Assembly (NCBI GenBank): GCA_016932115.1
Contig: JAFGDM010000104.1
Coordinates: 1-43,539 of the forward strand
Source of the DNA: Deltaproteobacteria bacterium
GTDB taxonomy: Bacteria; Desulfobacterota; DSM-4660; Desulfatiglandales; HGW-15
Reading direction: 5' to 3'
DNA: 43,539 nt
Shown here: in pieces, positions 1 through 43,539 of the stretch
Numbering within the stretch: position 1 is the first letter of the stretch
Layout: every line of letters begins with the position of its first letter
The notes under the pieces: generated by a model
Told to the model about the DNA's origin: nothing
What the model saw: the letters and a program-made list of their open reading frames with translations, nothing else
Database searches by the model: none
Made by a program: the position numbers and the translations under genes

Positions 1-743
1 GCCGCCTGGGTACTTACCGTCACTTTTGCCTTGGTACCTCCGAGAGCACTAATGGACATGCTCAAAGCCTTCTCGGGCAGGTTGTTTTTTTCGCTTAGGT
101 GGGCGAGCACGACTGCAGCCAGATCTTGGTGCGAAAGGGCTGCAAGCAAAGCTTTTGCTTGGCCGTTGGAAAGATGCCCGTCAGGCCCCCGAATTCTGCG
201 TTTGATCTCCAACGGATAGGGCCCTTCTTCCAACATTCGCTCATCGTGATTGAATTCCACGATGAGGGCGTTACATCCTTTCAACCGAGTCTCCACAACA
301 GGGGTGCTCCTACCCAGATCAGTGATGAGACCCAGACGAACCCCTTCGCAGCTCATTAATATGCCCATGGGGTCCGCCGCATCATGACACTTGGTAAAGG
401 TTTCAACCAAAAGATCCTTGACCGTCAGAGACTGGCCCGTCCGGATAATCACAGGCCGAGCAATGTCGCCGAGAACCGCCGATCCTTTTCGCAGGGTGGC
501 GCTGTTGACATACACGGGGACCTGCAAACGCTTTGCCAAAATTCCGGCCCCACGGATGTGGTCCATATGCTCGTGGGTTATGACAATCCCGTCCAGACGC
601 TCCGGGTCCGCACCCACCGCCTTGAGCCGTTTCATGCACTCCGAGCAACTTAATCCCGCGTCGATCAGAAGCCCTGTTTGATTCGTCTCCACCCAGCACG
701 CATTTCCTCGGCTGCCGGAAGCAAGAACCGAAAAGCGAATCAT
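1..743 (-). CDS. MBL-fold metallohydrolase, YycJ/VicX-like (3' end beyond window)
   Basis: The reading frame starts at ATG 743 and stays open to position 1, giving about 247 residues, so only a short C-terminus is missing if it has the usual size of about 260. The metallo-beta-lactamase signature HEHMDH lies at residues 57-62 and supplies metal ligands. The N-terminus (MIRFSVLASGSRGN) and a later FNHDE segment match the YycJ/VicX subgroup, which are single-domain hydrolases with reported 5'-exonuclease-like activity and links to cell-wall or DNA metabolism. The exact substrate is unknown. A GTG four bases upstream is in another frame. It is the last visible gene of the long minus-strand operon, 80 bases after dut. 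That gap holds no clear terminator, so co-transcription is likely. Family assignment is confident; role is inferred. Confidence 0.88.
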   Translation of the reverse strand, partial: MIRFSVLASGSRGNACWVETNQTGLLIDAGLSCSECMKRLKAVGADPERLDGIVITHEHMDHIRGAGILAKRLQVPVYVNSATLRKGSAVLGDIARPVIIRTGQSLTVKDLLVETFTKCHDAADPMGILMSCEGVRLGLITDLGRSTPVVETRLKGCNALIVEFNHDERMLEEGPYPLEIKRRIRGPDGHLSNGQAKALLAALSHQDLAAVVLAHLSEKNNLPEKALSMSISALGGTKAKVTVSTQA

Positions 744-823
744 TCACACACCCATCATATCAGTAGGCGATAGACATTAAGCAGCCAAAACCACCCGCCG
801 CACACTACGTGCCGCCTATTTCT

Positions 824-1336
824 TCAGATTCCACTATGCCCGAAACCGCCCTCGCCTCTCGGCGTGGAGCCGAGGTCCTCAACCTCCACCACCTCCGCTC
901 TTGAAACAGCGGCAATTACCATCTGGGCAATCCGGTCCCCTCTGTTGATCACAAAGGGCGCTCGACCCCAGTTCACCATCACCAAACCGATTTCGCCCCT
1001 GTAATCCCAATCAATGGTGCCCGGCGCATTGACCATGCCGATCCCGTGCCTGAGCGCAAGACCGCTCCTTGGCCTGATCTGGCATTCGTAGCCCGGAGGT
1101 ATGGATACGGCAATACCTGTCGGCACCAGCCGGATATCACCGGGTTCCAGTGTCAGCGGCTCTTTCACTGCTGCACGCAGATCAAGACCCGCCGCCCCTT
1201 CTGTCTCATATGTTGGGAGGCTGATGTCATGGTTGCCGTCCAGGCGCTTGACTCTGAGCTCCAGAGGATTTGTCTGTCCGGAATTCGTCATGGGTAAAAC
1301 CGGAGAACCTGCATCTGCATCAATCAAAGGCGACAT
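824..1336 (-). CDS. dut: dUTP diphosphatase (dUTPase)
   Basis: Hydrolyses dUTP to dUMP and pyrophosphate in the cytoplasm, keeping uracil out of DNA and feeding dTMP synthesis. All five trimeric dUTPase motifs are visible: AGLDLRA at residues 49-55, [12 protein letters not shown] at 88-99, the [15 protein letters not shown] block at 103-117 with the catalytic Asp, [10 protein letters not shown] at 132-141, and the glycine-rich GEGGFGHSG at 161-169. The 170-residue length is slightly long. The ATG at 1336 overlaps the end of the M16 peptidase gene by 17 bases; a second in-frame ATG at 1291 would give 155 residues, nearer the family norm. Neither has a convincing ribosome-binding site, so translational coupling to the upstream gene is plausible. 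Pairing of an M16 peptidase with dut next to pnp is frequent in this lineage. Confidence 0.95.
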
Positions 1337-2579
1337 TGTCCAAATCCAGTTGCTTTTCTTCCAGGGGACCGAGCGCCATCAAGGAAACGTTCTGACCCTG
1401 AAACGTCTCCTTCGCAACGGCAACCACTTCATCGATCGTTACCTTTTCGATCCTACCTACGAGTTCGTCGTAACTCACGAAGCGATTGAAAACCCCTTCG
1501 TTCTTTGCCAGCCGCATCATCTGCGTGTCTGTGTTTTCGGAGGAGAGCAAAATACCCCCGACGAGATGTTCCTTCGTCGCTCTCAGATCCGCCCTGGATA
1601 TTTTGCCGCGCTGAATCTTTTCGATTTCCCTGTGAATGATTTTCAAAGCCCGGTTTACATTTCTTTCATCCGTACCCAGGTAAATGCCCATAACGCCGGC
1701 ATCCAGAAAGGATGAAAGAAAGGAGTAAACGTTGTAGGCCAGGCCTCGTTTTTCCCTTATTTCCTGGAAAAGCCGGGAACTCATGTTGCTGCCTAAAATG
1801 GTATTGAACACAGCTCCCGCAAACCGCAGTTCGCTGTAAAGGTGCGGCGCCGTGCCGCCAAGGCAGAGATGGACCTGCTCCAACTCCTTATACCTACAGG
1901 AGACGGCACCATTGCTGCAGGGCGGCATGCGACAGGGGACTTCCTTTTCTTTAGGCAGGGATTCAAAAAGGGGTCTGAAGTGTTCTACCAGAGTAGCATG
2001 GTCCACATTGCCTGCCGCCGCAATAATGATTCGCCCGGGCGTATAAAATCGCCTGATATGCGAGAGGATTTTATCCTTGTTGATGGCTGAGACAGTCTGA
2101 GGCGTACCCATCACGGGCATGCCCAGCGGATGGCCCATCCAGAAAAGTTTTGAGAAAAGAACGTGGATATGCTCATCGGGAGTGTCTTCGAGCATGCTGA
2201 TCTCCTGCAAGATAACCTGGCGCTCTCGGTTCACGTCCTGTAAATCGAACAGGGAATGAAGGAAAATATCGGAAAGAATATCGGCCAAAGCTTGAAGATG
2301 CTTATCCAGCACTCTGGAATGGAAACACGTGTATTCCGTACCGGTAAAAGCGTTTGAAAGGCCTCCGATGGAATCCAGTTCCTTGGCGATCCTCAGACTG
2401 TTTCGGATTGCCGTGCCCTTGAAGATCATGTGCTCAATAAAATGAGAAACGCCGTTTTCGGCCTCCCCCTCATCCCTGGAGCCCACATTTACCCATATGC
2501 CGAGAGAGATGGACCTGAAATGGTCCAGCCTCTCAGAGACAATTCTAAGTCCGTTTTCCAGAACGGTTTTATTGACCAT
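1320..2579 (-). CDS. M16 family zinc metallopeptidase
   Basis: A 419-residue pitrilysin/insulinase-type peptidase resembling the mitochondrial-processing-peptidase-like group often encoded after pnp. The inverted zinc motif HFIEH is at residues 46-50, with the distal glutamate ligand probably E126 in the segment QVILQEI, 76 residues after the last histidine, as expected for the family. The C-terminal half carries the second, non-catalytic M16 domain with the R/Y pair region [13 protein letters not shown]. No signal peptide is seen, so the protein is probably cytoplasmic. Its start codon at 2579 overlaps the 3' end of pnp by 11 bases, and its stop overlaps dut, so the three are translationally linked. 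The natural substrate is not known. Confidence 0.93.
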
Positions 2580-4668
2580 TACTCAGGCTTTCACCCAGGG
2601 CGGCCTTGCGCGAAAGAGCTATCCGGCCGCTCTTGTCGATCTCCAGAACCTTGACAAGAACTTCATCGCCCTCCCGAAGCACGTCGGTCACTTTATTCAC
2701 CCTTTCCCGGTCCAGTTGGGAGATATGAATCAGCCCGTCCGTACCTGGAAAAATCTCTACAAAAGCACCAAAATCCATAATTTTTCGCACTTTGCCCATG
2801 TAGAGCTTCCCAACCTCCGCCTCCTGGATGATCTTGCTGATCATCTCTGCAGCCGCCTTTGCCGTTTGGCCGTCAGGAGAGGCGATCACAACCTTACCCT
2901 CGTCGTCTACGTCGATCCGGGAACCCGTAACACTGCTGATCTCTCTAATTACTTTTCCTCCCGGGCCGATAAGAACCCTAACCTTTTCAGGTTTGATCTG
3001 TACCGTAGTGATCACGGGAGCATACGGTGATATTTTTGCTCTCGGTCGAGAAATCGCTTCTTTCATCTTGTCAAGGATAAGCAATCTCGCGCTTCTCGCT
3101 TGTTCAAGGGCTTTTTGCATCACTTCCCTCGTCACGCCTGCGACCTTGATATCCATCTGAAGCCCTGTCACACCATCTTTGGTGCCGGTCACCTTGAAAT
3201 CCATGTCGCCGTAATGATCCTCATCTCCTATGATATCTGTGAGGACTACTGTTTTTTCTCCTTCCGAGATCAAACCCATCGCAACGCCGGCCACAGGTTC
3301 TTTAATGGGCACGCCGGCATCCATCAGGGAAAGCGACCCCCCGCAGACGCTCGCCATGGATGAAGAACCGTTGGATTCCAGAATTTCAGAAACAACGCGA
3401 ATCGTGTACTGAAACTCCTCTTTGGTCGGGATCACAGGCAAAAGAGATCGATGAGCCAAAGCCCCGTGGCCTATCTCACGCCTTCCCGGGCCGCCAAGCC
3501 TCTTCGCTTCACCTACTGAGTAAGGTGGAAAATTATAATGCAAAATGAAATGCCTAAAACTGTTACCATAAATGGTTTCCACTCTCTGCTCATCCGTCTC
3601 CGTACCCAGAGTCGTCAGGACGAGAGCTTGGGTTTCTCCGCGGGTGAAAAGAGCCGAGCCATGAACACGGGGGAAAACACCCACCATGCATTCAATGGGT
3701 CTCACCTCGGTGAAGGACCGGCCGTCGATCCTTTTTCCCTCATCGAGGATCCTACGCCGGACAATGTTTTTTTCAAGGTCCTCTAGGATGTCTTTGATCT
3801 TCGTCTCTTTGTCGGGATACTCTTCTGAGAGCGACTTGAGCGTATCACGAATCACGCCTGCTCTTAATTCCTGTCGCTTCATTTTCTCCGCAGTGGCGAT
3901 TACCTCTCGAAGCAGAGGGGCGGCGATTTCTACCACTCTTTTTCCCAAGCCTTCATCTATCGCAACCACGGGCATGTCCGCTTTCGTCTTTCCCGCCTCC
4001 CGCTTGAGTTCTTCCTGCATGTCGAGCAACGGCTGAAGCGCCTCGTGGCCGTGGAAGACGGCATCAATCATATCCGCCTCGGAGACAAACCGACCACCGC
4101 CCTCAACCATGACCACGGCCGAGCGACTGCCCGCCACAATAAGATTGATATCGCTTTGCTCTTGCTGGCTTATGGTCGGATTGGCGACAAGCTTGCCGTC
4201 CACTCTTCCCACTCGCACCGCCGCAATGGGCCCCTTAAAAGGAATATGGGAGAGTTCGAGCGCCGCAGAAGCGCCCACAACGGCAAGCACGTCCGCATCA
4301 TTCTCCTTGTCTGTGGAAAGCACCGTGGCAATCACCTGTGTTTCATTGTTCCACCCTTTTTGGAAAAGGGGGCGCAACGGCCTGTCGATCAATCTCGATA
4401 CCAGCGTCTCCTTCTCAGTCGGCCTTCCCATATCCCTACGGAAGTAGTTACCCGGGATCCGACCCCCGGCGTATGACATCTCCTGGTATTCAACCGTCAA
4501 GGGCAAAAAATCAATGCCCTCCCGCACCTGGTCGGTTGCAACAACCGTAACCAGGACGACCGTCTCCCCCATCGTCACGACTGCAGAGCCGCTGGCCTGC
4601 TTGGCGATTCGGCCGCTTTCAATGTGCAGCGTCTGCCCATTGATCATTGTTGATACACTCTTAATCAT
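2569..4668 (-). CDS. pnp: Polyribonucleotide nucleotidyltransferase (PNPase)
   Basis: Phosphorolytic 3'-5' exoribonuclease, degradosome component, 699 residues. Two RNase PH-like domains are visible, the second with the [16 protein letters not shown] segment and the [12 protein letters not shown] acidic active-site region. They are followed by a KH domain (core [11 protein letters not shown]) and a C-terminal S1 domain ([18 protein letters not shown]). The C-terminus ends shortly after S1, without a long tail. The ATG at 4668 is preceded by AAAGGACGG at good spacing; an internal ATG eight codons in is the alternative. It lies 86 bases after rpsO, the same neighbour pair as in Escherichia coli, where PNPase autoregulates through an RNase III-cut leader hairpin. 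I do not see a strong hairpin in the 4669-4754 gap. Confidence 0.98.
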
Positions 4669-4754
4669 TGATTCGTCCGTCCTTTCAAATAAATGGTATC
4701 GACCGCTCCCGGAGAGTTTCGATCATGAAGGAAACCCTTGTGAATAGACCAAAA

Positions 4755-5024
4755 CTATTTTCGAAGCCCCAATTCCCTGATGATGTTTTGATATCGTTGG
4801 ACATCCGTCCTTCGTAAGTAGTTAAGAAGTCGCCTTCTTTGACCGACCAATTTCAACAAGCCTCTTCTTGAGTGATGATCCTTCTTGTGAGTCTTGAAAT
4901 GTTCCGTGAGGTAATTGATGCGGTTGCTCAAAATGGCAACCTGCACTTCCGGGGAACCCGTGTCCTTGTCATGCAGCTTGAAACGATTGATAATTTCTTT
5001 CTTTCCCTCTGGGTTGAGAACCAC
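4755..5024 (-). CDS. rpsO: 30S ribosomal protein S15
   Basis: Primary 16S rRNA-binding protein of the small subunit platform. The 89-residue length equals that of E. coli S15, and the family core [15 protein letters not shown] and the C-terminal RELGLRK are present, along with the TGSPEVQ segment near the N-terminus. The start is GTG at 5024, chosen because a strong AAGGAGGT lies seven bases upstream. The 104-base gap to truB contains no clear promoter. S15 commonly represses its own mRNA through a leader structure, but I could not identify one with confidence here. Confidence 0.98.
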
Positions 5025-5128
5025 GTCTGTTACCTCCTTGGTTTAAAAAGTTGAATAAGAAAGGAGCAATGAAGTCGGGATGGAACAGTGCAAGAAACCC
5101 CGGACCTTCAGTACCCCGATACTGCGGT

Positions 5129-6040
5129 TTATCTAGTAAAAACCCGCAGGATCCTGACCCGTTTATCCACAACTGCCGAGCTTTTCCTCACCTCAGCCAT
5201 GGCCACCAATTCTTGACCTTTGACAAGCCTAAGCCATCCCTCGCAAAGGGTTCTACGGTCCCCTAATTCATCAAGCCCGATTTGATTGCCGTTTCTTATT
5301 TTGCGGGCCGCCTCCCCGCTCAAAGGATACTCCCTCACGTCTTCTAGTGACTCATTTAAGGATATCATTTTTTTCTTCAGCACCGCGCCCGCGCTTTCGC
5401 CGACCAGACCCGCCATCGACACCGCTTCATCTACGCTCAAGGCTCCGCTGGCAATACGTCTCAATGAAGTCAGGTGCGCACCGGTCCCCAAAGCTTCGCC
5501 TAGGTCCGCCGCAAGACTCCGAATATAGGTTCCGCCGGAACACTCCACCAGTAACGTCAATCCCGGAAGACCTAAAGAAAGCATATCAAGACGGTGGATG
5601 ATGACGGTTCTCTTTTTCAAGGCCGGAAATATGCCTTTCCGCGCCAATTCATAGGCTCGCCGGCCTTTATGCTTAACAGCCGAGAAAGCCGGAGGCACCT
5701 GCGTCGTTTCTCCCAGGAAGAGGCTCATTTTTTCACGCACCTCCTCAGGAGCAAGAATCGGCACCGGCCTTGTGCGTACCACTCGTCCTGTTCGATCCAG
5801 CGTATCGGTCTCACTTCCCAGCCTCAGGGTAGCCACATAACGCTTGCGTCCGGCCATGAGGAAAGAAGAGAGTTTGGTCGCTTCACCCAGCAAGACAACC
5901 AGGAGGCCCGTAGCAAAGGGATCAAGCGTTCCCGCATGTCCCGCTTTCTTTACCCCCAGGATTCTTTTCACCTTCCTGACGGTGCTAAACGAGCTCTCTC
6001 CTTCTTCCTTGTCCACAAGCAACACGCCGTCCAATGTCAA
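5129..6040 (-). CDS. truB: tRNA pseudouridine(55) synthase
   Basis: Isomerises U55 of the T-loop in most tRNAs. The catalytic aspartate is D40 in GHAGTLDPFATG, and the family segment KRYVATLRLG and the later CSGGTYIRSLAADLG motif are present; the C-terminal PUA-like domain follows. I place the start at TTG 6040 (303 residues), because GGAG lies six bases upstream and the resulting N-terminus MTLDGVLLVDKEEG aligns with the usual family start. An ATG at 6151 would add 37 residues lying wholly inside rbfA and unlike any TruB. The TTG start comes one base after the rbfA stop, so the two genes are tightly coupled. Confidence 0.95.
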   Translation of the reverse strand: MTLDGVLLVDKEEGESSFSTVRKVKRILGVKKAGHAGTLDPFATGLLVVLLGEATKLSSFLMAGRKRYVATLRLGSETDTLDRTGRVVRTRPVPILAPEEVREKMSLFLGETTQVPPAFSAVKHKGRRAYELARKGIFPALKKRTVIIHRLDMLSLGLPGLTLLVECSGGTYIRSLAADLGEALGTGAHLTSLRRIASGALSVDEAVSMAGLVGESAGAVLKKKMISLNESLEDVREYPLSGEAARKIRNGNQIGLDELGDRRTLCEGWLRLVKGQELVAMAEVRKSSAVVDKRVRILRVFTR

Positions 6041-6041
6041 A

Positions 6042-6410
6042 TCATTCTCCGGGGACCGTGAACACATCCTCTTTGAGCTTCTGGAGCAGCTTCTCCATAC
6101 GGCTTCCTCTTTCCAAAGAAGGATCATGCCTGAACACAAGGTCCGGCACATGCCTCAAATTAACCCGAAGCCCGATTTCTCTCTTTAGAAAACCCTTTGC
6201 GCTATCCAAACCCGCCAGGGCTTGAATAACCTGCGCATTATCACCGATAAGACTGAAATACACTCTGGCATGTCTGAGATCTTTGCTCACATCAACCGCC
6301 GTGAGCGTGATTCCCTTCACTCTGGGATCCTTCAGCTTTTTCATGACCAGGTCGGCCAGCTCTCTTAAAACCAAATCACCCACCCGGATCGCTCTGCTTT
6401 TCGGCAACAC
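6042..6410 (-). CDS. rbfA: 30S ribosome-binding factor A
   Basis: Assembly factor for the small ribosomal subunit that acts on the 16S rRNA 5' region. The protein is 122 residues, the usual size. It shows the KH-type fold sequence with RELADLVMKKLKDPRV near residues 16-31 and the following strand LTAVDVSKDLRHARVYFSL, both characteristic. The gene sits between ylxP and truB, the common order infB-rbfA-truB. The ATG at 6410 lies 49 bases after ylxP. Its last codons contain the GGAG that probably serves as ribosome-binding site for truB. Confidence 0.96.
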   Translation of the reverse strand: MLPKSRAIRVGDLVLRELADLVMKKLKDPRVKGITLTAVDVSKDLRHARVYFSLIGDNAQVIQALAGLDSAKGFLKREIGLRVNLRHVPDLVFRHDPSLERGSRMEKLLQKLKEDVFTVPGE

Positions 6411-6459
6411 CTTGAATCTCCGCTTTCCCCGCCGAAATCCGCACCGGCAGATTTCATTC

Positions 6460-6747
6460 TTATAGATTCAGGATCTCCGACTCCGTATTTACGATCTCAG
6501 CCAAGTACAAAGACTCCAAGAAGGACAAGATGTTGCCGAGAGACGACTCAATGTGGCGTCGGTCGTTTCCAATTGCGCTGATACCCAGCTCAATCCTCTG
6601 CCAGTTGTCGTTCGCCCCAACCTCGGCTACGGAGGCGTTAAACCTATTTTTCAAGCGGTCCACCATACTTCGAACAATTTTCCTCTTACCCTTAAGGGAA
6701 TGATTGTCTTGGATACGGAACTCGATTTTCAAGGTTCCCACAACCAT
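6460..6747 (-). CDS. ylxP: DUF503 family protein, YlxP-like
   Basis: A 95-residue protein of the DUF503/YlxP family, small ferredoxin-fold proteins encoded between infB and rbfA in many Gram-positive bacteria and Desulfobacterota. YlxP is linked to ribosome biogenesis by genomic context; its biochemical activity is not settled. The family hallmark HSLKGKRKIVRSMVDRLKNR is at residues 16-35, followed by the strand with NDNWQRIELGISAIGND. Three bases separate it from the infB stop, so it is in the same operon. Confidence 0.92.
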   Translation of the reverse strand: MVVGTLKIEFRIQDNHSLKGKRKIVRSMVDRLKNRFNASVAEVGANDNWQRIELGISAIGNDRRHIESSLGNILSFLESLYLAEIVNTESEILNL

Positions 6748-6750
6748 CTC

Positions 6751-9423
6751 CTAGAGCTCCGCTTTAATTTCTTCCACCTGATAGACCTCAAACACGTCAC
6801 CGGCTTTGATGTCTTGGAAGTTCTCAAGAGCCATGCCGCACTCGTATCCCGTCTGCACCTCCTTGACATCATCCTTGAATCGCCTTAGAGACGATATTTT
6901 CCCATCAAAGACGACTACCTCTTCCCTGAGCAGGCGAGCCCGAGCATTCCTTTCGACCCGACCGTCTGTCACATAACACCCTGCAACAAAGCCCACCTTG
7001 GGCACATGAAACACCTCCTTGACGGAGGCACGACCGATTACGGTTTCCTTCAGGATAGGAGCAAGCAGTCCCGCCATGGCATCCCTGACATCCTTGATGA
7101 CATTGTAGATAATGTCGTAGTATCTGATGTCCACCTTTTCCTTCCCCGCAAGCTCAAAAACCCTAGGGTTGGCTCGCACATTAAAGCCGATGATGATAGC
7201 ACGAGAAGCAGAAGCCAGCATTACGTCGGTTTCGGTAATGGCGCCCGTGGATGAATGAATAATTTTTAGCTTTACTTCGTCCGTGCTCAGTTTGAGGAGA
7301 GACTCCGAAATAGCCTCTATCGATCCCTGGACGTCGGCCTTGATGATGATGTTGAGGTCCTTGACCTCGCCTTCTTTAATCTTCTTGAACAGATCGTCGA
7401 GGCTGACAATCGCTTTTCTCTCCACATCCTTCTTTTTCATGAGATCATGACGGTGGGATATGATCTCCTTTGCCGTCTTCTCTTCTTCCACAACGATGAA
7501 GTCATCCCCTGCGTTCGGCACCCCTGAGATGCCGTAGACTTCAACAGGTACCGATGGCCCTGCTGCAATCATCCTTTTGCCTCTGGAGTTCAACATGGCC
7601 CGGACCCTGCCGAAATGCTCTCCGACCACAAAATCATTGCCGGGTCTCAAGGTGCCTGTTTTGATAAGCACGGTTGCAAAAGGGCCTCGATTTTTGTCCA
7701 GCTTAGCCTCGACGACAGTGCCCCGCGCCAGTTTGTTGGGGTTGGCCTTCAACTCCAGGACTTCGGCTTGCAAAAGAATGAGTTCCATAAGTTCGTCCAC
7801 TCCTTCGCCCGTCTTTGCCGACACCTGAGCGAAAATTGTATCCCCGCCCCATTCTTCGGGAATGAGTTGCAATTCGGCCAGTTCTCTTTTCACCTTATCC
7901 ACATTGGCTTCCGGTTTATCAATTTTATTGATCGCCACCACAATCGGGATACCCGCAGCCCGGGCGTGGTTGACGGCCTCTCTGGTTTGCGGCATCACAC
8001 CGTCATCCGCAGCAACGACAAGGACAATAATATCGGTCACCCTAGCCCCTCTTGCACGCATTGCGGTGAAGGCCTCGTGGCCGGGAGTATCCAGAAAGAC
8101 GATGTCCCCACCGGGTCGTTCAACATAATACGCTCCGATATGCTGCGTGATGCCTCCCCGCTCCCCGGCGATGACGTTGGACTTCCTGATATAGTCCAGA
8201 AGAGACGTTTTGCCGTGGTCGACATGTCCCATGATCGTAACGACCGGAGGTCTCTCGTTCAGGTCTTCCTGCTTGTCTTCTTTCTCCTCCAGACGGCGTT
8301 CCAAGTCAAACTGCTCCAATTCCGCTTCATAACCGAATTCATAGGCTAGGACCGCTGCGGTGTCATAGTCGATAAACTGGTTGATGTTGGCCGCGAGGCC
8401 CTGGCCCATAAGTTTTCTTATCAGCTCAACCGCTTTAACGCCCATGGCCCTTGCAAGATCACCGACAATCACCTGGCCTGGAATTTTGATCCGCCTCTTG
8501 ATGGCCTTGGGCGTAGTTATCTCCGTCCGTCTGAGCTTTTTCTGGCCTTCCTTTCCGAGGCCTTCTTTTTTCTTGCGCTTGACCAGTCGCCCTTCATAAA
8601 GGTCGGCCCGTTCGAAGACCTCCAATTTTCGATGCCGCAAAAGGCTCCTGGGCGTTTCTTCTACTTTTTCCACCTTTCTCTTCTTTTTCTTGTCTCTTTT
8701 CTCAACGTCCCCTTCTGCCGGAGCAACCTCAGGAATCTTTACTTTCACCTGTAGAGGGTGGGACTCCTCCCCTGTCTTCTTTTCGATTTCGGCCTTAAGA
8801 GGTACTTCCTCTGCCTTTTTGATAATCTTGGCCGGCTGATCCAGTTTTTTCTTCTTAAGCTTCCTGCCCTTTTCCTTCACTCGGGGGGCAATCCCCTCCG
8901 TCTGAACGGGTTCGGCTTCAATAACTTCCTGAGCGTGAAGAGCTTCTTCTTCAAAAGCAAACGGCTCGGATACCTCATCCTTGGTTTCAATGACGGCTTT
9001 CGCTTCCACCTTTTCTCCAACCGGTTCCACCTCACTGCCGGTAATCTCCTGGATTTCCTCCGCGACCTCTTCTTCGGCCCTCTCCGCGATTTCTTCATCC
9101 TCCGTAAACAGCCTTACAATACTTTCCGTATCCTCGGCCGCACCACCTTCGGGCAATTCCGGTTCTGAAACTTCAGGCACAGTCTCGGGCTCCACGGCAA
9201 CAGTCTTCTTGCGCCTACGGATCACTGTGGGCCTGATTCTTTTCTCTTCAATCACTTCGGAAACCACGCCCAGAGCCGCTTCACGCGCTTTCATGACCTC
9301 CTGCTCGTCGAGAGTGCTCATGTAATTCTTGATGTTGATCCCGCATGTCTTGAGCTTCTCCACGAGTTCTTTGCTATCCATGTTCAGCTCCTTGGCTAAC
9401 TCATAGACCCTAACTTTTGCCAT
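6751..9423 (-). CDS. infB: Translation initiation factor IF-2
   Basis: GTPase that delivers initiator fMet-tRNA to the 30S subunit; 890 residues. The order is an IF2_N segment at the N-terminus ([14 protein letters not shown]), a long highly charged Glu/Lys linker to about residue 300, a second IF2_N-like motif, the G domain with GHVDHGKT at 399-406, DTPGH at 445-449 and NKID at 499-502, then domains II to IV. I choose ATG 9423 because GGGGG stands five bases upstream; a TTG four codons earlier (9435) is possible but less likely. The start overlaps the 3' end of ylxR by 14 bases. The linker is long, as is common in Desulfobacterota and Myxococcota. Confidence 0.98.
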
Positions 9424-9700
9424 TGAAACCCCCAATACGACCTTGTTCGGCTGAGCCTCTCCCGGAACCTTTGGTTGAGAGCCTTTGGAATGCCCTGAGA
9501 ATTTTCCTGCCGTTCTTTAGCCCATCCATACAATTCCCGGTTTTACACGTGTAAACTCCCCTTCCTTTCATGCTCGACGCTTCATCAAAAATCAGTCGCC
9601 CTTCAGCATTTAAAACAAACCGCGCGAGATCCTGCTTCCTGCGCTTGGCCATACACGACACACAGGTCCTAACAGGCACATGACCTTTACCCTTGCCCAT
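9410..9700 (-). CDS. ylxR: YlxR family RNA-binding protein (DUF448)
   Basis: A 96-residue protein of the YlxR/DUF448 family, found between nusA and infB across bacteria. The family core is visible: [21 protein letters not shown] at residues 9-29, with the two cysteines, and [12 protein letters not shown] further on. Family members bind nucleic acid and have been linked to RNase P activity and nucleoid functions, but the precise job is unresolved. It overlaps the end of nusA by 14 bases and infB by 14 bases, so its translation is probably coupled to both. The last 15 or so residues are low-complexity and lie in the overlap with infB. Confidence 0.93.
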
Positions 9701-11084
9701 TTATCTTCTCTTCCGCCGCTTCTTCGGCGGTTTTTGTTTGGGAAACGGATTCTTCCTTCGCCGCCTCGGCAACCGAACTCTCCTCGCTTCCGGAAAGTTC
9801 CTCGGAAAGTTTTTCCTCTCCTCCCTCCTGATTCACTCCGTCACCCCCTGGCTCAGCCATGAAGCGGACGGCGCTCTCAATAATTTTAAGCGCCTTTTCC
9901 TCACCGATGTCTTCCAGTTGTACCAAATCTTCTACCGTAGCGGAAGCCACGTCTTCCGCTGAACGGAATCCTTCCTGGTATAGGGTCAAAGCGGTTTTTT
10001 CACCCACACCATCCAGTTTCAACAAAGATTCATAGGCTTCCTTAAGGGCTTTGTTGTAATTGGACTCACTGGTCACATCCAGGTGCCATCCGGAGAGCTT
10101 TGACGCCAGCCTCACGTTCTGACCTCTCTTTCCGATTGCCAGTGAAAGCTGGTCATCCGGCACCACCACTTCCATAGATTTGCGCTCTTCATCCACCACA
10201 ACCCGTACGATCTCCGCAGGAGCGAGAGCGTTGCATATAAATTTGGCCGGATCCGCGTCCCACGGGATAATATCGATTTTCTCACCCCGCAACTCTTGGA
10301 CCACAGCCTGGACCCTCGTCCCCTTCATTCCCACGCACGCGCCCACAGGGTCCACATCGCCGTCACGAGAAGTAACAGCAATCTTCGAGCGGCTGCCCGG
10401 CTCTCGTGCCACCTGAACAACGGAGACGATTCCTTCAGCGATCTCAGGGACTTCGTTTTCAAAGAGAGCGGCGAGAAAATTCGGATGGGTTCGGGAGAGC
10501 ACGATTTGAGGCCCCCGGCTGAACTGCTTCACATCATGGATGTAGCACCTTATCCGGTCCCCCGGCTTGTAAATCTCCTTGGGAATCTGCTCCTTCAAGG
10601 GGAGTTCCGCTTCGGCCCGGCCCAGATTGACGATGATGTTCCCTTTGTCGAATCTCTGCACAATGCCGTGAACAATTTCTCCGCGCCTATCCTTGTAATC
10701 TCCGTAAACAACATTTCGCTCCGCTTCCCTAAGCCGTTGCATGATAACCTGTTTCGCGGATTGGGCCGCAATGCGTCCGAATTCATCCGTATCCATCTTA
10801 ATCCCCAGGCTGTCGCCAATCTCGGATTCCGGGTCTATTTTCTTAGCCTCTTCAAGGGAAACTTCAAGATGGTTGTTGCCCACCTTTTCCACGACCTCTT
10901 TGAATTCGAACACTTCGATCTCGCCGGCCTCATCGTTGAAATTAACCTCCAGGTCGTAGGTAGGGCCGAGCTTCTTCCTGGCCGCCGCTTTTACCGCCTC
11001 TTCGAGGGTCTTTACAAGCACTTCCCGATCAAGACCTTTCTCACGGCTCACTTGGTCAATAACCCTCTTCAAATCTGAAACCAT
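9687..11084 (-). CDS. nusA: Transcription termination/antitermination factor NusA
   Basis: RNA-polymerase-associated elongation factor controlling pausing, termination and antitermination; 465 residues. The domains run N-terminal RNAP-binding domain, S1 domain (RGEIVHGIVQRFDKGNIIVNLG), two KH domains (the block with DPVGACVGMKGTRVQAVV and later LSLAIGKRGQNVRLA), then one helix-hairpin-helix segment (LLKLDGVGEKTALTLYQEG) like a short AR domain. The last 55 residues form an acidic Glu/Ser/Ala tail. The gene follows rimP after 55 bases. In E. coli NusA represses its own operon through leader terminators, and a terminator does precede rimP here. Confidence 0.98.
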   Translation of the reverse strand: MVSDLKRVIDQVSREKGLDREVLVKTLEEAVKAAARKKLGPTYDLEVNFNDEAGEIEVFEFKEVVEKVGNNHLEVSLEEAKKIDPESEIGDSLGIKMDTDEFGRIAAQSAKQVIMQRLREAERNVVYGDYKDRRGEIVHGIVQRFDKGNIIVNLGRAEAELPLKEQIPKEIYKPGDRIRCYIHDVKQFSRGPQIVLSRTHPNFLAALFENEVPEIAEGIVSVVQVAREPGSRSKIAVTSRDGDVDPVGACVGMKGTRVQAVVQELRGEKIDIIPWDADPAKFICNALAPAEIVRVVVDEERKSMEVVVPDDQLSLAIGKRGQNVRLASKLSGWHLDVTSESNYNKALKEAYESLLKLDGVGEKTALTLYQEGFRSAEDVASATVEDLVQLEDIGEEKALKIIESAVRFMAEPGGDGVNQEGGEEKLSEELSGSEESSVAEAAKEESVSQTKTAEEAAEEKINGQG

Positions 11085-11139
11085 TTCCCCTTCTCCAAAG
11101 TAGAGGTTACTGAAAAATAATTGCTATGCCGGGTGGATG

Positions 11140-11607
11140 TTACAGTTCATAAATCGTATTAGCCTTTTCCACCTCAGCCCAGGGCAAGGCCACTTCCTTT
11201 TCATCGACTTTCATATGAAGGAGGCCTTCGGCGAAATCATTAAGGTAGCCGATATAATTACGCCGACCTTGAATCGGTTTATTCATCCTGACCTTGATCT
11301 TTTTTCCCACAGCACAAAACACGTCCTTCTCATTCTTTAAGGGCCTGTCCAAGCCGGGGGATGAGACCTCGAACACATAGGAATGGGAGATCAGTTCCTT
11401 TACATCAATGTGATCGCCCAATTCCCGGCTTACCCTTGCACAGTCATCAATGGTAACGCCGCCTTCTTTGTCGATCGTGAGCCTGAGGACCCATTTCCCG
11501 CTGCTGTGAACAAACTCCGAATTCACCAACTCGAAAGCCATATCCTTAAGAATCGGTTCTACGAGGACTGCAACTTCTAAAGCCGTATTTTTCGTTCTTG
11601 TTCCCAT
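11140..11607 (-). CDS. rimP: Ribosome maturation factor RimP
   Basis: Needed for 30S subunit maturation; first protein gene of the nusA operon. The 155-residue protein has the RimP N-terminal alpha/beta domain (ILKDMAFELVNSEFVHSSGKWVLRLTIDKEGGVTIDDC region) and the SH3-like C-terminal domain starting after EVSSPGLDRPL, the family's most conserved stretch. The ATG at 11607 has no recognisable Shine-Dalgarno sequence. Only 11 bases separate it from the U-tract of a strong terminator hairpin, so transcripts from the upstream tRNA must read through to express it. Unless an unseen promoter overlaps the hairpin, expression depends on antitermination. Confidence 0.95.
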   Translation of the reverse strand: MGTRTKNTALEVAVLVEPILKDMAFELVNSEFVHSSGKWVLRLTIDKEGGVTIDDCARVSRELGDHIDVKELISHSYVFEVSSPGLDRPLKNEKDVFCAVGKKIKVRMNKPIQGRRNYIGYLNDFAEGLLHMKVDEKEVALPWAEVEKANTIYEL

Positions 11608-11618
11608 GGGTCGAATAC

Positions 11619-11643
11619 AAAAAACGGGCCTTGGGGCCCGTTT
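11619..11643 (-). terminator. Rho-independent terminator between tRNA-Gly and rimP
   Basis: On the minus strand a perfect nine-base-pair stem (AAACGGGCC with GGCCCGTTT, loop CCAA) is followed by six T residues. It ends 11 bases before the rimP ATG. It would separate the tRNA from the rimP-nusA operon and may act as an attenuator. Confidence 0.88.
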
Positions 11644-11786
11644 CCGTGTTGCAGACTGAGTTGTTGTTTACACCATTTTAATCCATAAGCCAAAACCAAC
11701 AAAACGTCCGCATTTCGAAGTAGGTCAACCGCTTCACACAAAGGCTGACGACCTCAAAAAGGGAATCGAGCCTGACCTTTCATTCA

Positions 11787-11862
11787 TGGAGCGGGCAACG
11801 GGTTTCGAACCCGCGACCCCAAGCTTGGGAAGCTTGTGCTCTACCGGCTGAGCTATGCCCGC
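11787..11862 (-). tRNA. tRNA-Gly, anticodon CCC
   Basis: A complete cloverleaf is readable on the minus strand. The acceptor stem is GCGGGCA/TGCCCGC, the D-arm GCTC...GAGC, and the anticodon stem CAAGC/GCTTG has loop TTCCCAA, placing CCC at positions 34-36. The T-arm has stem GCGGG/CCCGT and loop TTCGAAA, the discriminator is T, and the CCA tail is encoded. CCC reads the GGG glycine codon. The gene lies upstream of rimP in the same orientation, the position held by metY in E. coli. Confidence 0.97.
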
Positions 11863-11943
11863 CTTTTTCTTCCCCAGTCTATGCTCCTGCATCGACCGCT
11901 TTGCGAAATCATGAATGTTGTCCGAGGCACCGACAATCGGTTT

Positions 11944-11971
11944 AAACTAACATATGACAACCGCTTGTCAA
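11944..11971 (-). promoter_or_regulatory. Putative sigma-70 promoter of tRNA-Gly/rimP operon with overlapping dyad
   Basis: A perfect -35 TTGACA (11966-11971, minus strand) is followed after 16 bases by TAGTTT (11944-11949), a weak -10. A perfect inverted repeat, TGACAA and TTGTCA with four bases between, covers 11955-11970 and overlaps the -35. The expected transcript start is about 75 bases before the tRNA. Confidence 0.5.
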
Positions 11972-12071
11972 GCAATATTTCTCAATCATTCCCTCACTGC
12001 TCCACCGGACCCCCCTTAGAATACCTCTTAAAAGCCCAAACCCCGGTTTGGGACACAGGAGAGAGTGACGC

Positions 12072-12100
12072 TTGACATCCAAAAAGGATCGACATAGGAT
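12072..12100 (+). promoter_or_regulatory. Putative sigma-70 promoter for corC-lnt
   Basis: TTGACA at 12072-12077, a 17-base spacer, then TAGGAT at 12095-12100. This is a perfect -35 with a fair -10 about 30 bases before the corC start. A TATAAT lies further downstream (about 12112) but without a -35 at the right distance. Confidence 0.6.
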
Positions 12101-12131
12101 TATTTTTAGGTTATAATTATACATATCGAAC

Positions 12132-13025
12132 ATGTACGCTCAAAAGGATCCTCCGCGTTTGGAAGAAGGCTCGCACCAAAATCTGTTCCACAGCATCAAA
12201 TCCCTTATACGTAAACTAAAGCCGCGCGATGAAGGCGCTGAACTCACCATAGAGCTTCAGGATCTTATGCACGAGGGACAGGCCAAGGGGCTCATTTCCG
12301 ATGAGGAATCGGAAATGGTTCAAGCCGTGCTTGAACTCAAGGAGACAACGGCCTCGTCAATAATGATCCCTCGCACCGAGGTCGTAGCAGCCCCATTAGG
12401 TCTTTCACTGGCCGAAGCGATCAAACTCGTATGTGATTGCGGACACACGCGAATCCCTATCTACAAGAACACAATCGACGAGATCATAGGAATCCTTCAT
12501 GCCAAGGATCTTCTGAAGCTCTGGGACAAGAACGGGGATTTCAAAATACCTACGGAGTTTCTCAGAGAGCCCCATTTTGTCTCCTTCAACCAGAAGGCCA
12601 CCGACGTTCTGAAGGAGCTGAAAGAGGGGAAAACCCACCTCGCCGTTGTGACCGATGAATACGGAGGCACGGCGGGTATTATCACCACAGAGGATATCAT
12701 CGAGGAAATTGTTGGTGAAATCATGGATGAACACGACAATGAACCCCCTCTGCTGACAGTTATCGATGAAAGAACTGTCTCGGTTGACGCCCGCCTCGAG
12801 GTGGAAAAACTGGAAGATCATTTCGACGTGATCCTGCCGGAGGGGGATTATGAATCCATGGGTGGATTCGTAATCCACCTTCTGGGGAAAATACCCAAAG
12901 TGAATGAAAAAGTGATCTTTCAGGATCTTGAAATGACGGTTCAATCTGCGGATTCCAGGCGGATCGGGAGGATTCTCATCACGCGAATGCCGACTCAGGA
13001 GCCGGGTTTGGAGTCGCCCCGATAG
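12132..13025 (+). CDS. corC: CBS-domain hemolysin/CorC family protein
   Basis: A 297-residue cytosolic CorC/YbeX-type protein. Two CBS repeats are visible, the first around the IMIPRTEVVAAPLG segment and GHTRIPIY, the second around HLAVVTDEYGGTAGIIT and TEDIIEEIVGEI. They are followed by the CorC_HlyC C-terminal domain (VSVDARLEVEKLEDHF, then ESMGGFVIHLLG). There is no N-terminal transmembrane DUF21 domain, which marks the short CorC form rather than the membrane exporter form. CorC has been tied to magnesium/cobalt efflux and, as YbeX, to ribosome metabolism. It precedes lnt, the order ybeX-lnt seen in enterobacteria. The ATG has no clear ribosome-binding site and follows a good promoter. 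Confidence 0.92.
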   Translation: MYAQKDPPRLEEGSHQNLFHSIKSLIRKLKPRDEGAELTIELQDLMHEGQAKGLISDEESEMVQAVLELKETTASSIMIPRTEVVAAPLGLSLAEAIKLVCDCGHTRIPIYKNTIDEIIGILHAKDLLKLWDKNGDFKIPTEFLREPHFVSFNQKATDVLKELKEGKTHLAVVTDEYGGTAGIITTEDIIEEIVGEIMDEHDNEPPLLTVIDERTVSVDARLEVEKLEDHFDVILPEGDYESMGGFVIHLLGKIPKVNEKVIFQDLEMTVQSADSRRIGRILITRMPTQEPGLESPR

Positions 13026-13117
13026 GATATCAAACCGTTTTGCGGGGAACCATCCCGGGGCGGCATAGATGTTGGTTTACCGGCTTGTATTTTGATACGT
13101 GACACGGATCGGCGCCT

Positions 13118-14626
13118 ATGCTTTTGCAATACAGAGAAAAACTTCTTCTTGCCGTCCTCTCAGGTTTCATGCTCACAGCCTCCTTTCCCCCCGGTCATCT
13201 GAGCCTGGTCGCCTGGGTCGCCTTCATTCCCCTTCTCAGAAGTCTTGAGGGTCTCTCGGGAAAGCAGGCTCTTACCTCAGGCTTTTGCTTCGGCTTAGCG
13301 CACAACCTGAGCCTTGTCTACTGGGTTGTTTTTGTTATGCAGCACTACGGCAACCTCCCTATTGCGGCAAGCGTTGCTATTCTTCTGCTCTTGGCCATGT
13401 ACCTCGCTCTTTATCCCGCCGTCTTTTCCCTGCTTCTCCACTACCCAAGCGGGAGTTTCTCTTCCTTCAAGCTCGCCGGACTATGGGTCTTTCTTGAGTT
13501 TGTTCGCGCAAACGTTCTCACCGGTTTTCCATGGTGCTTGGTAGGGCACAGCCAGTACCTCGCGCTCCCGTTCATCCAAATAGCGGACCTGGTCGGCGTT
13601 TACGGCATTTCCTTTCTTGTCCTCTTTTTCAACGCCGTCCTCTACAGACTCTTATTTCATCGCCCTCAAAAAGTTTTCCTACCGGAGTTAGCCGGCGCGA
13701 TCTTGATGCTGGGTCTTACGCTTGCATACGGCTATCACCGCCTTTTAGAGACGCCGGAGCAACGCGGCTCCCTAAAGGTAACGATCGTTCAAGGCAATAT
13801 CGATCAGTCCATCAAGTGGCACCCTTCCTACCAGGCTGAAACAGTCAAAATTTATGGAATCCTCAGTCTCTCATCAAACCCTTTCGCACCCGATATCGTG
13901 ATATGGCCCGAGACGGCAGCGCCTCTTTTTTTCCAGGACGGGGAGGAACCGGCTCTTAGAATTCTTGAAAATATCCGACAATCCGGCGCCTATTTTATTT
14001 TCGGCAGCCCCGCCTATGCAAAACACGGCGATTCCACTTTTTATTATAACCGGGCCTACCTGGTTTCTCCCGCAGGAAAAGTCATGGACGCTTATGATAA
14101 GGTTCACCTTGTTCCTTTTGGGGAGTATGTCCCTCTTAAAAGGTATCTCCCTTTTATAGATCGTCTGGTTATCTCCGCAGGAGATTTCAAACCGGGAGAA
14201 AAACTTGTCCCTATGTCGATTCCAAAAGCTCGGATAGGGGTTTTGATTTGCTATGAAAGCATTTTCCCTGAGCTGGCGAGGGCCATGACGAGAAACGGCG
14301 CAGACATTCTCGTCAACCTCACAAATGACGCCTGGTACGGCATGACGAGCGCACCCTATCAACACTTCTCTATGGCGGTTTTTCGGGCCGTTGAAAACAG
14401 AAGACCCCTGGTCAGGGCGGCCAATACAGGCTTCAGCGCTTTCATCAACACCCGGGGAAAAATCACCCAGATTACGGATCTCTTTTCGGAGGCCGTATTG
14501 AACCGTGAGCAGGTCCTTGAGAAAACCCGTATGACGGTTTACACGCGTTACGGAGACTTTTTCCCTCTGTGCTTGGCAGGCCTGAGCTTGCTTCAAGCCG
14601 GCTTTTTCTTATATCATAAAAGGTAG
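13118..14626 (+). CDS. lnt: Apolipoprotein N-acyltransferase
   Basis: Inner-membrane enzyme that adds the third acyl chain to the N-terminal cysteine of lipoproteins in Gram-negative bacteria. The 502 residues include an N-terminal block of about six to seven hydrophobic segments (residues 10-205) and a periplasmic nitrilase-type domain. That domain carries the catalytic triad E265 (WPETAAP), K328 (DKVHLVPFGEYVPL) and C378 (LICYESIFPEL), and a last membrane helix lies near the C-terminus. The length is close to the 512 residues of E. coli Lnt. The start at 13118 lies 92 bases after corC with a weak ribosome-binding site. Its presence implies an outer membrane and a lipoprotein pathway. Confidence 0.96.
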   Translation: MLLQYREKLLLAVLSGFMLTASFPPGHLSLVAWVAFIPLLRSLEGLSGKQALTSGFCFGLAHNLSLVYWVVFVMQHYGNLPIAASVAILLLLAMYLALYPAVFSLLLHYPSGSFSSFKLAGLWVFLEFVRANVLTGFPWCLVGHSQYLALPFIQIADLVGVYGISFLVLFFNAVLYRLLFHRPQKVFLPELAGAILMLGLTLAYGYHRLLETPEQRGSLKVTIVQGNIDQSIKWHPSYQAETVKIYGILSLSSNPFAPDIVIWPETAAPLFFQDGEEPALRILENIRQSGAYFIFGSPAYAKHGDSTFYYNRAYLVSPAGKVMDAYDKVHLVPFGEYVPLKRYLPFIDRLVISAGDFKPGEKLVPMSIPKARIGVLICYESIFPELARAMTRNGADILVNLTNDAWYGMTSAPYQHFSMAVFRAVENRRPLVRAANTGFSAFINTRGKITQITDLFSEAVLNREQVLEKTRMTVYTRYGDFFPLCLAGLSLLQAGFFLYHKR

Positions 14627-14731
14627 TAATATTCAGTCTTTCGAAAAAACCCCCAAGGTCTACGCCATCAGCCTTGTATTTCAAAAAGCCGGCGTGTTAC
14701 CATAAAAGAAAACCGCAGGAGGTATGGATTC

Positions 14732-15848
14732 ATGGAACAGGAAGTCCTAACAAGAATTGATAGCATCACAGGCAACCTTCATGCCCTTCGAGGTCATCTT
14801 TGACTTGGATGACAGGCAAAAGGAACTGGACAATATCGAACAAATCATGGCGAAAAATGAGTTCTGGCATAAGAGCCAGGAAGAGATTTCTCGTATCAGC
14901 CAGCAAAGGGTGAACCTCAAGGAAAGAGTAGACCAATGGAACCGCTTTTACCGGCAAACCCAAGATGCCAGGCTACTGGCTGAGATGGCTATTGAGGAAA
15001 ACGACGGACCCACTATTAAGGAAGTGGAAGAGGATCTCTCTCGCATCGAAGAAGAGCTCAGAGTGTTGGAACTCCAACTTCTCCTCGGGCATCCGGATGA
15101 CAGGAGGAACGCAATCGTCGCCATCAACGCCGGCGCCGGAGGCACAGAAGCACAAGATTGGGTAGAAATGCTGTTTCGGATGTATCTCCGTTGGTCGGAG
15201 TCAAAGGGCTTCAGCACCTCCGTCATTGACTGCCTGGACGGAGAAGAGGCAGGGATCAAGAACGTGACTTTCACGGTTACGGGGCACTTCGCTTACGGGT
15301 ATTTGAAGTCGGAACACGGCATTCATCGTATGGTCAGAATTTCTCCCTTCGACGCCACCGGTCGACGTCACACGTCATTTGCCTCTGTCTCCGTTCTGCC
15401 TGAGGTAGACACGGATATAAAAATCGCAATCGACGACAAGGACCTGCGCATCGACACCTTCCGAGCCAGCGGTCCCGGGGGACAGCACGTGAACAAAACC
15501 AGTTCCGCCGTGCGGATCACCCACTTGCCGACAGGCATAGTTGTCCAATGCCAGAATGAGAAATCCCAGCATAGGAACAAAGAAATGGCCTTAAAGGTTT
15601 TAATGGCTAGGCTTTATGAACTCGAGATGAATAAGCTCGGCGAAAAAAAACAGCTCATGCACGATACGCAGAAAGAGATTGCCTGGGGAAGCCAGATTCG
15701 ATCGTACGTCTTTAATCCCTATCGCATGGTTAAAGATCACCGGACGAATGTTGAGGTCGGGAATCTGGAAAGGGTCATGAACGGAGATATCAACATGTTT
15801 ATCGATGCGTATCTGAGATCGCATAAGCGGGAAGCGCTCAAGAATTAA
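14732..15848 (+). CDS. prfB: Peptide chain release factor 2, programmed +1 frameshift
   Basis: RF2 recognises UGA and UAA stops. The start is ATG 14732, eight bases after AGGAGGT. The first 23 codons end at an in-frame TGA (14801-14803) after CTT; slipping +1 at CTT-TGA-C joins them to the main frame (14802-15848), giving 371 residues. The joined protein holds the RF2 stop-recognition tripeptide SPF (in RISPFDATG) and the GGQ hydrolysis motif in [11 protein letters not shown]. The frameshift lets RF2 sense its own level: when RF2 is scarce, the UGA is read slowly and slippage rises. The gene follows lnt by 105 bases, a gap without obvious regulatory sequence. Coordinates should be read as a join omitting base 14801. 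Confidence 0.96.
14790..14803 (+). promoter_or_regulatory. prfB programmed frameshift site
   Basis: An internal Shine-Dalgarno-like GAGG (14790-14793) is followed four bases later by the slippery CTT (14798-14800) and the in-frame stop TGA (14801-14803) with C as next base. This is the canonical arrangement of the RF2 autoregulatory frameshift. Confidence 0.93.
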
Positions 15849-15929
15849 TCGTAATTCCTCGGAAGAAAGTCCACTTTAAAGAACAGAAGCAAAAAGGGCA
15901 AAAGGAGAAGGGCACGGTTTGTTCCCCTG

Positions 15930-15948
15930 AGCCTTGCAGCGTAAGGCT
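15930..15948. terminator. Possible hairpin between convergent prfB and amidase genes
   Basis: AGCCTT and AAGGCT form a six-base-pair stem around a seven-base loop in the 111-base convergent gap. There is no immediate T-run on either strand, so it is a weak candidate for a bidirectional terminator. Confidence 0.35.
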
Positions 15949-15959
15949 TGGGCCGCTTT

Positions 15960-17678
15960 TCACCCTCCTATCGCCAACCGAGATATGCTCCTCATGTAGT
16001 CTTTTATGCCTTCCACTATGCCGTCTGCAAGGATCTCCAGATAAATCCTGCTTTTCAATCTCTTCCTTTCCGTCGGATGGGTAATGAATCCCGTCTCCAC
16101 CAGAACAGCAGGCATTTCCGCGCCTATAAGAACATAAAAGGGCGCCTGCTTCACACCCAAATTCTTGACATCGCCGTACCTCTTAGCCAAACAGCTCACG
16201 ATGCCCCTCTGCACGTCGTGGGCAAGCCTGCTGGACTCACTGATCTTAGTATTAAGCATGAGATCGTTCAGAATGGATTGAAGATCGCTGATGTTCTTTT
16301 CAGATGTCGCATTTTCACGGGCGGCCACAAGGACGGCTCTTTGATCCGTCGCCATGTTGAGATAATAGGTTTCAAGGCCGCACACATCGGCCTGTTTGTG
16401 TGCGTTAATATGTAGTGAGATGAAAAGATCCGCTTTTTTCATATTCGCAAAGGCGGTCCTTGTCTCCAGGGATAAAAAGATATCGTTATCTCTTGTTAGA
16501 ATCGCCTCACATCCCAGCTTATCCTCCACTTTCTTGGCGAGAATCTGGGCCAGCGCGAGAACTACATGTTTCTCTTTGATGCCGTCAACAAAGTAGGTGC
16601 CGGGATCTTTCCCTCCATGGCCCGGGTCTATAACAATTCTTCTCACGCTAAGGCCCAGTTGTCTCGCTAGGCTCACCGATCCGTCAGGTTCATCCGCTTT
16701 CCTCACACCTTTTCTTACAGACTTTATCTTCTCACCGGCAAGCTTTTCGTTCGACTCCTTGATCGCAGGTTCTGCGCCCTGCACGTCGACGACAATTCGA
16801 AAAGGATCGTGAAGAGGAAATACTTTGTAGCTTTTAATCTCATCGATATCCAGAACAACCCGAACCGTGTCCTTTTCATACTGAGCGGCCCGCGCGCTTC
16901 GCAGCAGGCCGTCTCGTATCGGTATCGGGCTTTCGATTCCGGAGCTTACATAGGCGTCCTTGAGATCCAGATAGAGACGTCTTGGTTTTTTTTGGTCCTT
17001 GTTTTCCTCAAGCAAATTCGAATGGAAGGGGACCGATCTCTCCAGATCGATAACGACACGGGTGTAATTGGGCGTGGACCAATGCCGGATCCTTTGAACC
17101 TGCGTGAGTCGAGGCTCTGTGGAAATTGCTTCCCTGATTTCCTTCTCATTCTCGCGCTTGCTGATGATGGCGGTGATCTCTTCGATCATGTCCTGTGCTT
17201 TGCGCCTCATGTCTCCTTGAGGATACCTGAGATCAACCTTGAGAAATTCCAGATACGCCCGAGTGAGATCCTTTTTCTGAAAATACATATACCCTAGCCG
17301 GTATTGGGCATCGTCGGCCAAGCGGTGCTTTTCGTAATCATTCGCCACCCTGCGATAAAGCTCGACGGCATCATCCAGATCTTGCTCTCTGCCGGAATAT
17401 CCATAAAGCTTCTCGAGCATTCTGGCGGCCCTGTAAATCGCCCACACAGCTTCATCACTTTCTGGAAACCGCCTTGCCACGTCCCTATAGCTTTCCACGC
17501 ATGAAATCCAGTTATGGCGATACTTAAGTTTGTCCTTGCCGCCGTAAAGGGCCTTTGCACATCGATCGGCCTCTGCAAGAAACCCTTTCGCGGAAAGGGG
17601 CCGAGCAGTCTTGACAGGCTCTGCCTGGAGTGTGGAGGCAAGAAAAAGGCCGACGAGAAAAACCCAAATTTTCATCAT
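15960..17678 (-). CDS. N-acetylmuramoyl-L-alanine amidase, AmiC type, with TPR-like N-terminal domain
   Basis: A periplasmic peptidoglycan amidase that would cut the muramoyl-L-alanine bond during septum splitting. Residues 1-19 form a signal peptide (ending TLQA). Residues 30-170 are helical and read like tetratricopeptide/YbgF-type repeats, an AMIN targeting domain spans about 195-300, and the Amidase_3 domain covers 345-560. Zinc ligands and catalytic residues are visible: H354 in DPGHGG, E369, H423 in SLHINAH, and catalytic E528 in LVETGF. At 572 residues it is longer than AmiC (about 417) because of the extra N-terminal domain. The start ATGATG overlaps the mutS stop by four bases, so it is coupled to mutS. 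Confidence 0.92.
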   Translation of the reverse strand: MMKIWVFLVGLFLASTLQAEPVKTARPLSAKGFLAEADRCAKALYGGKDKLKYRHNWISCVESYRDVARRFPESDEAVWAIYRAARMLEKLYGYSGREQDLDDAVELYRRVANDYEKHRLADDAQYRLGYMYFQKKDLTRAYLEFLKVDLRYPQGDMRRKAQDMIEEITAIISKRENEKEIREAISTEPRLTQVQRIRHWSTPNYTRVVIDLERSVPFHSNLLEENKDQKKPRRLYLDLKDAYVSSGIESPIPIRDGLLRSARAAQYEKDTVRVVLDIDEIKSYKVFPLHDPFRIVVDVQGAEPAIKESNEKLAGEKIKSVRKGVRKADEPDGSVSLARQLGLSVRRIVIDPGHGGKDPGTYFVDGIKEKHVVLALAQILAKKVEDKLGCEAILTRDNDIFLSLETRTAFANMKKADLFISLHINAHKQADVCGLETYYLNMATDQRAVLVAARENATSEKNISDLQSILNDLMLNTKISESSRLAHDVQRGIVSCLAKRYGDVKNLGVKQAPFYVLIGAEMPAVLVETGFITHPTERKRLKSRIYLEILADGIVEGIKDYMRSISRLAIGG

Positions 17679-20275
17679 GATTGACGTTCCAGAAAATCTT
17701 TCATTTTACTTAACTCAATCAACGCTTCAAGAGGGGTCATTTCGGAAGTGTTCAACCCTTTGATCCATTTTCTAAGGCCCTGCTCCTGAAAGCCGAAAAG
17801 CTGAAGCTGCTCGATATTACCGGTTTCTTTTGAGCGTGCAATCTTAGGCAAGCCGGCCTCGTCCACTTCTTTGCCTTCCAGATTATCTAAAATCTCTTTT
17901 GCCCGCCGTATGAGAGGATCGGGCAAACCCGCGATCCTTGCTACCTGGATGCCGTAACTTCGGCTTGTACCGCCGGGAATAAGTTTTCTCAAAAAAAGAA
18001 TCCGATCATTCCACTCTTTCACGGCAATGTTGAAATTTTTGATCCTCGATTTCGTGGCAACCAGTTCCGTAAGCTCGTGGTAATGGGTGGCAAAGAGCGT
18101 TCTCACCCCCTTAGTATTTCTGTCGTGAAGGGCTTCTGCGATAGCCCAGGCAATGCTGAGCCCGTCATAAGTGCTCGTGCCGCGCCCTATTTCATCCAGG
18201 ATGACAAGGCTCTTGGGCGTCGCGTGTCTGATGATGTTCGCCGTCTCGTTCATTTCGACCATAAAGGTGCTCTGCCCCTTTGTGACGTCATCCGAGGCGC
18301 CGATTCTGGTGAAAATCCGATCCACAATTCCTATGATTGCGCGGGACGCAGGAACAAAGCTACCCATCTGGGCCATCAGCGCCGTAAGGGCGACCTGTCT
18401 CAAAATCGTCGATTTACCGGCCATGTTCGGCCCTGTGATAATCAGAAGCTGCTGCTCCACATCGTCTATGTGGATGTCGTTGGGGACAAAGGGCTCTTCC
18501 TTCATCGTCTGCTCGATCACAGGATGCCGGCTGTCGATAATCTCAATCACAGGACTTTCGCTCATCTCAGGGCAAACGTAGCGGTTGAGTTCTGCTGTCT
18601 CCGCCAACCCGGCAAGGACGTCCACCTCCCCCACAAGACGGCCTGCCTCTTTGATTCGTCGGTTCTGCGTGGCGACCTTCTCGCGGATTTCCTCGAAAAT
18701 ATCGCTCTCCATCGCCACCCGCTTTTCCTCCGCACCAAGGATAAGATCTTCGTATTCTTTGAGGCGCTCCGTGATGTAGCGTTCGCCGTTTGCAAGGGTC
18801 TGTTTTCGCATGTAGTCCGTGGGGACAAGGTGCAGATTCGTTTTGGAGACTTCGATGTAGTAGCCGAAAACACGGTTGTATCCGATTTTCAGGCTGGAAA
18901 TCCCCGTGCGCTTTTGCTCCGACGCGGCCAGTTGTGCGATCCATGATTTTCCATCTCTGGTCGCTGTAATGAGTTTGTCGAGCTCAAAATCATACCCTTC
19001 CCGAATCATGCCGCCCTCTCTAGTCGAGATAGGTGGTTCACTGCATATCGCATTTTCAATCAGCCGGGCGACATCCTCCAGAGGATCAAGGTTTTCGCCG
19101 ATCTCGTAGAGAAGTTCGCTTGCAGACCCCTCTAGGAGATCTTTTATCGCGGGCAGATGTTTGACCGATGTATTGAGCGACACCAAATCTCTTGCATTAG
19201 CCCGACGCAGCGAGATGCGACTGTTCAATCTTTCCATGTCATAGATACCAGTCAGCTCCTCTTGAATGGTCTCTCGAAGCATGTTGTCGTCCCTGAAGCT
19301 GGATACGGCAGCCAAACGACGGCGAATCTCTTTAAGGTCCAGCAGCGGGTAGCCTATCCATTTTGCCAGTTGCCGACTTCCCATAGGGGTTACCGTCTTG
19401 TCCAAGACGTTGAACAGCGATCCCTTCGAGGATTGACGTTTCACCGTCCTAAAAAGTTCCAGACTCCTAACGGTCGGTTCGTCAAGAAACAGGTAGTCGC
19501 AGAGATGATAGGTGATAATTTCCTTGATGTGAATCGGATCGGTTTTTTGAGTTTTCTGAATGTAATACACAACAGTCCCTGCCGCGGTGATTCCCTGCGG
19601 CAGGAGCTCACACCCGAATCCCGCAAGGGACTGCACCCCCAATTGCTTTTTGAGGAGTTTTTCTGCGTGGCTCTCCTGAAAAACATCTACCGGAAGTACT
19701 TCCAGGCGGTATGCAGAAAGACCCGGCCGGTTTTGAAGACCGTCTTTTTCGAGAAGCAGAAGCTCCGCCGGCCCTATCCTGGCAAGTTCGTCGAGAACGT
19801 CACCCCATTGTTCAATTTCCGTGACGCGAAATTCGCCGGTGGAAAGATCCAGGAAGGCCATACCGTAAGGGCTATCCTTTCCGGAGACAGCCGCCATATA
19901 CACGTTATATTTGCCGTCCCCTTCTCCCTCATTGATCGCTGATGCGGGGGTGATAACCCGGACCACATCACGCTTTACGATGCCTTTGGTCTCCCTTGAA
20001 TCTTCAACTTGTTCGCAGATTGCCACCTTGCATCCGCTATCTATGAGCTTTGCAATATAGGACCTGGATGCGTGATGGGGAATGCCGCACATGGGCACCT
20101 TCTCGCCTCTGTGTGTTCCCCGTGATGTGAGAGCGATGCCGAGAAGACGGGATGCCACCCTCGCATCCTCAAAGAACATCTCATAAAAATCACCCATACG
20201 ATAAAAAAGAATCGCATCAGGATAATCGCTTTTGATACCCATGTACTGTTTAAGCATGGGCGTCAGGTCACTCAT
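17675..20275 (-). CDS. mutS: DNA mismatch repair protein MutS
   Basis: Mismatch-binding ATPase that starts methyl-independent or -directed mismatch repair. The 866-residue length matches MutS1. The mismatch-wedge motif F-Y-E is at residues 30-32 (GDFYEMFFEDA). The connector, lever and clamp domains follow, and the ATPase domain carries Walker A GPNMAGKST at 615-623 and the signature DEIGRGTSTYDGLSI. The C-terminal dimerisation segment is present. The ATG overlaps the lapB stop in an ATGA arrangement. I see no mutL in the window. Confidence 0.98.
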   Translation of the reverse strand: MSDLTPMLKQYMGIKSDYPDAILFYRMGDFYEMFFEDARVASRLLGIALTSRGTHRGEKVPMCGIPHHASRSYIAKLIDSGCKVAICEQVEDSRETKGIVKRDVVRVITPASAINEGEGDGKYNVYMAAVSGKDSPYGMAFLDLSTGEFRVTEIEQWGDVLDELARIGPAELLLLEKDGLQNRPGLSAYRLEVLPVDVFQESHAEKLLKKQLGVQSLAGFGCELLPQGITAAGTVVYYIQKTQKTDPIHIKEIITYHLCDYLFLDEPTVRSLELFRTVKRQSSKGSLFNVLDKTVTPMGSRQLAKWIGYPLLDLKEIRRRLAAVSSFRDDNMLRETIQEELTGIYDMERLNSRISLRRANARDLVSLNTSVKHLPAIKDLLEGSASELLYEIGENLDPLEDVARLIENAICSEPPISTREGGMIREGYDFELDKLITATRDGKSWIAQLAASEQKRTGISSLKIGYNRVFGYYIEVSKTNLHLVPTDYMRKQTLANGERYITERLKEYEDLILGAEEKRVAMESDIFEEIREKVATQNRRIKEAGRLVGEVDVLAGLAETAELNRYVCPEMSESPVIEIIDSRHPVIEQTMKEEPFVPNDIHIDDVEQQLLIITGPNMAGKSTILRQVALTALMAQMGSFVPASRAIIGIVDRIFTRIGASDDVTKGQSTFMVEMNETANIIRHATPKSLVILDEIGRGTSTYDGLSIAWAIAEALHDRNTKGVRTLFATHYHELTELVATKSRIKNFNIAVKEWNDRILFLRKLIPGGTSRSYGIQVARIAGLPDPLIRRAKEILDNLEGKEVDEAGLPKIARSKETGNIEQLQLFGFQEQGLRKWIKGLNTSEMTPLEALIELSKMKDFLERQS

Positions 20276-21552
20276 GTCTTTTCCCCTGGATTATCCTGGG
20301 GCGGGACGGGAAGATTTTTGGTAGTGGGTCGGACCTCGGGATTGCTGTCGGAGAGCGCAGGTTTCATAAGGCCGATTGTATCCCATTGCTTGCACTGAGG
20401 ACATTGCCATTGCAGATCGGAAGACATGTACCCACACTGAGAACATTGAAAGCTAAGATAAGGGACGGTGAGATGAGCGATCAGATTTCGGTAAGCCCTG
20501 AGGGCTTCCTCCTTCATCTGCGCTTCAAGAAGGATCTCCCCCTGCAATTTTCTCGCCTCCCAGAAAGAAGGCGCCAAATCTAGGGCCGCATCGAGTTCTT
20601 TCAGCGCCGCCTGCCGGTCTTGCTCATTATAGCGATAGCGGGCCAGCGCCGTATGTGTAAAAGGATCAGGATAAGATTCCGCACACTCCTTCAAGAACTC
20701 CTCCACCGGCTTGAGGTTTTTCATTTTTGAGTAGGCGCCCTCCAAACGGCGATAGGCGAGAAAGGTAAAAGAAGGCGAGATATCCACCACTTTTCTCCAT
20801 GAGGCAATGGCTTTCTTGTAATCCTGTTTCTGAAAATGAAGATCGCCCAGATGAAGATAGGCATCCAGACAACGATCATCCATGGATATCCCTTTTTCAA
20901 ATGCGCTCTTTGCCTTGCCCAACTCGCCTTGTTTCTGGTGAATTTTCCCTTTCTCCGTTTGATAATGGGCAAGGATGTGGGCATGGTCGCCTTTCAAAAT
21001 TTTAGCGATCTTTTGACGGGTCGAAAAAGCGTTTTCCCAGTCCTTTAATTCCACATGGATTTTTTCAACTGCAATTAGTGCTTCCAAGTTGGAGGGCTCT
21101 TTTCGGAGAACTTGACCGAGCGTTTCCAGGGCACGGTTGAAAAAGCCCCCTTTAAGATAATCCAGTCCAAGATCCAGAAGAGCCCTTACTTTGATCTGTT
21201 CTTCGACACTGGGCCTGAGGATGATGCTTTGGCGAATGCGTATCGCCCGGTCGATGTCTCCCTTGGAACGGTATAGGTTACCGAGGGCCACATAGGTTTC
21301 TATGGTATCGGAATTGATGCGGACAGACTTGATGAACTCCTCGATGGCATGATCGGGGTCATTGGCAAGGATGTACTGAATCCCCTTAAAGAAAGCTTTA
21401 TCACCTTCCCTTGACCAGGACCTCAGCTTTTTTTCTCTGCGGCGGTGCAAGAAACGGCCGATGATCATTCCCAAGAAAAAAGCCGCGAGAAGGGCAAGCC
21501 AAAGTGTCTGGTTTGTAAGATTTAAAAACCACTGCCAAACCGGATTTGTCAT
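20272..21552 (-). CDS. lapB: LapB/YciM-like tetratricopeptide protein with rubredoxin-like zinc domain
   Basis: A 426-residue membrane-anchored regulator of lipopolysaccharide assembly. One N-terminal transmembrane helix (residues 17-33, LALLAAFFLGMIIGRFL) leads into a cytosolic TPR solenoid (about 45-370). A rubredoxin-type metal knuckle with two CxxC pairs (FQCSQCGY and WQCPQCKQW) follows near the C-terminus. This domain order is that of E. coli LapB, which recruits FtsH to degrade LpxC and tunes LPS synthesis. It follows lapA as in enterobacteria. The C-terminus has about 35 extra residues rich in Pro and Asn beyond the zinc domain. The ribosome-binding site (AAGGGAG) is very close to the ATG. 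Confidence 0.88.
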   Translation of the reverse strand: MTNPVWQWFLNLTNQTLWLALLAAFFLGMIIGRFLHRRREKKLRSWSREGDKAFFKGIQYILANDPDHAIEEFIKSVRINSDTIETYVALGNLYRSKGDIDRAIRIRQSIILRPSVEEQIKVRALLDLGLDYLKGGFFNRALETLGQVLRKEPSNLEALIAVEKIHVELKDWENAFSTRQKIAKILKGDHAHILAHYQTEKGKIHQKQGELGKAKSAFEKGISMDDRCLDAYLHLGDLHFQKQDYKKAIASWRKVVDISPSFTFLAYRRLEGAYSKMKNLKPVEEFLKECAESYPDPFTHTALARYRYNEQDRQAALKELDAALDLAPSFWEARKLQGEILLEAQMKEEALRAYRNLIAHLTVPYLSFQCSQCGYMSSDLQWQCPQCKQWDTIGLMKPALSDSNPEVRPTTKNLPVPPQDNPGEKT

Positions 21553-21578
21553 CTCCCTTTCACTCCTTTACAGCCGTG

Positions 21579-21926
21579 TCAGACCGGATCAGTGTTTTCC
21601 GTACCGGTCTGATCGGAGGTAATGGCAAGATTGCGAAATGATTTCAGCTCCTTCTCTTTGCTCTCCAATTCCTTCGAGAGAATTTTGATCTTTTTCTTGA
21701 GACGAAAACGTTCAAAGAGGCCGAAAAAACCCATAATTAATCCCCCCAGCAAAAAAACTATGATTGTGACCTGGTAGACGGAAACTTGCTCCGCCTGCCA
21801 TTGCGGCAGCAAAAGAGGATTAAACTTGAAGGTAAGGGAGGTCGACATCGTCTCATTATTCTGAACGATGGCGACTACAATCACCAAACCCACAAGGATA
21901 AGAATAATGGCTTTTATTTGGGCCAT
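21579..21926 (-). CDS. lapA: LapA domain protein (DUF1049)
   Basis: A 115-residue inner-membrane protein with two transmembrane segments (about residues 3-20 and 50-72) followed by a cytosolic coiled coil rich in Lys and Glu, the layout of LapA/DUF1049. LapA partners LapB in lipopolysaccharide assembly control. The ATG at 21926 is chosen because GGAGG lies six bases upstream; a TTG two codons before is less likely. It is directly followed by lapB and preceded by the HIT gene after 18 bases. Confidence 0.85.
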   Translation of the reverse strand: MAQIKAIILILVGLVIVVAIVQNNETMSTSLTFKFNPLLLPQWQAEQVSVYQVTIIVFLLGGLIMGFFGLFERFRLKKKIKILSKELESKEKELKSFRNLAITSDQTGTENTDPV

Positions 21927-21944
21927 GTCCAACCTCCATTTCTA

Positions 21945-22433
21945 TTATTTTGTTTCAGTGTAATAGGGGAGCAGTTTTTTGTACGTCTCCTTGATGTGCT
22001 CCGGAATGACCCTGACATCGCCGAGAACGGCCATGAAATTCGTGTCGCCATTCCAGCGAGGGACAACATGAAAATGCACGTGCTCCTCCACCCCGGCTCC
22101 CGCGACCCTACCCAGGTTCAGCCCCACGTTAAACCCCTCGGGGTTCATTACCTCTTTGAGGACCGTTATGGTCTTGCGAACCACGTTGAGCAGATCTAAA
22201 CCTTCCTTGTTATTGAGCTGTTCCAGCCCGTCCACATGCTTGACGGGCGCCACCAAGAGGTGTCCATTGTTGTAAGGATAGCGGTTCATGAGTACGACAG
22301 TGTGCGGCCCAACCCACAGAATCAATCGTTCAATGTCTCTGCTCCGGTCCTTCCCGGGGCAAAAAATACAACCGTTGTCTTTATCGTTTGAAAGAATGTA
22401 CCCCATCCTCCATGGGGCCCAGAGAACCTTCAT
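21945..22433 (-). CDS. HIT family nucleotide hydrolase/phosphorylase
   Basis: A 162-residue histidine-triad protein. The active-site triad is H118, H120 and H122 in EEHVHFHVV. The N-terminus carries a CIFC pair (C22, C25) as in the Ap4A-phosphorylase/HIT-like subgroup with a partial metal site, and the NRYPYNNGHLLVAP segment is typical. Such enzymes cleave dinucleoside polyphosphates such as Ap4A or nucleoside phosphoramidates; the precise substrate cannot be told from sequence. It lies between a phosphoesterase gene (39 bases upstream) and lapA, in one minus-strand operon. Confidence 0.92.
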   Translation of the reverse strand: MKVLWAPWRMGYILSNDKDNGCIFCPGKDRSRDIERLILWVGPHTVVLMNRYPYNNGHLLVAPVKHVDGLEQLNNKEGLDLLNVVRKTITVLKEVMNPEGFNVGLNLGRVAGAGVEEHVHFHVVPRWNGDTNFMAVLGDVRVIPEHIKETYKKLLPYYTETK

Positions 22434-22472
22434 AGCGTTTTCTTCACACCCCTTTGCAATGGTTTTAAAACC

Positions 22473-22970
22473 TTAGGACAAATCGACCTGTAAAATTTCA
22501 CCGCATACGCTCTCTTCACATTCAAGAACTCCCACGCTGTGAAAACAACTTGCGCTGTAACCGCAGGCAGTTCCAGGATTGAAAACCAGGACTCCCCCCC
22601 TTATATGGTTCACAGCTCGATGAGAATGCCCGTACACCACGACGTCCACGCCCGAAAAAGATTCTATGACTCTTTCCTCAAGGCCTTCCGACGGCCCCCA
22701 GCCGTGAACGAGGCCGAAACGAAAAGCACCGATTTCCACAATGCGCTTCTCCGGCAGACGGTTCTTAATTTCCATCGGATCCATGTTGCCGCAAACCCCG
22801 TAGAAAGGCCGCTTGCTCAGGTATTCAACGATGCTCGGAGATGTAAAATCTCCCACGTGAAAAATGGCATCCGTTTCTGACAGGTGCTGCTCCAAGATTT
22901 GTCTTAAGGAACCAGTCACCCGATGAAGGTGCGTGTCGGAAAGAACGCCGATCCTTATTTTGCCAGCCAC
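22473..22970 (-). CDS. YfcE/MJ0936-family metallophosphoesterase
   Basis: A 165-residue calcineurin-like phosphoesterase of the small YfcE/MJ0936 group. The metal-binding motifs are visible in order: SDTHLH, HVGDF, CGNMD, LVHGWG and YGHSHRA. These proteins are phosphodiesterases of unsettled physiological substrate. The start is GTG 22970 with GGAG eight bases upstream. It is the first gene of the minus-strand operon running to the amidase gene, divergent from the FmdB-like gene. Confidence 0.9.
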   Translation of the reverse strand: MAGKIRIGVLSDTHLHRVTGSLRQILEQHLSETDAIFHVGDFTSPSIVEYLSKRPFYGVCGNMDPMEIKNRLPEKRIVEIGAFRFGLVHGWGPSEGLEERVIESFSGVDVVVYGHSHRAVNHIRGGVLVFNPGTACGYSASCFHSVGVLECEESVCGEILQVDLS

Positions 22971-23047
22971 GCCGACACTCCGTAAGTTACCGGGAATGCT
23001 TCCTGGAAAAATATCCCACCGGAACGTTTATCGCCGGGATTTTGTGG

Positions 23048-23075
23048 AGTATATCAGCTCGGAAATAAAACACAA
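23048..23075 (-). promoter_or_regulatory. Putative promoter of the phosphoesterase-HIT-lap-mutS operon
   Basis: On the minus strand TTGTGT (23070-23075), 16 bases, then TATACT (23048-23053). The -10 is good and the -35 poor. The site lies in the 218-base divergent region, about 75 bases before the GTG start. Confidence 0.35.
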
Positions 23076-23188
23076 GTCATAATTACCTTCTTTATGAAAA
23101 CATTTGACTGATAAGCTTTATTTAAGATAAAAAAGTAGCGCCCATGTCATGTTTTGCATGACCACGAGGTCCGGAAGGAGGAGAGTTC

Positions 23189-23677
23189 ATGCCCATCTAT
23201 GAGTTTTACTGCAAGAAGTGCCACATGATATTCAATTTCTTCTCACCAACCGTGAACACGGATAAGAAACCTCGTTGTCCCAGGTGCAACAAGGTTGAGC
23301 TGGAACGGAAAATGTCCGTTTTTTCAAGGGTTAAAAACCGGGGAGAAGGTAGTGAGCCGCCCATGCGGGACATGGATGAATCCAAGATGGAGCAAGCCAT
23401 GAACATTCTGGCGAGAGACGCTGAAACCATGGATGAGGATGATCCTAGGCAGGCTGCCGACCTCATGCGAAAACTCTCGGACATGACAGGCCTTAACCTG
23501 GGTCCCGGAATGGAGGAGGCCTTGAGAAGAATGGAGGCCGGAGAGGATCCGGATCAAATTGAGCAGGAAATGGGAGATCTTCTCGAAGGGGAAGACCCTT
23601 TCACCTTCGGAGAGCGCTCAGCCGGTCTTCGAACAAAAGGTCCCCCCCATAAAGACGAAAGACTCTATGATTTGTGA
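23189..23677 (+). CDS. FmdB-type zinc-ribbon protein with acidic C-terminal extension
   Basis: A 162-residue protein whose first 40 residues form the FmdB/CxxC_CxxC_SSSS zinc ribbon, with Cys at 8, 11, 30 and 33 after the family start MPIYEFYC. The remaining 120 residues are an acidic, Met-rich helical region (DESKMEQAMNILARD, then MEEALRRMEAGEDPDQIEQ) not part of the ribbon; it resembles the C-terminal extension common in Desulfobacterota versions. FmdB-like proteins are proposed regulatory proteins, but no molecular function is established. The start has a strong AAGGAGG. It stands alone on the plus strand, converging on the UPF0280 gene 32 bases away. Confidence 0.85.
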   Translation: MPIYEFYCKKCHMIFNFFSPTVNTDKKPRCPRCNKVELERKMSVFSRVKNRGEGSEPPMRDMDESKMEQAMNILARDAETMDEDDPRQAADLMRKLSDMTGLNLGPGMEEALRRMEAGEDPDQIEQEMGDLLEGEDPFTFGERSAGLRTKGPPHKDERLYDL

Positions 23678-23681
23678 AAAC

Positions 23682-23705
23682 GGTACACTGACACTCCCGT
23701 GTACC
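23682..23705. terminator. Hairpin between convergent FmdB and UPF0280 genes
   Basis: A perfect seven-base-pair stem, GGTACAC with GTGTACC, around a ten-base loop fills the 32-base gap between two convergent stops. Four T residues follow on the minus strand after one base. Probably a shared terminator. Confidence 0.5.
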
Positions 23706-23709
23706 CTAT

Positions 23710-24426
23710 TCATAATGCCACGATTTCAATCCTGCCCCAGCTTGCCAGTTTGTTACCGAGAATGACCAGTGCTCCAAGCACCCCGTCTGTTTTCTCCGCC
23801 CAAATGCCCAAGCTGTTCAGGTCTTCCGGACCCCGCATCCGATTGCACAGCGCTGTGGCCGCAGCATCGGCAAAGGCAGTTGACGATGCCAGGATACACC
23901 CCACGTCGGAACCGCCCATGCTGAAAGAATGTCCCACCGTTGCCGAGGAAGAACAGATGCCCAAGGGCATATTTTCAGGAGATACAAGAATCCCGATCTT
24001 TTCACTCAAAGGGGAGTAAGCGGCAAAAACGCAAACCGTGGCTCTGCGTCCGATACTGAGAAAGATATCCCCGCCGTTTTCAACAATCACCTGAGAGCTA
24101 TACCGAAGGAGCCCCTTGCCCACATACTGAGCGATAGCTCCCGCCACGGAAGCCATGGGCCCGACACCGACCTTTCTGGAACACTCGATCATTTCACGAA
24201 CCAGGGGTGGCGCGTAGGGATCTGCAGGATAGGGTTTCAGGGTGGTCAGAAAATCGTAGTGGAGGCTAATGTAGCTTTCAACCTGGTGCCTTGCTTCGAG
24301 GATAAGGTCTATGGCGTTTTTTTCTAGGCGTTTTTCAGCGCTCACCTGAAGATCGGTTTCCTTCACGGAAACCTCGAAGCTAACAAGGCCGGCGGAGCGG
24401 ACCCGCCCGCGGTAGAAACGTTTCAT
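23710..24426 (-). CDS. UPF0280 family protein (ApbE-related fold)
   Basis: A 238-residue protein of family UPF0280, distantly related to the ApbE/FMN-transferase fold and widespread in anaerobes and methanogens. Family-typical segments are visible: GPMASVAGAIAQYVGKGLL, ENGGDIFLSIG, and TVGHSFSMGGSDVGCILA followed by ADAAATALCNR. Function is not established; some members are annotated as thiamine biosynthesis ApbE-like by homology only. The start at 24426 is supported by the MKRFYRGRV N-terminus. It is followed by no obvious partner and lies 83 bases after the DUF3795 gene, so the two may be co-transcribed. Confidence 0.85.
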   Translation of the reverse strand: MKRFYRGRVRSAGLVSFEVSVKETDLQVSAEKRLEKNAIDLILEARHQVESYISLHYDFLTTLKPYPADPYAPPLVREMIECSRKVGVGPMASVAGAIAQYVGKGLLRYSSQVIVENGGDIFLSIGRRATVCVFAAYSPLSEKIGILVSPENMPLGICSSSATVGHSFSMGGSDVGCILASSTAFADAAATALCNRMRGPEDLNSLGIWAEKTDGVLGALVILGNKLASWGRIEIVAL

Positions 24427-24509
24427 GAACTATTCTTCCATATGCACCAAGAGGAACAAGCTCCTGCTCGCTACTTTTCACGACGGAGGCATCGATCCAT
24501 ACCGCGTCC

Positions 24510-24986
24510 TCAACCGTCCAAATCCACCTCCGTCTTGCACCGGTTACATCGCTTCGCGCCCCTGAAGAGCTTATGGCCGCAAGAGGGGCAAAGGTAACGG
24601 GCTTCCTCGTCTTCGACCCATTTCTCAGTCCCCGCGGCCCGCCAATGAGGAATGGCGCGCAAGATCACTTTCTTCCCCACAGGCATGGGGAAGGTTTCGA
24701 TCAGATTACAGGGAAAATCATCGCATTCGTGGCACCCTTTCAGCCCCTTTTCAGCCGTACAGGCTTTAATGCCGCAATCCCTGCAATAGATAAAAGGCTC
24801 GGCGGAAAGACAACCATTGCATCGGATGGCTTCAACCGAGAGGCGTTCTCCACCCGGCAATCTGTCTTTGTAAAGATCCACGAGCCTCTCTTTTAACTTA
24901 AGGTTGTCATCCCTAGATGCGTATAGAATTGCACAAACCCCGCAATACAAACCGCAGGGTGCAAGGTAGTTGGGATTAATGCTCAT
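24510..24986 (-). CDS. DUF3795 cysteine-rich protein with C-terminal zinc ribbon
   Basis: A 158-residue protein. Residues 1-105 match DUF3795, with the conserved cysteine pattern APCGLYCGVC, then CNGC, YCRDCGIKAC and CHECDDFPC. A further zinc ribbon with paired CxxC motifs (YLCPSCGH and RCNRCKTE) closes the C-terminus. The 16 or so cysteines suggest metal or iron-sulfur binding, but no function is known. A strong GAGGAGGG precedes the ATG. The upstream region has an inverted repeat that could be a control site. Confidence 0.82.
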   Translation of the reverse strand: MSINPNYLAPCGLYCGVCAILYASRDDNLKLKERLVDLYKDRLPGGERLSVEAIRCNGCLSAEPFIYCRDCGIKACTAEKGLKGCHECDDFPCNLIETFPMPVGKKVILRAIPHWRAAGTEKWVEDEEARYLCPSCGHKLFRGAKRCNRCKTEVDLDG

Positions 24987-25297
24987 GTGAACCCTCCTCG
25001 AATGAAACTTGATAGCTAAGTTTATTGCTCTATCAAAGTAAACTCAGGATCAAAGGGTATCCTGCCTGCGTAATATCGTCAAGAGGCGACCAAATAGGGG
25101 GGTGCTTCACAGAAGTCCGTGCCAAGCCTTTCCCTTTATGCTAGACTTCCATAAAAAGACTTTGGACCGTGTTACAGGTTGGAATTCCTCGTGCGGCTTG
25201 CTCGTTTTAAGCCTCAGCGGATTCCTCCCTCTAGCATCGGCAGGATTATTTTCTGTAAGTTTATAATAAACCCTCAACCTCCATGAATCAATGAGCA
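24987..25297. other. 311-base divergent intergenic region with inverted repeat
   Basis: This gap separates the DUF3795 gene (-) and the activator gene (+). It contains an inverted repeat, TTGATAG (25009-25015) and CTATCAA (25030-25036). On the minus strand this can be read as a -35/-10 pair (TTGATA, 16 bases, TATCAA) just before DUF3795. A TATAAT at 25262-25267 may be a -10 for the activator gene, but no good -35 is seen. I found no gene in it. Confidence 0.4.
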
Positions 25298-26155
25298 ATG
25301 CTTATGGATTACTTCGCAGGTATCGATGTAGGTTCCCTGAGTACTGATGCAGTCATCCTTGATGAGGAAGGTAAGATTGCCGGATACAGCATCGTTGAGA
25401 CAGGCGCCAACAGCACCTCCGCCGCAGAAGCAGCCTTCTCAGAAGCACTCGTTCGGGTCGGTCTTGAACATACTAAGGTAAAGCGAATTGTCTCCACCGG
25501 ATACGGCCGGGTGTCTGTGCCCTTTGCACATAAGACGCTAACGGAAATCTCATGCCACGCGCTGGGGGCTTACGCTATTTTCCCCGACACGCGCACGGTC
25601 ATCGATATCGGAGGCCAGGACTCCAAAGTAATCAAAGTCGGCCCGGAAGGAAAAGTACTCGACTTCACCATGAACGACAAATGTGCGGCAGGCACAGGCC
25701 GTTTTCTAGAGGTCATGGCCTCCAAACTCCAGATCCCGCTCTGCAAGATGGGGGAACTCTCTCTTAATACTGTTTGTGAAGCGAGCATCAGCAGTGTCTG
25801 CACGGTTTTTGCAGAAAGCGAGGTGGTATCCCTCGTAGCCAGGAATCATCCGAAGGAGGAAATCATCCGGGGTCTCCACCGGGCCGTTGTAAACCGCGTG
25901 TGGAGCATGGTTATGGCTCTCGGAGTCAACTATGAGGTCACCATGAGCGGCGGGGTGGCCAAGAATAAAGGCGTAACGGCTTTCCTAGAAGAGAAGCTGG
26001 GAAAGCCGCTTCGCATCTACAGCGAACCGCAGATCATCGGCGCCCTTGGCGCGGCACTCCACGCAAGAAATCTTGCGTCCTTACGGCATTCGATAGACCA
26101 TGGAATTGACATTCATTCCTGCACCAACGGAAGCAAACACGGCAATTTCCCCTGA
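25298..26155 (+). CDS. BadF/BadG/HgdC-type ATPase, 2-hydroxyacyl-CoA dehydratase/benzoyl-CoA reductase activator
   Basis: A 285-residue ASKHA-fold ATPase. In this family a homodimer holds one [4Fe-4S] cluster between subunits and uses ATP to drive a low-potential electron into a dehydratase or reductase. The phosphate-binding loop is FAGIDVGSLSTDAVI (residues 6-20), the second nucleotide motif is TVIDIGGQDSKVIKV (100-114), and the cluster cysteines are C129 (NDKCAAGTGRF) and C168 (SSVCTVFAE). A second ATG is two codons downstream. The catalytic dehydratase/reductase subunits are absent from the window, so it is an orphan activator here. Its last 25 codons overlap, tail to tail, the end of the ketoacyl synthase gene by 75 bases. 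Confidence 0.9.
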   Translation: MLMDYFAGIDVGSLSTDAVILDEEGKIAGYSIVETGANSTSAAEAAFSEALVRVGLEHTKVKRIVSTGYGRVSVPFAHKTLTEISCHALGAYAIFPDTRTVIDIGGQDSKVIKVGPEGKVLDFTMNDKCAAGTGRFLEVMASKLQIPLCKMGELSLNTVCEASISSVCTVFAESEVVSLVARNHPKEEIIRGLHRAVVNRVWSMVMALGVNYEVTMSGGVAKNKGVTAFLEEKLGKPLRIYSEPQIIGALGAALHARNLASLRHSIDHGIDIHSCTNGSKHGNFP

Positions 26156-27142
26156 GTTAAGCTTGTGGTTATTCAGCTTTCCTCTCTGCAGCATATCAAA
26201 GAGCGTAGGAAGGGTGGCGACTGAACTGTTGCCAAGCCAGGAAATCGTCATGGGCATAATGTGCTCGGGGATATTCTTTACTTTGTAGAGTTTAAACAAT
26301 CGTTTCAAAATCGCTTCGTCCATTTTCTGATTTGCCTGATGGATAATGATTTTTTCCACATCCGTCACTGTCAATCCGACTTTCTCAAGACTCTGCTTGA
26401 CCACTTCGGGGACCGTCTTAACGGCATATCGATAGATTTCGTGCCCATGCATCTTGAGATACAATCGGTCCGCTTCGCAAGAGGGGCTGGAGGATTTGTC
26501 CATTCGCAAGTATCTGAACTCCTCAAAGGTGTCGGACCTCGTCACATGGGAAAGGATGCCCACCGGCCGATCGGTTGCTTCCACAAGGGCCGCCCCGGCG
26601 CCGTCCGAATAGATCATGGAATCTCGATCGTGAGGATCCGAAACCCTTGAAAGCGTCTCAGCGCCGATCACCAGCGCTTTTCGGACATCACCGGACTTGA
26701 TGTAATAGTCAGCGATAATCATTCCATGAAGCCAGCCCGGGCAACCGAAGGGAACATCATAGGCAACAGTGTAGGGATTCCGGATCCCAAGTTTGTGTTT
26801 CACCCTGGCGGCAATGGTCGGGACCAGATCGCACCGATTGGTCCCCGCCCTTACGTCGCCGAGGTTGTGACCGACGATAATGTAATCGAGGCTTTCCCGA
26901 TCAACACCCTCGAGGGCCTTCTCGGCGGACATAAAAGCGATGTCCGACGTGTTCAGGTCGTCCGTCACATAACGACGCTCGTCGATGCAGGTGATTTCCC
27001 GGAATTTCTCTATGATCTCAATATTGGCTATGGAAAATTCCGTTCCGCCGGCGTCATAAAAAGTATGTTTTAAAAAGTAAGTATTGGGCACGTTCCTGGT
27101 AGGGATATAGCTGCCCGTTCCGGTGATGATTGAATTCCGCAT
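26081..27142 (-). CDS. 3-oxoacyl-ACP synthase III-like (FabH/KAS III family) protein
   Basis: A 353-residue thiolase-fold condensing enzyme. The Cys-His-Asn triad of KAS III is visible: C134 (PFGCPGWLHG), H268 (IIIHQANQK) and N305 (SWLGNSSVATLP). FabH joins acetyl-CoA to malonyl-ACP; this protein is longer (FabH is about 317) and departs from FabH around the active-site entrance, so another acyl-CoA or acyl-ACP substrate is likely. Start ATG 27142 is chosen because AAGGG precedes it; a TTG at 27157 is the alternative. It follows ychF with a terminator-like hairpin between, and converges on the activator gene with overlap. No acyl carrier protein gene is nearby. Confidence 0.85.
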   Translation of the reverse strand: MRNSIITGTGSYIPTRNVPNTYFLKHTFYDAGGTEFSIANIEIIEKFREITCIDERRYVTDDLNTSDIAFMSAEKALEGVDRESLDYIIVGHNLGDVRAGTNRCDLVPTIAARVKHKLGIRNPYTVAYDVPFGCPGWLHGMIIADYYIKSGDVRKALVIGAETLSRVSDPHDRDSMIYSDGAGAALVEATDRPVGILSHVTRSDTFEEFRYLRMDKSSSPSCEADRLYLKMHGHEIYRYAVKTVPEVVKQSLEKVGLTVTDVEKIIIHQANQKMDEAILKRLFKLYKVKNIPEHIMPMTISWLGNSSVATLPTLFDMLQRGKLNNHKLNSGEIAVFASVGAGMNVNSMVYRMP

Positions 27143-27165
27143 GGTAACCCTTTTCAACCCTCATA

Positions 27166-27197
27166 GAAAAAGCCCTTAAAAAGATAATCCGGCTTTT
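27166..27197 (-). terminator. Terminator-like hairpin after ychF
   Basis: On the minus strand AAAAGCC and GGCTTTT form a seven-base-pair stem around a 16-base loop, followed by more T residues. It lies 92 bases after the ychF stop and 24 bases before the ketoacyl synthase ATG. Confidence 0.5.
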
Positions 27198-27288
27198 GAT
27201 TCGGGCTTCCCTGGTTTATCGCAATTTTGTGCCTCCGGTCCTTTCAAAATTTACCAAACCATCTGTAAAGAGTCAAGGTCTTAAGCCG

Positions 27289-28356
27289 TTAAACATTGAA
27301 GCGGATGTTCAGGATATCCCCATCCTGAACACGGTAGTCTTTTCCCTCCAGACGAAATAGCCCGTTTTCACGAATACCCTTCTCCGATCCGCACCGCAAG
27401 CAATCCTCACAAGAAAAACACTCGGCACGGATGAACCCCTTGGCCAGATCCGAGTGAATGGTGGAAGCCGCATCAAGGGCCGTCCCTCCATCCCTTACAT
27501 TCCACGCTCGTACTTCATCAGGGCCCACGGTAAAGAAACTGATATATCCCAAAGTAGCATGGGCTAGGGTTGTCAGCCTCCGGCCGGCCGATTCCTCTAT
27601 CCCCAAATCTTCCCTAAAAAGACTTGATTCTTCATCGTCCAGGCCACTAAGTTCCATCTCGAACTTTCCCGCAAATTCCATAACCGCGTATTTCTTAGAA
27701 ATTTCCGCCACCACGGCGGGGCTCTTTCCATATCCTTTCTCGTCGGAATTTAGAATGACCATAAGCGGTTTTTTCGTTACACACTGAAACCCTCGAATCG
27801 CCTTTTCCTCCTCGTGGGAGAGCACCATCTCACGAACGGGCCGGTTGCAATTCAACGCTTCCAGGATTCGCCGCACGGTCTGCTCCTGGTTGATAATGTC
27901 CTCTGTCCCCTGACCGCGTTTTCGGCCCGTTTCGATTCGTTCAAGTAGGTTTTCCATCATCATCAAGTCCGACAAAATAAGTTCCTCACCAATGTAGTGA
28001 AGCTCCTTCAGAGGCTCCGCAGAATCTTGGTATGCATCTTCAAAATTCCGCACGACCGCGATCAGGGCGTCCATAGTCTTGATAGAGACCATAGCGGTAG
28101 CAGAAAAACTCTCACCTCTTCCTCCATTCTCGGCAAGACCTGTAAAGTCGACCAATTCGATGGTAGCATAAATGGTTTTTCTTGGGTTGTAGATTTTAGA
28201 AAGGCGATCTACACGCTCGTCCAACACTCGCAACACCGCGATGTTCGGCTCAACCCTTCCCTTCCTATAGGGTGCAACAGGCGCTTCCATTTTAGTCAAT
28301 GCGTTGAAAACAGTCGTCTTCCCCGATCCCTGCAAACCGATCAACCCGATTCTCAT
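27289..28356 (-). CDS. ychF: Redox-regulated ATPase YchF (Obg-like ATPase)
   Basis: A 355-residue TRAFAC-class P-loop protein of the YchF/OLA1 group, which prefers ATP, associates with ribosomes and has roles in stress response. The P-loop GLQGSGKT is at residues 7-14, the G3-like DFTG follows the IELV strand, and the G4 position reads NSDE in place of NKxD, as expected for this ATP-using group. A TGS domain closes the C-terminus (LEGKDYRVQDGDILNIRFNV). An unusual Cys cluster, FSCEDCLRC, lies just before it. I choose ATG 28356 because GAGGAG is eight bases upstream; a TTG at 28371 lies within that site. Terminator-like hairpins lie on both sides. Confidence 0.94.
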   Translation of the reverse strand: MRIGLIGLQGSGKTTVFNALTKMEAPVAPYRKGRVEPNIAVLRVLDERVDRLSKIYNPRKTIYATIELVDFTGLAENGGRGESFSATAMVSIKTMDALIAVVRNFEDAYQDSAEPLKELHYIGEELILSDLMMMENLLERIETGRKRGQGTEDIINQEQTVRRILEALNCNRPVREMVLSHEEEKAIRGFQCVTKKPLMVILNSDEKGYGKSPAVVAEISKKYAVMEFAGKFEMELSGLDDEESSLFREDLGIEESAGRRLTTLAHATLGYISFFTVGPDEVRAWNVRDGGTALDAASTIHSDLAKGFIRAECFSCEDCLRCGSEKGIRENGLFRLEGKDYRVQDGDILNIRFNV

Positions 28357-28369
28357 GGGTCTTCTCCTC

Positions 28370-28400
28370 AAAAAAACAAAGCCCGGTGTTTGCCGGACTT
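28370..28400 (-). terminator. Terminator-like hairpin between liv operon and ychF
   Basis: On the minus strand AAGTCCGG and CCGGGCTT (one G-T pair) form an eight-base-pair stem with a six-base loop, followed by TG and seven T residues. It ends immediately before the ychF ribosome-binding site and about 180 bases after livF. It could end the liv transcript or attenuate ychF. Confidence 0.7.
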
Positions 28401-28477
28401 ACAAATCCCCCCATGAACCGACGTTAACGACTTCACGGATGGACAAGCTTCTTATCTGTCAATGTTCCCGGGCTAGA

Positions 28478-28505
28478 ATTATGGCGATTGATGAAGGTTT
28501 GTCAA
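28478..28505 (-). promoter_or_regulatory. Putative sigma-70 promoter of ychF
   Basis: On the minus strand TTGACA (28500-28505), 16 bases, then CATAAT (28478-28483). It is located between livF and the hairpin at 28370-28400, so its transcript would contain that hairpin in the leader. Confidence 0.6.
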
Positions 28506-28577
28506 GGATGTTTTGAAACGCCATTCCGAATAGAAGGGTTTTTCCTACGGTTGCAGGGTCTGCGCAACCGTGAAATG

Positions 28578-29285
28578 TCAAATGCCCAGAAAGGCTGATC
28601 GGAACAGATCGGCCTCCAAGAGTTCTCGGCCGGTCCCTTGAGCTACCATTCTTCCTGTCTGAAGCACATAACCCCTGTCAGCCAGGCCCAGGGCCTCTCT
28701 CACATTTTGTTCTACAAGGAGGATGGTCATCCCCTGTTCCTTGAGGCGCCGCACCGTATCCAGCACCTCGTCTACAAGGATGGGGGCTAAACCAAAGGAG
28801 GGTTCGTCCAGCATGAGGATTTTGGGATTGGACATGAGGCCCCGGCCGATAGCCACCATCTGCTGCTCACCTCCGGACAGGGTGGAAGCGGCCTGAAAGC
28901 GCCTATTCCGAAGGATTGGGAAAAGGGTGTAGACAAATTCGAGATTCCTCTTAATCTGCGCGTCCCTTTCCAAAATGTAGGCGCCCAAAAGAAGGTTCTT
29001 CTCCACGGAAATAGGCCGGAAAAGCATCTTCTCCTCCGGCACATAGACAATGCCAAGGCGCACGATTTGTTCTGTCTTGAGCTTCTGGATCTCCCGATCG
29101 CCTAAAATGATCCGGCCCTCGAACACGGGCTGTGACCCCATAATCGCCCTGAGAAGGGTCGACTTGCCGGCGCCGTTGGAGCCCACAACGCACACTGTCT
29201 CTCCGGCATTCACGGCCAGAGAGATTCCGTGAATCACCGGCAAGCCGGAATAGCGAACACTGATATTTTCGATTTCCAGAATCAT
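28578..29285 (-). CDS. livF: Branched-chain amino acid ABC transporter ATP-binding protein LivF
   Basis: A 235-residue ATPase of the HAAT/Liv importer family. Walker A is GSNGAGKST (residues 35-43), the signature is LSGGEQQM, and Walker B is ILMLDEPSFGLAP, diagnostic of LivF. It would form a heterodimer with LivG on the cytoplasmic face of LivH/LivM. The ATG overlaps the livG stop by four bases (ATGA). It is the last gene of the liv operon. Substrate may be branched-chain amino acids, or amides or aromatic compounds, which Liv-type systems also import. Confidence 0.95.
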   Translation of the reverse strand: MILEIENISVRYSGLPVIHGISLAVNAGETVCVVGSNGAGKSTLLRAIMGSQPVFEGRIILGDREIQKLKTEQIVRLGIVYVPEEKMLFRPISVEKNLLLGAYILERDAQIKRNLEFVYTLFPILRNRRFQAASTLSGGEQQMVAIGRGLMSNPKILMLDEPSFGLAPILVDEVLDTVRRLKEQGMTILLVEQNVREALGLADRGYVLQTGRMVAQGTGRELLEADLFRSAFLGI

Positions 29286-30061
29286 CGAATTTGATTTTGA
29301 TCATTGATCGATGACCGATGATCGATCGTTCCGTGCTCCTTCGCGTATCGTTCTCCGAGATAGGCTTTGATGACCTTACTGTCCTTCGCTATGACCTCAG
29401 GCGGTCCTTCCGCGATCTTCGCGCCATAATCCAGCACGATAATCCGCTCGCTCACTTTCATGACCATTTCCATAACATGCTCGATCAAAATCACAGTGAC
29501 ACCCCTGTCTTTGTTCACGTGCCTGATGCTCGCCATGATTTCTTCGATTTCCGGAGTGTTCAGCCCCGCCGCTACCTCATCCAGAAGCAGGAGCCTGGGT
29601 TGCGTGCCCAAGGCCATAGCCATAACCACCCGCTTCTGTGCAGCCACCGGAAGTTCGCTCACCAGATAATCGGAAAGATCAAACAGCTTCAGATCTCCTA
29701 ATATTTCCTCCGCACACGCCCTTGCCTTGCTCCTTGAGCGAGTGTGCAGAAAACATCCAACCATCACTTTTTCGAGGACCGTCAAGTCGCCTGTTGCCGC
29801 GTATACTTGAAAGGTTCTCCCAATCCCCAGCCTTGCCATGGCATGGGCTTTCAGCGCCGTGACGTCCTGTCCATCAAAAATAATGCGGCCGGACGTGACA
29901 GGATGATGGCCGCAGATACAATTGAAAAGTGTGGTCTTGCCCGCACCGTTCGGTCCGATCAGGCCGATAAGTTCTTCTCGTTCCAGGGAAAAGCTAATGC
30001 TGTCGTTCGCCCTGAGGCCGCCGAAGGTTTTGGTCAGATTTTGAACTTCCAGAAATGCCAT
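29282..30061 (-). CDS. livG: Branched-chain amino acid ABC transporter ATP-binding protein LivG
   Basis: A 259-residue ATPase subunit. Walker A is GPNGAGKTT (residues 36-44) and Walker B LLLLDEVAAGLN. The ABC signature, normally LSxGxQ, reads LPVAAQKRV here, so the two glycines are replaced, while the Walker B Asp-Glu and the switch histidine (IEHVMEMVM) are kept. I choose ATG 30061, which shares its A with the livM TAA stop (TAATG); an earlier in-frame start at 30103 would lie inside livM. The C-terminus carries a short polar tail (HGTIDHRSSINDQNQIR). Confidence 0.94.
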   Translation of the reverse strand: MAFLEVQNLTKTFGGLRANDSISFSLEREELIGLIGPNGAGKTTLFNCICGHHPVTSGRIIFDGQDVTALKAHAMARLGIGRTFQVYAATGDLTVLEKVMVGCFLHTRSRSKARACAEEILGDLKLFDLSDYLVSELPVAAQKRVVMAMALGTQPRLLLLDEVAAGLNTPEIEEIMASIRHVNKDRGVTVILIEHVMEMVMKVSERIIVLDYGAKIAEGPPEVIAKDSKVIKAYLGERYAKEHGTIDHRSSINDQNQIR

Positions 30062-31068
30062 TACCGGCGCTTCCTCCGACGGACCTTTTCCACAATCCCC
30101 CATATTCCCCGTGGCTCAAAAGCGGACACGATCATGATGATCAAAGCATAGAAGATCAGATCAATCCCCACCAGTCCCGCCGCCGCGCCCAGCCATTCCT
30201 TGAGATAGCTCCTGAGGGGAATCAAGACGCCTGCCCCGATGATCGGCCCCCACAAAGAACCTGCACCGCCCAGCATGGCCATGAGAGCAATAAGAATGGA
30301 AAGGTCAAGGCTCATGATATCCACAGGTTCGATGACCTTGATATAGCACACATGAAAGGAGCCGACCATGCTCACAAAGGCGGTGGCTATGGCATAGGTC
30401 TTGATTTTGGCCCAGTGAACGTTGATCCCGAGAGACCGGGCCATGTCTTCGTTGTCTTTGATGCAACGGAGTTGAAACCCCAACCTGCTCTTTCGGAACC
30501 AGTTCATATAAAGAAGGCCCAGGAAAAAGAACCCCAGGATAAGGTAGTAGTAATAGATATCCTCCTTGAAAATAAGACGCATGTAGTCCGGCGGAGGATA
30601 GGTGATCGGAGATATCTCCAGCCCTCGTGCGGCGCCCACAAAGGACCAAACAGTGAAAAGATCTTTCAGGACAAGAGAGGTCGCAATCGTCGCAATGGCA
30701 AAGTAATGCCCTTTCAAACGAAACAAGGGGTAGCCGATTATAAAAGACCAGATCACGGCAATCCCCATGCCGACAGGCATGGATACCCAGAAAGGGATAT
30801 CCCAGCGAAGAAGCATCACAGCCGTCGTGTAAGCACCTATTCCCACATATTGTGCTTTTCCCAGATCCACTTGACCGCCGTACCCGCCGATCGTGTTCCA
30901 GCCCATGCCGTAAAGGGAAAACATGAAAAACTGGATCATGGTGGCCATGGCAAAGGATGAAGCGGAAAACAGAGGAAAGATCAGGAAAAGAAACGCCACG
31001 GCACCGGCTATGACAAGGTCAATGCGTGGAAAGTCTGAAAAATCAACGGCGTTCTTTAATGTTTCCAT
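30061..31068 (-). CDS. livM: Branched-chain amino acid ABC transporter permease LivM
   Basis: A 335-residue inner-membrane permease with about nine to ten hydrophobic segments. The LivM hallmark GYGGQVDLGKAQYVGIGAYT lies near the first third, and the segment GGAGSLWGPIIGAGVLI near the end is also typical. I start it at ATG 31068 (METLKNAVDF), 13 bases inside the end of livH. An upstream ATG at 31335 would add 89 residues that lie in the livH coding region and do not resemble a permease. Translation is probably coupled to livH. Confidence 0.93.
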   Translation of the reverse strand: METLKNAVDFSDFPRIDLVIAGAVAFLFLIFPLFSASSFAMATMIQFFMFSLYGMGWNTIGGYGGQVDLGKAQYVGIGAYTTAVMLLRWDIPFWVSMPVGMGIAVIWSFIIGYPLFRLKGHYFAIATIATSLVLKDLFTVWSFVGAARGLEISPITYPPPDYMRLIFKEDIYYYYLILGFFFLGLLYMNWFRKSRLGFQLRCIKDNEDMARSLGINVHWAKIKTYAIATAFVSMVGSFHVCYIKVIEPVDIMSLDLSILIALMAMLGGAGSLWGPIIGAGVLIPLRSYLKEWLGAAAGLVGIDLIFYALIIMIVSAFEPRGIWGIVEKVRRRKRR

Positions 31069-31970
31069 CCAAAGAGGCCCCTGGGCCGAATCACCGTGAT
31101 GACAAAGTAGGCCACATAGATCCACATGTATTTCAGGGAAGTCATTGGCACATCCGCCATCCATGGCCAGTCGAAGGTATAGGTGAAGAAATCCCAAAAT
31201 CCCGGGATCTCCATAATCAACCCGACGACAAGGCCGGCAAAAAAGGCGCCCGGCACGCTTCCGAAACCGCCAAGAGCGACCACGGTAAAGGCGATCATGG
31301 TGAAAAGGAGACCCATAAAAGGGTTGACCGCCCAAAAGTTCACGATTAGGGCCCCTGCCACGGTGACGGAACCGCCCCCGATCCCCCAGGCCAGGGCATT
31401 CATCTTTTCCGTTGGGATTCCCATATATCGGGCCGCTTGAGCATTTAGGGCTGTGGCTGTGAGAGCCTTTCCGATCTTGGTCCGGTTCATGAGCAGCCAG
31501 ACTGCCAGAAAGGCGATCACGGAAAGCCCTGCGGCAGCCGCCTTTGTGGCCGGCAGGATAATCCCCATGCCGATGTCAAAGCTCTTGCCGACCAGAATTC
31601 CGTGGTGAACCGTTCGGTCGCTTGAACCGAAAATGAGAAGAGCAAGGTTCCGAAGGAAAAGCATGAGGCCGAAGGTCCCCAGGAGCTGCGCAACCATTGG
31701 GCCCCTTATAAGAAACTTGATGAAACCCGCATAACAGATTACCCCCAAAAGGAAACCTACGATTGCAGCAACAGGCAAAGTGAAGATGGGGTCCGTACCG
31801 GTCGCCTGAGCCGTCAAAAGGCCTGTGTACATCCCGACCATGAGGAACTCGCCATGGGCGAAGTTGACAATCTCCATGACGCCGAATATGATCGTCAGGC
31901 CCAGAGCTACCAGGGCAATCACCATACCCAGAACGATCCCGGCTGCAATAGATCCAAGAAGAAGGTCCAT
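31056..31970 (-). CDS. livH: Branched-chain amino acid ABC transporter permease LivH
   Basis: A 304-residue inner-membrane permease with about eight transmembrane segments. The LivH hallmark GLTIIFGVMEIVNFAHGEF is at residues 24-42, and ALGGFGSVPGAFFAGLVVG lies near the C-terminus. The start is ATG 31970 (MDLLLGSIAAG); an upstream ATG at 32105 would run into the livK stop region and add 45 non-homologous residues. No clear ribosome-binding site is seen. It is preceded by an 88-base gap holding a large imperfect stem-loop after livK. Confidence 0.93.
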   Translation of the reverse strand: MDLLLGSIAAGIVLGMVIALVALGLTIIFGVMEIVNFAHGEFLMVGMYTGLLTAQATGTDPIFTLPVAAIVGFLLGVICYAGFIKFLIRGPMVAQLLGTFGLMLFLRNLALLIFGSSDRTVHHGILVGKSFDIGMGIILPATKAAAAGLSVIAFLAVWLLMNRTKIGKALTATALNAQAARYMGIPTEKMNALAWGIGGGSVTVAGALIVNFWAVNPFMGLLFTMIAFTVVALGGFGSVPGAFFAGLVVGLIMEIPGFWDFFTYTFDWPWMADVPMTSLKYMWIYVAYFVITVIRPRGLFGWKH

Positions 31971-31996
31971 GAAGGGATCAGATCCTCCTGCGCCCT

Positions 31997-32044
31997 CATC
32001 TCTCCCGTCCCTTTTTCCCAGGTAGGGAAATGGGATGGGAGATG
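31997..32044 (-). other. Large imperfect stem-loop between livK and livH
   Basis: In the livK-livH gap the minus strand can fold CATCTC with GAGATG, then CCATCCC with GGGACGG, then TTCCC with GGGAA, closing on a TACCT loop. There is no T-run. Such stem-loops after a binding-protein gene often stabilise its mRNA against 3' decay and allow more binding protein than permease. Confidence 0.55.
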
Positions 32045-32058
32045 AAGGGCCCGGATGT

Positions 32059-33372
32059 TTACCATCCCGGGAAAGGATAAACCATATCGGCCGTAACGAC
32101 GTCAAAGGGGTAGACGATCTCGAGCGCGACCTTGCCGTCTTTTGCCTTCTGATACTGCCCGATCAGACCGGATCCCAGGACATTCTGCCCCAGCTCATCG
32201 CCGGTGGTGGAGAATTTCACCCCCGCCCAGGGCACAACCAATTCATCTCCCGGAATCTCGATGGCGTTCGCCGCTTTCTGAATCTCCGCAGGCACGGTGG
32301 AGCCGGCCTTCTCAATCACGTGGACCCACGTCTGCAGACCCGTAAAGGATCGAGCGGAAGCGCCGCTCAGATCGTTTCCCGTCTTTGCCTTGTACATCCG
32401 GTTCACCTGGCCTGCTACCTTCTTAACCTCCACCACCTGAGGCAAGAAAACGGTTCGGGTGAGGATACCCACGATATCGTCGCCAAGGGTATTGCGGAAT
32501 TCAGGCGTCTCAAATCCGGCGTCCTGTCCCCAAATGATTTTAGGGCCGGCTTTTTCGGCCTTCAGGGTTTTCAGCATGAGGATAGCGTCGGAGGTGTAGG
32601 AAGCAAAGAGCATGACATCTGGTTTGGCCGCCTTCAAGGATCGCACTTCGCTAGAAAGATCCGTAGCTTTGTCGGCGTAAAGCAGGGTTTTCCTAAGTTT
32701 GAACTCATACTCTCCCGCAAAAAGCTTGATCATCTCTGTGACGAGAGATCCCCACTCCGTGTTTTCGCATGCGGCGGCTAGAACTTCAATGTCTTTCTTG
32801 GGAACAGCTTTGACGCCCTTAACCTTTCCCTCGGTCAAGCCTTTGAGTAACTCAAAAAGGTCCTTTGTAAACCACTTGTCATGGGGCGTCGTCCGCCAGA
32901 ACCACTTGAAACCCCGCATGGTCAAATCAGGAGAAGTAGAGGAGCCGTTGATCATAGGAACGCCATACTGCTCGCAGACGGCGCTCACGGTCTTGGTCAC
33001 CGAACTGTGATAGCAACCGAGAATCCCGTGAACCTTGTCATCCAGAATGAGTTTCTTAGCCAGATCAGCACCCACGGTCGGGTTGCCTTCGTGATCCTTG
33101 AAAATAAGGTTGATCTTTGCCCCTCCCATGGCCTTGATGCCGCCGTTCTTTGCCATGGTCATGGGAAGATCCGCCATCACGCCGTTGGCGATTTCAGCGG
33201 CCAGTTCCGCGCCTGCGCGAAGCTCGCGTCCCGCTGCAGCCGCTCCACCCGTAAGAGGATAAATGACACCGATTTTGATCTCCTCGGCTGAGAAGGCCTT
33301 CACCGGGAGCATCAATCCCAAAACCGCTGCAAGAGCAATCCCTACCGAAGCAAGCCTTAACAATCTGTTCAT
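32059..33372 (-). CDS. livK: Branched-chain amino acid ABC transporter substrate-binding protein LivK
   Basis: A 437-residue periplasmic binding protein (peripla_BP_6 type). Residues 1-29 form a signal peptide ending AFSA, followed by the mature start EEIKIGVIYPLTGGAAAAG typical of the LivK/amide-urea binding group. The ATG at 33372 is preferred: AGGAGG lies seven bases before it, while an ATG two codons upstream (33378) directly abuts that site. It heads the operon livK-livH-livM-livG-livF behind a near-consensus promoter and a roughly 145-base leader with a hairpin. The ligand is unknown; at this length aromatic acids, amides or urea are alternatives to leucine. Confidence 0.93.
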   Translation of the reverse strand: MNRLLRLASVGIALAAVLGLMLPVKAFSAEEIKIGVIYPLTGGAAAAGRELRAGAELAAEIANGVMADLPMTMAKNGGIKAMGGAKINLIFKDHEGNPTVGADLAKKLILDDKVHGILGCYHSSVTKTVSAVCEQYGVPMINGSSTSPDLTMRGFKWFWRTTPHDKWFTKDLFELLKGLTEGKVKGVKAVPKKDIEVLAAACENTEWGSLVTEMIKLFAGEYEFKLRKTLLYADKATDLSSEVRSLKAAKPDVMLFASYTSDAILMLKTLKAEKAGPKIIWGQDAGFETPEFRNTLGDDIVGILTRTVFLPQVVEVKKVAGQVNRMYKAKTGNDLSGASARSFTGLQTWVHVIEKAGSTVPAEIQKAANAIEIPGDELVVPWAGVKFSTTGDELGQNVLGSGLIGQYQKAKDGKVALEIVYPFDVVTADMVYPFPGW

Positions 33373-33413
33373 TTTCATACCTCCTTTTGTGAGCTACAGG
33401 ACTTCATTGAAGG

Positions 33414-33443
33414 AAAAGCCCGAACCGGCTGTCCGGGACGGGC
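33414..33443 (-). other. Attenuator-like hairpin in the livK leader
   Basis: On the minus strand GCCCG pairs with CGGGC and, inside, CCGG with CCGG around a four-base loop, with a 2x2 internal loop between. TTTTCC follows at 33417-33412. It sits about 40 bases before the livK start, between promoter and gene. Confidence 0.5.
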
Positions 33444-33524
33444 GCCGGGATGGAACGTGCATCAATCCCCTGTAAGGATCGATTCTATGAGTTTTGCGGA
33501 TGAATCTACCAGCACAATTGCGGC

Positions 33525-33553
33525 ACTATAGGAAAATTCTTAAAACCTGTCAA
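33525..33553 (-). promoter_or_regulatory. Sigma-70 promoter of the liv operon
   Basis: On the minus strand TTGACA (33548-33553), a 17-base spacer, then TATAGT (33525-33530). This is the best promoter match in the window, and it lies about 150 bases before livK. Confidence 0.78.
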
Positions 33554-33571
33554 GGGCGGAAAACGCCGACA

Positions 33572-34348
33572 TCAAAACACCGTGAGGTCCTCATCCCTCA
33601 AGTCGGAAATGAACATGTGACCAGGAGCGTGAGTAATCACAAGGGGGAGCTTCGCTGAAAGGGCTGCGAGCGAGGAAGTGACGCCACACGCCCAGAACAC
33701 GGGGATCTCCCTCGGGAGTATTGTAACAGGGTCCCCAAATTCAGGATGATCAATGTCCTTGATTCCGATGGCTTCAGGACTTCCTATATGAATAGGTGCC
33801 CCATGGGTAAGATGAAAACGAGTCGTGACCTGGACGGCGCGTACTGCTTGCTCCGGGGTCATGGGCCGCATGCTCACCACCATTGGGCAGGAAAAAGGCC
33901 CTGCAGGCGTGCATGACCGGTTCGTTATATACATGGACACGTTCTTTCCTTCTTCCAGGTTCCGAACGGGGAGACCGGCGGCCGTCATGGCGGCTTCAAA
34001 AGAAAAACTGCACCCGAGGAGAAAGCTAACGATACGGTCATGGAAAAGAGTGCTGACGTCACCCACCTCCGATTTGAGCTCACCTCGTTCAAAGATGCGG
34101 TATTTGGGTAGATCGGTTCGAAGATCCGCGCCGACCGCGATACGAGGCGCTGTCTGCCCCGGATCGAGAACATCCAAAACAGGGCATGGTTTTGGATTTC
34201 GGACACAGAAAAGGAGAAAATTGAAAGCCTCTTCCCTTGGAAGCATGACCAGGTTGGCTTGAACATAGCCGGCCGCAAGACCCGTGGTCGGCCTATTCCA
34301 TTGCCCCCTTCTGATACGGAGCCGCATCTGGGCAGGATTTTCTTTCAT
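33572..34348 (-). CDS. DUF1445 family protein (putative hydro-lyase / D-glutamate cyclase family, YcsI-like)
   Basis: A 258-residue DUF1445 protein. Family signatures are visible: GYVQANLVMLP followed by FNFLLFCVRNPKPCPVLDV, then MYITNRSCTPAGPF and SCPMVVSMRPM, and ITHAPGHMFISD at the C-terminus. The family is annotated as putative hydro-lyase and includes a mammalian D-glutamate cyclase; bacterial members (YcsI) often lie near 5-oxoprolinase or transporter genes. The reaction here is unproven. The ATG at 34348 lacks a good ribosome-binding site, and an ATG seven codons in is possible. It is divergent from the TAXI gene across 237 bases, which hints at shared control. Confidence 0.85.
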   Translation of the reverse strand: MKENPAQMRLRIRRGQWNRPTTGLAAGYVQANLVMLPREEAFNFLLFCVRNPKPCPVLDVLDPGQTAPRIAVGADLRTDLPKYRIFERGELKSEVGDVSTLFHDRIVSFLLGCSFSFEAAMTAAGLPVRNLEEGKNVSMYITNRSCTPAGPFSCPMVVSMRPMTPEQAVRAVQVTTRFHLTHGAPIHIGSPEAIGIKDIDHPEFGDPVTILPREIPVFWACGVTSSLAALSAKLPLVITHAPGHMFISDLRDEDLTVF

Positions 34349-34383
34349 AACCGCAGATTTTCAAAAAATGTAACCTCTATTTC

Positions 34384-34410
34384 ATCTTACAGAAGAACAG
34401 GTTCTGTCAA
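34384..34410 (-). promoter_or_regulatory. Putative promoter of the DUF1445 gene with spacer dyad
   Basis: On the minus strand TTGACA (34405-34410), 15 bases, then TAAGAT (34384-34389). The spacer contains a perfect inverted repeat AGAAC-AG-GTTCT (34394-34405), a possible operator. The 15-base spacer is short. Confidence 0.45.
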
Positions 34411-34473
34411 GATCTTTTCTCCAGCAAAAAAAGCGGTTACCGAGGTGTCCTTCGCAGCTTGACTTGTGAACCC

Positions 34474-34501
34474 TTGCTTTGCTATTTCAGGATTGTATAA
34501 A
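34474..34501 (+). promoter_or_regulatory. Putative promoter of the TAXI gene
   Basis: TTGCTT (34474-34479), 16 bases, then TATAAA (34496-34501), about 85 bases before the TAXI start. The -10 is good and the -35 fair. Confidence 0.45.
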
Positions 34502-34585
34502 TTGCACACGGCACGAAATGCTTGATTCACTTCTTGATGCCGGACAAAAGGGAAGCCCGGAAACAAGAGACCCGGAGGTCGATTC

Positions 34586-35686
34586 ATGAAACACCTGGGA
34601 GGCGAACATCCCACGCAGGCCTTCAGCCACAACTACCTGACGCGCGGGACAAAAAACGTATTTATGAAGACGAAGGTTCATTTAACCGTTTTGACGGCGG
34701 CAATGTTTCTTTTCACGGGAAATGCCTCAGGGGCGTCTTGGCCCTCGGAAGTCACCGTGGTTTCGCCTGCGCCCGGAACTTCTGTTCATTCCCTTCTAAC
34801 CCTTATGGGGAATCTGATTGTCGAACATACGCCCATAGAGCGATGGGACGTTCAGCCTCTCGGGGGACCCGAGCTCTGGCTGCCCATGATGAAAGAGGGG
34901 AAATGCCATTTTGCCAATCACAGCGTCCCAGGGATGATATTGGCTTATCAAGGACGCTGGGTGTATGAAAAAATCAGGGCAACCTATGTTCGCACTGTCG
35001 CCGCAGGACACAGCGAAATGTTCATGTTCTGGACCACCGCCGATAAGCAAATCGGCTCCATCAGCGACCTGAAAGGGAAAAGAATCTTTGTGAAATATAA
35101 AACCAATCCGCTTTTTCTTGAAATGGCGAAAAACCAACTGGCCTCTGCAGGACTCAATCTCAGCGACCTCAAAAGCGTCCTGCCCTTTTCCAATCTTTCG
35201 GTGGCGACAAAAGCGCTCCTTGACGGCATAGCCGACGCTTTTCTCTTTCCGGTAGTCCGGGAGGCTGTAGAAGAAATCAACACACTGAAAGGAGAGTGTC
35301 AATTCATCCCATTGACCCTGGGACAGAGCCGTTATGTCGTGGAACGTATGGGGGGATTTTATGTGGAGAACATTCGTAGTCATGATCCACGATTCGGAAA
35401 CCTGAAACCTGTTCCCAACGCTATATGTTATCAAAATGCCATGTTCTGTTCCCACACTCTTGATCCCGACCTGGTACACGGTGTGGCAAAAACCATCTTT
35501 GACCACAGCGCCGAATTGAGGGATGCACAACCGCTGGCAAGCTTCTGGTCTTTGAACTACCGGCCGGTGGCCCTGGGCGTTCCTTACCATGAAGGTGCAA
35601 TCAGATATTTCCGAGAAAAGGGTTTGTGGACCTCCAAGGCTCAAATGTATCAGGAAAGAATCATCAGCAAACAAAGCGCGAACTAA
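34586..35686 (+). CDS. TAXI family TRAP transporter solute-binding protein (orphan)
   Basis: A 366-residue periplasmic binding protein of the TAXI group (TRAP-associated extracytoplasmic immunogenic). It shows ISDLKGKRIFVKY in the central hinge region, the TAXI-type GPELWLPMMKEGKCHFANHS pocket segment, and LKSVLPFSNLSVATKALLDGIADAFLFPV. ATG 34586 has a good GGAGGT six bases upstream. The in-frame ATG at 34664 would begin directly with a classic signal peptide (MKTKVHLTVLTAAMFLFTG ending NASGA), whereas from 34586 the signal would sit after 26 polar residues. No TRAP membrane subunit (DctQM-type) is in the window; the next gene is an NCS2 permease. The solute is unknown. Confidence 0.82.
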   Translation: MKHLGGEHPTQAFSHNYLTRGTKNVFMKTKVHLTVLTAAMFLFTGNASGASWPSEVTVVSPAPGTSVHSLLTLMGNLIVEHTPIERWDVQPLGGPELWLPMMKEGKCHFANHSVPGMILAYQGRWVYEKIRATYVRTVAAGHSEMFMFWTTADKQIGSISDLKGKRIFVKYKTNPLFLEMAKNQLASAGLNLSDLKSVLPFSNLSVATKALLDGIADAFLFPVVREAVEEINTLKGECQFIPLTLGQSRYVVERMGGFYVENIRSHDPRFGNLKPVPNAICYQNAMFCSHTLDPDLVHGVAKTIFDHSAELRDAQPLASFWSLNYRPVALGVPYHEGAIRYFREKGLWTSKAQMYQERIISKQSAN

Positions 35687-35828
35687 CTGTTGCGAAAAGA
35701 AACGGTACTCGCCCACGATCCAAAGTACATACATTTCCTAATATTTTGGCTTTATGAAATCTGGTATTGACGGTGCAGGGTCCAGGGGCCCCTCTCAAGA
35801 CGGAAACCGCAAAGACTTCGGGAGGAGC

Positions 35829-35846
35829 ATGAAAACACCGGGATGA
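35829..35846 (+). other. Possible five-codon leader ORF before the NCS2 permease
   Basis: A GGGAGGAG site is followed by an ATG at 35829 that opens a five-codon frame (MKTPG) ending TGA at 35844-35846. Its stop overlaps the permease ATG as ATGA. The site is too close to the first ATG (about three bases) and too far from the second (about 17) to be ideal for either. Confidence 0.4.
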
Positions 35847-37129
35847 AAACAGAATACGTCTTCGATATCGATGATCGCTTGCCGCTGAAATACGCTTTTC
35901 TTTACGGTATGCAGTGGGCCTTTATCATGTTTCCCGCCCTGATCATCGCAGCAACCCTTTGCGCGGAATCCCTTCCTAACGGCCAGATCGACAAGGTCCG
36001 TTTTTTGCAGTTTACGCTTCTGACCTCCGGTTTTTTCACCGTCATTCAAACCCTCTGGGGGCACCGCTACCCCCTTCTTGAAGGGCCTGCCACCGCCCTC
36101 ATGCTGGCGTTTGTCCTGCTGGCGCCTCTAGGACTGAGACCCATCCAGGCAGGTATGATGATCGGTGGAGGTCTTCTTATCCTCACGGTTCTTTCCGGAC
36201 AGCTCGATCGGGTGACCGGGCTTTTCACACCCAATGTCACCGGCGTCATATTAATGTTGATCGCCTTGGGCCTGCTCCGTCCTCTTATGGGATTCATGAT
36301 CGGCGCAGGAATGACCCCCTCTCATGGCGAAGGCCGTGTTTTCTTGATCAGTGTCGGCCTTGTCCTTTTCATGGCCACTCTCTCCCATCGGCTTCAGGGT
36401 TTTTTAAAAACCATTTCCATTCTCATAGGAATGTTCCTTGGATCGCTCTTGTTTCATTTTCTTGGCCCCTTGGAATGGCAAAAGGTCTCAGCGGCCTCAT
36501 GGGTTTCTCTTTCCCCCCAGTGGGTGCCCTCCATTCCTCGGTTTCACTGGGCAGCAGCCGTGGCTTTCGCCTGCGCCTACCTGGCAGTCATGGCCAACAC
36601 TCTTGGGAGCCTTCAGGGGATCTCGGCGATCACTGACCCCCATCGCCTTCCTCATGCCGCTTCAAAAGGCATGTTTGTGACCGGCGCTGCAGGTATCGTC
36701 TGTGGGCTGTTCGGCGTAGTGGGAACCGTAAGCTACAGCATGAGCCCCGGGGTCATCCTAGCAAACAGGGTAGCCAGTCGATTTGCCGTGACCTCTTGCG
36801 GAATCGTCCTGGTCCTTGCCGCTTTTCTCCCCAAGCTGGCAGCCTTCATTTCTTTGGTGCCCGGACCCGTGGTGGGTTCGGCTCTTTGCGTTGGGCTAGG
36901 GGGACAGGTGGGAGTTGGAATTTCCGCCGTGGCCTGCCGTCAGCTTACCTCGAGGGATTACTTTGTGGTGGGCTTGCCGGTCATTCTCGGCACTCTGACG
37001 GGTTTCCTGCCTAACGCCGTTTTTTCACTCCTGCCTCCTTCTTTGCAGGTTTTTGTGGCAAACAGCCTGATCGTCGGCATCTTTCTCGTCTTGCTCCTCG
37101 AGCACCTTCTCTTCAGGGAGAAAAAGTGA
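35843..37129 (+). CDS. NCS2 family uracil/xanthine-type permease
   Basis: A 428-residue inner-membrane transporter with about twelve to fourteen hydrophobic segments, of the nucleobase-cation symporter-2 family (UraA/XanQ-like). Visible family elements include HRYPLLEGPATALM near residue 75, the region AYLAVMANTLGSLQGISAITD near 250, matching the substrate- and proton-binding helix 8, and GVVGTVSYSMSPGVILANRVASR near 295. Typical substrates are uracil, xanthine or uric acid, taken up with protons; the helix differs enough that a nonstandard substrate is possible. It lies 156 bases after the TAXI binding-protein gene in the same direction. Translation may be coupled to a five-codon leader frame. 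Confidence 0.87.
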   Translation: MKTEYVFDIDDRLPLKYAFLYGMQWAFIMFPALIIAATLCAESLPNGQIDKVRFLQFTLLTSGFFTVIQTLWGHRYPLLEGPATALMLAFVLLAPLGLRPIQAGMMIGGGLLILTVLSGQLDRVTGLFTPNVTGVILMLIALGLLRPLMGFMIGAGMTPSHGEGRVFLISVGLVLFMATLSHRLQGFLKTISILIGMFLGSLLFHFLGPLEWQKVSAASWVSLSPQWVPSIPRFHWAAAVAFACAYLAVMANTLGSLQGISAITDPHRLPHAASKGMFVTGAAGIVCGLFGVVGTVSYSMSPGVILANRVASRFAVTSCGIVLVLAAFLPKLAAFISLVPGPVVGSALCVGLGGQVGVGISAVACRQLTSRDYFVVGLPVILGTLTGFLPNAVFSLLPPSLQVFVANSLIVGIFLVLLLEHLLFREKK

Positions 37130-37221
37130 GCTTTACCGATTTATCGTAGAGACTCAATTGCGGTCCGGGCCTCACCCTTAAGGGAACACGGCCGATCCGG
37201 CAAATGGTGCGCTTATGGAAA

Positions 37222-37244
37222 AGCCCCTGCACAAGGCAGGGGCT
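37222..37244 (-). terminator. Hairpin in the permease-to-unknown gap
   Basis: AGCCCCTGC and GCAGGGGCT form a perfect nine-base-pair stem with a five-base loop. Read on the minus strand it is followed by TTTCC, so it fits a terminator for transcripts coming leftward from the heme cluster, 500 bases past its end. On the plus strand there is no T-run. Confidence 0.5.
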
Positions 37245-37352
37245 AAACCTGAAAACATCATGAAGGTTAAAGGAATCGAGTAAAACCTTCACGACATCGA
37301 TTAGGCTAAGGCAAAGACGGAAATTTGTCAAGGGATTTCATTAGATAGCCTC

Positions 37353-37381
37353 TTGACTTTAGGACGCTTCACTGCTATGCT
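37353..37381 (+). promoter_or_regulatory. Putative promoter of the small membrane protein gene
   Basis: TTGACT (37353-37358), a 17-base spacer, then TATGCT (37376-37381), about 30 bases before the proposed TTG start. Confidence 0.5.
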
Positions 37382-37413
37382 TTTTAATAGTTGATATCCC
37401 GTCTTATCACTCC

Positions 37414-37743
37414 TTGGCCCTTAACGAACGGGACATTGTGTCTTTGGAGGTTCCGTATCAGCCCGTGAGCAGACTGAAAAAAATCGTCCTTTGGGGTATC
37501 GTGGGCGCTCTCTTTTATTTCTTTCTCAGCCACCATATTATTTTTGTCGGCTCCAAGGTCAAGGTCCTTAAAAAATCCAATCTGACTCTGGAGTATACCA
37601 TTTTCAGCACTCAGGGAAAAAGCTACGAGTCAATCATTCGCGTGGATCAACTAAGGCGCGACGGAATCGGGGAACTCCTCGTGGAGATGGGGAAGCTGTC
37701 TCAAGGCGAATTAGACCGACTCCTCGATAAATACCGCCGCTAA
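37414..37743 (+). CDS. Hypothetical single-pass membrane protein
   Basis: A protein of about 109 residues that I do not recognise. There is no in-frame ATG near the start; the frame is open from 37363, and candidate starts are TTG 37414, GTG 37438 (weak GGGA upstream) and TTG 37444. A hydrophobic helix at residues 24-46 (IVLWGIVGALFYFFLSHH) follows basic residues, suggesting an N-in anchor with the rest outside the cytoplasm. The C-terminal 60 residues are polar and end in a basic helix (LDRLLDKYRR). A promoter-like sequence lies just upstream. It converges on the siroheme decarboxylase gene with only six bases between stops. Codon usage looks like that of its neighbours, so I believe it is real. 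Confidence 0.65.
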   Translation: MALNERDIVSLEVPYQPVSRLKKIVLWGIVGALFYFFLSHHIIFVGSKVKVLKKSNLTLEYTIFSTQGKSYESIIRVDQLRRDGIGELLVEMGKLSQGELDRLLDKYRR

Positions 37744-37749
37744 AAAGCG

Positions 37750-38196
37750 TCAGACCTCAAAATCTACTTTGATTTTAAACATGCGAACGGCGGGTAGGCT
37801 GTGCACATCTTTGATGCCCGTGATTTCGGATATTTCCTTGAGAGCACTTTCAATCGTGACTATCCTGGGAGCGATAAACGTGAACCACACGTTGTATTCA
37901 TGGTTTCTTAGGTAATTGTGGGTCACACCGGGATAACGGTTCACGACCTCCACAAATCGTTTAAGCTTTTTCTGCGGGACTTTCGCGGCACAAAGCGTAC
38001 TCCTGTAATCAAGCTTTTTGGAGTGGAAGTTTCCCCCAATACGGCGGATAACCCCCTCCTCCTTGAGTCTCCTAATTCGGAGAAAAACCTCATCCTCAGG
38101 AAGATCAAGGCGCTTACCCAGCTCCCTGTAGGGCCTCTGGGCAATGGGAAATCCTGATTGAATCTCATTCAGGATCTCTCGGTCCCGGTTATCCAT
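37750..38196 (-). CDS. Siroheme decarboxylase subunit (AhbA/AhbB, AsnC/Lrp fold)
   Basis: A 148-residue protein with an N-terminal winged-helix segment (MDNRDREILNEIQSGFPIAQ) and a C-terminal ferredoxin-like AsnC domain. The conserved block PGVTHNYLRNHEYNVWFTFIAP and the ending RMFKIKVDF mark the siroheme decarboxylase/NirDGHL family and not a general Lrp regulator. AhbA and AhbB together remove two carboxyl groups from siroheme to give 12,18-didecarboxysiroheme. By its NYLR...YNVWFT pattern I lean to the AhbA type. The start at 38196 overlaps the ahbD stop by eight bases, with AAGGA before it; a start at 38361 would lie inside ahbD. The second subunit is not in the window. Confidence 0.85.
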   Translation of the reverse strand: MDNRDREILNEIQSGFPIAQRPYRELGKRLDLPEDEVFLRIRRLKEEGVIRRIGGNFHSKKLDYRSTLCAAKVPQKKLKRFVEVVNRYPGVTHNYLRNHEYNVWFTFIAPRIVTIESALKEISEITGIKDVHSLPAVRMFKIKVDFEV

Positions 38197-39265
38197 AGGT
38201 CCTTCTCTTTGCCGGTTGATACATACAAAGCGGCTCTTCTTCCAGAAAATCCCCTGACGCTTCATAGGCCCGCGCACGGCACCCACCGCAGAATTGTAAA
38301 TACTCGCACCGGCCGCATTTGCCCTTGTAGGCCGAAAAATCTCGAAGACTCCGAAACACATCCGAATTGTCCCAAATATCTCGAAAGCTTGATTTGTTCA
38401 AATCCCCACAGTTGACTTCGAGGTAGCCGCAAGGCTGAATGATGCCCACATGGGAAACGAAGCAGAAGGAAGTTCCTCCCAGGCATCCACGTGTTAAAGC
38501 GTCCAACCCATAGGTGGCATAGTCCACTTTTTCGCCCCTTTTGTGCGCTTCCTCTCGCAGAACCCTGTAGTAGTGGGGAGCGCATGTAGCTTTCAGGTGG
38601 ATAGGCACTCTCCGCCTCATGGAACAAAACCAATGGAGCAGCCGTTCATACTCCGATGCATCAATCTCCTGATCAATCATATCCCTGGCGCGGCCTGTGG
38701 GCACAAGTAAAAAGATGTGGTGGGCGGCAGCGCATAACTGCACAACCAGGCGAAGAATGTCTTCCGCCTGCCCAACGTTGTGCTTCGTAATCGTCGTGTT
38801 GATTTGGAATTCAATCCGGCCCTTTTTTAGAAGATTGATTCCATCCATGGCTCCTTGAAATGCTCCGGGAACCTTCCTAAACCGGTCGTGCTGCTCCTGA
38901 TTTGCCCCATCCAGGGAGATGCTTACTCGCTGAATCCCGGATAATCTCATCTTTTCCGTGATCTCTTCCGTGATCAGGGTTCCATTCGTGGCCATGACCA
39001 TTCGAAGGCCTTTGGCGGTTCCGTACCGGGCAAGTTCAAACACATCATCTCGAAGCAACGGTTCCCCGCCGGTGAGGATAACAATGGGTTTGCCCACCTC
39101 TTCGATCTGATCCAGAATTCGGAGGCATCCATCTGTATCCAATTCCCCTTGGCACTGACCCCGGCCGGCTGCAGCCCGGCAGTGGACACAATTGAGATTG
39201 CACTTTCGGGTCACCTCCCAAGCCACAAGACGAAGCCGGTTTTTATTTTGAGCGTGCTCCTTCAT
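38189..39265 (-). CDS. ahbD: Radical SAM heme synthase AhbD-like (NirJ2 type)
   Basis: A 358-residue radical SAM/SPASM-type enzyme. The cluster-binding motif is C22-x3-C26-x2-C29 in RKCNLNCVHCRAAAG, followed by the SAM-binding GGEPLL. An auxiliary cysteine cluster near the C-terminus (KCGRCEYLQFCGGCRARAY, then EEEPLCMY) would hold a second [4Fe-4S] cluster. These match AhbD, which oxidatively decarboxylates Fe-coproporphyrin III to protoheme in sulfate reducers and methanogens. It lies between hemB and the decarboxylase. The ATG has no clear ribosome-binding site. Distinction from the related AhbC rests on the CRAAAG motif and the C-terminal pattern. Confidence 0.85.
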   Translation of the reverse strand: MKEHAQNKNRLRLVAWEVTRKCNLNCVHCRAAAGRGQCQGELDTDGCLRILDQIEEVGKPIVILTGGEPLLRDDVFELARYGTAKGLRMVMATNGTLITEEITEKMRLSGIQRVSISLDGANQEQHDRFRKVPGAFQGAMDGINLLKKGRIEFQINTTITKHNVGQAEDILRLVVQLCAAAHHIFLLVPTGRARDMIDQEIDASEYERLLHWFCSMRRRVPIHLKATCAPHYYRVLREEAHKRGEKVDYATYGLDALTRGCLGGTSFCFVSHVGIIQPCGYLEVNCGDLNKSSFRDIWDNSDVFRSLRDFSAYKGKCGRCEYLQFCGGCRARAYEASGDFLEEEPLCMYQPAKRRTYG

Positions 39266-39392
39266 TTTCGAATCACTGGACCTTGAACGACCGTTCCATC
39301 GTTAGATTCTAATTCTGCGGTTCGGATTTCTTCCCTTGTTACCTTTCCTTCAAGCTATCGGGAATCCGCGAAGCAGGCCGAAAACCGCTCCT

Positions 39393-40376
39393 TTACCGGT
39401 TCCGGTTAAGGAGCCTGGCGGCATCCTTGGCGAAGTAGGTGAGAATCAAATCCGCTCCTGCTCTTTTGATGGAAATCAAGATTTCCATCATGATCCTGTC
39501 TCCATCAACCCAGCCCTTTTCCTGAGCAGACTTTACCATGGCATATTCACCGCTTACGTTGTAGGCCGCCAAGGGCAGAAGACATTCCTCTCTTACCCTT
39601 CTGATAATATCAAGAAAGGCCAGGGCAGGTTTAACCATAATCATGTCAGCCCCTTCTTCCATGTCCAGGATAGCCTCCTTCAATGCCTCCAGTGCATTGG
39701 CCGGATCCATTTGATAGCTCGACCGATCTCCGAACTTGGGAGTTGAATCCGCGGCCTCTCGGAAGGGGCCGTAAAACCCTGAAGCGTATTTCACGGCGTA
39801 GGACAGAATTCCTGTATCCTGAAAACCGGCCAGGTCGAGAGCATTCCTAATGGCCGCCACCCGTCCGTCCATCATGTCCGAAGGAGCAACAAAATCAGCG
39901 CCTGCCTTTGCATGACTGACCGCCTGCCTGGCCAGTATTTCCAGGGTAGCATCGTTGTCTACCTTGCCTTCCTTTATGATGCCGCAGTGCCCGTGATCAG
40001 TATACTCACAAAGACAGATATCGGTCATGACCACTATCTCTTGCAGCTTAGCTTTTATTGAGGAAACAGCCTGCTGCACGATCCCGTCATTTGCGTACGA
40101 TTTGCTGCCGACAGCGTCTTTACAGTCCGGGAGTCCAAATAGAATCACAGCGGGGACTCCGAGATCCCAGGCCTCTATGACCTCTTGAACAATGGTGTCC
40201 ACGGAAAACCGGTACTGCCCGGGCATCGAAGAAATGGGCTCTTTGAGGTTGCGGCCGTGCCTCACAAAAAGAGGATAAATCAAATCCTTCACCGAAAGGT
40301 TTGTCTCTCTCACCATTTCTCGAAGGGTTCTGTTTTGCCTGAGTCGTCTGGGACGAATAATCATGTCAGTCCTCAT
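39393..40376 (-). CDS. hemB: Delta-aminolevulinic acid dehydratase (porphobilinogen synthase)
   Basis: Condenses two 5-aminolevulinate molecules to porphobilinogen, the common tetrapyrrole precursor. The 327 residues hold the two Schiff-base lysines, K196 ([14 protein letters not shown]) and K249 ([13 protein letters not shown]), and the three-cysteine zinc site C121, C123, C131 ([14 protein letters not shown]), so it is the zinc-dependent form. The ATG at 40376 follows GAGGA; an ATG four codons on is possible. It is set inside the siroheme-to-heme cluster, between ahbC and ahbD, with gaps of 158 and 127 bases. Confidence 0.97.
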
Positions 40377-40534
40377 TGGTCATTGGATCGTGATGCGTCC
40401 TGCTTTACCTGTTGCATCTTGCCGGATGATTGTTGTAGGTTCTTTTACGCTTGCCTCTTGAGCGCTTCATGAAACCTTAGTTTCTGCTGTATTCTGTTTT
40501 CCTGAGATTCAGCGTTTTACTCGCTTTCACGCAC

Positions 40535-41728
40535 TTAAGGCACTTCTTCCAACCCGATTTCATGATCAGTGAGATAACAGGCCGGGTCGGGTGCCCACAT
40601 GTCCCCTGAGACGGCCTCTGCGCGAACCCTGAAATTGCCCCCGCAAATGTCAAGCCAGGAACAAAGCGCGCATCTGCCTTTTACGTGCTTTTTCTTATCT
40701 TTCAACGTGTTCAAAATGGGATCGGATGGATCGGTCCAGATCTCACTGAACGGCCTTTCCCGGACATTGCCGAAGCTCAGGTGCCTCCAGAACTGATCAG
40801 CATGAACGCTGCCGTCCCAGCTTATACATCCGAACGCTTTTCCCGAGTTGTTCCCCTCGTTCATTTTTAGAAGCTCCAGGACCTCTTTCGCTCTTGGATT
40901 GCCCTCCCGCACCATGCGCAGATAAAGGTACGGTCCATCCGCATGGTTATCAACAGTGAGCACCTCCTTTGCTATGCCGCGATTATGCAACTCCTTTGTC
41001 CTGTTGATGATAAGATCAACCACCCGCCGGGTTTGTTTCCTGTCAAGGTCTTCCTCAATCAGTTCCGAACCGCGACCTGCGTAAACAAGATGATAAAAGC
41101 ACACCCTTGGGATATCTACCTCTTCCAGAAGGTCGAATATGCGAGGCACTTCCTGCACATTCATCCTGTTAAGCGTGAACCGAAGGCCTACCTTGAGACC
41201 TGCTTCCTGACAGTTTCTTATCCCCTCCACAGCAGCTCTGAATGCGCCCTTTTTACCCCTAAAACGGTCATTGACCTCTTCAAGACCGTCCAGACTGACC
41301 CCCACATAAGATAGACCGACATCTTTTAGCTCTCTTGCCTTGTCTTGTGTAATCAGCGTACCGTTGGTGGAAATCACAGCCCTCATCCCTTTCTGCACAG
41401 CGTACCCGGCAAGATCCGCAAGGTCTTCACGAAACAGGGGCTCTCCTCCGGAAAAAAGAATAACCGGTACGCCGAATGCGGCCAGATCGTCGAGCATCGA
41501 TTGAGCCTCCCGGGTCGTCAGTTCCTCTTCCCGGCTTTGTTCAGAGGCCTTTGCGTAACAGTGGATACATTTCAGGTTACACGCCCTGGTCATATTCCAG
41601 ACCACAACGGGTTTTTTGTCTGAAGAGAACTGAAGGAGATGGGAAGGAAGATCCTTGCAACGGCGACCGTATCGAAGGGCATCCGACGGCTCAACGGTTC
41701 CACAGTAAAGTTTTGAGATTCCGATCAT
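40535..41728 (-). CDS. ahbC: Radical SAM 12,18-didecarboxysiroheme deacetylase AhbC (NirJ1 type)
   Basis: A 397-residue radical SAM/SPASM enzyme. The N-terminus MIGISKLYCGTVEPSDALRYG is diagnostic of the AhbC/NirJ1 group. The cluster motif is C50-x3-C54-x2-C57 (RACNLKCIHCYA) followed by GGEPLF, and the C-terminus holds CALCSWLDICGGNFRVRAEAV with a final PACYL for the auxiliary cluster. AhbC removes two acetate side chains of 12,18-didecarboxysiroheme to yield Fe-coproporphyrin III. It heads the heme cluster, 92 bases downstream of the ClpX-like gene on the same strand. No strong promoter is visible in that gap, so the two may share a transcript. Confidence 0.88.
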   Translation of the reverse strand: MIGISKLYCGTVEPSDALRYGRRCKDLPSHLLQFSSDKKPVVVWNMTRACNLKCIHCYAKASEQSREEELTTREAQSMLDDLAAFGVPVILFSGGEPLFREDLADLAGYAVQKGMRAVISTNGTLITQDKARELKDVGLSYVGVSLDGLEEVNDRFRGKKGAFRAAVEGIRNCQEAGLKVGLRFTLNRMNVQEVPRIFDLLEEVDIPRVCFYHLVYAGRGSELIEEDLDRKQTRRVVDLIINRTKELHNRGIAKEVLTVDNHADGPYLYLRMVREGNPRAKEVLELLKMNEGNNSGKAFGCISWDGSVHADQFWRHLSFGNVRERPFSEIWTDPSDPILNTLKDKKKHVKGRCALCSWLDICGGNFRVRAEAVSGDMWAPDPACYLTDHEIGLEEVP

Positions 41729-41820
41729 TCACCATTCTACCTACAAAATGTTTCAGCTTGACGCTCTCGCAAAAAGCCTATTTCCGATGACTGTGCATCC
41801 TTCGCTGCGCACTGAATCAG

Positions 41821-43530
41821 TCAGTTCACGTCCCCTTTCGGCAAGGAATAAGGCTCGTAGTCCTTCGAACTGTAATGCTTTTTCATGAGATCGTTGATAT
41901 ACTTTTCCATGTTCGTCACCGCTTCCTTGGTAATCAGAAAGCTCTCCATCCCGGATCTGTCTTTGACCAGCTTGAGGCCGTACTCGAGCTTTTTGGCCAC
42001 TTGATAGGCAAGAACCCCTGCTTCTTGATCCGTTTCAATGGCTTTACGAATCAGTTCATCAATAGCTTCATCATCAAAGGTTACCTGGATGTCCGCCTCA
42101 TTGAACAGGGATGTTTCCTCTATTTTAATTTGCTCATAGATCGATTGAAACTCATCAAAAGCTGAATTCACATCGGAAATTCTCTTGAAATAGATTTTCG
42201 CTATGAGGCCGGCCCGAGTGGCCGTGATATCAAGTCCCGAGCGATTATAGAAGTCCTTTGCCCTTGCGAGAATGAAGGCTTTGAGGTTTTCGACCTCTTT
42301 CTCCACGGCCTTTTCGAATCGGACGGCCCGCGCGGAAGAATCGGGGTTTTCCACGAGGGCTTTAAGTTCTTTCTCAGGATCATCCACAAGTTCCGGGGTG
42401 ACCAGAAATCTTTTAATTGTCGTGGACGGCAATTGCTTTTCAAAGAGAAGAAGAACCTTTTCTATAGCGCTGACTAAAGCTCTGGCCCCGGTTTTTTCCT
42501 TTGCAGCCATTTCAGCGATTTTTACCAGGGCCTCTTCTTCAAACCTGACCACGATATCATAAGCTTTGAAATCCATGCGCTTGCTTAACGTGATAGGATT
42601 GTTGGGATTTTTAAGGATCTCTACAAGATCTTCTTTGGTAAGTTCGTCAAAGACAACGATAACCGGAAGTCGACCGACAAACTCCGACTCGAAACCGAAT
42701 TCCACCAAGTCCTGAGCCGTCACTTCCTTCAGGATTTCCCAAGGAATATCCGTTGGCCTCACATCTGCTTCAAACCCTATCCCTTGTTTCTGAAGTCGTT
42801 TCTTGATGATGCCCGCCAGTTCACCAAACGCACCGCTCATGATAAAAAGAATATTCTTGGTATTTACGAGCCGCTTTTCCTTTTTACCGGTCCTTCTGAA
42901 ATGCTCGATTGCCTGAATCTGCGAAACCGCATCGTGAGGAACCTTCAGGTCGACTTCGGTCTCCTCCATGGGTTTCAGGAGCGCTCTTTGGACTCCTGTG
43001 CGAGAAACATCATGACCTATGATGTTTCTCGCCGAGGCTATTTTGTCTATTTCGTCGATATAGATTATGCCGTGTTCGGCTAGGCTGATGTCGTCGTTGG
43101 CCTCGTAGACAAGATCCCGCACAAGATCCTCTACATCGCCGCCCACATACCCGGTCTCACTGAACTTGGTAGCATCCCCCTTTACAAAAGGCACGCCGAT
43201 TTTCTGAGCAATGAGTTTGACGATATATGTTTTTCCAACGCCGGTGGGACCCACCATCAGAATATTGTTTTTGATCATCCCCACGCCGGCCGACTTCTTT
43301 TTCCCTGAAACTTTTCTTAAATGCTTGATTCTGTTGAAATGCGTGCAAACTTTTGTAGCCAGGACTGCTTTAGCGCGGCGTTGTTTGACCACGAAACTGT
43401 CGAGGAACGCCTCGAGATCATCAGGAAGCATGTCGAATTTCACCGGACGGACTTTGGTGTCTCCCGATCGATTCTCCTCTGATTCCACCTCTTGTGCTTT
43501 TGGGAAAATGAAGGGAGAAATAATTCTCAC
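41821..43530 (-). CDS. ClpX-like AAA+ unfoldase lacking the zinc domain, with a C-terminal extension (5' end may lie beyond window)
   Basis: A 569-residue AAA+ ATPase close to ClpX. Walker A is GPTGVGKT (94-101), pore loop GYVG (127-130), Walker B IIYIDEID (155-162), an IGF tripeptide (251-253) where ClpX docks ClpP, and sensor-2 GAR (348-350). It lacks the ClpX N-terminal zinc-binding domain, and the RKH-loop region is replaced by a longer insert (about 188-225). The C-terminus runs about 170 residues past the usual ClpX end. Residues 324-392 (the AAA+ lid) and 479-550 look like two copies of one domain: both start DI-x-V-x-F with acidic residues and EA, and both end FL-V/I-T-x-E with V and EK following. 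The GTG at 43530 may not be the true start, since the frame is open to the window edge. It lies upstream of ahbC. Confidence 0.85.
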   Translation of the reverse strand: MRIISPFIFPKAQEVESEENRSGDTKVRPVKFDMLPDDLEAFLDSFVVKQRRAKAVLATKVCTHFNRIKHLRKVSGKKKSAGVGMIKNNILMVGPTGVGKTYIVKLIAQKIGVPFVKGDATKFSETGYVGGDVEDLVRDLVYEANDDISLAEHGIIYIDEIDKIASARNIIGHDVSRTGVQRALLKPMEETEVDLKVPHDAVSQIQAIEHFRRTGKKEKRLVNTKNILFIMSGAFGELAGIIKKRLQKQGIGFEADVRPTDIPWEILKEVTAQDLVEFGFESEFVGRLPVIVVFDELTKEDLVEILKNPNNPITLSKRMDFKAYDIVVRFEEEALVKIAEMAAKEKTGARALVSAIEKVLLLFEKQLPSTTIKRFLVTPELVDDPEKELKALVENPDSSARAVRFEKAVEKEVENLKAFILARAKDFYNRSGLDITATRAGLIAKIYFKRISDVNSAFDEFQSIYEQIKIEETSLFNEADIQVTFDDEAIDELIRKAIETDQEAGVLAYQVAKKLEYGLKLVKDRSGMESFLITKEAVTNMEKYINDLMKKHYSSKDYEPYSLPKGDVN

Positions 43531-43539
43531 CCGGTTTCC

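Follow-up and report, generated by a model that had tools for sequence, protein, structure and literature searches.

The usual view of ClpX is that of a housekeeping unfoldase present in a single copy and having one lid. In an AAA+ ring it is through the lid that adjacent subunits and ATP state are coupled. In E. coli ClpX most of the contacts with ClpP are made by the IGF loop, sensor 2 comes from the small domain, which packs against the subunit clockwise of it, and a mutant with AAA in place of RKH failed to support the breakdown of an ssrA substrate (PMC7112951). Mitochondrial ClpX activates ALAS through partial unfolding (PMC7077987). The ClpX-like unfoldase gene described here, referred to as XL, shares with ClpX a ClpX-type large domain and lid, the GYVG and IGF loops, Walker A and B, the arginine finger and the sensor-2 GAR, but differs from it in having no zinc-binding domain, a replaced RKH motif and a second lid at the C-terminus.

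XL is the last gene of the window, by which we mean the whole 43,539-nucleotide stretch that was analysed (contig C129 of the source genome), and the coordinates of its features are presented in Table 1. The open reading frame claimed at 41821-43530 was present, on the minus strand, but the GTG at 43530 could not be retained as the start. The frame remains open past the end of the window, and a second contig, C300, whose positions 4726-4812 coincide with the gene's first 87 bases, carries the XL N-terminus absent from the window (...EKLPNQKELEKELSDYLSKKYGNRVRII...), so this GTG is internal. Residues are therefore given for the frame open from the window end (P0001), in which each number is that of the earlier note plus 3. 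Farther upstream of XL, C300 holds a 998-residue minus-strand frame resembling a 997-residue protein found upstream of XL in another locus (L009).

Table 1. Coordinates of XL, its domains and motifs, and the haem genes that follow it; positions are those of the window and residues those of P0001
Feature	Residues	Position	Strand	Basis
XL gene, 5' end cut by window end		41821..43539	minus	open frame, 572 aa visible (P0001)
AAA+ large domain, ClpX type	35-297	42649..43437	minus	Pfam AAA_2 3.6e-26; top PDB matches ClpX
Walker A, GPTGVGKT	97-104	43228..43251	minus	sequence; T99-T104 invariant (alignment A2)
Pore-1 loop, GYVG	130-133	43141..43152	minus	76/76 members
Walker B, IIYIDE	158-163	43051..43068	minus	D162, E163 invariant
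Stretch replacing canonical pore-2/RKH loops, ...PHDAVSQIQAIEHFRRTGKKEKR...	196-226	42862..42954	minus	alignment to PDB ClpX
IGF loop tripeptide, ClpP-docking motif in ClpX	254-256	42772..42780	minus	[ILVM]GF in 76/76
Lid 1 (small AAA+ domain)	301-397	42349..42639	minus	Pfam ClpB_D2-small 297-360 (GTG numbering)
Helical insert	402-456	42172..42336	minus	Desulfobacterota members read; absent in Verrucomicrobiota, Latescibacterota
Lid 2 with leading helix (repeated core 483-557)	457-557	41869..42171	minus	self-alignment, predicted structure
ahbC, 12,18-didecarboxysiroheme deacetylase, next downstream of XL		40535..41728	minus	TIGR04546 747 bits, cut-off 650
hemB, porphobilinogen synthase		39393..40376	minus	NF006762
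ahbD, heme b synthase		38189..39265	minus	TIGR04545 546 bits, cut-off 500
ahbA, siroheme decarboxylase alpha subunit		37750..38361	minus	NF040708 177 bits, cut-off 140 (query 37750-38247)

The solved structures nearest to XL in the PDB were ClpX chains, by sequence as by fold. In an alignment of 69 XL sequences the residues required of an active ClpX-type ATPase, namely the Walker A and B motifs, the glutamate and arginine of the E.EF.GR motif and the sensor-2 GAR, were invariant. Among 76 XL proteins GYVG, an IGF-type tripeptide and GAR were each present in all 76, the Cys4 zinc pattern in none and RKH in one, while the counts in 70 canonical ClpX sequences were 70 for GYVG, 63 for the IGF-type tripeptide (same pattern), 69 for the zinc pattern and 68 for RKH. 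The two loops described in the earlier note as retained, and the zinc domain described as missing, thus hold across the family; for the window protein the absence of the zinc domain was confirmed on the N-terminus carried by C300. The same note had suggested that substrates are recognized differently. This suggestion is supported by a further point, absent from that note: 75 of the 76 proteins have lost the RKH motif.

With respect to family membership, the window protein scored below both ClpX equivalog cut-offs (NF003745, 317 versus 359 bits; TIGR00382, 282.5 versus 370.75 bits), as did XL of the other carriers checked under the ClpX equivalog cut-off. A tree built from 53 sequences placed XL in a single clade (support 99/95) apart from ClpX (100/98), which bears out the view that it is a ClpX relative distinct from ClpX proper. 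HslU (TIGR00390) shares with XL the wording of the ATKF.E.GYVG and DVSR.GVQR motifs and the absence of a zinc domain. XL nevertheless has the IGF loop that HslU is without, shows no insertion of I-domain size when compared with the HslU of its own genome, reaches only 160.9 of the 362 bits of the HslU cut-off and lies in a separate clade of the tree.

The similarity of the two C-terminal segments, aligned by eye in the earlier note, was confirmed by the profile-profile comparison which that note had proposed. Family profiles built from the 76 members (residues 301-397 versus 468-554) were aligned by hhalign with a probability of 98.7, a score of 82.7 and an E value of 3.6e-16 over 71 columns; profiles from the first 19 sequences alone had given a probability of 98.2. 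In controls, 150 column shuffles scored 11.1 +/- 2.2 (maximum 16.8), the reversed profile 10.7, and windows of the same protein that did not reach the lid scored 8.8-16.1. With single sequences and 200 shuffles each, Smith-Waterman self-comparison gave the minimum p value (1/201) in 54 of 76 members, with a median z of 7.8, a z of 6.8 for the window protein and a z of 19.7 for the best member (L179). Chance similarity of the lids was ruled out by the shuffle controls.

Structure prediction for the monomer, the other check proposed, agreed with this result. An AlphaFold2 model based on the 69-sequence alignment (pLDDT 88, pTM 0.85; lid blocks about 78-98) is predicted to have the same strand-helix-helix-strand-helix-helix order in lid 1 (E330-333, H335-348, H353-372, E377-380, H382-386, H388-397) and in lid 2 (E485-488, H490-503, H507-529, E533-536, H538-542, H544-557), with elements of near-equal length (4, 14, 20, 4, 5 and 10 residues versus 4, 14, 23, 4, 5 and 14). 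Prediction from the single sequence reached a pLDDT of 34. The duplicated unit begins at the 'GI.L.F' strand, and there is no clear repeat of the two helices that open the lid (302-325). The boundaries of lid 2 in P0001 are 457/468-557.

As to the origin of the second copy, a canonical ClpX profile aligned lid 2 to its own lid (columns 325-398) with a probability of 92 and a score of 46.2, the query being nearly the whole ClpX profile and not the lid alone. The match of lid 2 to lid 1 of XL is the stronger one, and it runs on through the terminal helix 388-397, which is not aligned to canonical ClpX and before which the match between canonical ClpX and XL lid 1 stops. On both grounds we read lid 2 as a degenerate copy of XL's own lid. 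The sensor-2 GAR is found in lid 1 only, at 351-353, as had been claimed; since lid 2 does not have this arginine motif, we infer from its sequence that it should not supply sensor 2. Few columns of lid 2 are invariant overall, although A492, G521, L522 and F534 are nearly so.

The two lids are separated by an insert of about 55 residues in the Desulfobacterota members read and by only a few residues in Latescibacterota. When compared with the first half of lid 2, the insert gave an hhalign probability of 70.6 and a score of 24.6 (shuffles 9.8 +/- 2.0, maximum 18.8), and it may possibly be a half-lid derived from a further partial duplication. A match of Pfam DUF6775 to residues 438-503 (E 0.024) fell under the cut-off.

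To describe the distribution of XL we searched genomes with the family profile, accepting matches at E <= 1e-140 or, in the Latescibacterota set, at E <= 1e-130; the counts describe a sample and not a census. The three phylum sets were those of the source genome, assigned to Desulfobacterota on the strength of named relatives, of a Verrucomicrobiales genome and of a Latescibacterota genome. XL was present in 118 of 247 Desulfobacterota genomes, with one match each, in 35 of 145 Verrucomicrobiota and in 41 of 60 Latescibacterota. Of a further 30 genomes, of other origin, one contained XL; this genome was labelled Deltaproteobacteria. Lid 2 was present in divergent members of several families, which were read individually. 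Canonical ClpX above its cut-off was encoded in all ten XL carriers checked and ClpP in nine of nine. In the source genome clpP and clpX lie together on contig C197 with genes read from sequence as tig and lon, and because this locus is separate XL is an additional paralogue. No lid-duplicated ClpX relative was found described in the open-licence papers covered by our literature search. XL is an extra relative of ClpX, undescribed in those papers.

Two further explanations were rejected. The open frame and the invariant catalytic residues rule out a pseudogene, and the occurrence of the same architecture in many independent genomes rules out an assembly artefact. A mobile-element gene found no support in the phage and plasmid collections searched, where only ClpX-type matches were obtained and none covered at least 80% of the query; the top match of a viral fold search, aligned over 367 columns, was a protein of 401 residues and too short to hold both lids. 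XL is a core chromosomal gene of many sulfate-reducer, Latescibacterota and Verrucomicrobiota genomes.

Directly 3' of XL in the window (37750-41728) lies a row of genes of the alternative haem pathway, in the order ahbC, hemB, ahbD and ahbA; the true start of ahbA is probably internal, near 38247. When the 247 Desulfobacterota genomes were searched for AhbC (TIGR04546, E <= 1e-170), 80 contained both genes, and in 54 of these, from 21 family-level groups, ahbC was on the same strand and no more than 1.5 kb downstream of XL. In the remaining 26 the two genes were mostly on different contigs, so that adjacency there could often not be judged. Co-occurrence of XL and AhbC gave a Fisher p value of 3e-8 but is confounded by shared ancestry and is not taken to prove a function. 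At the threshold used AhbC was not found in 38 of the 118 XL-bearing Desulfobacterota genomes, and in Verrucomicrobiota and Latescibacterota no haem gene of the ahb operon was found next to XL; haem enzymes are therefore not the general client of XL. The conserved order of XL and ahbC establishes a linkage; it does not establish a client relation.

Other neighbours recurred in other lineages. Elsewhere in Desulfobacterota, dnaJ was found directly downstream of XL at 11 loci and a LonC-like protease at 8. In several loci (L227, L228) XL was followed by dnaJ within a few bases, with the LonC-like protease farther down. A gene with an NFACT_N domain was divergent from XL in 12 of 16 Latescibacterota loci and possibly ties XL to ribosome quality control. 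In the loci L175-L189 of this phylum the divergent gene carries NFACT N-terminal domains and is RqcH-like. These contexts point to general protein quality control, with haem synthesis as a lineage-specific tie.

We consider it fairly probable that XL represents a distinct ClpX-type subfamily working beside canonical ClpX, a ClpP partner or remodeller with other clients and a structural or adaptor-like second lid. From its motifs we infer that XL would form a hexameric ring, driven by ATP and with unfolding activity, in which the GYVG pore loops would pull clients and the IGF loops would dock ClpP and hand clients to the same ClpP as is used by ClpX, or that XL would remodel its clients without degradation. 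For the docking of ClpP, the conserved IGF loop is indirect evidence. Clients which are ssrA-tagged or delivered by SspB should not be taken by the known route, because XL has neither a zinc domain nor RKH. Likely surfaces for clients or adaptors are the conserved N-terminal helix, the altered insert in the pore-2/RKH region and lid 2 at the C-terminus. The second lid would have arisen early in the XL clade and, having lost the sensor-2 arginine motif, could not serve an ATP site. Its role is most likely structural, and by packing on lid 1 or on the neighbouring subunit it would stiffen the ring or present clients at its rim. The proposal in the earlier note, an extra lid that serves as adaptor or hexamer brace, is a plausible one. 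If XL acts in this way, a second ClpX-type machine is at work in many Desulfobacterota, Latescibacterota and Verrucomicrobiota, and a sister subfamily with a doubled lid is a natural experiment on the use of lids in AAA+ rings.

In Desulfobacterota the enzymes encoded by the adjacent ahb genes might, speculatively, be one class of client, and the linkage to ahbC supplies a concrete first client hypothesis. Like mitochondrial ClpX, XL would then be a ClpX-type unfoldase tied to haem synthesis, a tie that is established for the mitochondrial protein (PMC7077987) and proposed for XL, where it consists of gene order alone and concerns different enzymes (AhbC, HemB and AhbD in place of ALAS). A bolder form of the same reading, which we hold only tentatively and think unlikely as a whole, is a second ClpXP-like machine, spread across lineages and with a client code of its own, in whose hexameric ring the catalytically silent lids would form an extra tier. 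This tier would take over from zinc domain and RKH loop as a platform for clients or adaptors, and in sulfate reducers the machine would control or repair the enzymes of the siroheme-dependent haem pathway.

An alternative is that XL is a remodelling chaperone independent of ClpP and dedicated to particular clients, for example the enzymes of haem synthesis, with lid 2 as the dock for client or adaptor. The conserved ahbC linkage, the mitochondrial precedent of ALAS activation through partial unfolding (PMC7077987) and the absence of clpP among the recurrent neighbours of XL are in its favour. However, the IGF-type tripeptide kept by all 76 proteins would be needless in a protein that does not use ClpP, the sole relative without an IGF sequence (L211) is also without lid 2, and many carriers have no AhbC or no linkage to it, so we regard this explanation as doubtful. 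That lid 2 is merely left over from evolution, with a role limited to stabilization of the C-terminus, we consider improbable. Its catalytic sensor-2 motif is gone and its sequence changes faster than that of lid 1, as in a leftover, but its spread through divergent members in three phyla, its near-invariant positions and its single clear absence (L211) suggest that it is under selection. Descent of lid 2 not from lid 1 but from a second AAA+ module (D2), whose large domain would have been lost from an ancestor with two rings, is very improbable: two-module Clp ATPases with D2 lids do exist (ClpA, ClpB and ClpC) and Desulfobacterota have extra residues between the lids, but these residues form a helical insert weakly like lid 2 with no large domain, the Latescibacterota lids almost adjoin, and lid 2 matches XL lid 1 through its terminal helix and better than it matches canonical ClpX, these being the two lids compared.

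L211 itself (G251:C42) comes from a Verrucomicrobia genome, where it is the second copy of XL; to judge by its sequence, it looks as if lid 2 and the IGF tripeptide had been lost together.
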